This document shows positions 1 through 48,781 of a stretch of 48,781 nt of DNA, one piece after another. The position numbers and the translations under genes were made by a program. A model generated the notes under the pieces. That model searched no databases. It was not told where the DNA came from and saw only the letters and a list, made by a program, of their open reading frames with translations. Every line of letters starts with the position of its first letter. The first letter of the stretch is position 1. The stretch comes from an uncultured Acidimicrobiales bacterium (lineage in GTDB: Bacteria > Actinomycetota > Acidimicrobiia > Acidimicrobiales > SHLQ01): assembly GCA_905479685.1 (NCBI GenBank), contig CAJQNJ010000109.1:1-48781 (forward strand). The letters are read 5' to 3'.

Positions 1-251
1 ACTTCGAGGGCCGGATCTTGGGGAATGCAGCGATTGAGTTTCGCCGACATGGCGTGGCGTTCGGCAGCTTGGATCGTGTCGAGGTACTCGGAGCGATGCA
101 TGGCGCGCTGGAGTCTCGACGGTTCAGGAATTGCGCCGTAAAAGGTGAGAGCAGCGCGGTTGCGGGTAGCGAGGTCTGAGATGCGTCGAGCCGCAGCGGG
201 ATTGTCTCTGTCGGCGAGTGGACTGAACAAGATGTTGCGGAATCTTTGCAT
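1..251 (-). CDS. UspA-like universal stress protein, 3' end beyond the window
   Basis: An open frame starts with ATG at 251 and runs off the left edge; 83 complete codons are visible. It begins MQRFRNILFSPLAD, followed by a helix-rich stretch with ARRISDLATRNRAALTFYG. This is the beta1-alpha1-beta2 opening of UspA-family domains, as in UspE-like two-domain proteins. The start lies only 3 nt after the stop of the upstream transporter gene, so the two are almost certainly co-transcribed, and Usp proteins are often encoded next to transporters. The nucleotide-binding G-x2-G-x9-G(S/T) motif would lie beyond the edge, so ATP binding cannot be judged. Family assignment rests on the N-terminus only. 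Confidence 0.6.
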   Translation of the reverse strand, partial: MQRFRNILFSPLADRDNPAAARRISDLATRNRAALTFYGAIPEPSRLQRAMHRSEYLDTIQAAERHAMSAKLNRCIPQDPALE

Positions 252-254
252 GAC

Positions 255-1463
255 TCAGAGTGGCAGACCGAAGATCAGAATTGCGAGCATCATCAGTGCG
301 ACGCCGACAAAGCCGGCCGCCACTCCCCAATTTTGCTTTCGGGACGCAAGCAAGACGGCCAGCGATGCCTGGATCGTGAAGTAGATCGCAAAGACTCGAG
401 AGGCAAGGTTGACAGCTAAGTTCACGTCGACGAAGACCACGAGCATGATCGCCGGCACGAGGATCATCGGGAAGGTGATCCTCCGCTTGACCTTGTTGTT
501 CACGAGCATGTCGCTGCGTGACGAGGTGGCGCCGATGATGGCGGAGGTTTGACTGCCGAGGGCGGCGAGGAGCAATAGCCAAGGAAGTGTGTCCCCGACC
601 AAACCCGAGACGGCGAAGATGGCGGTTCCGTCTTCGGGCACTCCTGGCGGAGTTGGGAGGAATGCCAACAGCAGTGTGGTCATGAACACCACGAACACCA
701 CTGTCGAGGTGATCTGGGCGATACGCATGGTGGACACCCGCTGTTCCGCAGCGAATCTCACGCCGATGTAGCGGGACGCCTCGAAGCCCTGGACGATGGC
801 GAATAACCCGATCATCTTGCGGATTTCATCGGTGCCCAGTTCGGGGGAAGGGCCTAGCTCCCATCTTCCACCGAGCATTTCCTGGATGTTGGCCACCAGA
901 AAAGCTACGACCACGCCGATCACGGCAGCGAGGTTGAACGCTGTTGTCCGGTTTCCCAATTGGTTGAGCCAGTCCATGCCCCCACTCATGCCGATCACGA
1001 CCAGCACTGCGAGCAAGATCACACCCATGACGGTGCGCCCGTTGGCGCTGTTCTTGTCGAAGGGAAGCTGCATCAGAGCCATGAGAATCATCGTGTAGTA
1101 CGCGATGTTCACCACTGACGCGCCCAGCAGCGACCACCTGGCGATGGCCTCGATGCGGTCCGGGCCGCCGCCCTGGCCCTCGATGGGTTCGAAGTTGCGG
1201 ATGTTGTACGCGATGGCCAGACCGGCAGCGATGGCCACTAAGCAGATGCCAAACATGAAGAACGGGGCGCGAAACCCGACCAGGAGCACGATGGCGGGCG
1301 AGAACAGGATGAACCCGACGTCCATGATGTTGGCCAGCGGTACCACGGTGGATTGATACTTGGTGGACTGCTGGACGCGCGGCCGGTACAGGGCGTATGC
1401 GAGCAACACGATCGTCAGGACCCCAAGCCCCACCGCAATGTACTGATCACTGTCTGTCCGCAC
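255..1463 (-). CDS. Multi-pass membrane transporter-like protein (APC/LeuT-like)
   Basis: 402 residues with about 11 hydrophobic segments spread over the whole length and only short loops. The likely start is GTG at 1463, preceded by a strong GGAGGAG ribosome site about 6 nt away. Polar or broken stretches within helices, such as GMSGGMDWLNQLGN near residue 160 and LFAIVQGFEASRYIG near residue 220, resemble the unwound substrate helices of LeuT/APC-fold carriers. I cannot name the substrate or exact family. The following UspA-like gene begins 3 nt after its stop, which suggests an operon in which the Usp protein modulates or responds to transport. Length fits a secondary carrier. It could also be an uncharacterised membrane family. 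Confidence 0.65.
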   Translation of the reverse strand: MRTDSDQYIAVGLGVLTIVLLAYALYRPRVQQSTKYQSTVVPLANIMDVGFILFSPAIVLLVGFRAPFFMFGICLVAIAAGLAIAYNIRNFEPIEGQGGGPDRIEAIARWSLLGASVVNIAYYTMILMALMQLPFDKNSANGRTVMGVILLAVLVVIGMSGGMDWLNQLGNRTTAFNLAAVIGVVVAFLVANIQEMLGGRWELGPSPELGTDEIRKMIGLFAIVQGFEASRYIGVRFAAEQRVSTMRIAQITSTVVFVVFMTTLLLAFLPTPPGVPEDGTAIFAVSGLVGDTLPWLLLLAALGSQTSAIIGATSSRSDMLVNNKVKRRITFPMILVPAIMLVVFVDVNLAVNLASRVFAIYFTIQASLAVLLASRKQNWGVAAGFVGVALMMLAILIFGLPL

Positions 1464-1684
1464 AGCGCACTCCTCCGGTCGCCCGCACCTCGGTTCGTGG
1501 ACAGGCCCCTTTTCACCCTAGTAGTAGGGCCTGCTGGGGCGCGAATTCAGCTCTGGACACCGGCCGCGTCGTCGGCGGGAGCTCGGGTCTGCGCGGAAGT
1601 TGGACCCAGCGAGGTACCGCTACACGCTAAGCTCCCGTCTATGTCTTCACGGTCGAGTCGCCGCGGAAACATGGGACTCGATGG

Positions 1685-2110
1685 ATGAAAGTGAGCGGCA
1701 TGCCAGTTGAGAGCGATGGAACGTGGAACCAGGCCGGATGGGCGACATATGCAGCGATCATGCTCTTTGGTGCAGGGATCGTTGGGATCGTGAATGGGGT
1801 CTGGGCCTTTCGCTACAGTGACCGAGAGGCCGACCTGGTGCTGGTGGAGAAGAACATCGAGCTCTGGGGAACGGTCTCGCTGCTTAGCGGTGTCCTGATG
1901 CTCGCAGCAGGCATCGGCGTGTTCTCCGGCAAGAGTTGGGCACGCTGGACCGGCATCGTACTTTCCTTGTACGGTTTGGGATGGGTGGTCGGTTGGGCTG
2001 AGATCCAACCAATGCAGTCGCTGATCGGTGCGCTCATCCACATCTCGGTGATCTTTGCGCTGGCCACGCATCCCGTCACAGTGGAGGAAATCCCGCGGGT
2101 GGGACCGTAG
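1685..2110 (+). CDS. DUF7144-like four-helix membrane protein
   Basis: 141 residues. After a polar N-terminus come four hydrophobic segments (about residues 20-42, 62-82, 87-105 and 112-130), with the conserved-looking SWARWTGIVLSLYGLGW after helix two. This arrangement and the KSWARW motif match the small actinobacterial membrane family DUF7144, whose function is unknown. The start at 1685 has no strong ribosome site. An internal ATG at 1703 (MPVESDG) is an alternative. It is transcribed away from the transporter and converges on the ABM-like gene, with a hairpin between the two ends. Confidence 0.65.
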   Translation: MKVSGMPVESDGTWNQAGWATYAAIMLFGAGIVGIVNGVWAFRYSDREADLVLVEKNIELWGTVSLLSGVLMLAAGIGVFSGKSWARWTGIVLSLYGLGWVVGWAEIQPMQSLIGALIHISVIFALATHPVTVEEIPRVGP

Positions 2111-2161
2111 GACCTGCAGCCACCTGTTCGGCTCCGACCCGCCACCGCACGCTGGAGCTGC

Positions 2162-2179
2162 AACCCGTGCTAACGGGTT
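2162..2179. terminator. Hairpin between convergent genes
   Basis: AACCCGT (2162-2168), a four-base loop GCTA, then ACGGGTT (2173-2179) form a perfect 7-bp stem. It lies at the meeting point of a plus-strand gene ending at 2110 and a minus-strand gene ending at 2170. No long T-run follows, so bidirectional termination is plausible but not proven. Confidence 0.4.
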
Positions 2180-2514
2180 CTGATGTTGCCAGTGATCCCG
2201 GTGCGATAGAGCTCATCGAAGTGAATCCACTGCGGTTCACCATCGACGAGCGCGCGGAGCTTCTCAGCCCAGCGCTCTGTCTCGAGACGTTGATTGTTGA
2301 GCTCAGCCTCGGCGGCGGCGGTGAGGTCACCGTCGACCTCAGCGAATTCGGCCAAAATCGTGAACTGGCCCGGTTGGTCGCGATGCGCGAGCAGCTTTGT
2401 GCCGATGTAGCCCATGACCTCGGACTGCGACTGCCCAGCGTCCCACTCCACGAGCAGTTCCTGTAGTGCGTCCGGATCAGCGCACCGAACCTGAATTCCC
2501 TGTGTGAACCTCAT
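2170..2514 (-). CDS. ABM-like (dimeric alpha/beta barrel) small protein
   Basis: 114 residues starting at ATG 2514 with AAGGGAGT about 9 nt upstream. It opens MRFTQGIQVRCADPDALQELLVEW, then has a strand FTILAEFAEVDG and helices rich in Ala/Glu. This beta-alpha-beta pattern resembles ferredoxin-like dimeric alpha/beta barrel proteins of the antibiotic biosynthesis monooxygenase type. No catalytic residues can be recognised. It is the last gene of the minus-strand run downstream of the Coq4-like gene (32 nt gap) and probably belongs to that operon. Function unknown. Confidence 0.55.
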   Translation of the reverse strand: MRFTQGIQVRCADPDALQELLVEWDAGQSQSEVMGYIGTKLLAHRDQPGQFTILAEFAEVDGDLTAAAEAELNNQRLETERWAEKLRALVDGEPQWIHFDELYRTGITGNIRTR

Positions 2515-2545
2515 CTTGTGTGACTCCCTTCGTAGTTCAGGTGGA

Positions 2546-3631
2546 TCATGTTGACGGTTCGAGCGACGCAGCGTACGCCTGCTGGTTTCTCGACATCCCC
2601 GTCAGATCGAACAATCCCGGGGATCCCGTGGCGGCCTCGGATTTGGGCACAAAGCCTAGTTCGATGCGGACATCGTCGATCGGCTGGCGAGCGAACTGGT
2701 GGTAGTTGACTTCGAGGAGGTCGGTTCGGAGCCGATCGCAGAGCACACGCCCTCGGTACATGGCGTCTGCAACCCGGGCGTGCATGGCCGGGCTCTCGAG
2801 GCGTGTCTCCTCGAGGTCGGAGCTGAAAAATCCAGCGTCGGCGATGTAACCGGTTTCGAACAAGCCAACGAGCGTCGCGATCCATGCGAAGCCTTTCGGG
2901 TCGGGGTCAGCCCGAGCAATAAGGGAGAAGACTTCCAACTCACCGTTGAGATTGGTGCCGTAGTCCGCGAGCACGTGCACGAAGTCGTGTTGAGCGAGGT
3001 AGGCCGACGCGCCCCCAATTGAGCCAGGTAGGCCGAATCCGCGCCCCCGATACATGTCCCACATGGCGCGGCCGAGTGTTCCTTCGGTCATGTGCTGGAA
3101 CTCTGCCCACGTCTCGGCAAGCTGGGAGTCCTCGACACCTGCGGCGAGCTGATGTTCGAGCTTCACCGTTGTCTTGAGCTGGTCCTTCTGGGCCATTTCC
3201 CAGTGTTCTGAAAACCCACTCTGGTGTAGATCAAGCCAAGCCAAACCGAATCCGCCCTGCGCGTACCGACGGGCAATTCGAACGAACTGATCGTCAATTC
3301 CCAACGCATCGGCGTAGGAGGAAACCCGACGGGCGACCGCGGGCGGGATGGGTCGAAGCACCAGTTCGCCGAGCACCATGTGGTGAACAACTCGACGACG
3401 GAACTCCTCCGAACGCCCCGATAGAGATGCGGATAGCTCGTCAGGCTCGAGCGGATCCAGCGAGCCGAGGTCGACCTCGATATTGAAGAGCGCGGCGATG
3501 ATGGAACCCATCAAGCCGGTCTGGATCGGCTCCATCCCGCTCTCGGGCTTCACCGCAGTCGCGATGCCGCGGGCGATCACAAGTGCCTCTTCGGCCGAGA
3601 CCGTTTCGTCGCTGGTGTCTTCACTCCTCAC
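2546..3631 (-). CDS. Coq4-like protein with HDxxH-x11-E metal motif
   Basis: 361 residues from a GTG at 3631, with GGAGGTGG about 10 nt upstream. Residues 215-231 hold H215-D216-x2-H219-x11-E231 in the context AYLAQHDFVHVLADYGT. This is the metal-binding signature of the COQ4 family, which acts on the ubiquinone head group (oxidative decarboxylation/hydroxylation in recent work). The protein is longer than typical COQ4 (about 220-270 aa), with an extra N-terminal region of about 100 residues. It follows the AhpD-hydrolase gene by 113 nt on the same strand. Actinobacteria use menaquinone, so a role in ubiquinone synthesis is unlikely. A related activity on another small aromatic or quinone-like molecule is my inference from the oxygenase and methyltransferase neighbours. 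Confidence 0.65.
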   Translation of the reverse strand: MRSEDTSDETVSAEEALVIARGIATAVKPESGMEPIQTGLMGSIIAALFNIEVDLGSLDPLEPDELSASLSGRSEEFRRRVVHHMVLGELVLRPIPPAVARRVSSYADALGIDDQFVRIARRYAQGGFGLAWLDLHQSGFSEHWEMAQKDQLKTTVKLEHQLAAGVEDSQLAETWAEFQHMTEGTLGRAMWDMYRGRGFGLPGSIGGASAYLAQHDFVHVLADYGTNLNGELEVFSLIARADPDPKGFAWIATLVGLFETGYIADAGFFSSDLEETRLESPAMHARVADAMYRGRVLCDRLRTDLLEVNYHQFARQPIDDVRIELGFVPKSEAATGSPGLFDLTGMSRNQQAYAASLEPST

Positions 3632-3744
3632 AGCGTTTGACCACCTCCAGAACCTGTCTCCTCGAGTGGACTCACCGTACCATCGGGGGAACTTCGTTGG
3701 CGATCCTGAGGTCGAGATGGCCTACATGGCGTGCGCTCTTCGGC

Positions 3745-4863
3745 TCATGGACCTGCCTGTTCATTCCGCGTTGCGAGGCTGTCGAGAGTCTTGTTGGCGA
3801 TGAGGTCCGGTTGATCCACCGTCGGCCAGTGACTAGTGCCGTCGAGGATCGTGGTGGCGAGCTGATGTTCGCGCAGCCACTGGATCGAGTCTTCCGGAGT
3901 GTTGTCGGGGTTGTAGAAGTAGTGGACATGCTTGGCACACCGGGCGAGGACCTCACCGGGTGAATGTTCGATTGAGAAGTGGTGGGTGTCGCTGCCCATC
4001 TCCCATATTGAGGTGGGGTCGGCGATCGCTACCTGATCTCGGTACCGACGGATCACCTCGTCATCGACCGCTCTCTCTGACAAGCGGGACAGGAACGCCG
4101 CATGGAACATGTCCGGCGACTCGTACTGGGCAGCGGAACCCGAGAAGTACGCGTCGGCTGGCGTGAGGTTGCCCTCGATGGAGACTACGGTGTCGATCGA
4201 CGAGTCGGGTGTGCCGGCCGCAAGAGATGCGACGATCGAACCAACCGAGTGCGCAATGATTGTCCGTGCAGAAGTCTGGCGCACGACGTCGGCCACCAGC
4301 GCAGCAGCGCGGTCGAGCGTGAGCGGTTGGTCGAGCGGAGTGGACCCTCCCATGCCGGGAAGGTCGATGGCGTGCAACGCGAACCTGCGCCCGAGCGCTG
4401 TCGATCCGAGGAGTTCGAACATGCCACCGTGATCGGCGAACCCGGCTACGAGAACGATTGGCTCACCGTTTGGATCTCCGAAGCGCTGGACATTCAGAAC
4501 CGCGTTGTCAGGGCGAATCTGACGGCGACTGACCATGTCATCGACACCGATCTGGGTCCTGACCTCTGCGGTCTGGTCCATCCCTCCGCGTTCGATCGGG
4601 GTGCCAGTGCCGTCGGCGATGCGAGTCATCATGTGGAAGTTCGCACTCACTGCGACAGCGTCCACGAGGGAGTCACCACCCATCGCCTCGGTGACCTCGT
4701 CACGGACTGCAGCGAGCGCAGACGGGTCGCCCTCCCACATCGCTTCCGCGAGGCGAGCCAACAGTTGCCCGTGGGGCACGCCACCGTCACCGTCGCCCGT
4801 GCCGACAACGACATCGAACGACACTTGGGCATCCTGGCGTAGGCCGCTCAGACTGAGCAACAT
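3745..4863 (-). CDS. C-terminal segment: alpha/beta hydrolase (as normally called separately)
   Basis: This is the part that a standard gene caller would report, 372 residues from ATG 4863. Residues 1-100 have no hydrolase character. Stretches such as LAEAMWEGDPSALAAVRDEV and DAVAVSANFHMMTRIADG look like the end of a carboxymuconolactone decarboxylase/AhpD-type helical bundle, which supports continuity with the upstream frame. From about residue 130 the alpha/beta hydrolase fold begins: PIVLVAGFADHGGMF (oxyanion region), HAIDLPGMGGS, nucleophile elbow AHSVGS with Ser, and a late TSHWPTVDQP with the likely catalytic His. Substrate unknown. The ATG has no clear ribosome site and itself lies inside the SECIS-like region, which also argues against an independent start. 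Confidence 0.6.
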   Translation of the reverse strand: MLLSLSGLRQDAQVSFDVVVGTGDGDGGVPHGQLLARLAEAMWEGDPSALAAVRDEVTEAMGGDSLVDAVAVSANFHMMTRIADGTGTPIERGGMDQTAEVRTQIGVDDMVSRRQIRPDNAVLNVQRFGDPNGEPIVLVAGFADHGGMFELLGSTALGRRFALHAIDLPGMGGSTPLDQPLTLDRAAALVADVVRQTSARTIIAHSVGSIVASLAAGTPDSSIDTVVSIEGNLTPADAYFSGSAAQYESPDMFHAAFLSRLSERAVDDEVIRRYRDQVAIADPTSIWEMGSDTHHFSIEHSPGEVLARCAKHVHYFYNPDNTPEDSIQWLREHQLATTILDGTSHWPTVDQPDLIANKTLDSLATRNEQAGP

Positions 4864-5580
4864 CGAATGACTCGTCGTTCAATAGAAGCACTCGTTCAGT
4901 TTCGAGGTGCGCGCTGCCACGAGCTCGACCTGCATTCGGGTGAGGGCGTTTCGGTCGGCCGTCAGATCGTAGAGCTGTGAAACTGGGAGGTAGTGGGCAG
5001 CGGCCAACTGGAACGAAGCGGCATGCTCGGCAGGCACGCCGCTCAGTGCCTTGACGACCTCTCTCACGTCACTCTCGACAGTGGGCACCCAGTGGTCGCG
5101 CGAGGCAACGCCATCGGGCGCGGAGCGACTTGGCTCACCTTCGACTGGCTGGGGAAGCGTCGGTCGGTCGAGGGACAGTCCGTCCGCGAATCGGTCGATG
5201 CAGTTCGCCTGGGCGACGAGCGCTACGAGTTCGGTGTACTCCAAAGGAGTGAGCGCAGCCGAGTGATCACCGAAGCCGTCGACCACCTTGTTGTACCAGT
5301 CAGCCGTCAGAGTTCCTGGGTGGTTGGTCAACCGCCAGATCGCGTCGACTGCTGCTGCGGGAAGCGCATGAGCGTGCAAATCTGGTCTCTCGACCTCGGA
5401 CGCGCGCACCCACGGCGGCGGGATCTCATCGGCGTCGCGAGCTCGTCGGACCTCGGTGACGATTGCGAGACGCTGCTCACCGGTCCACCAGGTCCCAGGG
5501 CGAGACCAACCAAGGACAGTGGCCTCCTGAGCGGCCCGCAAGTCGTCGCGGATCGGCAGCTCTGTTTCGTAGATGTCCAT
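3745..5580 (-). CDS. Candidate selenoprotein: AhpD-like domain fused to alpha/beta hydrolase, in-frame TGA at 4879-4881
   Basis: Read through TGA, this is one frame of 611 residues. Residues up to 233 end ...KLNECFY; the TGA is residue 234; then TTSHSM continues in the same frame. With Sec at 234 the sequence shows E219-x11-C231-x2-U234-x3-H238. The spacing is identical to the AhpD active site (Glu118, Cys130, Cys133, His137 in M. tuberculosis AhpD). Sequence after the TGA first continues an AhpD/CMD-like helical region (about residues 240-330), then an alpha/beta hydrolase fold with nucleophile motif HSVGS. A SECIS-like hairpin lies at 4843-4861. AhpD-like selenoproteins are known from marine metagenomes; a fusion to a hydrolase is new to me. 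The alternative is two genes separated by 15 nt, but that would cut the redox motif in half. Confidence 0.7.
4843..4861 (-). promoter_or_regulatory. Putative bacterial SECIS hairpin
   Basis: On the minus-strand mRNA, GUUGCUCA (4861-4854), loop GUC (4853-4851) and UGAGCGGC (4850-4843) form an 8-bp stem with two inner U-G wobble pairs. The loop starts with G and begins 25 nt after the UGA (4881-4879). Known bacterial SECIS elements need a short stem-loop roughly 16-37 nt downstream of UGA with a G in the first two loop positions; both conditions are met. The hairpin lies inside the coding sequence, as is normal in bacteria, where SelB binds it. Confidence 0.6.
4879..5580 (-). CDS. N-terminal segment: AhpD/carboxymuconolactone decarboxylase-like (as normally called separately)
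   Basis: 233 residues from ATG 5580 to the TGA at 4879-4881. The middle (about residues 70-135) has an AhpD-like helical hairpin with LTPLEYTELVALVAQANCIDRFADG. The end has QVELVAARTSKLNECFY, which is the start of a second AhpD half carrying the proton-relay Glu219 and the resolving-type Cys231. The chain then stops just where CxxC would be completed, which is unusual for a genuine C-terminus. AhpD proteins use this pair as peroxide/disulfide redox centre. The gene starts 30 nt after the methyltransferase gene on the same strand, so it is in the operon. Confidence 0.6.
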   Translation of the reverse strand: MDIYETELPIRDDLRAAQEATVLGWSRPGTWWTGEQRLAIVTEVRRARDADEIPPPWVRASEVERPDLHAHALPAAAVDAIWRLTNHPGTLTADWYNKVVDGFGDHSAALTPLEYTELVALVAQANCIDRFADGLSLDRPTLPQPVEGEPSRSAPDGVASRDHWVPTVESDVREVVKALSGVPAEHAASFQLAAAHYLPVSQLYDLTADRNALTRMQVELVAARTSKLNECFY

Positions 5581-5610
5581 TTCTCAGTCGACGCTAACCA
5601 GAAGCTCGCA

Positions 5611-6312
5611 TCAACCGTCCGTGCCCGGCGCACCATGCGCGGTCACACGAATGACCGGACGGCTGGCGACGGGCACATCCGATGCATCGACGTCGGTGAG
5701 GCCAGCCGCACGGAGTAGGGAGCCCATCTGATCGGCCTCGACCATCGTGAACCCATGGTGCTCGGGGCCATGCTCCGCGCCGAAACGTTCGTAGTCCGGA
5801 TGTGATGGGTCGTTGAAGAGCTCGTCGACCAGCAGAACTCGGCCGCCTGGTTTGAGAACACGGGCGATCTCGGCCACGCTGCGCTCGACGTCAATCCAGT
5901 GATGCATGGTGTTGACCGCCCAGATTGCGTCGATACTCCGATCAGCGACGGGGATTCGCTCTGCAGATCCATCGACGACTTCTACACAGGCACGGCTTCG
6001 GCTGAAGGCGCGCCGCATGCGTAGCACCCGACGCACAAAAGGAGTTGGCTCGACGGCGAGGACGTGCGCACCCGTCACCGCGGCAGGTAGTGCTCCCGCG
6101 CCCATACCCGCGCCGATGTCGACCACCCGTTCGCCACCTCGGGGGTCGACCAGATCGATGACGGCGTCGTTCATGGGTGATCGCCACATCTCCGGCAGGT
6201 GGCGAAGGTACCGGAGCGCGCCCTTGATCCCCTGATCGTTCGCGTGCCCATGGTGATCGTGACTGCCGTGGTCGTGACTGTCGTGATGATGTTCGCTGTG
6301 CTCGTTCGACAT
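5611..6312 (-). CDS. Class I SAM-dependent methyltransferase with His-rich N-terminus
   Basis: 233 residues. The first 27 residues are extremely rich in His and Asp (HSEHHHDSHDHGSHDHHGH), probably binding Zn, Ni or Cu. The methyltransferase core follows: motif I VVDIGAGMGAGA around residues 64-75, acidic motif AVEPTP, motif II/III with DGSAERIPV and AIWAVNTMHHW, and RVLKPGGRVLLVDE. This matches the Methyltransf_11 (UbiE-like) group. Substrate unknown. It lies between the 2OG dioxygenase gene (87 nt) and the AhpD-hydrolase gene (30 nt), all on the minus strand, so it probably modifies an intermediate of the same pathway. The metal-binding tail could be a storage or sensing element; this is inference. 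Confidence 0.75.
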   Translation of the reverse strand: MSNEHSEHHHDSHDHGSHDHHGHANDQGIKGALRYLRHLPEMWRSPMNDAVIDLVDPRGGERVVDIGAGMGAGALPAAVTGAHVLAVEPTPFVRRVLRMRRAFSRSRACVEVVDGSAERIPVADRSIDAIWAVNTMHHWIDVERSVAEIARVLKPGGRVLLVDELFNDPSHPDYERFGAEHGPEHHGFTMVEADQMGSLLRAAGLTDVDASDVPVASRPVIRVTAHGAPGTDG

Positions 6313-6399
6313 CTCGCCAGTGTCGCAGCTTCGCCGCCGAGGCGCGGGACCGGCGATGAGGTAACCGTCCCCTCGGTGCGAATTCGAGAGGACCGATCG

Positions 6400-7245
6400 T
6401 CAGGCCCGGTCGCCGCGTAGCTCAGCGATGCGCTCCTCGAGGAACGCAGACGCAGTGCGGCCATCGCTGAGGACGACTTCGTCGGCGGGGTGCAAGAACA
6501 TGGGGAGCGACATCCGCGGGAGGCGACCAGCGGCGCCCGTTGGATTCACTACCCGGTGCGTGGTTGCGGGGTAGTGGCCTTCGGTGGCGAGATCGAGCAT
6601 CTCACCACCATTGACGGCGAGCGAACCTGGGTCGCACGGAACCTGGAACCAACTGCCGTCAGCGCCCAACAGCTCGAGGCCCGGCTGATCGCTTGCCGGT
6701 AGCACGGTGAGAAGATTGATGTCTTCGTGCGCCGCAGCTCGGACCGCCCCATCAGGGATCTCGGCTGGGAGAGGCGGATAACGGAGCACCCGAAGCAGCG
6801 ATCGGGTGCTGCCGGTCATCATTTCGGACAGCGGCATGGAGAGCCGTTGTGCGATCTCTGGCGGGGTTTCGGCCTCGATCCACGTCAAGAGGGTGAGAGC
6901 AAGATCGATGGCGATCTGTCGGTACTCCAATGCCGCATTGCTGACTTCTTTCGGAAACACCGACCATTCGTAGACGTGGAAGAACTCCTTGAGGTCGCGT
7001 GCGGTGTGTCCTTTGGCTGTTTCGCTGCGAGTCGCGGGAAACCATCCAACCTGCCCTCCGGGGTCGACGTCATAGGCGTCGACGGCGGGAGAGTCGAACA
7101 GAGCCGCCCACTCGCGATAGATCTGTTCGACAAGTGGCCATGGCAGTGGGTGGTTGACGAGAACGGCGAACCCCGTTTCTCGGAGGCTACGAGTGAACCG
7201 CTCAGGGGCATCCGGGGCTCGGAAATCTACGACAGCAACTTCCAT
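6400..7245 (-). CDS. Isopenicillin-N-synthase-like 2OG-Fe(II) dioxygenase
   Basis: 281 residues. Family features are visible: an N-terminal DIOX-like segment (ETGFAVLVNHPLP), an Fe triad H173-x-D175 (AAAHEDINLLTVL) and H230 (ATTHRVVNP), and the 2-oxoglutarate carboxylate pair R244-x-S246 (LPRMSLPMF). The enzyme should couple 2OG decarboxylation to hydroxylation or another oxidation of a small molecule in the cytoplasm. Length fits the family, which is usually 280-350 aa. It is the first gene after the LuxR regulator on the minus strand (89 nt gap) and starts the enzyme run. No clear ribosome site precedes the ATG. Substrate cannot be deduced. Confidence 0.85.
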   Translation of the reverse strand: MEVAVVDFRAPDAPERFTRSLRETGFAVLVNHPLPWPLVEQIYREWAALFDSPAVDAYDVDPGGQVGWFPATRSETAKGHTARDLKEFFHVYEWSVFPKEVSNAALEYRQIAIDLALTLLTWIEAETPPEIAQRLSMPLSEMMTGSTRSLLRVLRYPPLPAEIPDGAVRAAAHEDINLLTVLPASDQPGLELLGADGSWFQVPCDPGSLAVNGGEMLDLATEGHYPATTHRVVNPTGAAGRLPRMSLPMFLHPADEVVLSDGRTASAFLEERIAELRGDRA

Positions 7246-7334
7246 TGGATCGATTGTATTCGGTCTCTCGGGTCCGTGTTGGCGACCACTGCTACTGACC
7301 GTCTCCTGGCTGAGTGGTAGCCGTTGCGGAGTCG

Positions 7335-8408
7335 TCAGTCGCTGCGGTGAACGGCAGCGTGGAACCCGTCGAGGAGATGATCGGAAAAGACGCGTGCAAC
7401 GAGTTCGCCGCGCGTGCTGAAACCTGTCTTGTTGAAGATCGCCTTCACGTGGTCGCGAACGGTGTGCGGGGAGATGCTCAGCTCTGTGGCGATCTCCTTC
7501 GTGGCCAGCCCGCGGGCCAGCTGGACCACGATTTCGATCTCGCGTTCGGTGAGGCCGTAGGCCTCGAGCAGGATCGGGGTGAGATCAGCAGCACGGGCGG
7601 GCTCGATCATGACCGCCACCGATCCCATCGGGCCTTCCATAGGGATAGCTGTCACCCGCCGCCAACTTCCCGAGGTGCCGTGCAGCCGCGTGGCGATGTG
7701 CGACGAGGACCGGCTGGACCGGGCCCGAGTGACCACGTTGCGAACGATTGCGGGCAGCCCCTCCTCGTCGACGCCGACGGTCCGAAGCTCGTCGAGCAGG
7801 CGACCAGCTTCGATGGTCAGGTCTTGGATCTGGTTGTCGCGATCGACCACGAGCATCGCTGCCGTGCCCTTGGATTCCATGTCCAGGGCCACGATCCCGT
7901 CCCGCAGCGACTTGGCGATGATCGGCACGAGGGCTTCGACGTGACGGCACTCTTCGTCGGTGAACGGCCCGTCGTCGACGGCGCGAAGGAGGCTCACGAC
8001 GCCCCAGCATCGTGAACCAACCAGGAATGCGGCGCGAAGTTCATCCGCGACCCCCAGCTGCGCGTAGAGGTTGGTGTAGATCGGGGCCCGTTCGAGGTCG
8101 CCGTCGGTGGCGTCGTAGAGCGTTGCGACCGACGTCGTGCTGCGGGCCAGATCTGTGAACTTGTTGTAACCGGGCGCAAGGAGTTCATTGTCCCAGAAGG
8201 GAGCGCAGGCCTCAGCAGCAAACCCTTCGACCAGTCCTCCGGTGGGAAGGAGCGTGTCGGGGTCGACGGTCATCAGCGCGCTCCACGAGAACCTGGCCAC
8301 GTCATGAAGAGCCGCCTGCGTCGCCTCGAGCGCGTGCGTGAGGTCAGGACGCTCTCCATCGGCACGCCGAAGGCGGTCACGGGCACGAGTGAAGTCAGTC
8401 ACATCCAT
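7335..8408 (-). CDS. LuxR-family regulator with GAF-like sensor domain
   Basis: 357 residues. Residues about 25-180 form a GAF-like domain (AFLVGSRCWGVVSLLRAVDDGPFTDEE), with a linker domain next. A C-terminal LuxR helix-turn-helix occupies about residues 285-345: YGLTEREIEIVVQLARGLATKEIA and SISPHTVRDHVKAIF, with the usual Glu, Gly-x-x-(T/N)-x-E-I-A and TVRxH-hx-xIF residues. It probably binds a small ligand and controls the genes on both sides. It is divergent from the VOC/SnoaL genes (154-nt shared upstream region) and leads the minus-strand operon. No receiver domain is present, so phosphorylation control is unlikely. Confidence 0.85.
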   Translation of the reverse strand: MDVTDFTRARDRLRRADGERPDLTHALEATQAALHDVARFSWSALMTVDPDTLLPTGGLVEGFAAEACAPFWDNELLAPGYNKFTDLARSTTSVATLYDATDGDLERAPIYTNLYAQLGVADELRAAFLVGSRCWGVVSLLRAVDDGPFTDEECRHVEALVPIIAKSLRDGIVALDMESKGTAAMLVVDRDNQIQDLTIEAGRLLDELRTVGVDEEGLPAIVRNVVTRARSSRSSSHIATRLHGTSGSWRRVTAIPMEGPMGSVAVMIEPARAADLTPILLEAYGLTEREIEIVVQLARGLATKEIATELSISPHTVRDHVKAIFNKTGFSTRGELVARVFSDHLLDGFHAAVHRSD

Positions 8409-8562
8409 GTGTCCACAGTAGAACCAGAACTGCTTCTTTTACATCCCTACATCGAGGGGTCGCCACCCTCCAATGAGGACCAGGAACGCTCAAGCAGGGG
8501 ATTCTCGGACGACCGCTCAATCCCTAACGTCTCGCTCAGTAGAACACGCAGAGGAGCGAACG
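8409..8562. promoter_or_regulatory. Divergent control region between luxR-type gene and VOC gene
   Basis: 154 nt between the two divergent starts. It contains three CGCTCA(A/G) boxes at 8487-8493, 8514-8520 and 8533-8539 in direct orientation, and a CCCT-N6-AGGG dyad near 8444-8457. Any of these could be regulator sites, but none matches a known operator. The ribosome site GAGGAG for the plus-strand gene is at the right end. No convincing -10/-35 pair was found. Confidence 0.35.
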
Positions 8563-9018
8563 ATGACCACAACCGAACACACCCAAACGATCGATGTGTC
8601 AACCAGCCCCACCCTGGCCGGTATCCAACACATCGGGCTCACCGTCCGAGACGTCGAAGCGAGTGCCGAATGGTACATGCGGGTGTTGGGCCTTCAGCGC
8701 CAGTTCGAGGAACCGCATCATCACAGCGATCAGGGCGGCTATGCGGTCGTTCTCGGGACTCCGGACATGTCACTCAACGTCGGGCTGGATCATCATCCAG
8801 CCAATTGCGGCGAGGCGTTCGACGCGACGCGGACGGGTCTCGATCACGTCTGCTTCCAAGTCAGCGATGCGGCTGCCCTCGGCGCCTGGACAGCGCACCT
8901 CGATCAGCAGGGTGTGTCGCACTCAGGTGTGTACGCGATGGAGGGCACTCCGTTCTCGCTGCTGACCTTCGACGACCCCGACGGTATCCAACTCGAACTC
9001 ATCGCGTTCGCTGGCTGA
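8563..9018 (+). CDS. VOC-family (glyoxalase/dioxygenase-like) metalloprotein
   Basis: 151 residues from ATG 8563, chosen because GAGGAG lies 7 nt upstream. An earlier in-frame start at 8473 would add 30 residues without a family match. Two beta-alpha-beta-beta-beta modules are visible. The metal-ligand positions are occupied: His in GIQHIGLTV, His in LDHVCFQV and Glu in IQLELIAF, with the typical DPDG just before the last. VOC enzymes include glyoxalase I, extradiol dioxygenases and resistance proteins; nothing here singles out one. It is followed after 6 nt by two SnoaL-like genes, so it is probably the first gene of the plus-strand arm of the cluster. Confidence 0.8.
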   Translation: MTTTEHTQTIDVSTSPTLAGIQHIGLTVRDVEASAEWYMRVLGLQRQFEEPHHHSDQGGYAVVLGTPDMSLNVGLDHHPANCGEAFDATRTGLDHVCFQVSDAAALGAWTAHLDQQGVSHSGVYAMEGTPFSLLTFDDPDGIQLELIAFAG

Positions 9019-9024
9019 AACCAG

Positions 9025-9513
9025 ATGACACTCACACCAGCTGAAATGGACGAGTTGATGGACCGCCACTTCGCCTACGAGATGAGCGACGACGTGGACG
9101 GGGTCCTCGCCACGCTCGCCCCAGACGTTGTGCATGACATCGTGGGAGCGCCGGACGGACCAACCATCGGCCACTCCGGGACGCGCCCGACGTACGAACA
9201 GGTCTTTGCTGACCTCGCCGGTGATCGAGTCGAGACGTTGCATCGCTACTACGGCAGCAATTGTCTCACCGACGAGAGTCTCTGGATCGGCCGTGCCGTC
9301 GGTAACCCGCTAGGTATCCCCGGAGACAGCCGGCCGCTCGAGTTCCGAATCCTGCACGTCATGGAGTTCGACGACACCGGCCACATCACCCGCGAGAACG
9401 TGTGGCTCGACTACCCGAGTATCACCGCGCAGCTAACCCACAACTCACCAGACAACAACACCCATGAAGGCCACGAACAGAAAGCCCACGAACAGGAAGG
9501 AATATCACGATGA
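9025..9513 (+). CDS. SnoaL/NTF2-like protein (copy 1)
   Basis: 162 residues. It begins with a helix MDRHFAYEMSDDVDGVLATLAPDVVHDIVG, typical of the NTF2/SnoaL cone fold, and ends with strands RPLEFRILHVMEFDDTGHITRENVWLDY. SnoaL-like proteins bind small hydrophobic ligands and act as cyclases, isomerases or hydrolases. It follows the VOC gene by 6 nt, and its stop overlaps the start of the next gene by 4 nt (ATGA), so translation is coupled. It is about 40% similar by eye to the next gene in the LLHV/ILHVxEF and ENVWLD/EQVWLD regions, which suggests local duplication. Confidence 0.75.
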   Translation: MTLTPAEMDELMDRHFAYEMSDDVDGVLATLAPDVVHDIVGAPDGPTIGHSGTRPTYEQVFADLAGDRVETLHRYYGSNCLTDESLWIGRAVGNPLGIPGDSRPLEFRILHVMEFDDTGHITRENVWLDYPSITAQLTHNSPDNNTHEGHEQKAHEQEGISR

Positions 9514-9974
9514 CCGATACAGAGATGAACACCCGCATCACAGGAACCCCGCCCGAGGTGATGGATGCCGTGATGGCTCGCCATTTTGAAGCCGAGGCCG
9601 CACACGACCGGGAGGGCATCCTGGCGACGCTCACCGAGGACGCTGAGCACGAACCGGTGGGTTTCCCGGGCGCTCCGTTCCACAGCCACGATGAACTGAT
9701 GGGGTTCTACGAGGTGTTGTTCGAAGAACTCGAGCAGATCGATATCACACCTGTGCGACGACTCCACGGCCACAATTTTCTCGTCGACGAGATTCAGTAC
9801 GGTGGCCGCGCCTACAACGGCTTCATGGGATTCGAGTTCGGTCCCGACGGCAAGCCCGTCGACTTTCGACTGCTGCACGTCTGTGAGTTCGAGGGAGATC
9901 GCATCAGCCGCGAACAAGTGTGGCTCGATGTCAACGCCATCCGCATGCAGGCCGCTGTGAACGTGGACGCCTGA
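9510..9974 (+). CDS. SnoaL/NTF2-like protein (copy 2)
   Basis: 154 residues. It has the same architecture as its upstream neighbour: MARHFEAEAAHDREGILATLTEDAEHEP at the start and PVDFRLLHVCEFEGDRISREQVWLDVNAI at the end. The ATG overlaps the preceding stop (ATGA). The pair may form a heterodimer or act on two related substrates; this is inference from duplication and coupling. No catalytic Asp/His pair can be assigned with certainty. Confidence 0.75.
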   Translation: MTDTEMNTRITGTPPEVMDAVMARHFEAEAAHDREGILATLTEDAEHEPVGFPGAPFHSHDELMGFYEVLFEELEQIDITPVRRLHGHNFLVDEIQYGGRAYNGFMGFEFGPDGKPVDFRLLHVCEFEGDRISREQVWLDVNAIRMQAAVNVDA

Positions 9975-10101
9975 GCCCTCGGCCACACCCTCTGGATACC
10001 TCCGCTTTTCGGGACGGAAGTCCATGTTGGCGACACGTGCAGAAGCGCACGGTGGGGGAGAGGGAGTTGCGATGGTGCACCTCCCGAAAGGAGTGTGTGC
10101 C

Positions 10102-10785
10102 ATGGCTCGCAAGATGATGTGGGCAGTTCTTCTCGTTGGGGTGATGCTGATCGCTGCCCCCTTCGCAATGGGTCTTCCCGACAAGGCCGAGGGAGGTCAG
10201 CAGATGATCGATGCCTTCGGGCCGATCATGGACCCTGACAACGTCGATACGACTGTCACCTATTACTACGACGTCTTCGTCCCGCTAGGCGAGGTCGTCC
10301 CTGCCATGACGCAGGAAAACATCGATAGGTTCAACGGCTATCTCGCCGGCTTCACAGCGCTCGGCGTAGATGCCGAGAACATGGTGCCAGCACTCGCCGC
10401 TGCGATGCAGATGCCCGAAGAGGACGTGCAAGCGTTCATGGGCCAACAGTTCCCGGCAATGTCGGGGATGCTGCAGGGCCTGCCTCAGATGGAGAGTGAT
10501 TTCGCCGGTCTTCTCGGCCTGATGGAGTCCAACGTCGCCGTCTTCGAGCAAGTACCCGCAGGGCTCGATCACTACGAGCCGCTGGTCACGACGATGGAGG
10601 CCGAAGTCGAGAACTACGACAAGGTTGCGAGCTTGCCCGACTTCCGGCTGTTCACCTGGTTCTTCGTGATCCCGGGTGTGCTGCTCGTCGGAATCGCCGC
10701 CGCTGGCCTGCTACTCGATAGTCGCAAGGAAGAACAGGAGCTGGTACCCGAACCGATCCAGGAACGCGAATCCCAGCTGGTCTGA
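10102..10785 (+). CDS. Membrane-anchored protein with extracytoplasmic helical domain
   Basis: 227 residues from ATG 10102, chosen for the AAAGGAG ribosome site about 9 nt upstream and because the protein then begins MARKMMW followed by a hydrophobic segment (about residues 6-25). A long polar helical domain (about 30-185), rich in Met, Gln and Glu and with no Cys, lies outside the membrane. A second membrane segment (about 190-210) leads into a short charged cytoplasmic tail. I do not recognise a family. It lies 127 nt after the second SnoaL-like gene and is followed by a hairpin terminator, so it probably ends the plus-strand arm of the cluster. Confidence 0.6.
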   Translation: MARKMMWAVLLVGVMLIAAPFAMGLPDKAEGGQQMIDAFGPIMDPDNVDTTVTYYYDVFVPLGEVVPAMTQENIDRFNGYLAGFTALGVDAENMVPALAAAMQMPEEDVQAFMGQQFPAMSGMLQGLPQMESDFAGLLGLMESNVAVFEQVPAGLDHYEPLVTTMEAEVENYDKVASLPDFRLFTWFFVIPGVLLVGIAAAGLLLDSRKEEQELVPEPIQERESQLV

Positions 10786-10807
10786 CGCCAGATCAACACC
10801 CGAACGA

Positions 10808-10840
10808 CCGGGTCGATGAGCGTGAAGTTCATCGACCCGG
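10808..10840 (+). terminator. Strong 12-bp hairpin after membrane-protein gene
   Basis: CCGGGTCGATGA (10808-10819), a nine-base loop, then TCATCGACCCGG (10829-10840) form a perfect 12-bp stem 22 nt after the stop at 10785. No T-run follows, as is common for actinobacterial terminators. It could also act as a transcript-end protector. Confidence 0.6.
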
Positions 10841-11056
10841 TAGGTCGCGAACGGCGCGATCTTGGCAGCCTCGAGTCGAACCTTGTTGCCGTTGGCGCGC
10901 ACGGACACGAAGTAGCGCCAGATGACATCGGCTACGGTGGCTGGCGTCAGTAGTCAAGAACTACCTCAGAGAGGGGCAAGACTCGAGGTCTCGCGACTCG
11001 TGCCGTGAAGACATGACCTCGGACAGCCCGGGTCATCAAGGAAACAGGAGATTCCA

Positions 11057-11392
11057 ATGGATGCACCGATCTTCGACAACCTTTCCACCGATGAACTCGA
11101 ATCGGCTGACGGCCTCGAGGTCGTGACGAGCTATGTCGAACTACCAGCGGGCATGCAGCTTCCTGCGCATACGCACCCCGGCGAAGAGTTCGCATATGTC
11201 ATCGAGGGGGCCATACATCTTTGGCAGGACGGCCGCGGCGAGCAACTGTACGAGTCGGGAGCGACAGCCAAGGTCCCGCTCGGGACCGTGCATACCGTGC
11301 GCACGGGCGACGAAGGCGTGAAGCTCGTCGTCTTCCGCATCCACCGTCAGGGAGAGCCCGAGCGGACTCTCGTTGACGTCAACGTCGGCTGA
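11057..11392 (+). CDS. Small cupin-domain protein
   Basis: 111 residues with AAACAGGAG upstream of ATG 11057. It is a single cupin: motif 1 G-x5-HxH-x4-E (PAHTHPGEEFAYVIEG, around residues 36-51) with both His and the Glu present, and motif 2 with PLGTVHTVRTG containing the fourth metal His. It should bind a divalent metal and may be a dioxygenase, isomerase or ligand sensor. It lies 270 nt beyond the membrane-protein gene and converges on the MBL hydrolase gene, whose end is 1 nt away. Function not specific. Confidence 0.8.
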   Translation: MDAPIFDNLSTDELESADGLEVVTSYVELPAGMQLPAHTHPGEEFAYVIEGAIHLWQDGRGEQLYESGATAKVPLGTVHTVRTGDEGVKLVVFRIHRQGEPERTLVDVNVG

Positions 11393-11393
11393 G

Positions 11394-12437
11394 TCACTCG
11401 GCCGCGAGTGTGTAACGGGACCCGACCACGCTGGGGCCATATCTACCTGGGGCGAACGTGTTTGCGAGGGCTGCTTTCGCTCGCCAACCGGTGCAGTGAC
11501 CGGGAGACACGAGTCGGGGTTGCACTCGTTCGACTAGGTCGCGAACCGTGTGGTCAATACGACCTTCCATCAGCCCACCGGCGAGGTGGTAGCCGCCGAG
11601 TACCACGTCCATTGGTTCGCCAGGGAAGAGCGCTTGGGCACCGAGACACGCATTGACGACGCCGGCATGAGAGCACGCAGACAGGATCGAGACACCCCGA
11701 CCGCGCACCTGAGCCGCGAAGAACCGTTCGTCGCGGATGAGCGGATCGGGTGCCCATGTGTCGCCGGTGCGAGTGTGATGGCCGGCCAGCCCTGTTTCGT
11801 ACTCCGTGACCCGATCGATGTAGCCGCTGCCGGCGAAGAGGTCGGCCACCGGGTGGGCCTCGTCGTGGCGCTCCACGACACCGCCTGATGCCTCGATCGC
11901 GTCGAAGGTTGGTTCGTCGGGCAGGCAGGCCATCGCTCCGCTACCAAGTCGAACTCCGCGTTGATCAGGGCGGTCGGGATGGAGGTCCACAATCGGAGCT
12001 GGTCGCCCGGCTGCAGCGCGAGCCGCCGCGATCGCGCCGACAACGTCAGGGAAACCGCCAGAGTGGTCGGCATGCCAGTGCGAGAGGAAGACCACTTCGA
12101 TCGCCGACAAGTCGACATCCAAGCGTTCAGCGTTTGCAAGCCATGTATCCGCGTAGGGGCCGACATCGAAGAGGACGGTTCGGGTTTCGTCGTCGCGATG
12201 ACCCGTCGCCAGGACCGAGAAGCCGTGGCAGGCGACACAAAGATGATCGAACACCGAGACCGTCGGGTGCCCTTCGTGCTCACCACTCGGGGGCACTCGA
12301 CCCATGAGGGATGCGATCTCGGGAAGTTGGTCAACCCCTGCATCCACGCTCGAGAGCGTGTCGGTCTCGTTGTCAACCACCACGAGCAGTTCGAGCTGAT
12401 CAAGCGAAGGCGTGAAATCCATATCCGAGTATCGCAC
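11394..12437 (-). CDS. Metallo-beta-lactamase-fold hydrolase (DHPPS-like)
   Basis: 347 residues. Zn ligands are all visible: HWHADH (about residue 119), SACSHAGVVN, GGYHL and SPGHCTGW near the C-terminus. The last two, together with LELLVVVDNETDTL at the N-terminus, are typical of the MBL subgroup that includes archaeal dihydropterin-ribofuranosylaminobenzene phosphate synthase. Bacterial members usually have no proven substrate. The start is GTG 12437; an internal ATG at 12422 is equally possible. It follows the 2-hydroxyacid dehydrogenase gene by 57 nt and is probably the last gene of the iolD-led minus-strand operon. Confidence 0.75.
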   Translation of the reverse strand: MRYSDMDFTPSLDQLELLVVVDNETDTLSSVDAGVDQLPEIASLMGRVPPSGEHEGHPTVSVFDHLCVACHGFSVLATGHRDDETRTVLFDVGPYADTWLANAERLDVDLSAIEVVFLSHWHADHSGGFPDVVGAIAAARAAAGRPAPIVDLHPDRPDQRGVRLGSGAMACLPDEPTFDAIEASGGVVERHDEAHPVADLFAGSGYIDRVTEYETGLAGHHTRTGDTWAPDPLIRDERFFAAQVRGRGVSILSACSHAGVVNACLGAQALFPGEPMDVVLGGYHLAGGLMEGRIDHTVRDLVERVQPRLVSPGHCTGWRAKAALANTFAPGRYGPSVVGSRYTLAAE

Positions 12438-12494
12438 CCATGGATCGAGGACGCCGATGCCACGAACGTTCGGTTGGCCCCCGTCTGAGAAATG

Positions 12495-13475
12495 TCAGCC
12501 TTGGTGGATTGCGTCGGTCGCAACTTCGCCTCGCAACACCTGCAAGACCGATGCGGTGGCCCGCGCTGTCATCTCGGCGATGGCCCGAGTGCTCAAGCCT
12601 CCGATGTGTGGCGTCAGAACGGTATTGGGAAGGGCGAGCAATTCCGAATCGAACGGGGGCTCTTCCTCGAAGACATCAAGGGCCGCTGCCGCGAGGTGAC
12701 CGCTCCTGAGCGCGTGAGCGAGTGCCGACTCATCCACGATGTGACCACGAGCCGCGTTCACCAGCACGGCGCCGGGCTTCATCGACGACAGTTCATCTGC
12801 GCCGATCAGCCCGCGTGTGCCGTCGGTGAGTGGAACATGAATCGAGATGACATCGCAAGACGCGAAGAGTTCGTCGAGCGAGCACAACTCGGTTCCTGCA
12901 GGGGGAGCGCTGAGGGCCGGATCGTTCACGAGTACGCGCGAACCGAATGAAAGCACCCGTCTGATCACCGCTTGCCCGATCACGCCACACCCGATCAGGC
13001 CAACTGTGGCGCCGACCATGTCGCCCGGGGTGAGTGCGCCGGCGCGATCCCACCGTCGTGATCGCACCGATCGATCGTGTTCGCTGATTCGACGTACGAG
13101 TGACAGCATGAGCGCCAGCGTGTGATCGGCAACGGTCTCCTCGCCGGCACCCGGTGTGGTGGCGATGACCACGCCTGCTGCGTTGGCTGCGGCAACGTCG
13201 ATCGCGTCGAAGCCCACTCCGGTGCGCGCGATGACGCGGAGGTTTGGGCGGGATTGGAACAACTCCCGATCGAACGGATCGGTGCTCGCGATCACCCCCA
13301 CGGCGTCTCCGAGCAACTCGCGGGTTTCGGTGGCTGTGCGGGCTCCCAGCTTGGGCTCCAATCTGACGGACAGCCCCGCGTCGACGAGACGGCGACCGGT
13401 CATCGGATCATCGAGGTCGAACGTCGGCCAGGTGACGACGATCTCTCCGCGTAACGGCTCCGAAGCTGAGATCAT
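12495..13475 (-). CDS. D-2-hydroxyacid dehydrogenase
   Basis: 326 residues. The Rossmann motif is TVGLIGCGVIG (about residues 156-166), with the acidic end of strand two at VLVNDP. The catalytic trio is present: Arg in NAARGHIVDE, Glu in LDVFEEEPP and His in TPHIGGLS. It is related to phosphoglycerate dehydrogenase and hydroxypyruvate reductase, catalysing NAD(P)-linked reduction or oxidation of a 2-keto/2-hydroxy acid in the cytoplasm. It lacks the C-terminal ACT domain of SerA. Its ATG overlaps the stop of the SDR gene by 4 nt, so translation is coupled. A role in removing a keto acid from cyclitol breakdown is likely from the context but not shown. Confidence 0.8.
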   Translation of the reverse strand: MISASEPLRGEIVVTWPTFDLDDPMTGRRLVDAGLSVRLEPKLGARTATETRELLGDAVGVIASTDPFDRELFQSRPNLRVIARTGVGFDAIDVAAANAAGVVIATTPGAGEETVADHTLALMLSLVRRISEHDRSVRSRRWDRAGALTPGDMVGATVGLIGCGVIGQAVIRRVLSFGSRVLVNDPALSAPPAGTELCSLDELFASCDVISIHVPLTDGTRGLIGADELSSMKPGAVLVNAARGHIVDESALAHALRSGHLAAAALDVFEEEPPFDSELLALPNTVLTPHIGGLSTRAIAEMTARATASVLQVLRGEVATDAIHQG

Positions 13476-14290
13476 CGATCCGATGGCACCGTGATGACCG
13501 GTACCTTTTCGAAGGCCTGACCGAGGGCTTCTGGGCCAACCGCCCCGTAGCCGCCGTCGACGGCGAGGTCAGACCCCGTGACGAACGAAGATCGATCTGA
13601 GCACATGAACAGAACTGCCTCGGCGATCTCCTCGGGGTCGGCGAGGCGACCGAGGGGTTGAAACTCGGCGGCCAGTTGGTCGGCACGAGCGCGAGAGCCG
13701 TACCGCCTCTCGATGTTGACGCTCCACGTCCACCCCGGCGACACGGTGTTGACCCGAATGTTGTGTTGGGCAAGGTGTTGGCTGATGTTTCGGGCGAGAC
13801 CCTGAAGCGCGGTTTTGGTGACCGGATACACGATTCGGTCGGGCTGTGACTGCTTCGCCGATATCGACGAGATGATCACGATCGATCCACCACCTCGTTC
13901 GATCAGGTGTGGCGTGGCCTTGCCCATCAGCATGGCGGCGCCAACGACGTTGATGTCGAAGGATCGGTGCCAGTGTTCGCGAGTGGTTTCGAGAAGATCG
14001 CAGTCGAAGATCGCTGCACCGCTCACGACGATGTCGAGGCCGCCGAATTCCGCGACGGCAGTGTCGACCAATTTGTCGAGGTCGTCGTCGTTTCTGACAT
14101 CGACGGACACAATCCGAACCGCGTCGCCATGTGCGGTGGCGAGCCGCTCTCCCGCGTCATCGCCGTTGTTCGCGACGACGACACTGGCTCCGGCGTCGAC
14201 GAGTCCGTCGACGATTGCCTGGCCGATCAGCGATGTTCCACCCGTGATCACGGCGATCTTGCCACCGAGCTCCTGCTCACTTCGCGCCAT
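13472..14290 (-). CDS. Short-chain dehydrogenase/reductase
   Basis: 272 residues from ATG 14290. This start is preferred over one 18 codons upstream because the Rossmann domain begins soon after it and GGGGGTAC precedes it. Motifs: ITGGTSLIGQ for the cofactor, NVVGAAM region, catalytic Ser in VIISSISA, Y-x3-K as YPVTKTALQ, and VSPGWTWS. C-terminal FVTGSDLAVDGGYG is typical of classical SDRs. It probably oxidises a sugar or cyclitol alcohol with NAD(P). It lies 14 nt after iolD and overlaps the next gene by 4 nt, so it is part of that operon. Confidence 0.8.
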   Translation of the reverse strand: MARSEQELGGKIAVITGGTSLIGQAIVDGLVDAGASVVVANNGDDAGERLATAHGDAVRIVSVDVRNDDDLDKLVDTAVAEFGGLDIVVSGAAIFDCDLLETTREHWHRSFDINVVGAAMLMGKATPHLIERGGGSIVIISSISAKQSQPDRIVYPVTKTALQGLARNISQHLAQHNIRVNTVSPGWTWSVNIERRYGSRARADQLAAEFQPLGRLADPEEIAEAVLFMCSDRSSFVTGSDLAVDGGYGAVGPEALGQAFEKVPVITVPSDR

Positions 14291-14304
14291 CGTTGTACCC
14301 CCGG

Positions 14305-16167
14305 TCAGAGTCCGTCGCGCTGGTGCTTGGACTCGGCTTCCCACTCGCCTCGCGCCGCGATCACCTCGTTGCGTTCACTCACCTCGGGAACGCCGACTTC
14401 CCACCAGGTGCCACCGCCGACCCAATCGTACGCCGACACGTTCATCACGATCACATACGTTCGGTCAGCGGCCTTTGCGCGGGCATACGCCGCTGGTAGA
14501 TCGGCGAGTGACTCGACAAGCTCGGAACGTGCACCCATCGACTCCGCGTGTTTGACGAAGTCGACGTGTTGGAAGTTCGTATGACGCGTGGTGCTGAGGA
14601 GGTTGTTGAACTCGGCCCCACCGGTATTGGTCTGCAGCCGGTTGATCACCGCGAAGCCGCCGTTGTCCATCACCATGTAGATCACTTTGTGTCCGGTGAG
14701 CACGCTTGCGTAGATGTCGCTGTTCATCATCAGGTACGAGCCATCGCCGACCCACGAGACGACATCGCGGTCGGGCAACGCCATCTTGGCGCCTAGGCCG
14801 CCGGCGATCTCGTATCCCATGCACGAGTAGCCGAATTCGGCGTCGAACGTGCCGACCTGCTTGCTTCGCCAACCGGCGAGTAGCTCGCCGGGGAGTCCGC
14901 CTGCCGCCGAAAGCACGTAGTCGTCGTCGTCACAGACTTCGTTGATGACCTGGATGACCTGGTTGTACGCCGGCGGCAGCATGTGGCCGTCGCCGTCGGT
15001 GTCCTCCGGTCGTTTGAAGGTGTCGAGATGCGCGTTCCATGCAGCGATCTGGGCCTGGGCAAATTCGAGCCATTCGATGGGCGCGGTGTAGTCGCCGAGG
15101 GCCGCTTCGAGCAGCTCGAGCGATACTCTTGCGTCGCCGATGACGCTTGTGGCATGTTGCTTGACTGCGTCCCAACGGGCGGCGTTGATCGATACGAAGC
15201 GAACGTCGGGGTTCTTGAACAGTGACCACGAACCGGTCGTGAAGTCTTGTAGACGGGTGCCGACCGCCAGCACGACGTCTGCATCTTCGGCGATCGCGTT
15301 CGACGCGCTGTCGCCGCTCACCCCGATCGCACCAGCGTTGTTGGGATGTGAGCTGACAAGAGTTGACTTTCCGGCGACCGTCTCGACGACCGGGATGCCG
15401 TGCTTCTCGGCGAATGCGGTCAGTTCGGCGATCGCTCCGGAGTAGACGACGCCGCCGCCGGTGATGATCAGGGGCTTCTGCGCATGGCGCAGCACGGCGA
15501 CGGCTGCCTCGATCTCACGGGGGTCTGGGCCTGGTCGTCGGATGAAGTGCATGCGAGGCTCGAAGAACGCAGTTGGATAGTTGTATGCCTCTGCCTGAAC
15601 GTCTTGGGGTAGCGCGAAGAACGCGGGTCCACAATCCGCGGGGTCGAGCATGACGGCGAGTGCCTGGGGGAGCGACCGGATGATCTGCCCGGGTCGTGTG
15701 ATGCGATCCCAGTACCGCGTCACTGGCTTGAACGTATCGGATACCGTTTCCGTCGGATTGTGGAACTGCTCGACCTGCTGCAGCACCGGGTCGACCTTGC
15801 GATGTTGGAAGGTGTCACCGCTGAAGAGCAGCACCGGAAGGCGATTTGCATGAGCCACGCCAGCCGCGGTCACCATGTTCGTGCTGCCCGGACCGACCGA
15901 CGAGGATGCGATCATGATCTGACGCCGTCGTTTGGCTTTGGCATAGGCGATCGCGGCCAGGGCCATACTCTGCTCGTTGTGGCCCCGCCAGGTGGGTAGA
16001 GCATCCTGCTCGCTCTCCAGAGCGTGCCCAAGACAGGTCACGTTGCCATGGCCGAAGATCCCGAAAACGCCCGCAAACATGGGAACGTCTTCACCGTCGA
16101 TCATGGTTCGCTGATTGATCAGCCACTTCACGATTGCCTGCGCGGTCGTCAGCCGGATGGTGTCCAC
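14305..16167 (-). CDS. iolD: 3D-(3,5/4)-trihydroxycyclohexane-1,2-dione hydrolase (ThDP enzyme)
   Basis: 620 residues from a GTG at 16167 (AAGGGGAA upstream); longer N-terminal extensions have no family match. IolD opens the ring of the diketone intermediate in myo-inositol breakdown. Seen here: RLTTAQAIVKWL start, GVFGIFGHGNV, the ThDP Glu region GHNEQSMA, the central FAD/regulatory-like domain, and the ThDP/Mg site GDGSYLMMNSDIY. The strongly IolD-specific EFGYSCMGYEIAGGLGAK and GGTWWEVGVPE are also present. Length matches the family (about 620-640). It leads a minus-strand operon with SDR, 2-hydroxyacid dehydrogenase and MBL genes, and is divergent from the IolE-like gene. Confidence 0.88.
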   Translation of the reverse strand: MDTIRLTTAQAIVKWLINQRTMIDGEDVPMFAGVFGIFGHGNVTCLGHALESEQDALPTWRGHNEQSMALAAIAYAKAKRRRQIMIASSSVGPGSTNMVTAAGVAHANRLPVLLFSGDTFQHRKVDPVLQQVEQFHNPTETVSDTFKPVTRYWDRITRPGQIIRSLPQALAVMLDPADCGPAFFALPQDVQAEAYNYPTAFFEPRMHFIRRPGPDPREIEAAVAVLRHAQKPLIITGGGVVYSGAIAELTAFAEKHGIPVVETVAGKSTLVSSHPNNAGAIGVSGDSASNAIAEDADVVLAVGTRLQDFTTGSWSLFKNPDVRFVSINAARWDAVKQHATSVIGDARVSLELLEAALGDYTAPIEWLEFAQAQIAAWNAHLDTFKRPEDTDGDGHMLPPAYNQVIQVINEVCDDDDYVLSAAGGLPGELLAGWRSKQVGTFDAEFGYSCMGYEIAGGLGAKMALPDRDVVSWVGDGSYLMMNSDIYASVLTGHKVIYMVMDNGGFAVINRLQTNTGGAEFNNLLSTTRHTNFQHVDFVKHAESMGARSELVESLADLPAAYARAKAADRTYVIVMNVSAYDWVGGGTWWEVGVPEVSERNEVIAARGEWEAESKHQRDGL

Positions 16168-16300
16168 GGTGGTGTTCCCCTTGGTGCGAGTGAGCCGATG
16201 CGGCCGAGCATCAGCGGTCGACGGTGCCGTAGAGTAGCAGCTGCCTGCGCGGGGCGACGACGCACTCGCTTTCCACCAGTCGATTGGAGGACCTGAGCCG
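16168..16300. promoter_or_regulatory. Divergent region between iolD and iolE-like genes
   Basis: 133 nt separating two divergent starts, so promoters for both inositol genes must lie here or nearby. The ribosome site GGAGGACC for the plus gene is about 8-12 nt before ATG 16301. A GATGCGGCCGAGCATC near-dyad at about 16197-16212 could be an operator. No confident -35/-10 pair. Confidence 0.35.
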
Positions 16301-17191
16301 ATGAGCAACCTGATGGAGCGGATTGCAGGTGGGCCGATCACGTGGGGCGTCGATGGTTCACCTGGTTGGGGGCACCTCATGGAGGCCGACCGGGTCATGA
16401 CCGAGATGCGTGATTCGGGGCTTTCGGCCACCGAACTCGGCCCGGATGGGTTTCTGCCGACCGATCCGGACGAACTCGTTGATTACGTCAACGGATTCGG
16501 TCTGCGAGTCGTGACCGGCTTCGTCCCCGCCGTGCTGTATCGCGAAGGTCCGATCGACGAACAGTTGGCCTACATGGACCGGGCGACCGCCCAGCTCGCC
16601 AAGGTTGGGTCCGAGGTTGTCGTGTTCGCCGCCGACTCCCACTATGCCGGTTACGACACGGAGATCGAAATGACTGAGGACGAGTGGACGATCTTCCTGC
16701 GGAACCTCGATCGGATCATGCACACTGCTGGCGAGAACGGATTGAAGACGGCGGTGCATCCTCATTGGGGCATGGCCATCGCGCGGCAACACCACGTCGA
16801 GCGGATGCTCGATTCTTGCGACGCAGGGATCTGCCTCGACACCGGGCACCTCTATCTCGCCGGGTGTGATCCGCTCGACATCGCCAAGATGGCTGGTGAT
16901 CGGATCGATCACGTCCATCTCAAAGATGTCGATGATCGGCTCGGCGATCGTGTTCGCAGCGGTGAGCTGCCGTTCCGACAAGCCACGATCGACGGCATGT
17001 TTGTTCCGGTTGGAGCTGGGTCTGTGGACATCAGCGGTGTCGTCAAGCACCTCGAAAACGGCGGCTATCAAGGGTGGTACGTACTCGAACAGGATTGTGC
17101 GCTGCAGGACGACCCGGCGCCGGGTGAAGGTCCCAAAGTAGACGCGGTCACCAGCGTCGAATATCTCCAGGCGTTGGCCGACGAGCTCTGA
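16301..17191 (+). CDS. iolE: IolE-like inosose dehydratase (sugar isomerase/TIM-barrel family)
   Basis: 296 residues with GGAGG upstream of ATG 16301. It begins RIAGGPITWGVDGSPGWGHLM, which resembles the IolE opening (PISWGVCEVPGWGYQL-like). Further metal/substrate motifs are TAVHPHWG, CLDTGHLYLAGCDP and DHVHLKDVD, typical of xylose-isomerase-like TIM barrels. IolE dehydrates scyllo-inosose to the diketone used by IolD. The neighbouring iolD makes this assignment stronger than for a lone TIM-barrel protein. A related epimerase on another cyclitol is possible. It converges on the Gfo/Idh/MocA gene with a 9-nt gap. Confidence 0.75.
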   Translation: MSNLMERIAGGPITWGVDGSPGWGHLMEADRVMTEMRDSGLSATELGPDGFLPTDPDELVDYVNGFGLRVVTGFVPAVLYREGPIDEQLAYMDRATAQLAKVGSEVVVFAADSHYAGYDTEIEMTEDEWTIFLRNLDRIMHTAGENGLKTAVHPHWGMAIARQHHVERMLDSCDAGICLDTGHLYLAGCDPLDIAKMAGDRIDHVHLKDVDDRLGDRVRSGELPFRQATIDGMFVPVGAGSVDISGVVKHLENGGYQGWYVLEQDCALQDDPAPGEGPKVDAVTSVEYLQALADEL

Positions 17192-17200
17192 CGGCAATGC

Positions 17201-18319
17201 TCAGGCGATGTCGGTCCATGTGTCGCGCCGGCTCGATTCGATCATCGCGTCGATGACTCGTTGAACTTCGTACGCCTCACGGAAGTCGGGCGCCGGGGAG
17301 TTCTCGCCCGACACGACCCCTTCGACGAGGTCCTTGATCTCAATTGCCTTGAGGTCGTTGAAACCAAGCTGATGACCGGGCGCGGGGCAGAAGTCGACAT
17401 AGTCCTTGTGGGCTGGCCCAGCGAGAAGCAATTTGTAGCCCTCCCGTCCGACTGTTTGGTCAGTCGTATAGAGGCGCAGTTCGTTGAGCCGTTCGAAATC
17501 GACGACGAGCGACCCCTTTGTGCCGCGTACCTCGAAACCCAGCGCCATCTTGCGTCCTGCGGCGAGCCAACTCGCTCCGATCGTTCCTCGCGCTCCGCTC
17601 GCGAATCGCACGAGCGCATCGACCTCGTCGGTCACCTCGATCTTCATCGTTGTGCCCTGTGTGGTGGGTCGCTCGTCGATGATCGTCCGGCAATCGGCCG
17701 CGACCGACACGATTGGCCCGATCACGTGCCGCGCCAACGACACCGCGTGGCTTCCGAGGTCGGCAACAACACCGTCACCGGAACGAGGATCGAGGCGCCA
17801 CGGACTGACGAGTGTGTTGGCATCCAACATGTAGTCCTCAGCGTGCGCGCCCCGGAACGAGAACACATCGCCGATCTCGCCGCTGTCGATGATCTCCTTG
17901 GCCAAGGCCGTGACCGGATTTTTCAGGTAGTTGAAGCCGACCATCGTTTTGACTCCTGCCTTCTCCGCAGCCTCAGTCATCCGCTTGGCAACAGCTGCGT
18001 TGGGTGCGAGAGGCTTTTCGCAATAGACGTGCTTGCCTGCTTCGATGGCAGCTAGTGCCATTTCTTCGTGCATGAGGTTTGGGGTGGTGATGTCGACGAT
18101 GTCGATCGCGGGGTCGTCGATCAGGTCCCGCCAGTCCCCGGTGCTGCGTTTGAATCCAAGTGATCGAGCTGCGGTCGCGGCAAGTGCCGCGTTCGCATCG
18201 GCCAATAGATCCAGCTCAACGCTGTCGGGGAGGTCGAAAACCGCGGACGCAGTGGCGAACGCGATTGCGTGGGCTCTGCCCATGTAGCCGCTGCCAATCA
18301 GGCCAATTCTGAGGGTCAT
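17201..18319 (-). CDS. Gfo/Idh/MocA-family oxidoreductase (inositol dehydrogenase-like)
   Basis: 372 residues. N-terminal Rossmann motif IGLIGSGYMGRAHAIAF (residues 5-21), the family-defining EKP in HVYCEKPLAPN (about residue 100), and a C-terminal beta-sheet domain starting GFNYLKNP. The family includes IolG, which oxidises myo-inositol to scyllo-inosose with NAD, the step before IolE. Context supports such a role, but subfamily-level residues cannot be fixed by eye, so I leave the symbol blank. It is transcribed toward the IolE-like gene, from its own promoter. Confidence 0.8.
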   Translation of the reverse strand: MTLRIGLIGSGYMGRAHAIAFATASAVFDLPDSVELDLLADANAALAATAARSLGFKRSTGDWRDLIDDPAIDIVDITTPNLMHEEMALAAIEAGKHVYCEKPLAPNAAVAKRMTEAAEKAGVKTMVGFNYLKNPVTALAKEIIDSGEIGDVFSFRGAHAEDYMLDANTLVSPWRLDPRSGDGVVADLGSHAVSLARHVIGPIVSVAADCRTIIDERPTTQGTTMKIEVTDEVDALVRFASGARGTIGASWLAAGRKMALGFEVRGTKGSLVVDFERLNELRLYTTDQTVGREGYKLLLAGPAHKDYVDFCPAPGHQLGFNDLKAIEIKDLVEGVVSGENSPAPDFREAYEVQRVIDAMIESSRRDTWTDIA

Positions 18320-18416
18320 GGCGCCACGCTACGGTGGATCGACACGGTGATCTCCTCAGATGACGGCGCTTTGCCCGTCGACCGGGGGAGGGGTGGCTCC
18401 CGCTCGGACCGCTCGT

Positions 18417-19523
18417 TCACTCTTTCTGCTTTCGTGTCCGGATCCAGGGCGTGGCCTCTTGTGCCTGTGTACGTGCTTCTTCGGTGAGGATCTCGATTTG
18501 TTCGGCGGGCGCTCGGTCAGAGTGTCCCACCCGCAGCGAGAGATACGTAGCTGCGCCGACTGGGATCGGGAGCCAGAAGTTGACGAGCCGCCAGGATGCG
18601 ACGCCCAGCAAGGCCACGCTCGGGGGCACACCGAAGCCCACCAGGGAAGCGACAAGGGTGATCTCCATGACTCCGAGACCTCCCGGCGTGATCGGGATGG
18701 TGGCGGCGATGTTGGCCAACGCGAATGCGATGATGAGCCCGTCGACGCGGGTCCAATGCCCGTAGGCGGCGAGGAAGACCCAGAGCGACATCGCGCCAAG
18801 CAGCCAATAGGCCGCAGACCAGACTGCGTGGCGAGCGAGCTCCCGACGATCTGCCGTGAGCGTGGACAGTTGTGATGCCAATGTGCGAAGGGCGCCTTCG
18901 ATCGCGTCAGGGTCCACGATCCGGATCGTCTTGCCGACGCGCCGAGCCACGTCCACGGCCCGTTCTTCACCTCTTGTGATCGCCACGACCAATGCGCCGA
19001 GCCCAGCCAACACGATCAGGCCGATGACGGTCACGCCCAGATAAGCGGGGTTCAGTCCTGATATCGGGATGGACGCAAGCAGTGCCACGAACAGCAGGCC
19101 TACAAGTACAGCGGCCGATTCGAGACCTTGAGTTCCGACCGAGAAACCGGCTTCCGAGGTAGGTACACCAACTCGCCGTAGGAGCCTGTAAGAGAGAACG
19201 CCTCCGACTGCGGAACCACCGGGGACGACACGGCTGACTCCTCGCGCAGCCAGAACGATGCGTTGCACGGTCCACAGCGATGGCCTCGTCGAAGCCGGCA
19301 GCAGGGTCCGGATGAGGTGAGCGACGCACGCCAGCGAGGCCATCTCGGCAACAACACCGAGACAGAGCAGCATCGGATTGAGGTCACCGATCAATGAGAT
19401 CGCCTCACTTGTGCCTGCGAGTTGCGGGAGCACGAAGATGTTCACGGCGAACAGGAGAATGAGCCCTTGAAGCAGGCGCCGCATCGGACCCCTGAAGCCG
19501 CTCTTATCATCAGGCCGTGTCAT
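18417..19523 (-). CDS. YbhN/UPF0104-like lysylphosphatidylglycerol-synthase TM-domain protein
   Basis: 368 residues from ATG 19523. ATG 19484 (MRRLLQGL), with AGGGG 5 nt upstream, is a good alternative. About eight membrane segments are present. Conserved features of the flippase-like family are RGVSRVVPGGSAVGGVLSYRLLRRVG (about residues 95-120) and ITPGGLGVMEITLVASLVGFGVP near residue 290. The family is related to the membrane half of MprF and to glycolipid flippases. No synthetase domain is attached, so lipid or polyprenyl-carrier transport is more likely than synthesis. It stands alone on the minus strand. Confidence 0.7.
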   Translation of the reverse strand: MTRPDDKSGFRGPMRRLLQGLILLFAVNIFVLPQLAGTSEAISLIGDLNPMLLCLGVVAEMASLACVAHLIRTLLPASTRPSLWTVQRIVLAARGVSRVVPGGSAVGGVLSYRLLRRVGVPTSEAGFSVGTQGLESAAVLVGLLFVALLASIPISGLNPAYLGVTVIGLIVLAGLGALVVAITRGEERAVDVARRVGKTIRIVDPDAIEGALRTLASQLSTLTADRRELARHAVWSAAYWLLGAMSLWVFLAAYGHWTRVDGLIIAFALANIAATIPITPGGLGVMEITLVASLVGFGVPPSVALLGVASWRLVNFWLPIPVGAATYLSLRVGHSDRAPAEQIEILTEEARTQAQEATPWIRTRKQKE

Positions 19524-19645
19524 TCCATGCCAAGTATGGTGGGCGTAGACGGCTGTGTCAGAACGAATCGGACACTGGCTCGCCGCTCTGCCGATCACCT
19601 CACTTGGTCCTTCCCCATCGACCGCTCCGGTAGACTTTGCGCACT

Positions 19646-20560
19646 ATGGAGCGCTACTACCCGATTGGCACGCCCGGCGAGCCATGGAGCGAAACCGACA
19701 AGCGGGCGTGGTTTGAGTCCCGCTCGATTGCGCGCAGCTACCAAGAGGAAGTCCTCGTGAAGATCGAGGCTCTCGACGACTCATTCGAAGTCATCGAGTA
19801 CGGATCCCTCCCGCTCGACCCAGGGCGTTATCCGCTGATGGCGGTCAAGATCACGGCAGCTCGAGCCGATGCGCCGTGGGTTCTGATCACCGGTGGTGTC
19901 CACGGCTACGAGACCAGCGGTGTCCAGGGCGCGATCTCGTTCTTGGAGACAGCTGCCGCCTCCTACCGTGACCGCGTGAACCTTGTTGTTGCGCCCTGTG
20001 TCAGCCCATGGGGTTACGAGGTGGTCAACAGGTGGAATCCGAACTGCGTCGACCCCAATCGCTCGTTCTTCGCGGATAGTCCGTCAGAAGAGTCTGCTGC
20101 GGTCATGCGGTTGATCGACGGCCTCGGATCCGACTTCCTCATGCACATAGACCTTCACGAGACGACCGACAGCGATGAAGCCGAGTTCCGGCCCGCGCTC
20201 GCAGCCCGAGACGGTCAGCCTTTCACTCCGGGATCGATTCCCGACGGCTTCTACGCGGTCGGCGACACCGAGAACCACCAGCCCGACTTCCAAGCCGCGA
20301 TCATCGCCGGTGTCGAGCGGGTGACACATATCGCTCCGCCCGACGACGCGGGCCAGATCATCGGATCGGACATGATCCAGCATGGAGTGATCAACTATCC
20401 GTGCAAGGAACTGGGTTTGTGCGCCGGCGTCACTGGCGCACGCTTCACCACAACGACCGAGGTCTATCCCGATAGCCCGAACGCGACGCCGGAGATCTGT
20501 AACGAAGCACAGGTCGCAGCGGTGCGTGCTGCTTTCGGATTCGCGCTCGCCAACGTGTAA
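19646..20560 (+). CDS. M14-family zinc carboxypeptidase/deacylase-like protein
   Basis: 304 residues from ATG 19646; a TTG three codons earlier is possible. Zinc ligands: H86-x2-E89 in GGVHGYETSG and His171 in HIDLHETTD. Substrate residues N138-R139 lie in DPNRSFF. This arrangement is that of the M14 peptidases, including the succinylglutamate desuccinylase/aspartoacylase branch. There is no signal peptide, so it acts in the cytoplasm. The catalytic Glu is plausibly in TTTEVYPDSP near residue 275. Substrate unknown. It lies between, and converges with, the sulfatase gene (24 nt between the ends). Confidence 0.75.
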   Translation: MERYYPIGTPGEPWSETDKRAWFESRSIARSYQEEVLVKIEALDDSFEVIEYGSLPLDPGRYPLMAVKITAARADAPWVLITGGVHGYETSGVQGAISFLETAAASYRDRVNLVVAPCVSPWGYEVVNRWNPNCVDPNRSFFADSPSEESAAVMRLIDGLGSDFLMHIDLHETTDSDEAEFRPALAARDGQPFTPGSIPDGFYAVGDTENHQPDFQAAIIAGVERVTHIAPPDDAGQIIGSDMIQHGVINYPCKELGLCAGVTGARFTTTTEVYPDSPNATPEICNEAQVAAVRAAFGFALANV

Positions 20561-20584
20561 GTCGGCGACTCGTGGCCCGTTGGA

Positions 20585-22942
20585 TTACTGGCGCGCCATG
20601 AGCCGGCGAAGCGTGAGCTCATCATCCTCGATGAGGTCGCCGGTCACGTCGTAGGTGACGGAGTGGATCACGCCCGTGAATGCGAAAGGCCGTTCATCGA
20701 TATCGGGGCAGACGGGCGCGCCCGGCGCTTCACCGATCGTCAGTGGTGACGTGAGGCCGAGAGACAGCGGTGTGGTCACCGGTATGTCGGCGCTGCCGAC
20801 CAAACGCTCGTCGAAGTACAACTGCGCCCGGCCGGGTGTTCCCTTGCCGGAGGCGAAGTCGGGTTGGCCGGTGACCTCGAACTCAAAGCGTAGCTGATGA
20901 CGACCAGTGGGCACATCCTCGGTGGAGACCACCGTCAGGTAGTCACGGGCGACGTAGTTGTGCACCCATGTGAGCTTGCCGTCCTTGATGTACAACCCGT
21001 ACCCGCCGTCGGTGCCGCCGTGTACGACGATCACCCCTTCGGCACCATCAGCGGGGATCTCGACGTCGGCGACGATCGCATGCGACCGGTTGAGGATGAT
21101 CGCAGCGGCGTTCGTGGGGATGCCCTGCGTACCCGGGTAGTAGACGTACCGGTCGCGGTTCGGTGACAGCTCTGGGCGTTGTTCAGCGAAGCGCGACGTT
21201 CCTCTGCCGTCGACCGGGAGGACGTTGTACTTGCCGGCCTCGACGTACCACATCCCGATCAGTGAGATCAGGCGATCCCGGTGCTCGGCCGCAACGTCGT
21301 GGTTCTCCGCAAAGTCCTCGGCGACATGGTAGAGCTCCCAGCTCTCGGCGTCGAGCTCGGTCAACTTGTCCTTCGAGATCGGATCACCGAACTTGCCGCC
21401 GGACTCGGTGAACGATGCCCCAGGCCACGGACAGACCGCCCGCCAACCATCGTGATAGATCGAGCGGTGGCCCATCATCTCGAAGTACTGGGTGTTGCGA
21501 CGCGACGTGGCATTGGAGTCGTTGAAGGTGTGGGCAAGACTCACACCTTCGATCGGTGCTTGGGTCACGCCCTTGACCGACTGTGGCGGTTCGATCCCCG
21601 CCGCCTCGAGAATGGTGGGCACCATGTCGATCGCGTGCGCGTACTGCTCGCGCACTTCGCCCTTGGCGCTGACACCGTCGGGCCAATGCACGACGAAGGG
21701 GTCGGAGATGCCACCCCGATACGTTTCCCGCTTCCACCGTCGGAAGGGCGTGTTGCCGGCGAACGTCCATCCCCAGGCGTAGTGATTGAACGTCGTCGGA
21801 CCGCCGAGTTCGTCGATCGCGGCGAGGTTCTCCTCGAGCGACTCTGGCACGTTGTTGAAAAACAGGTTCTCGTTCACCGAACCCTGCGGCCCACCCTCAG
21901 AGCTGGCGCCATTGTCGGAGATCACCATGACGATTGTGTTGTCGAGCTCGCCGAGCAGCTCCAACTGATCGATCAACCGACCGATGTGGTGATCGGTGTG
22001 CTCGAGGAACCCGGCGAAGACCTCCATCATCCGTGAGTACAGCTTCTTTTCGTCGGCGCCGAGCGTGTCCCAATCGGGTACATCGGGATCGTGACGCGAC
22101 AGCTCAGCGTCTGCGGGGACGATGCCGAGCTGTTTCTGCCGGGCGAAGGCTGCCTCACGATACGCGCCCCATCCGTCGTCGAACGCGCCTGCGTACTTGT
22201 CGGACCACTCCTTGGCAACGTGATGTGGTGCATGCATCGCCCCGGTGCAGAAGTACATGAAGAACGGCTTGTCCGGCGCGACCTGCTTGGAGTCGCCGAT
22301 GAACGAAATCGCCTTGTCGACGAGATCCTCCGTGACGTGGTAGCCGTCTTCGGGAAGTGCTGGCGGCTCGACAGTGTGGTTGTCATAAACCAGCTCGGGG
22401 TAGTACTGATGCGTCTCGCCGCCCAAGAACCCGTAATAGCGCTCGAACCCGCGACCGAGCGGCCAACGGTCGTACGACCCGGCAGCCGATATCTGATCGG
22501 CCGGCGTCAGATGCCACTTGCCGATCGCGTAGGTGTTGTAGCCATGGTCGAGCAACATCTCGGACAGAAACCCGTTCTCGAACGGGATGTTGCCGTTCGA
22601 CCCGGGGTAGCCCGTCGAAGCTTCGGTGATGCAGGCCATCGCGTTCGAATGGTGGTTGCGGCCGGTCAGGATGCACGAGCGCGTCGGCGAACACAGCGCT
22701 GTGGTGTGCATGTTGTTGTACCGCAGGCCATTGTCGGCCAACCGATCGATGTTGGGCGTCGCTATCGGCGATCCATAACAGCCGAGCTGCGCGAATCCGG
22801 TGTCGTCGAGCACTACGAACAGCACGTTCGGCGCACCGTCGCTGGCTCGTTTGGGTTCTGGCCACGCCGGTGACGATTCCTCTACCGTTCGACCGATCAC
22901 ACCTGAGAACGCTGACCCCGGGCGGTATTCCTGCATGTCCAT
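20585..22942 (-). CDS. Large type I sulfatase (arylsulfatase-like)
   Basis: 785 residues from ATG 22942, with AGGAA 8 nt upstream. An open frame continues 48 codons further but without family match. The metal site starts at FVVLDDTGF (D46-D47). The sulfatase signature C84-S-P-T-R88 followed by SCILTGR supplies the Cys that must be oxidised to formylglycine. Further motifs: GKWHLTP, MYFCTGAMHAPHH, VISDNGASSEGG. The C-terminal 200 residues form a beta-rich extension typical of the long arylsulfatases. No signal peptide is seen, so the enzyme is probably cytoplasmic. A formylglycine-generating enzyme is not in the window and must be encoded elsewhere. Confidence 0.85.
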   Translation of the reverse strand: MDMQEYRPGSAFSGVIGRTVEESSPAWPEPKRASDGAPNVLFVVLDDTGFAQLGCYGSPIATPNIDRLADNGLRYNNMHTTALCSPTRSCILTGRNHHSNAMACITEASTGYPGSNGNIPFENGFLSEMLLDHGYNTYAIGKWHLTPADQISAAGSYDRWPLGRGFERYYGFLGGETHQYYPELVYDNHTVEPPALPEDGYHVTEDLVDKAISFIGDSKQVAPDKPFFMYFCTGAMHAPHHVAKEWSDKYAGAFDDGWGAYREAAFARQKQLGIVPADAELSRHDPDVPDWDTLGADEKKLYSRMMEVFAGFLEHTDHHIGRLIDQLELLGELDNTIVMVISDNGASSEGGPQGSVNENLFFNNVPESLEENLAAIDELGGPTTFNHYAWGWTFAGNTPFRRWKRETYRGGISDPFVVHWPDGVSAKGEVREQYAHAIDMVPTILEAAGIEPPQSVKGVTQAPIEGVSLAHTFNDSNATSRRNTQYFEMMGHRSIYHDGWRAVCPWPGASFTESGGKFGDPISKDKLTELDAESWELYHVAEDFAENHDVAAEHRDRLISLIGMWYVEAGKYNVLPVDGRGTSRFAEQRPELSPNRDRYVYYPGTQGIPTNAAAIILNRSHAIVADVEIPADGAEGVIVVHGGTDGGYGLYIKDGKLTWVHNYVARDYLTVVSTEDVPTGRHQLRFEFEVTGQPDFASGKGTPGRAQLYFDERLVGSADIPVTTPLSLGLTSPLTIGEAPGAPVCPDIDERPFAFTGVIHSVTYDVTGDLIEDDELTLRRLMARQ

Positions 22943-23250
22943 GACGGTTCCTCGCTGCGCGGCTCGGATCGGCCGGCCGGGCACCGCACACCATATGCGA
23001 TGAGCTCCGAGCGTGTCGGTGCAGTGCCTCGAGATCCGGGAACATCGTGTGGCTATTGGTGAACAAGACACGGCCGAACGGGACACACAACAAATCCGAT
23101 CACGCCCGCGAGGGGTAGCTAAGGGTGTTCGTGGAAGTAGAGAAGTAGAGGGGGACGTTCGCCTCTACCGAGGCATCGGCACCGGATGCGAATCTGGCAA
23201 GACAGCAGCTCTGGAGCGAATGTCAGAGTCCAAGCCGACATTGGAGGGAG
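22943..23250. promoter_or_regulatory. Divergent intergenic region, sulfatase / beta-propeller lipoprotein
   Basis: 308 nt without a supportable gene. It must hold the promoters of both divergent genes. A perfect dyad GTAGAGG-N10-CCTCTAC lies at 23145-23168, 83 nt before the lipoprotein start, and may be an operator. AAGTAGAG is tandemly repeated just before it. GGAGGGAG at the right end is the ribosome site of the plus gene. Confidence 0.35.
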
Positions 23251-24612
23251 ATGGATCCGATGGGCTATCAAGGTCACTTGAACGTGGTGGCGCGCGTCGT
23301 AGTAGCAGCTGCGCTGGCTGCCGCCTTGCTCGTAGGATGTGGCAGCGACGACGGTGATGAGGCGGTCAGCGCAGCTGGCTCGACCAGTTCGACTGTCGCT
23401 GCCCAACCACCCACTACAGACGAAGCCGAGGACGAGTCCTCGGCAGCTCCGCCATCGACCGACATCGAACCTGTCGAGGGCGAGTCGGCGAATTCTGCTG
23501 ATCTCGACCTGTGGTCGTGGGTCCGACACGAGGGCGCCGAAGTGGGCCTGCCCGAGGATGGCCAGGCGATCGAGGTGACGTCTCTGACGTTCGGTGAGGG
23601 GCTGTTTGTCATGAGTGGGTACCGTCAGCGCGCCGGTGAGGCGGACGGCTTCGTCGAGAGCCCGGTCATCTGGACCTCACCTGACGCCAGTTCGTGGTCG
23701 GCGGTCGATATGGCCGCGGCCGAACCTGGCGAGGGTCTGTACGCAGCCGCGTATGGGAGCCGCGGGTTCGTCGCAGTGGGGGAAGTTGGCGGTGATGCCA
23801 TCGGTGGCCCGCCGGTGGGGGCTGGAATCGTCTGGACGTCGGCCGACGGGCTTTCGTGGACCCGCCATACGCCGGGCGAGTGGGCTGCGTTCGTGCCCCG
23901 GGCGGTGGCACCGACCAATGACGGCGCCTACGTGGCCGTCGGCGCAACCGGCCGGTTCCGGGCTTCGGTGTGGAGCTCGAGCGACGGCACCACCTGGGAC
24001 GAGGTCGCGGTCTTCGAGGACTCGGGTGGCATCACGCTCGAGGATGTTGTTGCCGGGCCAGGCGGCTTTGTGGCCGTGGGTCGGCGGGGGGAGGGCGAGG
24101 GCACCCAAGCCGTTGTGGCTCACTCTGCCGATGGGCTTTCGTGGGTCGACGTCGCCGACGACGAGGTGTTCCCCGCGCCATCGTCGCCTCTGAATGTGGA
24201 GGTGGATAGCGATGGCGGCTTCGTTGCCACTGGCAGCGACCTCGAGTCAGAGTCGCGAGCTGCGCTGTGGACGTCGCCAGACGGCGTGCGCTGGGAGCGG
24301 TGGCCCTTTCAGGCGACCGATAGCTTCGCCTACGTCGGAGACATCGCCACCGTGCCCAACGGTGGCGTGACACTGGTCAGCGGTGCGTTAGCAGACGCCG
24401 ACCAACCCTGGGTCGAGTCTGGCGCTCTGTGGTGGATAGCCACGGTCGAGGGGTCGCCGACACCGGAACTTCTGCCCGTTGGCAGCGTCTCGCTCGGCAA
24501 GGGTGTGTGGAGCGTGACCATCAGCGAAGAACGACTGATGGCGTTGGGACGCGACGGAGAGGACCCCTCCGTCCTCTCCGACCTCGTCGTCTGGACAGCC
24601 ACTTCGGAATGA
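23251..24612 (+). CDS. Secreted lipoprotein with beta-propeller/BNR-like repeats
   Basis: 453 residues. A signal peptide with lipobox LLVGC (Cys about 30) is followed by a Ser/Thr/Glu-rich linker to about residue 85. Five copies of a (I/V)(W/A)(T/S)S-x-DG-x-(S/T/R)W motif follow at roughly 60-residue spacing: WTSPDASSWS, WTSADGLSWT, WSSSDGTTWD, AHSADGLSW, WTSPDGVRW. These are Asp-box-like turns of a beta-propeller as in exo-sialidase-fold proteins. No sialidase active-site Arg cluster is apparent, so it is probably a binding or structural protein outside the cell. Start may be ATG 23251 or 23260; GGAGG fits the latter better. Confidence 0.75.
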   Translation: MDPMGYQGHLNVVARVVVAAALAAALLVGCGSDDGDEAVSAAGSTSSTVAAQPPTTDEAEDESSAAPPSTDIEPVEGESANSADLDLWSWVRHEGAEVGLPEDGQAIEVTSLTFGEGLFVMSGYRQRAGEADGFVESPVIWTSPDASSWSAVDMAAAEPGEGLYAAAYGSRGFVAVGEVGGDAIGGPPVGAGIVWTSADGLSWTRHTPGEWAAFVPRAVAPTNDGAYVAVGATGRFRASVWSSSDGTTWDEVAVFEDSGGITLEDVVAGPGGFVAVGRRGEGEGTQAVVAHSADGLSWVDVADDEVFPAPSSPLNVEVDSDGGFVATGSDLESESRAALWTSPDGVRWERWPFQATDSFAYVGDIATVPNGGVTLVSGALADADQPWVESGALWWIATVEGSPTPELLPVGSVSLGKGVWSVTISEERLMALGRDGEDPSVLSDLVVWTATSE

Positions 24613-24765
24613 GAACCGAGGACGATCCCGCCCCAACGCGAACACCAAACAACGTTTCTCGACAGGGGAGGCGTGGGGTTGGCACGCGGCCGAGTGGGCG
24701 ACGCTCGTTGAGTACGGCAACCTGCGGGTGACTCAATCAGGGATGTGCTGCTATATCATCACCGC

Positions 24766-25593
24766 GTGCCGATCTTCATGGACGTTCACCGACATTTGGG
24801 CGACGTGACCGAAGAGGACATTCGGGCTGCCCACCAGCGTGACCTCGATGTGCAGAGCGACTATGGGGTGCGGTTCCTCACGTTCTGGTTCAACCAACCG
24901 GACGGCCAAGCGTTCTGCCTGGTCGAGGCTCCTAACAAAGAGGCTGCGATCGCGTGCCACAAGCACTCCCACGGGCTGGTGCCGCACGACATGATCGAGG
25001 TGGAGCGTCCGACCGTAGGCCTCTTCATGGGTGATTGGGAGGCGAACATTCCAGACATCGCCCGTGTCGACGGACCGGGCTCAGCACTTGACTCGGGTCT
25101 GCGAGCGATCATGTTCACCGACCTCGAGGGCTCGACTGCAGTCAGCAGCCGTGAGGGTGACGAGCGGGCAATGCAGGTGATCGAGCGGCACGACGAGATC
25201 GTACGCAACGCGCTCGCCGATGCCGATGGACGCGAAGTCAAACACACCGGTGACGGCATCCTCGCCTGTTTCAATACTGTCAGCCGGGCCGTGGACTGCG
25301 CCGTAACTATCCAGCAGCGGTTTGCTGCCATCGATGATCATCGTCCTGGCGGTCGCGTAACGATAGGTATCAGTGCTGGCGAGCCCGTCGACCGCGACCA
25401 GGACATCTATGGCGCGGTGGTGAATCTAGCTGCCCGGATCTGTGGTCATGCCGAACCCGGTCAGACCCTCGTGTCGGCCGCTGTGAAGGAGATGTCCATC
25501 GGGAAATCGATCGACTTCATCGACAGAGGCCAGATTGCCTTGAAAGGCTTCGACGATCCCGTCCGGCTCTACCAGGTAGGCACCATCGGCTGA
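24766..25593 (+). CDS. DUF4242 (nickel-binding-like) domain fused to class III nucleotidyl cyclase
   Basis: 275 residues from a GTG at 24766; ATG 24778 is an alternative. Residues 1-90 match DUF4242/SCO4226-type small metal-binding proteins: PIFMDVHRHLG, EAPNKEAAIACHKHSHG, with several His. Residues 110-275 are a class III cyclase: metal Asp119 in MFTDLEGSTA, K159 and D163 in EVKHTGDG, substrate-specifying D213 and transition-state N220/R224 in DQDIYGAVVNLAARI. The Lys/Asp pair points to ATP and hence cAMP. The protein is soluble. The N-terminal domain could be a metal sensor for the cyclase; this is inference. Confidence 0.8.
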   Translation: MPIFMDVHRHLGDVTEEDIRAAHQRDLDVQSDYGVRFLTFWFNQPDGQAFCLVEAPNKEAAIACHKHSHGLVPHDMIEVERPTVGLFMGDWEANIPDIARVDGPGSALDSGLRAIMFTDLEGSTAVSSREGDERAMQVIERHDEIVRNALADADGREVKHTGDGILACFNTVSRAVDCAVTIQQRFAAIDDHRPGGRVTIGISAGEPVDRDQDIYGAVVNLAARICGHAEPGQTLVSAAVKEMSIGKSIDFIDRGQIALKGFDDPVRLYQVGTIG

Positions 25594-25638
25594 TCTGCGG
25601 GGTTTCGGGCGTGCCCGATGCCGAGAAGTTGGGGCGTC

Positions 25639-25935
25639 CTAGCCGCCGTATACCTCCACGACGTCGAACTCCGCGAACTCTGGACCCTCGGTGCAGAGTG
25701 CGGCGAACTGCCCGGCGAAGGCGCCAGTCTCGGGTCGATTGGAGTTTTCTGCTGCCGACTCCGCCGACTCGAACGAGACAGCCATGACGAAGCTACCCGG
25801 GGTCGATCGGTCTTCCAGCATCGTTCCACCGATCGCTGTGCCGATCTGGATCGCATCAGCGCTCCAACGAGACATGAGTTCGAGTACTTCGTCTTTCTTG
25901 TCAGTGGAGAATGAGATGGACTGCATGTGGGTCAT
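25639..25935 (-). CDS. Small ferredoxin-like-fold protein
   Basis: 98 residues from ATG 25935 (MTHMQSISF). An open frame continues 58 codons upstream but looks non-coding (Pro/Ser/Glu-rich). The sequence has strand SISFSTDKKDEVLELMSRWSAD, GTMLEDRSTPGSFVMAVSFES and a final EFAEFDVVEVYGG, consistent with a dimeric alpha/beta barrel. No catalytic residues are identified. It converges on the cyclase gene. The role is unknown. Confidence 0.5.
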   Translation of the reverse strand: MTHMQSISFSTDKKDEVLELMSRWSADAIQIGTAIGGTMLEDRSTPGSFVMAVSFESAESAAENSNRPETGAFAGQFAALCTEGPEFAEFDVVEVYGG

Positions 25936-26107
25936 CGGATGAATCCGTTCTGCGGGGTCCGCCGACGGATTCTCCGGCGATGGGTGGCCAGCGCTGTGCC
26001 CATCTTCTTCCTCCTGCAGTCGGGGAGTCAAGAGGGCAGAACCTCTCTCAGGACATGGACCGGCGGGAGTGTGGTAGAGAATGTCAGGGCTATCACTAGG
26101 GGGATTC

Positions 26108-26383
26108 ATGCTTTATATGACGAGGTATTCCATTCGCGGTGAGCGGACCAAGGAGCGGATTGGCGCTTTGATGTCGGCGTTCGCTGAGCGCGGTGAGATT
26201 CCAGGAACGGTCGCTCACTACACGGCCATGGATGGGACTGGCGGGTTGCTGATCATCGACAGCGACGATCTGGCAACCATGTATCAAGCAACGCTTGCCT
26301 ACCAAGAGTGGCTGGAGATGGAGGTCACGCCGATCATGACAATCGACGACGCCATACCTCACATCTTGGCATCTCTCGGATAG
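26108..26383 (+). CDS. DUF3303-like small protein
   Basis: 91 residues from ATG 26108, with AGGGGG 4 nt upstream; starts further upstream are less likely. The sequence MLYMTRYSIRGERTKERI, then VAHYTAMDGTGGLLIIDSDD and YQEWLEMEVTPIMTIDDAI, matches the beta-alpha-beta form of DUF3303 proteins (ferredoxin-like, unknown function). It is divergent from the previous gene and lies 63 nt before the MmgE/PrpD gene. Confidence 0.6.
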   Translation: MLYMTRYSIRGERTKERIGALMSAFAERGEIPGTVAHYTAMDGTGGLLIIDSDDLATMYQATLAYQEWLEMEVTPIMTIDDAIPHILASLG

Positions 26384-26446
26384 CGCCCGTCTCGGCCGGA
26401 TCACGATGCGCGCGGTCGTGACGTCGTCGGCCAGGGGGATGTTGGC

Positions 26447-27847
26447 ATGGGTGTGACTCGCGAGATCGTTCGATTCGTCGGAGAGACCAGGTACGAAGAT
26501 CTGCCCCCTGACGCCGTCGCGGCCACCAAGTTGGCGATCCTCAACATTCTTGGGACGACGGTCGCTGGTACCGGCACGCGGATCGGTGCGTTACACATCG
26601 ATCTCGCCAGGGATATGGGCGGCGGTAATGAACAGGCGACCATCCTCGGGGACGGATCGCGGGTGTCGATACCGGCCGCTGCCTACGCAAACGGCAATCT
26701 TGCCTTCGCTCTCGACTGGGAGGACACCCTCTTCTACATCACCCATCCGGGCTTCATCACCGTTTCGTCCGGGTTGGCCGTCGGCGAGAACGTGGGATCG
26801 AGCGGCAGAGACTTCCTACTCGCCGTGGCGCTCGGGTACGAGGTTTTGGGCCGCCTGGGCCCGGCGATGCAGCCGACGCCTGAGCGGGGGAAGCAGGTGT
26901 TCGGCGAGCAATACCACCCGTTCGCCGGCGCTGTTACCGCAGGAAAGCTCCTCGGTCTCGATGATGAACAGATGGATGCGGCCTTCGGGATAGCTGGTAC
27001 GTATGCACCCGTGCCTTCAGCCCACAAGTATTTCGGTGTGGTTGCCGAGACGCGTCCCATGCGAGAGGTGAAGCTCGGATGGGGCTGGATGTGCATGGCG
27101 GGAACGCTGGCTGCTCTTTCGGCTTCACGTGGGTTCGGTGGCGGGCACGGGATTCTCGATGGTGACCGCGGTTTCCACGCGATGGCCGGGTCGGATCGTT
27201 GTGACGTCGACCGCATGACAGCCGATCTTGGAAGCCGGTGGCTGGTCACCGATGTCGAGCCAAAGGTGTATCCGGCGATCGCCCGCAACACGCCTCCGCA
27301 CCTTGCGACGAGAGCCTTGGTTGCCGAGCACGGATTCGGTCCTGATGAGGTGGAGCGTGTCACCGTCCGCGGTATGCAGATGAGCGCCGTCGCAGATTTC
27401 GCTCCGGCGACCGAGGTGGATGCTCAGTTCTCGCTCCCTCACGCGATCGTGATGGCGCTCCTCCAGGAGTCGCCGGGCCCCGACATGTTCTCGCATGACC
27501 GCTTGTTCGATCCCGAGGTCAGGCGTCTGCTGGGGCGCGTTCATCTCGAACACGACACCGACGCAGATGTCCTCTACTTCAACGAGCAACGCCTCCTCTA
27601 TTCGGTGGAGGTCGAACTAACCGATGGACGTCGACTCGCCCGAGAGATCGAGTTCCCACGGGATCGACCGGAGACAGGATGGTCCGAGATCTGCGCGAAA
27701 TTCCAGACCCTGTGCGACGGCGTCCTCACCAGCACGCAGATCGATCGGGCCATCGAACTGGTTGACGGACTCGACCAGTTGGATGATCTCAACGCTCTCG
27801 TCGCAACCCTCGTCCCAGCAAATGCGACGTCAGACCTTTACGTCTAG
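26447..27847 (+). CDS. MmgE/PrpD-family protein
   Basis: 466 residues, the usual family length. It begins VTREIVRFVGETRYEDLPPDAVAATKLAILNILGTTVAGT, the classic MmgE/PrpD opening with the helix leading to the Asp/His active region. Later blocks are GFITVSSGLAVGENVGSSGRDFLLAVALGYEV, FHPFAG-like QYHPFAGAVTAGKLLGLD, KVYPAIARNTPPHLATRAL and HAIVMALLQ. PrpD is 2-methylcitrate dehydratase; other members are cis-aconitate decarboxylase and iminodisuccinate-type epimerases. No prpB/prpC genes are nearby, so methylcitrate cycle function is doubtful. Confidence 0.8.
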   Translation: MGVTREIVRFVGETRYEDLPPDAVAATKLAILNILGTTVAGTGTRIGALHIDLARDMGGGNEQATILGDGSRVSIPAAAYANGNLAFALDWEDTLFYITHPGFITVSSGLAVGENVGSSGRDFLLAVALGYEVLGRLGPAMQPTPERGKQVFGEQYHPFAGAVTAGKLLGLDDEQMDAAFGIAGTYAPVPSAHKYFGVVAETRPMREVKLGWGWMCMAGTLAALSASRGFGGGHGILDGDRGFHAMAGSDRCDVDRMTADLGSRWLVTDVEPKVYPAIARNTPPHLATRALVAEHGFGPDEVERVTVRGMQMSAVADFAPATEVDAQFSLPHAIVMALLQESPGPDMFSHDRLFDPEVRRLLGRVHLEHDTDADVLYFNEQRLLYSVEVELTDGRRLAREIEFPRDRPETGWSEICAKFQTLCDGVLTSTQIDRAIELVDGLDQLDDLNALVATLVPANATSDLYV

Positions 27848-27935
27848 TTGTGAAGTAGGCCATCGCTCCAGCATCGAGTGGGTCGAGGTGCGCGAAGAGG
27901 GCGATTCGTGGTAGCTCGCGTCACCCTGATCGAAC

Positions 27936-30629
27936 TCAGCGAATCGGACCGTTGACTCGACTGTTTGCTTCGTCGAGACATTGCCTTAACCGATTGGCAA
28001 CGATTCGCACCCTCGGTTCGGTCAACATGGCAAGTCGATGACCGGGAATCTCCTCGATTCTCAAATCTCCCCAGAGGAGGTCGTTCCACCCCAAGGTCGG
28101 ATCTGGTTCGATCCCGAGCGGCTGTATCGCGACTGGGAAGATCGCAACGTGGCCTCTATAAGGTCGCGGCTTGTATTCGTGGCTGGAGTCATTGTTCGCG
28201 GTCTCGATCGACCTCAGGTGAAATGCATTCGAGTTCTTGAACCGAAAGCCGAGCCTGGACAAAAGGTTGGTGAGCATGACCTCGGCGCGGACCCTGGTCC
28301 ACGTCAACACCTGTTCTGTCCGGTCGATCGAGTATTCGACCTTTGCTTCCCTTGCGACTTCGGAGAAGTTGCTGCGCTCCATCCCGACTCGGTTCATGAT
28401 GCTGTACGCGAGGCGATGGAACCGCGTGCTCTCGGCTGGGTAGCTCGGGTAGTCCGGGTGGGCGCTCTGAATCATGGCAACGAGCCCGACGTCTTGGCCT
28501 GCGTCCTGTAGCTGTTGGGCCATCTCGTAGGCGATGGTGCCACCCATGCACCATCCGCCGAGGAAATAGGGCCCAACGGGTTGAACCGTCCGGATCTCTT
28601 CGACGTAGTGGGACGCCATGTCTTCGATGCTGCGGGCCGTCGTTTGCTGCCCATTCCTGAGATCTTCGGCTTGGAGGCCGTAGAACGGTTGGTCGGCGCC
28701 GAGTTGGCGAGCCAATTCTCGATATCCGATCACGTTCCCACCGTGCGCGTGCACGCAGAAGAATGGTGGCTTCGACCCCTCTGGCTCGATCGGCACGAGC
28801 GAGGACCAAGCCTCGACCCAACTCTTTCTGCGGATGACCTCGGCCAGCTGACGAATGGTCGGCGCACGAAACAGAATCGCCAGCGGCAATGAACCGTTCG
28901 TGAACTGTTCCAATTGATCGAACAGCGAAGCGGCCAGCAATGAGTCGCCACCTGAGGTGAAGAAGTTGTCGTCGATACCAACTCGATCCAGCTCGAGGGT
29001 GTCGGCCCAGATCTCGGCGAGCGCCTCTTCGAGTTGACCTGTCGGAGCGACATATGTGGCGGTGAGTTCGGTTTTCAGCTTGTCGGCGAGTCCAATACGT
29101 TGCAGCTTGCCGGTCGGCCCCTTGGGAATTCGATCGACGATGAGGATCTGACTTGGAACCTTGAAGCCGGTCAATCGATCGAAGGCGAAGTAGCGAAGCT
29201 CCTGCTCGCTCGTAGCCAAATGTTCGTGGGGGACGACGGCGGCCACCACGTCCTCACCGAGCGTGGGGTGGGGAACCGCGAAGGTGACTGCCTGAGCAAC
29301 GCTGGGATGGTCGAGCAGCGCCTCGTCGATCTCGCGCGGGGCGATGTTCTCCCCTCCACGGTTGATCATCTCCTTCAGACGGCCGGTGATGAATAGACAG
29401 TCGTCAGAATCGAGATGGCCCTGATCGCCCGTCCTGAACCAACCGTCGGTGTAGGCGGCAGCGTTGGCCTCGGGGTTCCCTTCATAACCGAGGGTGACAT
29501 TCAGTCCACGAATCACAATCTCGCCCGTCTCGCCGTTCCGTAGCTGAGTGCCGCTTTCATCCATGATGGACACCTCAGGACCAGCTGCTTGCCCGACCGA
29601 GCCAGGCTTGCGGTGTCCGGGTGGCAGAGCATTGCTGGTCATCTGATGTGAGGCCTCGGTCATGCCGTACGACTCGATGACCGGTACCCGGAACGTCTGT
29701 TCCAGTGCTTCCATGACAACGGGCGGTAGCGACGATGACGAGGACCGGATCAGACGTAGCTTTGCGCGGCCGATGGCCGCTCGGTTCGTGGCGGTGCCCG
29801 CCAACACCGCCTGATGCATCGTGGGCACGGCGGAGTACCAGGTCGGGCTGAAATCATCGAGCCAGCGAAAGAAGAGCGCAGCATCGAAGCCGGGCGTGCA
29901 CACCAGACTTGCCCCGACTGAAAGAGACGACAGCGTGGCCCCGATCAAGCCGTGGATGTGAAAGAGCGGCATTACGTTCAAGCATCGGTCGGCGTCGGTC
30001 AGACCGAGGGTTGAGCCTATGTTGTGTGCCGAAGTGCAGATGTTGCCGTGGGTGAGCGGGACGATCTTGGGTCGCGACGTCGTACCGGATGTGTGCAGCA
30101 CAAGCGCTTGATCATCGGGTTGGGCCATTCCTCCTCGCGTCGGCGGCTGGCCCGGATTCCCAGCGAGGTCGAAGAGGCCGGCTGCGGCGTCTGTTCGAGC
30201 GGTCAGCTCGATCGTGGAGATTCCGTGCCGCGCGGCGACCGCTCTGGCCGGAGAGTCGAGCTCGGATGAGATGATGAGGGCGTCGGCGTTCAGATCCTTC
30301 AGATAGAAGTCGAGGTCGGAATCCCGATACGCGGGGTTGAGGGGAGCGCACGTCGCCCCGGCAGCCACGGCCAGGAATGTGGTCGCCATCTCCGGCCCGT
30401 TGGGTAGGACGATCGCAACACGATCATTGCGACCGATGCCGAACGACGTGAGTTGCTCGGCCGTCTCGCACACGAGGGTATAGAGCTGAGCGTACGTGAG
30501 GGGAGCCTGATCTAGGGCGAGAATCGCGGGCGAATCGGGTGCTCGGTTGGATTGCTCGTCGAGCAACTCGCGAACGGTGAGAGGTCGCGCCGGCGCTTCA
30601 GAATCCGATCGACGTACCGGCAGAATCAT
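27936..30629 (-). CDS. NRPS-like adenylation-thiolation-thioesterase protein
   Basis: 897 residues from ATG 30629 (GGAG about 8 nt upstream). The adenylation domain (about 15-525) has LVLHTSGTTSRPKIVPLTH, PLFHIHGLIGATLSSL, ESYGMTEASHQM, GWFRTGDQGHL and the catalytic Lys508 in PTGKLQR; it resembles plant and fungal AAE3-type oxalyl-CoA synthetases. The carrier domain has GGDSLL with phosphopantetheine Ser563. The thioesterase domain (about 620-890) has GGWCMGG with Cys694 as nucleophile and His864 in PGHRLAM. It should load one carboxylic acid and release or transfer it without condensation. No partner synthetase or phosphopantetheinyl transferase is nearby. Confidence 0.85.
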   Translation of the reverse strand: MILPVRRSDSEAPARPLTVRELLDEQSNRAPDSPAILALDQAPLTYAQLYTLVCETAEQLTSFGIGRNDRVAIVLPNGPEMATTFLAVAAGATCAPLNPAYRDSDLDFYLKDLNADALIISSELDSPARAVAARHGISTIELTARTDAAAGLFDLAGNPGQPPTRGGMAQPDDQALVLHTSGTTSRPKIVPLTHGNICTSAHNIGSTLGLTDADRCLNVMPLFHIHGLIGATLSSLSVGASLVCTPGFDAALFFRWLDDFSPTWYSAVPTMHQAVLAGTATNRAAIGRAKLRLIRSSSSSLPPVVMEALEQTFRVPVIESYGMTEASHQMTSNALPPGHRKPGSVGQAAGPEVSIMDESGTQLRNGETGEIVIRGLNVTLGYEGNPEANAAAYTDGWFRTGDQGHLDSDDCLFITGRLKEMINRGGENIAPREIDEALLDHPSVAQAVTFAVPHPTLGEDVVAAVVPHEHLATSEQELRYFAFDRLTGFKVPSQILIVDRIPKGPTGKLQRIGLADKLKTELTATYVAPTGQLEEALAEIWADTLELDRVGIDDNFFTSGGDSLLAASLFDQLEQFTNGSLPLAILFRAPTIRQLAEVIRRKSWVEAWSSLVPIEPEGSKPPFFCVHAHGGNVIGYRELARQLGADQPFYGLQAEDLRNGQQTTARSIEDMASHYVEEIRTVQPVGPYFLGGWCMGGTIAYEMAQQLQDAGQDVGLVAMIQSAHPDYPSYPAESTRFHRLAYSIMNRVGMERSNFSEVAREAKVEYSIDRTEQVLTWTRVRAEVMLTNLLSRLGFRFKNSNAFHLRSIETANNDSSHEYKPRPYRGHVAIFPVAIQPLGIEPDPTLGWNDLLWGDLRIEEIPGHRLAMLTEPRVRIVANRLRQCLDEANSRVNGPIR

Positions 30630-30958
30630 CGAATGCGCTCCACTGCTCAATCCTTCTGGTTCGTTGTATCGCCGCTCTGGCCCTGTCCGCAAACGTCATC
30701 GGCCTAACACATGAGATCGGCAGCGAAGGTGAGGTATCGAGCATCTCGCGAATGGCGTGAGTCCTCGCGCTTCGACACGACGGCGTTGTGCGTGTCGACG
30801 TGTCAGACATTCTTGATCAGAAGCAACCATCACACGGTCAGCAGTGGGGGCATCACCGAGATCGCCACCTCTGCTCCGGGTCCTGCTCAGTCCAGTCGTT
30901 CAACTCCGCGCCGTAGACCAAGACGCTCAACCATGCAGCGACGTTCTGGTGGTGCTGC
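30630..30958. other. Gene-free interval upstream of NRPS-like gene
   Basis: 329 nt. Short frames exist on both strands, but none has a ribosome site or recognisable protein pattern. It must hold the promoter of the NRPS-like gene and the 3' end of the hydrolase lipoprotein transcript. No clear dyad or promoter was found. Confidence 0.4.
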
Positions 30959-31786
30959 CTAGGCATCCGCCTCCGTGATGGCATCGACGATGATCTGAAC
31001 GGTCTGTTCACCTGCGGGCGCATCGGGAACAACGACCCACTGCTCATCGATCATGTCGTGAAAGATGGGCGTGAAGTGGTTCGCGCTGACCACGAAGAGA
31101 CCAGCGTCATAACCCGCATCCTCGAGGACTCGGTTCGCGCGCTCCGATTCGGTGATGTCACAATTTTCGTCGTCAGTCGCTCCGATGAACGCGAGCGTTG
31201 CGTCCAGGTTCTCATAGCGCTGCAGGTTGAAGCCGTTTCGGTAGTAGCAGCCGGTGATGCCGACGATGACGTCTGGTCGAGGGGCCCCGGTGAAGCAGGT
31301 GTCGTACGTGCCTCCAGGCCCGAACGCAGCTTCCTGGAGACCGTGTTCGATCGCCACAGTAGCGCCCAGTGAGTGCCCCACGATCGTGATGGGCCGTTCG
31401 ATGTCGCCGCCATAGTCGGCAGCAATAGTGCGGCCGAATCGGTATGCGCATTCGGCGTCTTGTTCGCTGTCGGCTAACACAGCAGGGGGCTCGGTGCGAT
31501 AGGTGGGGCTGATCACGACCATGCCCTGTTGCGCGATGCGGCTTGACGTCTCTTCCATGTCCTCCCATGTGTTGGTCGAGCCGTGGAATGTGAACACGAC
31601 AGGCCAGGTCCCTTCGGCGTCGGGGGAGAAGACCGCTATCTCTTGGGTGGTCTCATGGGAGATCACTTCGGTGACCACCTCATATGGGGGTCCGGAATCA
31701 GAGTCGCCGCAGCTGGAAAACACCAAGGCCGAGATCGCCAACAACACGACAAACCTGCATTTTCGCAGGTCGACATTCGTGGCCAT
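30959..31786 (-). CDS. Secreted alpha/beta hydrolase lipoprotein
   Basis: 275 residues from ATG 31786, chosen for AGGAG 7 nt upstream. The signal peptide ends with lipobox FSSC (Cys about 25). The alpha/beta hydrolase part has FTFHGSTNTWEDM (oxyanion region), nucleophile elbow GHSLGAT, a likely acid in GATDDENCD and a His in SANHFTP. It resembles dienelactone-hydrolase/platelet-activating-factor-acetylhydrolase-like secreted esterases. It has six or so Cys residues that could form disulfides in the exported form. Substrate unknown. Transcribed divergently from the YrhK-like gene. Confidence 0.75.
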   Translation of the reverse strand: MATNVDLRKCRFVVLLAISALVFSSCGDSDSGPPYEVVTEVISHETTQEIAVFSPDAEGTWPVVFTFHGSTNTWEDMEETSSRIAQQGMVVISPTYRTEPPAVLADSEQDAECAYRFGRTIAADYGGDIERPITIVGHSLGATVAIEHGLQEAAFGPGGTYDTCFTGAPRPDVIVGITGCYYRNGFNLQRYENLDATLAFIGATDDENCDITESERANRVLEDAGYDAGLFVVSANHFTPIFHDMIDEQWVVVPDAPAGEQTVQIIVDAITEADA

Positions 31787-31967
31787 TGGGTTACTCCTGA
31801 CCTCGTGATCGATCCAAGACTTGAATCCCACGCGAAGTTCTCACCCAGATCATCAGGAAGTTCTCGCTGTCGAACAAGGGCCCTTCGTCACAAAACAGCA
31901 AAGTCACATAAGATCCGGGAGGATGTGCCATCCCGAACTGTGCACGGTCCAGTTGGGATCTGACTCC

Positions 31968-32681
31968 ATGCCTCACCATTTCGTCAACCGGCTACGTTCC
32001 CATGCGCCCGTCGGGGAGGAATCGTCTCGTCGCAACCAAATCAGGTGGGAGTCCGCCAGCGCGGTCATCTACCTTGTAGGCGGCGTGCTCTTCATTTGGG
32101 GCAGCGTCCGGTTCTTCCCTTCCCTCGAGTCCCGAGCCGAAAATCGCGGTGCTTGGATCTTTCTCTTCGGGTCACTGCTGTATCTCGTGGTCACCGGTCA
32201 TGACGCCACAGAGGTGGTGCGGTACCGACGCCAACTCGACCGTCCGCCAACCATGTCTGACCGTTATGAGGTGTGGGCAGCGGCCAGCTACCTGATCGGA
32301 ACGCTGCTCTTCATCGTCGGAAGTATCCTCTTTCTTTCCTGGGTCGGAGATTATGACGCAGGTGCGTTGTGCTTCGTCCTGGGCAGTTTGTTGTTCGCGT
32401 TCGGAGCGACCATCGATGTCCTGCAGATCGTGCAAGCACCCGACATCCGCACGCTTCAGCTCTTGAATCTGACGGCGCTGTCGTTCGTGGTGGGATCAGT
32501 ACTTTTTGCCGTCGCTTCGGTCCCATACCTGTTCACTTTCCAGAATGTCGACGATGAACGGGTCGTTGACGCGTTCCTTGCGGCCCAATTTGTTGTTGGA
32601 AGCGCGTTGTTCCTACTCGGCGGCTTCTTCAACTATCGTCGCGCCCGCCTCGTCATTGACAGTGCGATCGGACCTGAATAG
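31968..32681 (+). CDS. YrhK-like multi-pass membrane protein
   Basis: 237 residues from ATG 31968; ATG 31923 and 31821 are also in frame. Six hydrophobic segments come in three similar pairs, each with a GxxLF(I/L)xGS pattern: YLVGGVLFIWGSV, YLIGTLLFIVGSI, FVLGSLLFAFGAT, FVVGSVLFAVAS, FVVGSALFLLGG. That pattern is the YrhK-domain signature, and the internal repetition suggests duplication of a two-helix unit. Function unknown. It is upstream of the TetR gene by 171 nt. Confidence 0.65.
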   Translation: MPHHFVNRLRSHAPVGEESSRRNQIRWESASAVIYLVGGVLFIWGSVRFFPSLESRAENRGAWIFLFGSLLYLVVTGHDATEVVRYRRQLDRPPTMSDRYEVWAAASYLIGTLLFIVGSILFLSWVGDYDAGALCFVLGSLLFAFGATIDVLQIVQAPDIRTLQLLNLTALSFVVGSVLFAVASVPYLFTFQNVDDERVVDAFLAAQFVVGSALFLLGGFFNYRRARLVIDSAIGPE

Positions 32682-32789
32682 CACTGCGAAGTCCTTGCTG
32701 AGGATCTCCATCCACGCACTCCTGACTGGGCTCGGTCGCCATGGCAAGACGAACCGCTCGCCCGCTTGAGTGGCAGCTAGACTTCCGTC

Positions 32790-32825
32790 TTGACATATGT
32801 ACTGCCATTTGCGCATAATTTGCGC
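32790..32825 (+). promoter_or_regulatory. Sigma-70-like promoter with embedded dyad upstream of tetR-type gene
   Basis: TTGACA (32790-32795), an 18-nt spacer and CATAAT (32814-32819) form a near-consensus vegetative promoter. A dyad GCGCA-N5-TGCGC (32811-32815 / 32821-32825) overlaps the -10 box. It lies 28 nt before the ATG at 32853. This is where an autoregulating TetR protein would bind. Confidence 0.55.
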
Positions 32826-32852
32826 TATGAAGTTCGTTTGGGGGCGGGAGGC

Positions 32853-33476
32853 ATGACCGTCGAGGAGCAGCCCAGCCTTCGGGATCGGCAAGCCCAGCAT
32901 GTGGCAAAAGAGATCCGCCTGGCCTTTGTCGACCTGGTGAATTTGAAAGGCCCGAACGGCTTCTCGCTGAAGGACGTCGCCACATCGGCTGGGGTGTCAG
33001 AGCGAACGATGTACCGCTACTACCACGGTCGCGAGGAGATCGTGGAAGCCATAAACCAACACGAGCTTGCATCGATGGAAGCCCAACTCGAGCAAGCCCG
33101 TATTCGGTTGACCGATCTCTCCGATCCCGAGATAATGGCGAGGGTCTTCGAGATCTTCGAGGAGAGCGGCGAATTCGTTCGGGCGTATGACCTGCTCCGA
33201 CAATCAGGACAAAAAGGCGCTGAGTCGGCTGGCCGCACCGAGGAGGTGCGACAAGCTGTCGCCCAGAACTTCGGTATCGCGGAGGCGGCGGTACCGCAGC
33301 TGGTCGGCCTCGTTCGGTTGATGAGCAGCTCGACGGGCTGGATCCGGATGACCAGCGCCGACGTAGGGCTCAACTCACGCGAGGCCGGATATGCCGTGCA
33401 ATGGGCCCTCGAGGTTCTGATCGATGCCGCACGGAACGAACCGGGGACGCTTCGTCCCAAAGGGGGAAGAACATGA
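32853..33476 (+). CDS. TetR-family transcriptional regulator
   Basis: 207 residues from ATG 32853 with GGGAGG close upstream. N-terminal helix-turn-helix in residues about 20-60: IRLAFVDLVNLKGPNGFSLKDVA followed by AGVSERTMYRYYHGREEIVEAI, typical of TetR proteins with TMYRYY as recognition helix. The C-terminal ligand domain is all-helical and not family-specific. Its stop overlaps the start of the phosphotransferase-like gene by 4 nt (ATGA), so the regulator is coupled to it. Autoregulation through the dyad in its promoter is likely. Confidence 0.85.
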   Translation: MTVEEQPSLRDRQAQHVAKEIRLAFVDLVNLKGPNGFSLKDVATSAGVSERTMYRYYHGREEIVEAINQHELASMEAQLEQARIRLTDLSDPEIMARVFEIFEESGEFVRAYDLLRQSGQKGAESAGRTEEVRQAVAQNFGIAEAAVPQLVGLVRLMSSSTGWIRMTSADVGLNSREAGYAVQWALEVLIDAARNEPGTLRPKGGRT

Positions 33477-35854
33477 GACAGGCCCAGAGACCCACTGATG
33501 AGCTGATCCCGCTCGCTGACGCCACCGACCGCGCGATCGTCGGGGGAAAGGCCACCGGCTTGGCACGCGCCCGTGCCGCCGGCCACCTCGTACCCGACGG
33601 CGTAGTGTTGCCGGTCGGTGCAGCCGTGCCCAACGACGGAGCGCGGTGGGAGTTGGTGGCCGGACTGGTCGAGCGGCTCGGAGGCTCGGTCGCCGTCCGC
33701 TCATCGGCCGTCGAAGAGGACTCCGCGGACGCGTCATACGCCGGGCAGTATGAGTCGGTGCTGAACATCACCGACGACGACCAGCTGGTGGCCGCTATCC
33801 GCCACTGCCGAGCCTCGGCCGAGTCGGCCGCCGTGCACAGCTATGCCGAACACGTCCACGCTGGGGACGGCGGGGTCGCCGTCATCGTCCAGCAGATGGT
33901 CGACGCCACCGCTGCTGGGGTGGCCTTCAGTGTCGATCCGGTGACGGGCCACGATCACGTGGTCATCGAGGCAACCGCAGGCGTCGGTGAGGCTCTCCTC
34001 GCGGGCGAGATCACCGGCGAGCGCTGGACGGTCGATGGGACGCCGAGGCTTGTCGGAGGGGCGGCCGGTGTGCTCGACGCGCAGGAGGTGGAAGGTGTTG
34101 CGGAGCTGTGCAGGCGGCTCCGCGGTGAACTCGGTGTACACGTCGACATCGAGTGGGCGATCGAAGGCGGCGCGCTCCAGCTCCTCCAGGTACGCCCGGT
34201 CACCGCCGTGCCAATCGAGCCGGAGGTCGATGTTCCCGAGGGTCAGACGTTCGAGCGCGAGCCACGCTTCTACGCGCCGCTGAATCCGCTCAGTTTCACC
34301 AGCTGGCTGCCGCTTCACGGCGAGGCGTTCACCCACACCTTCGCCCGCTTCGGGGTTCCGATGGAGACGATCGACAACCGGCATCTGTACGGCCGGGTGT
34401 ACAGCCGTGCGGTGCCGATTCCGGACCGGGGTAAGGATGGCGCTGCGCCGCCCGATCCGATCATGAAGCTGCTGTTCCATCTCGTGCCAGCGATCCACAA
34501 GCGGATGAAGGCGGCACGCCAGTGGAGCGATGACGCCATCCACACTCTTGTCGATGATTGGGATGCCACGGGACGCGAGTGGACCCGCACCAGCACGAAG
34601 GAGCTCCGCGAGCGCGATCTTGGCGCAATGAGCGATGACGGGCTGGCCGACCACTTCGACAATCTTCGGTCCCACATAAGGAAGGTCGCTCAGGACCACT
34701 TCGACCTCGCCGTCGGTGGCGTGTACATGTCGATGGGACGCCTCGGCATGTTTGTGGAGGAGAAGTTGGGTTGGGACGTGCACGACATCTTCACGCTTGT
34801 GCAGGGTTTCGGACATTCCTCGACCGCCCACGGCGACGCCCTCCGGCAACTGGTGACCGACCTGGGCCCCGAGGCCGTCGACGCGGCCCTCACCGACCCG
34901 ACGACGCTGCTCGACCACCCCGCGACCAACCGGTACATCGAACGTTGGGGCCATCGGGTGCACATGGACCTCTCCCGACCCACAGAGGCAGAGCAACCCA
35001 GCCTGATCGCGGCCCATCTACGACGTCACCGGTCGGTCGACCGAGTCGAACGCGACTCGACCACAGTCGCCGACGGCGCGACAGAGAGAGCCCGATCGGC
35101 GCTGCACCCGAGCGACCGGAAGCGCTTCGACGAGGTGCTCCAGTTGGCAAGACGAACCCGCCCTACGGGCGACGAGACGGAGGGCACCGTGCTCGAAGCG
35201 ATCACGAATATCCGCTTCGCCGCCCTCGAGGCAGGAAGACGTCTGGAGGAGTCGGGGCTCCTGCGCGACCGGAACGACGTGTTCTTTCTCGAGCGGGACG
35301 AGGTGGTCGGGATGCTCCGCCGGGAACTGACCACGACCCCCGACATCGTGAGACGCAAGGGCGAGTTCCACTGGGCCCAGGCCAACGACTTCCCCGATCA
35401 CGTCGGCCCCGCCCCCGCCGCCATGCCCGATCTGTCAAGGCTCGTACCCAAGGCTTACCGCGGCACCATCGGCGCTCTCGGGTGGTCGCTCAAGGCGGAG
35501 CAGCCCGAAATCTCAACCGACGTAGCCGACGACGATGTCCTGCGCGGCATCCCGGGTAGTCCAGGGGTCGTTGAGGGGCCGGTCCGGATCGTGCATGACC
35601 CGAGCAAGTTCTACAAGGTTCAACCCGGCGACATCGTCGTTTGCCCGATCACCCAGGCGAGCTGGTCCCCGATCTTCGACGTCATCGGCGGTCTGGTCAC
35701 CGAACAGGGCGGACCATTGAGCCATCCAGCCACCCTCGCCCGTGAGTACGGGATCCCGTGTGTGCTGTCGGCTCAGAACGCAATCAGCGAGCTGGTCGAC
35801 GGCGAACTCGTCAGCATCGACGGAGGTGCCGGGTCCGTCAGACACGTGGCGTAG
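33473..35854 (+). CDS. Rifampicin-phosphotransferase-like PEP/pyruvate-binding enzyme
   Basis: 793 residues from ATG 33473; GGGGGAAG precedes it and the start overlaps the TetR stop. Residues 1-270 form the ATP-grasp PPDK-N/PEP-synthase domain (GGKATGLARARAAGHLVPDGV, SSAVEEDSADASYAGQYESVLNI, QLLQVRPVTA). A middle domain follows to about 690. The C-terminal PEP-utilising swivelling His domain has GSPGVVEGPVRIV and TEQGGPLSHPATLAREYGIP with catalytic His751. The order ATP-substrate-His is that of rifampin phosphotransferase, which transfers the beta-phosphate of ATP to rifamycins. Whether this one acts on rifamycins or another hydroxyl compound cannot be told. Confidence 0.8.
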   Translation: MRQAQRPTDELIPLADATDRAIVGGKATGLARARAAGHLVPDGVVLPVGAAVPNDGARWELVAGLVERLGGSVAVRSSAVEEDSADASYAGQYESVLNITDDDQLVAAIRHCRASAESAAVHSYAEHVHAGDGGVAVIVQQMVDATAAGVAFSVDPVTGHDHVVIEATAGVGEALLAGEITGERWTVDGTPRLVGGAAGVLDAQEVEGVAELCRRLRGELGVHVDIEWAIEGGALQLLQVRPVTAVPIEPEVDVPEGQTFEREPRFYAPLNPLSFTSWLPLHGEAFTHTFARFGVPMETIDNRHLYGRVYSRAVPIPDRGKDGAAPPDPIMKLLFHLVPAIHKRMKAARQWSDDAIHTLVDDWDATGREWTRTSTKELRERDLGAMSDDGLADHFDNLRSHIRKVAQDHFDLAVGGVYMSMGRLGMFVEEKLGWDVHDIFTLVQGFGHSSTAHGDALRQLVTDLGPEAVDAALTDPTTLLDHPATNRYIERWGHRVHMDLSRPTEAEQPSLIAAHLRRHRSVDRVERDSTTVADGATERARSALHPSDRKRFDEVLQLARRTRPTGDETEGTVLEAITNIRFAALEAGRRLEESGLLRDRNDVFFLERDEVVGMLRRELTTTPDIVRRKGEFHWAQANDFPDHVGPAPAAMPDLSRLVPKAYRGTIGALGWSLKAEQPEISTDVADDDVLRGIPGSPGVVEGPVRIVHDPSKFYKVQPGDIVVCPITQASWSPIFDVIGGLVTEQGGPLSHPATLAREYGIPCVLSAQNAISELVDGELVSIDGGAGSVRHVA

Positions 35855-36074
35855 GTCGAACGCGGGACTGTCGAAACCGGGCAGACCGTTCTTCACTGCG
35901 ATTCGCCTGAGATCCCAAGGGTATCGCTCAGGTCTCGAAGCTCCGGGCGAGCCATCACGGCTCTGCTCGATCAGCACCAGATCCCACGCCACAGCGCAAC
36001 GAGCTGGAGCGACGGCGAACTCCGCAAGGCTGCCGAGCAGTCGGTGCACGGTCTGCAATCGCGACGTCGCTGGC

Positions 36075-36704
36075 CTACCGCGCGTCGTTGACTTCGAGCC
36101 AGTACCCGTCGGGGTCCTGGAAATAGGTCTGTCTCACACCGTCTGGCCGCTCGACGATTCCGTTCGGCACGGCCCCTCCGAGGTGCGAATACACCACACC
36201 CTGATCCTGGAGATGCTCCAAGAACCCGTCGAAGTCTGGTACCGAGAACGCCATATGATTGAAGCTGCTCGGACGGATCTCGATACCGGGCACCTCCCCC
36301 ATGTGCAACTGGACACCGTCACCCGCCGTCAGGAACATCTGATTGGTCGGAAGCCACGGCGCCGGGACTTCCTCGAACCCCAATAGCTCCGTGTAGAACG
36401 CCTCACTCACCTCGAAGTCGCTCACCACGAGCGCCGTATGCTCCAGGGCAGCGACCGGTTCGAAGCTGACCGGTGCTGCCGTTGTCGTGGTGGGAGCCGG
36501 CGTCTGGGTGGTCGTCGTGGCCTGGGTCGTCGTCGCCGGCGTCGACGACGTCTCGGAACCGGCACACGCAGTCACCCCGATGAGCATGGCGACCGATAGG
36601 ACTCGACCGACGCGCCGACCGATCGAGAATCGACGCCCATTGGGCGCCACGGCACAGAGCGCACCCTCACACCACATCCCACCATCGCGGAACGGTCCGG
36701 CCAT
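36075..36704 (-). CDS. VOC-domain lipoprotein
   Basis: 209 residues from ATG 36704, with GAGGAA 8 nt upstream. A rather long n-region with Arg-rich GRRVGRV leads to hydrophobic LSVAMLIGVTAC (lipobox Cys about 47). A Thr/Pro-rich linker (TTTQATTTTQ) follows, then a VOC domain: His in LEHTALVV, His in FNHMAFSV and Glu in YWLEVNDA fill the metal positions, with QDPDG just before. An extracytoplasmic VOC protein is unusual, since most act in the cytoplasm. A palindromic operator lies upstream. Confidence 0.7.
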   Translation of the reverse strand: MAGPFRDGGMWCEGALCAVAPNGRRFSIGRRVGRVLSVAMLIGVTACAGSETSSTPATTTQATTTTQTPAPTTTTAAPVSFEPVAALEHTALVVSDFEVSEAFYTELLGFEEVPAPWLPTNQMFLTAGDGVQLHMGEVPGIEIRPSSFNHMAFSVPDFDGFLEHLQDQGVVYSHLGGAVPNGIVERPDGVRQTYFQDPDGYWLEVNDAR

Positions 36705-36773
36705 GTATCGTCTTCCTCGGGTTCGCGCGCCTCGGAATGCAGCGGGCGAGTCAGATGCGGACCGTAACACAAA

Positions 36774-36790
36774 TACTGCATCTTGCAGTA
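36774..36790. promoter_or_regulatory. Perfect palindrome upstream of VOC lipoprotein
   Basis: TACTGCA-TCT-TGCAGTA is a perfect 7-bp inverted repeat with a 3-nt centre, 70 nt before the start at 36704. AT-rich flanks and the position are those of a repressor site. I do not recognise the regulator. Confidence 0.45.
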
Positions 36791-37010
36791 ATCATCGATG
36801 CGTTCAGTAGGACACGCAGCCGTACCGGCTCCAACGCGCCGAATCCCCTGGGCGGACTCTGCGGCGCCCCATCTCGGCGAGCCAGGACGGCCCGCCAGTC
36901 GGGCGATGTTCGATCTCGACGGCGCCGACCGGCTCGAGACGCTGCAGGGGGTTCGAAATCGCACGAATCCCTTGCCGAGTGATCGATAGTCCCGCGCGGG
37001 CGCGTGGGGG

Positions 37011-37259
37011 TTGGCCCTGGCGTTCCTCGCGAACGGTCAACGGGCGGCGGATTTCGCTGATGTCGGCAACGCGTTCGGCCCCGGACACCGGACCAGCAAT
37101 GACAGGACCGTTGAGCTGTCGCTGTCCTCCAGCCCGGCAAGCGGATATTCGATTGTCAACGCAGAGCACATCGATGCCGCCGAGCAACTCCTCGAAAGCT
37201 GCCCGATTGTCGACGGCGTAACCCTCTACGAGGCTCTCGCGATGGAAGACCCAGTGTGA
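37011..37259 (+). pseudogene. N-terminally truncated YCII-family protein
   Basis: The last 65 or so residues match YCII/DGPF-domain proteins: DVGNAFGPGHRT (as in DaGNPFGP of the family) and GYSIVNAEHIDAAEQLLESCP, then a short end. Family members are 90-120 residues and begin with a strand such as MKYMLLxxG, which is absent. The frame opens only at 36990 after a TAG, and no other frame continues the N-terminus. The first visible start would be TTG 37011, without ribosome site. I read it as a remnant. Confidence 0.55.
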
Positions 37260-37780
37260 GAGAAAACGATCCACACGTATCCTCCAACAGCAAGAGCAAA
37301 TACGTGAAGAAGTTCGCCAACCGGCCGGGGCTCGAGTCCGTGGTCCTCACAACAAGAAGGAAACTCGATGAGAAATATCAAGTCAGAACGGACATAAGTG
37401 CAGGGCCATTGGTCGCGGTGCTCGAACCGCCCACGCCCATCGACAGTCAACCGACGCGTTGGGCTGAACAGCTCCTCGCGATGGACGAGGCTCGTCGCCA
37501 GCCTCCTTCATGTCCGAAACGCCAGCTGTGCCCGTGAAGATGTCTCAGTAGAGCGACGACCGCTTCGTCGAACAATTCAAGATCCGTATGATGCAAGATC
37601 ACCAGGACTACCCACCGCCTCTGACAAATAGCTGTGCGCAGCGCGACGGCTGCCGCCGAACGGACTCGAACCACGGGTCGACGTGCGCTCGCTGAGAGGC
37701 TGAGGCCGACGTCCGATACGGAGCGCAAATGGGTTCAGCGGGTCGGGGTCGATGAGGGTCGCGAGCGGCCTAAGACGACC
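37260..37780. other. Apparently non-coding, degraded interval
   Basis: About 520 nt with no convincing gene. A frame of 93 codons from GTG 37256 overlaps the YCII stop by 4 nt but shows no family pattern (basic, Pro-rich), so I do not call it. A short minus-strand stretch near 37660-37680 resembles a tRNA T-arm (GGTTCGAGTCC) without the rest of a tRNA. The composition resembles decayed sequence. Confidence 0.35.
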
Positions 37781-37807
37781 TTGACAAACTGTCGAACATG
37801 TGTTCGA
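37781..37807 (+). promoter_or_regulatory. LexA (SOS) box with -35 element
   Basis: TCGAACATGTGTTCGA (37792-37807) is a perfect 16-nt palindrome matching the Gram-positive/actinobacterial LexA consensus CGAAC-N4-GTTCG. TTGACA (37781-37786) stands 5 nt before it as a -35 box, so LexA would block the promoter. It faces the HTH frame at 37899. Confidence 0.7.
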
Positions 37808-37898
37808 AGTGGGCCTTAGGGGACAGCTTTCACACCCCGAAACCCCTCGTCAACACGCTGACACGTCAGAAATCGCTGCCGACGGTGAACACGAAACC

Positions 37899-38093
37899 AT
37901 GATCCGTGCTCCAACCGCAGGACAGAAACAGACCCGGCTGACCGCCTCACAAATCGACGAACTGCTGGCCACACGAGCAGCCGGCGCAACCATCACCGAA
38001 CTCGCAGCGCGATTCGACATTCACCGCACCACCGTCATGGCACACCTGAAACGAAACAGCCCGCGCCAGCCCATCTCGATGAGACTGAGGTGA
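37899..38093 (+). CDS. Small helix-turn-helix protein, probably recombinase C-terminal remnant
   Basis: 64 residues from ATG 37899; an open frame continues to 37800. It contains LTASQIDELLATRAAGATITELAARFDIHRTTVMAHLKR, a helix-turn-helix of the type at the C-terminus of serine recombinases (Hin/resolvase HTH). No catalytic Ser domain precedes it, and the upstream sequence is non-coding up to the LexA box. So it is either a stand-alone SOS-controlled regulator or the leftover end of a recombinase gene. The small size and decayed surroundings favour a remnant; the intact LexA box favours function. Confidence 0.5.
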   Translation: MIRAPTAGQKQTRLTASQIDELLATRAAGATITELAARFDIHRTTVMAHLKRNSPRQPISMRLR

Positions 38094-38315
38094 CGCATAT
38101 TGCCGGGTCGCGTGTGGGGCCAGACGCCCTCCGCCGCCGTCGAGTTGCGTGCCTCCGAGCCGGCGCTCGGGGACGGTCAGTCCTCCATGTCACCGATCCT
38201 CAGTCCATGGCTGGCCAGCTCAGGCTGATCTAGTACGCGGCGGTGGTCCGAGAGGGTGTTGTTTACTCCGACAGTTCACACGTGGGATGCGTTCTCCCCA
38301 AACATTGGCTGAGGG

Positions 38316-38783
38316 CTACCCGTTGACCTCGAACAGGTTTGCGTAGTGCGGGCGACCTTCGGGGAACTGAAAGCAGATGAGGGCATGGAGCCCGACCCTG
38401 TCGAGTGTGACCGTGAGTGGGTATTCGACGTCGGGGGTCATGCCGGACGGCAAGTACGGATCGTAGCCATCCGAGTCCTCATCTGACACTGCGAAGACCC
38501 CCAGCTCGAGTATCTCTTCGACGGTGGTTCCCTCGTCAATCTTCTGAACGGCGAACCCAGCGTTCTGCACCTCGGACGTGTTCATGAAGGTGAAGGTCAC
38601 GTCGGAATTCAGGTCGAACTCGACAGGTCCCTCGTAGGCACACCCGTCGTCATGACGAATCGTTATACCCCCGACGGCCTGGCCCGGTGTGGCCGTGGTT
38701 GCTCCAGGTTCTTCGACTGCATCTCCGTCGCCGCAGGCAGAAACACCGAACGCCAGCACCGCAGCAGCAGCAGCAAGCCGCAT
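38316..38783 (-). CDS. Small lipoprotein, unknown function
   Basis: 155 residues from ATG 38783 with GAGGGGGG about 6 nt upstream; GTG 38789 is an alternative. Signal peptide AAAAAVLAFGVSAC with lipobox VSAC. The mature part has DDGCAYEGPVEFDLNSDVTFTFMNTSEVQNAGFAV and ends HALICFQFPEGRPHYANLFEV. The strand pattern and single late Cys resemble cupredoxin-like domains, but the usual His-x-Cys-x-His copper set is not complete. I would call it an exported beta-rich protein of unknown role. Confidence 0.65.
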   Translation of the reverse strand: MRLAAAAAVLAFGVSACGDGDAVEEPGATTATPGQAVGGITIRHDDGCAYEGPVEFDLNSDVTFTFMNTSEVQNAGFAVQKIDEGTTVEEILELGVFAVSDEDSDGYDPYLPSGMTPDVEYPLTVTLDRVGLHALICFQFPEGRPHYANLFEVNG

Positions 38784-38916
38784 ACTCACCCCCCCTCGCA
38801 GGGAAAAGCGACGATACCAGCGACTAGACTACGTGTCCGGCTCGAGCATCCCCGAAGTGCTGTTCGGGGACACGCATATCGTGCGCTGAAACTCTCCGCT
38901 CGACCCGCTCGGGAAC

Positions 38917-38983
38917 GCACATCTGAGCGGGCTCCGCGGGGGTTCGAGTCCCTCAACCTCTTGGCTCGGGTGTTCTCGAACCC
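38917..38983 (+). repeat. tRNA-T-arm-like repeat, copy 1
   Basis: 67 nt, about 92% identical by eye to copy 2 (one base indel and four substitutions). It contains GGGGGTTCGAGTCCCTCAAC (38938-38957 region), identical over 20 nt to the T-arm/acceptor part of the tRNA-Val, in the opposite orientation to that gene. Internal arms GGGTTCGAG (38940-38948) and CTCGAACCC (38975-38983) form a perfect 9-bp stem. Confidence 0.7.
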
Positions 38984-39164
38984 AGTGCGTTCGTGATCGT
39001 GACTATGTGGCGACAATATCGAGCACGTCGACTACGACGAGATGCAGGTAGGACCCCCAGCTCATTGCCGGAGCTTGAGCGCGTCAGGCAGCTTCGCTTT
39101 TGAGGCGAGCGTCCGTCATTTCCGAACACTCGAGTTGTACCGGCCTGTTGCGGTCTCGGAACCG

Positions 39165-40343
39165 TCAATTCTGTGTGATTCTCTCGAGGATCGGGTCAAC
39201 CGGCGGAGGCCTGGTAATGCCGTCGTTGGTCACGACGAAGAACGCAGTGGTCCCAGTCTCTGGGGCGTGAGCCACGAATGTCTGATAGCCGGGAATGCTC
39301 CCGCCATGGCCGTGTAGTCCTGGCCCGAGTTGGACGAGTCCCAGCCCGTAATCCTGGCTCTCGGTCATCGCCGCCAGTGAGTCCGAAGAAACGATGTTGC
39401 CGTCGAACATTACGCTGAGGAGAACGTGGAGGTCCTCAGCTGAGCTAACCACTGCGCCCGCGGCCCAGGCATTGGTGGCGATCGACTTGTAGTCGAAGTC
39501 TATGGGCTCAGACGGGCCGGAGAGTGACGTGGCTACGTAGGCCCCGAAGGGAGCAGGGCCCTCCTCGAATCCGGCCAGATACGTGCTGGTCAACCCGAGC
39601 GGTTCGATGATCCGGGCTCGTAGCTCGTCGGCGTACGAGTGTCCGGTGACCTCCTCGATGAGCACGCCGAGGACCAAGTAGTTGGTGTTCGAGTACGAGA
39701 ATCGCGCCCCTGGATCGAACAGAGGCTCGGCATCCTGGACTCCGGCGATGGTTTCCTCCGGTGACCACGTCCGCTGGGGATCATCCGACACGCTTTCGAA
39801 GAAGCCCGGTGCATCGGTGTAGTTGGGCAGGCCACTGGTGTGCTGGAGCAGGTCGCGAACGGTGACACCGGTGGGGACTGCGACCCTGGCCACGTAGTCG
39901 GCGGCCGGAGCGTCGAGGTCGATGGCACCCTCGTCAGCCAACGTGAGTGTCAACAGCGAGGTGAACACCTTCGTGATACTGCCAACCCTGAAGACAGAGC
40001 CCGGAACCGGGGAGTTGCCGTCTTGATCAGAGCCTCGGCCGGCGTGGACAATCGAGTCGTCATCGTGCAGGACAGCGACCATGGCCGCTCCTTGATCGTC
40101 GGGAAATACGACCGCGTCCACTTGTTCGGCCAGGAGTCCTTCGTCAACTCCGACAGCCACGACCGTGGTCGTAGAATCTGCAGCCGATGTCGAACTCGTC
40201 TCCAGTGTTGTCGCGACGGTCGTTTCCGTGTTCGAGCTCGACGCCGGTGGAATAGCGGAGCCGTCGTCGGTTGAGCAGGCCGCAACCAGCCCCAGTGCGA
40301 CCACGAGGCCAACCGAGACAACTCGAAGAGGCCAGGTCCGCAC
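39165..40343 (-). CDS. Serine beta-lactamase-like lipoprotein (class C/esterase family)
   Basis: 392 residues from GTG 40343 (AGGAAGG upstream; an earlier GTG at 40361 is possible). Signal peptide with lipobox LVAAC (Cys about 23) and a Thr/Ser-rich linker to about residue 65. Catalytic S122-I-T-K125 in FRVGSITKVFTSL, Tyr motif FSYSNTNYLVLG and HGHGGSIPG in place of KTG. That triplet with HGG is typical of penicillin-binding-protein-like esterases/D-aminopeptidases (family S12), not of true AmpC. It probably hydrolyses a peptide or ester outside the membrane. The gene sits between the two repeat copies. Confidence 0.8.
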   Translation of the reverse strand: MRTWPLRVVSVGLVVALGLVAACSTDDGSAIPPASSSNTETTVATTLETSSTSAADSTTTVVAVGVDEGLLAEQVDAVVFPDDQGAAMVAVLHDDDSIVHAGRGSDQDGNSPVPGSVFRVGSITKVFTSLLTLTLADEGAIDLDAPAADYVARVAVPTGVTVRDLLQHTSGLPNYTDAPGFFESVSDDPQRTWSPEETIAGVQDAEPLFDPGARFSYSNTNYLVLGVLIEEVTGHSYADELRARIIEPLGLTSTYLAGFEEGPAPFGAYVATSLSGPSEPIDFDYKSIATNAWAAGAVVSSAEDLHVLLSVMFDGNIVSSDSLAAMTESQDYGLGLVQLGPGLHGHGGSIPGYQTFVAHAPETGTTAFFVVTNDGITRPPPVDPILERITQN

Positions 40344-40557
40344 AATCCTTCCTGTTCGCACGAGCGCATTCTACGACATTGATGGCACTCATACCTTGCT
40401 ACTTCCAAGCCTTCGGATCCGGCATGGAGTCCATGCGTAATCGCATTACGAAGCCTGTCGCAGACCACTCGGTATCCGGCGAAGTGTGATGCGTTGAGCG
40501 GGTCGGGACCCGCTTGATATTAGCTGTGCTGGGCGCTAGCCGAACCCACGCGCTACC

Positions 40558-40623
40558 GCACATCTGAGCGGGCTCCGAGGGGTTCGAGTCCCTCAGCCTC
40601 TTGGCTCAGGTGTTCTCGAACCC
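40558..40623 (+). repeat. tRNA-T-arm-like repeat, copy 2
   Basis: 66 nt in direct orientation to copy 1, 1.6 kb away, ending 82 nt before the tRNA-Val. It has GGGGTTCGAGTCCCTCAG and the same GGGTTCGAG/CTCGAACCC stem arms. The two copies enclose the beta-lactamase-like gene. Confidence 0.7.
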
Positions 40624-40676
40624 GCCAGCCTCCGTGGCGTTTGAACGGCCGCCGGAGGGGACGGAGCTGCGGCGTG

Positions 40677-40711
40677 ACGCCCACGAAGGAGCGAAGCGAC
40701 GTAGTGGGCGT
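40677..40711. terminator. Hairpin overlapping the 3' end of tRNA-Val
   Basis: ACGCCCAC (40677-40684) and GTGGGCGT (40704-40711) are perfect 8-bp complements with a 19-nt spacer rich in GAAGC/GCGAAG. In the minus-strand transcript the stem would pair the tRNA acceptor 3' strand with its own trailer. It may be a terminator or a trailer structure that must be resolved for tRNA maturation. Confidence 0.45.
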
Positions 40712-40778
40712 TGAGGGACTCGAACCCCCGACCCTCTCGGTGTAAACGAGATGCTCTAGCCAACTGAGCTAAACGCCC
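40705..40778 (-). tRNA. tRNA-Val (anticodon UAC)
   Basis: 74 nt on the minus strand. Acceptor GGGCGTT pairs with AACGCCC; D-arm GCTC..GAGC; anticodon stem TCTCG/CGAGA with loop TTTACAC, anticodon TAC; variable GGGTC; T-arm GGGGG-TTCGAGT-CCCTC. Discriminator is A; CCA is not encoded. All four arms pair well. It reads GUA/GUG-type valine codons. Confidence 0.93.
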
Positions 40779-40814
40779 GGAACAGGTAAGGGTATCGGTC
40801 TTCAGGGGAAGTGG

Positions 40815-41348
40815 TCAGCTTTCTTGCATCGGCGTTTCGCCAGGCATCGCATTCGTGACGATCACCGACGGACCGTCTGCGGTGGCGTTGTGGCGCAGCG
40901 CGAGTTCGCCCGACATGTCCGGAATCGTGTCGGGCATTTGGTCGAACGCGAACCAGCCAACCTCGAGAATCTCCGAGGCTTGAGCATGGAGCGCATCGGG
41001 GTCGGACCCCGGGGCTGGCTCGGCGTTGAAGATGAAGTTGACCCGTTGCAGGTTCGTCTCCACCAAGACCAACGGTTCGCTCGTCAGAACGATCGACAGG
41101 CCAGTTTCTTCCAACGTCTCTCGAACCACCGCGTCGGCAGGCGACTCGCCCGCATCCATAAGCCCACCGGGCATGCCCCAACGCCACCGGTAGGCCGCTT
41201 TCACCAGCAGAATACGTCCGTCCTCGCGGATGATTCTCGCCTGAGCTCCGAGCGTGTAGCTCGGACTGACCACCCGAACGGCGCGCTGACGAACCGGCTC
41301 AGGCAGTGCTCGAAACAACCGCATGACTGGGCGGGGGAGGGCGGTCAT
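40815..41348 (-). CDS. NUDIX hydrolase
   Basis: 177 residues. Complete Nudix box in residues about 61-83: GGLMDAGESPADAVVRETLE followed by ETGL, fitting G-x5-E-x7-R-E-U-x-E-E-x-G-U with both catalytic Glu. It is preceded by WRWGMPGG. The N-terminal helix (MRLFRALPEPVRQRAVRVV) and longer C-terminus are typical of ADP-ribose/NTP-type members, but substrate cannot be fixed. The gene lies 36 nt upstream of the tRNA-Val on the same strand. Confidence 0.85.
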   Translation of the reverse strand: MTALPRPVMRLFRALPEPVRQRAVRVVSPSYTLGAQARIIREDGRILLVKAAYRWRWGMPGGLMDAGESPADAVVRETLEETGLSIVLTSEPLVLVETNLQRVNFIFNAEPAPGSDPDALHAQASEILEVGWFAFDQMPDTIPDMSGELALRHNATADGPSVIVTNAMPGETPMQES

Positions 41349-41417
41349 CCCTTCACGGTACGACCTCGTGGTGCAGTCGAGGCGGACGATGCGACGAGAT
41401 GGCTCTTGATCAAACGT

Positions 41418-41918
41418 TCACAAAAGTAGGAGCAGAAGTACGAGACCAGCTGCCAGCATCGATGCGGTAACTGCAGCGAGAAGGGCGCCGGTGATCGCTC
41501 GGCGACGCAGACGCACATCGTCTTCGAACACGGCCAGATCGGCCGTGGACGCCGAGAAGCTCAATACTGCTGACGATGTTGCCGGGGCGACTCGCCGATG
41601 GCGAGGTTGCTCGATGTTCCCAGGGTAGGTCAAGGTCGCGTTCGGCTCGTCATTCAGAGAGTGAAGCGGTGGGATCGTTGTTGGCGATTTCAGTTTTGGG
41701 CTCGGGCTCCCAGTCAGCCCCACGGAAGCCGAATCGGACTCATGGAGCGGGGGTTCGAGGTCTGCATCCGAGATCGCCGGTTCGCACCAGGAGCCATCTG
41801 GATCGCGAACCCACCCAGGCAGGGGAGGACTCGATTCGGGCCACTCCTCCGGAGGATTCCACTGACCTTCCAGGTCCATCCACCAGCCGGGCCCCCGGCG
41901 CAATTCATTTGTCGACAT
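41418..41918 (-). CDS. Tail-anchored protein with GWW-type N-terminal motifs
   Basis: 166 residues. Two similar motifs at the N-terminus, GWWMDLEGQWNPP (11-23) and GWVRDPDGSWCEP (35-47), are of the DUF2510-like kind common in Acidimicrobiia membrane proteins. A disordered Ser/Pro-rich middle follows. The C-terminus is one hydrophobic helix (about 142-166) ending LLLLLL with Arg residues before it, so the protein is tail-anchored with the motifs in the cytoplasm. Function unknown. It precedes the NUDIX gene (69 nt) on the minus strand. Confidence 0.6.
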   Translation of the reverse strand: MSTNELRRGPGWWMDLEGQWNPPEEWPESSPPLPGWVRDPDGSWCEPAISDADLEPPLHESDSASVGLTGSPSPKLKSPTTIPPLHSLNDEPNATLTYPGNIEQPRHRRVAPATSSAVLSFSASTADLAVFEDDVRLRRRAITGALLAAVTASMLAAGLVLLLLLL

Positions 41919-42000
41919 GTGCTTTGGGCTGGCTCCTCAAGAGCTGTTGTCGTTTTCTGGACAAACGGTAGTCACGATAACGCCTCAGGTAAAACGACCT

Positions 42001-42996
42001 TCAACCTTCTATCAGGTAGCTATCTGCAATTGCGCCGTTGGGGTCGAGTAAAAAGACCGTGTCACCGTCGTTGTTCCAGACTGGCGGCTCCGGATCGCAC
42101 CAGAACAGCTCCATCGGAGTGCTCTCGACTTCGTCGATTCCGCATCCGGTGAATATTCGAATCGAAGATCCAGCTTCGAGCGTCACACCTGGAATATCGA
42201 ACCGATGCCGGGTCGACTCGTCGCGCAACATCCAGCCCGTGAAGTCGATCGCTGAACTGCCCGCGTTCTCGATGAGGACCCACTCTCCGTTTGGATTCTC
42301 ACGGTCATCGCCTGGAGCGTCTTCTTGTACGTCGATGATCTCGACCTCAGCGGCCGTTGGCGTTCCGCAGGCATCCGCGGCCCACAAACCGACGCCGGAG
42401 CCCGACGCGATGCGCTCGGCGGCTTCGAATTCTTCTTCGAAGCCGTGGTCAGATTGTGCCCGAGCGACAACATGGCCAGATTCAATGAGCGACAGGTTGA
42501 CGAACGTTCCGTTCGCCATGAGGAATCCGAGTTGGCGCCCAAATTGATCGGTCTCGCCTGGCCAAGGGTGAAGTGTGACCGGTCCAGTCGCCAGGAGCGC
42601 GCGAAGCTCGTCCCCAGCTGCGTCGCCGAAGCAATCATCTCGTTCGGGAGCATTGATACCGAGAAGGCGAATCTCGAGCGCGGTCTCGGCGCTGTCGGCA
42701 CGCAGACTGTCGCCGTCTGAAACGAATCGAACGGCGATGTCGAGCCCTTCATCCTCCGGTCCGATTTCAGTAGATCGATGACGAGATGTGTCGCCGTTGT
42801 CGGCTATTGAGGTCGACTCGCTTTCGCGATCCAAGCTTGTACATGCGACACCTGTCACGGCGATCATCAGAAGTGCAATGAAATGGGCAACAATCGTTGA
42901 TTTTCGTTGCAACTCGGTGCCTGACGTCACATTCACCCGCACCACATTGCACAGGATGTTCCAAATATAATGATCCAAGGAGCGATGCATAGACAT
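42001..42996 (-). CDS. Thermonuclease-like plus lamin-tail-domain lipoprotein
   Basis: 331 residues from ATG 42996 (start uncertain; 42990 and later GTGs are possible). Hydrophobic IVAHFIALLMIAVTGVAC gives a lipobox (Cys about 52). A staphylococcal-nuclease-like domain (about 95-225) has VRFVSDGDSL, IRLLGINAPE with Arg and Glu of the active site, and FGRQLGFLM with the second Arg. The Ca-binding Asp of IDxPE is Asn here. A lamin-tail domain (about 235-330) has GEWVLIENAGSSAIDFTGW and DGDTVFLLDP. It is probably a surface nuclease or DNA-binding protein. Divergent from the PBP gene. Confidence 0.75.
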   Translation of the reverse strand: MSMHRSLDHYIWNILCNVVRVNVTSGTELQRKSTIVAHFIALLMIAVTGVACTSLDRESESTSIADNGDTSRHRSTEIGPEDEGLDIAVRFVSDGDSLRADSAETALEIRLLGINAPERDDCFGDAAGDELRALLATGPVTLHPWPGETDQFGRQLGFLMANGTFVNLSLIESGHVVARAQSDHGFEEEFEAAERIASGSGVGLWAADACGTPTAAEVEIIDVQEDAPGDDRENPNGEWVLIENAGSSAIDFTGWMLRDESTRHRFDIPGVTLEAGSSIRIFTGCGIDEVESTPMELFWCDPEPPVWNNDGDTVFLLDPNGAIADSYLIEG

Positions 42997-43036
42997 TGCT
43001 CGCTGTGAGTTCTTTCCCCCAAGAATCACGGCTCTC

Positions 43037-43076
43037 GAAGAACCTCGCCTTACCCCCCCGTACGGCGAGGTTCTTC
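43037..43076 (+). terminator. Perfect 13-bp terminator-like hairpin in divergent region
   Basis: GAAGAACCTCGCC (43037-43049), a 14-nt loop with seven C, then GGCGAGGTTCTTC (43064-43076) and CATTTTTC. The stem plus T-run is a textbook intrinsic terminator on the plus strand. It lies between divergent starts at 42996 and 43207, where no plus-strand gene ends. It may be an attenuator in the leader of the PBP gene or the end of a small or antisense RNA. Confidence 0.6.
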
Positions 43077-43206
43077 CATTTTTCCCACTCTGCTGCCGGC
43101 AATCGCACATTCGCCTTCGGCTCGTGGAGCGACTACGGAGGTTTGGCAGATTTCACGCGGAAGGCGGGAGGGTTCATCGAGGTTTGCTGACACCGCCACG
43201 GAGCTC

Positions 43207-45645
43207 GTGGCCACTAACCTCGGTGCCGTGCGTCTTGTCCTGCGGTCACTCTTCAGCGTCGTGCAGCTTGTCGCCGCTGTTGCGTTCGGTGGAGCGGCTC
43301 TGGCGTTCACCCTCGCAGCGCTCGCGCCGCCCCTGGCGGACATCTGGGGAGCGAGAAGCACCGCGTCTGAAGAAATCGATTTGTCCATTCTCGAGCAGAC
43401 CACGGTTGTCTACGACACAAATGGCGACCTGATCGCTGAGCTACGGGCCGAGATCGATCGTGAGTACCTGCCGCTCAATGAGATGTCTCCGGAGATCATT
43501 GCTGCGGTGTTGTCTGTCGAGGACGATCGCTTCTATGAGCACAAGGGGGTCAACGTCGCAGCGATCACGCGCGCGGCGGTGACGAACGTTTCTGCGGGTG
43601 GCATCGAGCAGGGCGGTTCGACCATCACCCAACAGCTCGTGAAGCTTGGCGTTGTCGGCGACGCGCAGGTGCTCGAGCGCAAGATCCCTGAAGCTGCGAT
43701 CGCGATGCGACTCGAAGAGCAGATGACCAAAGACGAGATCCTCGAGCGATACCTCAACGCCGTCTACTTCGGCGGTGGTGCCTATGGTGTGCAAGCGGCC
43801 GCCGAGCTCTACTTCAACAAGAACGCCGATGCGCTCAACTACGGAGAGTCGGCATTGCTCGCTGGCATCATCTCCAACCCGAGCCTGTACGACCCGGTGT
43901 ATCGACCGACGAACGCGTTGAATCGTCGGAGTACGGCGCTTGGGCGGCTGGTCGATGAGGGTTTCATCAACGAAAAGCAACGTGAATTCTGGGAGATCAG
44001 CGAGCTTCCTCGATACCGCCAGAACGATGGGGATGGTTACCTCGACACGTACTTCGTCGAAGAGGTGAAACGACGCTTGCTCGATGACCCACGCTTGGGC
44101 GAGACACGAGCCGACCGGATCAACAGCGTGTTTCAAGGTGGGCTCGAGGTGCACACCACCTTCGACCCGGTTGCTCAGGCGCTCGCCGAGAACGCAGTGG
44201 CCGCAGAGTTCGATACAGACAACAATCTGGGAATCATTGTCGGCTTGGTGTCGGTCGAGCCAGGGACCGGTGCAATCCGAGCAATGGTCGGCGGACCGGG
44301 GTTCGACAAGTTCGAGTTCAACGTCACCACGCAGAAAGGTCGACCGACCGGTTCGTCGTTCAAACCATTCGTGCTCGCAGCGGCGTTCGAGAGTGGCGGC
44401 TTGATTCCTGCCGACAGCATCAACGCAACGTCGCCGTGTGAGTTCGACAACGCGGGTGGATATCCGAATCCGTACAAAGCCGGCGATTACAACGGCAGCA
44501 GACGTAGTGGTGCGTTGTCGATCCAGGACCACACACTCCGGAGTACCAACTGCGGATTCCTTCGTCTGAGCCAGATCGTGGGGCTCAACAACGTTGTCGA
44601 CACAACACACGCTCTCGGTGTCACTTCAGACATCGGCCCAGTGCTCGCGCTTCCGTTGGGTGTGTACGACATCACGCCGCTTGACATGGCCAACTCGTAT
44701 GCAACGATCGCGAACGATGGCATCCGAGTCGATCCCCACGTCATCACCCGGGTCACCCAGGGAGGGCAGACGATCATGGAGCATGATCTCAAGCCGTTCC
44801 GGGCCGTGCGCCCACAGACCGCTCGCCTCGTGACCGACCTGCTCGAGAAGAACGTCAACTGCAGCGCAGGTGCGTGTACGGGGCGCCGTGCTCGGCTCGC
44901 AGAACACCCAGCTGCGGGCAAGACCGGTACCGGCCAGTCCAACTACGATGCATGGTTCGTCGGGTACACGGCTCAGCTCGCGACGGCGGTCTGGGTCGGT
45001 GGCCAAGAGGGCCAGATCGCCATGCGCTACGACCGCAGAAACCCTGACCATGTTGCGGCCGATTACGAACGAACACTCGGGGACTTCGCATACTCCGGTG
45101 TCACAGGCGGCTCGATCCCGGCGATGATTTGGGGTCGTTTCATGAACGACTACATGGCTGGTCTGCCGGTGATCGACTTCCTCGACCCCGAGTCGGGGCG
45201 CCGTGGTGAGCGTCTTCAGGTCGACAAGGACCTCGAACAACCAGAGATCGTCCGTGTCAGCCCGTGCGGGGGCGAGAATGCCGAGGTTGATCAAGACGGC
45301 GACGGAGATATCGACTGGTGCCGGAATCTCGGTGGTATCGACATCGATGAAGAACTGGGATGCCCCGGCCTTTTGGTTGCCGTTGATCAGGATGGTGATG
45401 GCGTGAAAGAACGCTGCATCGCCCGGATTCGTCCCGAGGATGCAATCGATCCGAATACGACGACCACGACGGTGGATGGTGAGACCACAGTGGCCCCAAC
45501 AACGACTCCGGGTGACACCACAGTGGCACCCTCGACGACGGCTGCACCGGCGACGACAGTTGCACCTTCGACAACGACGGCTGCACCAACCACGACAGCT
45601 GCGCCGACGACGACAGCTGCACCCGCCACAACTGTCGCCCCGTAG
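43207..45645 (+). CDS. Class A penicillin-binding protein (transglycosylase/transpeptidase)
   Basis: 812 residues from GTG 43207. It makes and cross-links peptidoglycan. There is a short cytoplasmic start and one membrane helix (about 12-40). The GT51 glycosyltransferase domain has catalytic E105 in VEDDRFYEHKG and GGSTITQQLVK. The transpeptidase domain has S383-x2-K386 (GSSFKPF), S446-x-N448 (STNCG) and K572-T-G (GKTGTGQSN). After about 690 come two DQDGDG sites (695-700 and 727-732), each followed by a Cys, and a Thr/Ala/Pro tail from 750. The C-terminus thus has EF-hand-like calcium loops and a wall-spanning linker, which is uncommon in PBPs. Confidence 0.92.
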   Translation: MATNLGAVRLVLRSLFSVVQLVAAVAFGGAALAFTLAALAPPLADIWGARSTASEEIDLSILEQTTVVYDTNGDLIAELRAEIDREYLPLNEMSPEIIAAVLSVEDDRFYEHKGVNVAAITRAAVTNVSAGGIEQGGSTITQQLVKLGVVGDAQVLERKIPEAAIAMRLEEQMTKDEILERYLNAVYFGGGAYGVQAAAELYFNKNADALNYGESALLAGIISNPSLYDPVYRPTNALNRRSTALGRLVDEGFINEKQREFWEISELPRYRQNDGDGYLDTYFVEEVKRRLLDDPRLGETRADRINSVFQGGLEVHTTFDPVAQALAENAVAAEFDTDNNLGIIVGLVSVEPGTGAIRAMVGGPGFDKFEFNVTTQKGRPTGSSFKPFVLAAAFESGGLIPADSINATSPCEFDNAGGYPNPYKAGDYNGSRRSGALSIQDHTLRSTNCGFLRLSQIVGLNNVVDTTHALGVTSDIGPVLALPLGVYDITPLDMANSYATIANDGIRVDPHVITRVTQGGQTIMEHDLKPFRAVRPQTARLVTDLLEKNVNCSAGACTGRRARLAEHPAAGKTGTGQSNYDAWFVGYTAQLATAVWVGGQEGQIAMRYDRRNPDHVAADYERTLGDFAYSGVTGGSIPAMIWGRFMNDYMAGLPVIDFLDPESGRRGERLQVDKDLEQPEIVRVSPCGGENAEVDQDGDGDIDWCRNLGGIDIDEELGCPGLLVAVDQDGDGVKERCIARIRPEDAIDPNTTTTTVDGETTVAPTTTPGDTTVAPSTTAAPATTVAPSTTTAAPTTTAAPTTTAAPATTVAP
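45526..45642 (+). repeat. Thr-Ala-Pro-coding tandem repeat in PBP tail
   Basis: Imperfect units such as GCACCGACGACGACAGCTGC encode repeated APTTT/APATTV blocks at the C-terminus of the PBP. Such repeats may vary in number between strains. Confidence 0.6.
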
Positions 45646-45700
45646 GGCCAAGTGCCACTTCGGTCGGTAGCGTACGGGCAGGCTCGATCCAAGGGGACCA

Positions 45701-46420
45701 ATGTCGGAACTGCAAGCGCTGCTCGACGTCCAACGACTCGACAACACACTCGACCAGCTCCGGTTCAAACACGACAATCTTGCCGAACGAGCAGCGATCG
45801 TCGAGACCAGGGCACAGCTCTCCAGTTTGAACGCCGCGGCTTCGGAGGCCGAAGGACAACGGGACGTGCTCCGTCGTAAGGAGCGCGATCTCGAGGCACA
45901 GTCGAACGACCTCTCCGAGAAGGCCGATGTGTTCGACGGCAAGCTCTACGGCGGAGCCGTGACGAGCCCGAAGGAGGCCACTGCGATGACCGAAGAAATC
46001 GCGAGTCTCCGAGCCAGAGTGTCGGATCTCGAAGATCAGGCACTGGAACTACTCGTCGAGATCGAACCACTCGATGAGGCGCTGGTCGAAACGGAGGCCC
46101 AGCGGGGTGTCTTCGAAGCCAAGATCGCAGAACTCGAGGCTGATCTGTCGTCGAAGGCGGCGCAGCTCGACGCAGAGATCGCGAGCACCACGACGCAGCG
46201 AGAGGAAGCTGCGTCGCCGGTCCCAGATGATCTTCTCGAGCAGTACCGCAGGCTTCGGATCACCTACGGACCGCGAGCGATCGTCGAGTTCGATCCGAAC
46301 AAGGACGGTGGTTGTCCCGTCGCCATGTCGGCGGTCGAGCTCGACCGGTGGAAACACCTTCCTGCAGGAACGCTGGAGAATTGTGTCGACTGCGGCCGGC
46401 TCGTGGCCAAGCTCGTCTGA
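45701..46420 (+). CDS. Coiled-coil zinc-ribbon protein (DUF164/CT398-like)
   Basis: 239 residues. Residues 1-175 are a long helical coiled coil rich in Leu, Glu and Arg (SELQALLDVQRLDNTLDQL start, typical of this family). A C-terminal zinc-ribbon module follows: GGCPVAMSAVELDRWKHLP and ENCVDCGRLV. The family normally has CxxC in both halves; here the first half has only one Cys (GGCPVAM), so three Cys are visible and a Zn site would be incomplete. The role may be RNA or secretion related; the family is poorly understood. It lies 55 nt after the PBP gene and 12 nt before the next gene. Confidence 0.75.
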   Translation: MSELQALLDVQRLDNTLDQLRFKHDNLAERAAIVETRAQLSSLNAAASEAEGQRDVLRRKERDLEAQSNDLSEKADVFDGKLYGGAVTSPKEATAMTEEIASLRARVSDLEDQALELLVEIEPLDEALVETEAQRGVFEAKIAELEADLSSKAAQLDAEIASTTTQREEAASPVPDDLLEQYRRLRITYGPRAIVEFDPNKDGGCPVAMSAVELDRWKHLPAGTLENCVDCGRLVAKLV

Positions 46421-46432
46421 CGGAATCGCTCC

Positions 46433-46921
46433 GTGTTCTTCTGGTTTCTTGGGCTCTCGTTTGCTGCGGTCCTCGTCGTGTTCTCGTCGCCCGCTCTTGA
46501 TTATCGACTGGTCATGTGTGGCGCAGTGCTTCCGATCGTCGAAGGGTTCATAGCCGGACCGTGGGTCCTGCACACACTTCTTGCCCCCGTCGTTCTCATG
46601 ACTGCGGTGATGCTCTCCACACAGAGACGACGGCTGGCGCGAAGGCAGTGGCTCGGCCTTCCGATCGGGCTCTTCATGCATCTCGTTCTCGACGGTTCAT
46701 GGACCGACGCTGATGTCTTTTGGTGGCCCTTCCTCGGTGCTGGCGACGTCTTGGGTGGATCGGTCGTGAATGAGTTCGAGCGCTCCATCGCAGTTGTCGT
46801 TGGTATGGAGGTCATCGGGCTTGCGGTCCTCCTGTTCTTTGTCGAGCGGCTCGACCTTCGGGGCGAGGGCCGTGACCTCTTCATCTCGAGGGGCCAGATT
46901 CTTCGGAGTCGGATGGAATGA
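46433..46921 (+). CDS. Integral membrane protein (DUF457/YdjM-like metal-dependent hydrolase type)
   Basis: 162 residues from GTG 46433, 12 nt after the coiled-coil gene. Four to five hydrophobic segments. His residues in GPWVLHTLLAP and LFMHLVLDGSWTDADVFWWPF, followed by a Trp-Pro-Phe motif, resemble the YdjM/DUF457 family of predicted membrane-bound metal hydrolases. A charged C-terminus lies in the cytoplasm. Function unknown; assignment tentative. Confidence 0.6.
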   Translation: MFFWFLGLSFAAVLVVFSSPALDYRLVMCGAVLPIVEGFIAGPWVLHTLLAPVVLMTAVMLSTQRRRLARRQWLGLPIGLFMHLVLDGSWTDADVFWWPFLGAGDVLGGSVVNEFERSIAVVVGMEVIGLAVLLFFVERLDLRGEGRDLFISRGQILRSRME

Positions 46922-47018
46922 GGCGAAGTGGCCACTGCTGTGGTGACGTTGCCCGAAGGTGGAAAAATGCTGGAATGGCAGCTTCGAACCACTAGTCGTA
47001 GGGCCCAAAAGCGCAAAC

Positions 47019-47045
47019 CCCGGTGTCGCAGATGCGCGCACCGGG
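47019..47045. terminator. Hairpin between convergent genes
   Basis: CCCGGTG (47019-47025) and CACCGGG (47039-47045) form a 7-bp stem with a 13-nt loop, 98 nt after the membrane-protein stop and 24 nt before the end of hsp20. Likely bidirectional terminator; no T-run. Confidence 0.4.
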
Positions 47046-47068
47046 TGTCATGCGGGAGTGGCCTGAAC

Positions 47069-47482
47069 TTATGCGGCTTCGGAGGCCGCGTCGATCGCCG
47101 CGGCAGATCCGGTGCCGACACCAACTTCCACCTTGCGTGGCTTGGCGGATTCGGCCACAGGAATCGTCACGGTGAGCACACCGAACTCGTACTCGGCCGA
47201 AAGGCGTTCTGCGTCGAGTTGCTCGCCGAGTTGGAACGTCTGGGTTGCAGCGAATGCGCGTCGACGGCTCGTCACGAGCTGAGAATTCTCGGGCACATCG
47301 ATCGGGCGCTTTGCGTCGAGTCGAAGGCTTCGACCATCGACCGTGAGATCGACGGTTGCCGGGTCGATTCCCGGAATGTCGATGTGAACGGCCACACCGT
47401 CTTCTGAACGGACGACGTCGTAGTCGAGGGACCGGGCCGTGCTCGAGAGGTCACGGAGTGGGTCATAATTGGTGAACAGCAT
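47069..47482 (-). CDS. Small heat-shock protein Hsp20
   Basis: 137 residues from ATG 47482, with GGAGG 7 nt upstream. Alpha-crystallin domain: VHIDIPGIDPATVDLTVDGRSL, then RRAFAATQTFQLGEQLDAERL and the motif EFGVLTVTIPVAE, which matches A-x3-G-x-L-x-(V/I)-x-(V/I)-P. The protein binds unfolding proteins without ATP. A HAIR operator lies 31 nt upstream, so it is very likely repressed by HspR and induced by heat. Stand-alone gene. Confidence 0.9.
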   Translation of the reverse strand: MLFTNYDPLRDLSSTARSLDYDVVRSEDGVAVHIDIPGIDPATVDLTVDGRSLRLDAKRPIDVPENSQLVTSRRRAFAATQTFQLGEQLDAERLSAEYEFGVLTVTIPVAESAKPRKVEVGVGTGSAAAIDAASEAA

Positions 47483-47512
47483 GGGTTTCCTCCACGGTGG
47501 ATGTACGTGCAA

Positions 47513-47533
47513 CTTGAGTGGATGTCACTCAGC
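47513..47533 (-). promoter_or_regulatory. HAIR operator (HspR binding site)
   Basis: CTTGAGT (47513-47519), 7 nt, ACTCAGC (47527-47533) matches the HspR consensus CTTGAGT-N7-ACTCAAG in 12 of 14 positions. It lies 31 nt before the hsp20 start. In actinobacteria HspR represses dnaK, clpB and hsp20 through this site. Confidence 0.8.
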
Positions 47534-47588
47534 TTTCTACAACGTTCATCGCGCAGGTTCATTCCCCCATTTTGAGAAATTTTCTTGG

Positions 47589-48569
47589 CTACACGGCCCC
47601 TCGGACCGTCGCCTTGACCTCATCGAAGTAGAAGGTTGCGAGTCGCTCGTGGAACTCGGGAGTGAGTCCGTGAAGTTCGCTCGCTGATGCGTTCTCGGCA
47701 ACCTGACTCGGTCTGCTCACGCCAGCGATGATCGTGCTGACCGCTGGCTGATCGAGAATCCATCGAAGCGCCATCTGTACCATCGACATACCCTCGGGCC
47801 GGAGGCCATCCAAGGTCTCTGCAAAGCCAACGGCGGTTTGGAACGGAACCCCCGAGAACGTCTCGCCAACGCTGAAGAAGGCGCCGTCGGCGTTGTAGTT
47901 TCGATGGTCCTGTTCGTCGAAGGAATGCGTGCGCGACATCTTGCCCGACAGCACGCCACTCGCGAGTGGAAGTCGCACGATGATGCCCACATTGTTCTCG
48001 ACGACTGCAGGAAAGAGCTCGGCGATGTGGTCCTGTCGAAAGATGTTGAAGATCACCTGGAGCGACACGAGCTTCGGGTGCGACATTGCCAGATATGCCT
48101 CTTCGATGGTTTCGACGCTGGCACCGAAATGTCTGATCAGGCCGGCGTCCTGGAAGTCCTCCATCCAGCCGAGAATGTCGCCCGCTCGCAGCACCTCTGT
48201 TGGAACACAGTGCAACTGTGCGAGATCGAGCGCATCAACGCCGAGCCGACGGGCCGACCCTTCGAGACTCGTGCGCACAAGGTCTTTCGTGTACCCGTCC
48301 GGGTAGAGGTCACCGTTTCGCCCAACTTTGGTCACGATTGTTCGGTCGCCGGGATTGTTGGCGACGTACTTCCCGATTCGTTCCTCGCTCAACCCTGCCC
48401 CGTACACATCAGCGGTGTCCCAGAAGTCAATGCCGGCCGCATCGGCCGCGGCGAGGATGTCGTTCGCTCGGGCATCCTCGATCGGCCCGAAGTCTCCGCC
48501 CAGCTGCCAGCAACCGAGGCCGATTTCCGATACCGAGAAGGGTGATGATCCAAGAGTTCGATGCTGCAT
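47589..48569 (-). CDS. Aldo/keto reductase
   Basis: 326 residues. Catalytic tetrad visible: D51 and Y56 in FWDTADVYGAGLSEE, K81 in IVTKVGR and H120 in LAQLHC. NADPH-binding end motif TIIAGVSRPSQVAEN near residue 285. Length and pattern match the AKR5/AKR11-like bacterial group. Substrate likely an aldehyde or ketone; not determinable. It is transcribed on the minus strand toward hsp20, from its own promoter at the right. Confidence 0.85.
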   Translation of the reverse strand: MQHRTLGSSPFSVSEIGLGCWQLGGDFGPIEDARANDILAAADAAGIDFWDTADVYGAGLSEERIGKYVANNPGDRTIVTKVGRNGDLYPDGYTKDLVRTSLEGSARRLGVDALDLAQLHCVPTEVLRAGDILGWMEDFQDAGLIRHFGASVETIEEAYLAMSHPKLVSLQVIFNIFRQDHIAELFPAVVENNVGIIVRLPLASGVLSGKMSRTHSFDEQDHRNYNADGAFFSVGETFSGVPFQTAVGFAETLDGLRPEGMSMVQMALRWILDQPAVSTIIAGVSRPSQVAENASASELHGLTPEFHERLATFYFDEVKATVRGAV

Positions 48570-48662
48570 GTGTCGACGCTACTGGTCTACGACAGCGCAC
48601 CGCTGCCCTGGCTGCTGAACAAGCCGGAATCTCGAGTCTGATCGATCGGTTGCCCCATAGCG

Positions 48663-48781
48663 CTGTCATCTCCGACGCAGTTTCGTGGTGCGCTGCTGAC
48701 CTCACTGGTCTGTGTGATCTGGGCGGCGCTGGCCATTCGCAGCCCGACGCTCACCTATCACTTCGCGCCGATCATTGCGGG
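48663..48781 (+). CDS. Partial membrane protein at right edge
   Basis: An open frame from about 48643 to the edge encodes LSSPTQFRGALLTSLVCVIWAAL, followed by AIRSPTLTYHFAPIIAG. This is a short polar start and a hydrophobic helix, typical of the N-terminus of a small membrane protein. No ATG, GTG or TTG precedes the helix in frame; the coordinate given is a CTG, and the true start is uncertain. It would be divergent from the aldo/keto reductase gene. Confidence 0.4.
   Translation, partial: MSSPTQFRGALLTSLVCVIWAALAIRSPTLTYHFAPIIA

Follow-up and report, generated by a model that had tools for sequence, protein, structure and literature searches.

A predicted AhpD-related selenoprotein that continues in frame into an alpha/beta hydrolase in an Acidimicrobiales genome

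On the minus strand of the window (i.e., the whole 48,781-nucleotide stretch of DNA that was analysed), the open reading frames at positions 4879-5580 (233 aa) and 3745-4863 (372 aa) are in the same phase and are separated by a single TGA, which raises the question of whether they are two genes or one gene in which this TGA is read as selenocysteine (Sec). Five sense codons lie between the TGA at 4879-4881 and the ATG at 4863. When the TGA is read as U, a single frame of 611 residues results, which starts with M1 at 5580, ends at the terminal TGA at 3745-3747 and contains the sequence E219-x11-C231-F-Y-U234-T-T-S-H238 with the spacing of the AhpD active site (Table 1). The coordinates, the common phase and the number of intervening codons agree with those given in a preliminary description of this locus, and the E-x11-C-x2-C-x3-H spacing that it had noticed across the TGA is found as E219, C231, U234 and H238 in the read-through frame. 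The G+C content by codon position is constant over the entire 611-residue frame, including the hydrolase part. We consider it highly probable (approximately 0.9) that the locus is one selenoprotein gene, in which SelB and tRNA-Sec insert Sec at position 234 of a protein of the NCBIfam family NF041238 and to which a separate hydrolase gene has been joined in frame.

Table 1. Positions in the window of the features predicted for the selenoprotein gene
Feature	Position	Strand	Remarks
Complete coding region, 611-residue predicted selenoprotein	3745..5580	-	Internal TGA read as Sec; terminal TGA stop at 3745-3747; start codon position matches homologues
AhpD-related (seleno)protein domain NF041238, residues 10-349	4534..5553	-	341.7 bits; high-confidence AlphaFold2 region; AhpD fold matches in PDB
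Active-site motif E219-x11-C231-F-Y-U234-x3-H238	4867..4926	-	No variation at E219, C231, residue 234 or H238 among 29 homologues
In-frame UGA, codon 234, predicted Sec	4879..4881	-	Kept in ~40 homologues; Cys in the G250, G165 and G094 homologues
Bacterial SECIS-type hairpin	4843..4861	-	7-bp stem (4855-4861 with 4843-4849); 5-nt loop AGUCU including conserved G
C-terminal alpha/beta hydrolase, ~residues 362-604	3748..4500	-	Pfam Abhydrolase_6; directly after the usual AhpD C-terminus

The N-terminal part of the predicted protein matched the NCBIfam model NF041238 (AhpD_rel_CFYUT, "alkylhydroperoxidase-related (seleno)protein") with 341.7 bits, compared to a cut-off of 175, over positions 1-355 of the 357 in the profile, and the CFYU motif lies at residues 231-234. 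By its sequence, the selenoprotein part is therefore a further member of a catalogued family, and the novelty implied for it in the preliminary description is not supported, given that the model is already named for the CFYUT motif and that the family is in the literature. NF041238 is entered in a published list as "AhpD-related protein (hypothetical protein 1, Sargasso Sea metagenome)," a selenoprotein with the motif CxxU (PMC13188914). The 2005 report on the Sargasso Sea selenoproteome described the hypothetical protein 1 family with a bacterial SECIS (PMC1088965). The preliminary description had remarked that AhpD-like selenoproteins were reported from marine metagenomes. Among the papers available to us, none dealt with CFYUT or with Acidimicrobiia selenoproteins. 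In the AlphaFold2 model, residues 1-350 are mostly of high confidence, while the hydrolase half is of low confidence. AhpD-type proteins were the best PDB fold matches by Foldseek (probability 1.00 but E-value of only ~0.02), with Sestrin2 lower down; the weak E-values are probably due to the poorly modelled hydrolase half in the query. The fold and the motif together suggest an AhpD-type thiol/selenol peroxidase or reductase activity of C231-x2-U234 with E219 and H238.

Relatives with identities of 50-71% align through the TGA without a break over residues 1-353 and have a TGA at the same codon. Judged from this homology, which is unbroken across the TGA, the joined frame is not a product of chance. 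Within the order, 60 of the 298 genomes analysed yielded a homologue, and nearly all of the matches contain one TGA. Among the ~40 homologues whose loci were inspected closely, the TGA is kept at the active site with the motif CFYU or near variants thereof, and neither TAA nor TAG was ever seen in its place in these loci from many genomes. Three distant homologues (i.e., those of genome G250, G165:C69 and G094:C434) read CFYC in unbroken frames, so that Cys replaces the TGA, as the preliminary description had proposed to look for. Its doubt that a truncated AhpD half followed by a hydrolase could be two genes is supported, as the AhpD homology continues across the TGA and relatives keep this codon. 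Separately, we noticed that a relative in genome G239 and the record CALGZB010000281 lack two bases just before the TGA, which shifts the frame at the active site; this loss may reflect a pseudogene, an error or one assembly occurring twice.

Just 3' of the TGA, RNAalifold applied to the 54 nt starting with this codon in 27 homologues predicted one hairpin de novo, at columns 21-27/33-39. In the same alignment, the hairpin is paired in 96% of the cells, has both sides changed at two pairs and outscores the slid registers, and its apical loop occupies nt 28-32, counting from the U of UGA. The hairpin of the window itself has a folding energy of -8.5 kcal/mol alone and includes two G-U pairs. 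It should be noted that the 54-nt stretch of the window has a minimum-energy fold other than the conserved hairpin (-13.0 vs. -8.9 kcal/mol for the hairpin) and that the conservation of the hairpin could partly result from constraint on the protein, because it overlaps conserved codons.

The preliminary description had also proposed a search for selA, selB, selD and tRNA-Sec. In the source genome, selA and selB are adjacent on one contig, and a tRNA-Sec with the anticodon TCA (UCA tRNA; 65.1 bits) was found by both Rfam and ARAGORN at C6:92560-92651. The one component not found in the source assembly (85% complete) is selD; on the contig with selA and selB, inspection by eye of the sequence upstream of selA did not reveal it either. 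The simplest reading is an assembly gap, because all 20 relatives tested have selD. In 17 of these 20 relatives, selD carries an in-frame TGA of its own, and its sequence suggests that SelD is probably itself a selenoprotein in this group. Across the genomes analysed, selA is present in 58 of the 60 with a homologue of the window protein, compared to 121 of the 238 without one (Fisher p ~7e-13, with the relatedness of the genomes ignored). The two homologue-containing genomes in which selA was not found are G250, where this is expected because its homologue is the Cys form, and G170, which is 83% complete. Further AhpD-type genes with in-frame TGA are found in the source genome on contigs C6, C8 and C201. 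One of them, at C6:18108-18974 and on the same contig as tRNA-Sec, is a second NF041238 gene with CFYU, while that at C8:2130-2687 encodes a shorter AhpD-type protein with the in-frame TGA in a C-D-Y-U context, whose product, on this sequence, is likely another selenoprotein.

All full-length relatives that were read have lengths of 331-390 residues and end soon after the region corresponding to residues 340-352 of the window protein, while the window protein runs ~255 residues past this usual AhpD end as a hydrolase. This part matched Pfam Abhydrolase_6 (PF12697) with 52.7 bits, compared to a cut-off of 26.3 (E-value 1.2e-13); no closer named family scored over its cut-off, and a comparison with PDB sequences gave no match at 1e-6. 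S445 (in the nucleophile elbow AHSVG) and His584 are invariant in four sequences, and S445 is likely the nucleophile, acting with His584. The nearest hydrolase homologue (59% identity) is a stand-alone gene in genome G856, which belongs to another family of the class; the gene upstream of it resembles a photolyase, judging by the sequence, and the search of this contig gave no AhpD homologue. In G239, a partial hydrolase homologue is encoded on a contig other than that of the AhpD relative. The fusion itself was found in the source genome only, i.e., in no other relative examined, and the fused protein had no match in a plasmid collection. Of the 611-residue fusion product put forward in the preliminary description, the continuous frame stands and its reading with Sec is supported; an "AhpD-hydrolase selenoprotein," however, is not a family, with the fusion found in one genome. 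To us it looks like an end-to-end gene fusion within one lineage. The neighbouring genes (i.e., those for a methyltransferase, a 2OG oxygenase, a LuxR regulator and others) are not shared among the relatives compared, and the genomic context therefore yields no function. Downstream, at 2546-3631 of the minus strand, the window encodes a 361-residue protein with only a weak match to Coq4, which was not found beside the homologue in the relatives compared.

That the locus comprises two separate genes, the first for a truncated AhpD half that terminates at the TGA, the second for a hydrolase initiated from the ATG at 4863, is what purely mechanical calling of open reading frames yields. Such an arrangement would, however, cut an AhpD fold and an active site that are conserved across the TGA, and it is at odds with the retention of the TGA in relatives, with the single frame of the Cys versions and with the presence of both a SECIS-type hairpin and Sec machinery, so we regard it as very unlikely. 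The origin of the TGA from a pseudogene or a sequencing error could draw on the apparent 2-nt deletion just before the TGA in the G239 relative, which shows that the family is not free of decay or errors; it is refuted by conservation across genomes, with the same TGA in the ~40 homologous loci and never TAA or TAG where read, and retains next to no probability.

The hydrolase part leaves more room for doubt, in that the selenoprotein may be real and the fusion either a chimera produced by assembly or the result of a recent rearrangement, private to this genome, that brought two unrelated genes together. The fusion is confined to one metagenome-assembled genome of 246 contigs with 4.5% contamination, recurs in no other relative examined and has its closest hydrolase homologue in a genome from another family within the class, all of which would fit such an origin. 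The join, however, is in frame at the AhpD C-terminus (SRR, followed by the hydrolase) with no stop, and the codon-position composition is steady over it, which a random misjoin would rarely give. Given that the two parts meet in frame where a domain naturally ends, we regard misassembly as the less likely explanation, and overall we consider a chimera or private rearrangement improbable.

For the preferred reading of one selenoprotein gene fused to a hydrolase gene, we propose that SelB and charged tRNA-Sec(UCA), guided by the hairpin just 3' of the UGA, would insert Sec at position 234. The product would be an AhpD-related redox protein, in which U234 and C231, together with E219 and H238, may carry out AhpD-type thiol-selenol chemistry. 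The usual stop at the AhpD end would have been lost in this lineage and a formerly free alpha/beta-hydrolase gene fused in frame, placing two catalytic parts in one chain, possibly acting on related substrates, with the hydrolase chemistry presumably proceeding through S445 and His584. If selenium were lacking, ribosomes initiating at M1 would release a 233-residue chain with no AhpD site and no hydrolase. Whether Sec insertion thereby governs production of the hydrolase, with hydrolysis and selenol redox chemistry coupled in one chain of a selenium-dependent bifunctional enzyme, is a more tentative idea that we would not favour at present.

The selenoprotein itself adds one more member to a known family; what is new is the hydrolase fusion, so far in a single genome. 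The locus also illustrates how, with standard calling of open reading frames, a selenoprotein is reported as a truncated enzyme plus a hydrolase with a false start. Domains joined in one chain frequently serve the same pathway, so this fusion might offer a clue to the substrate of NF041238 proteins.

Among known systems, the PcaDC enol-lactonase/carboxymuconolactone decarboxylase (NF051488) likewise has an alpha/beta hydrolase joined to a domain of the CMD/AhpD type, but the match of the window protein to this model is weak and far below its cut-off. The domain order of PcaDC, going by its name, would be hydrolase-first, and we know of no Sec in PcaDC. AhpD and the uncharacterized peroxidase-related proteins (TIGR00778 and TIGR01926; PDB 2prr and 6k40) share with the window protein the E-x11-C-x2-C/U-x3-H site and the AhpD helical fold, but their solved chains have ~180-190 residues, while the window protein has an extra N-terminal part and the hydrolase. 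Classical AhpD members are generally known to use Cys, not Sec. The Sargasso Sea hypothetical protein 1 resembles the window protein in its CxxU motif and bacterial SECIS and is equated with NF041238, while a hydrolase fusion is not described in the available text of these sources (PMC1088965; PMC13188914). The likeness to NF041238 itself is the closest in extent, with residues 10-349 of the window protein covering 355 of the 357 profile positions and including the CFYUT motif; the members examined stop at 331-390 residues, a length that is typical rather than a curated criterion, whereas the window protein continues into the hydrolase.
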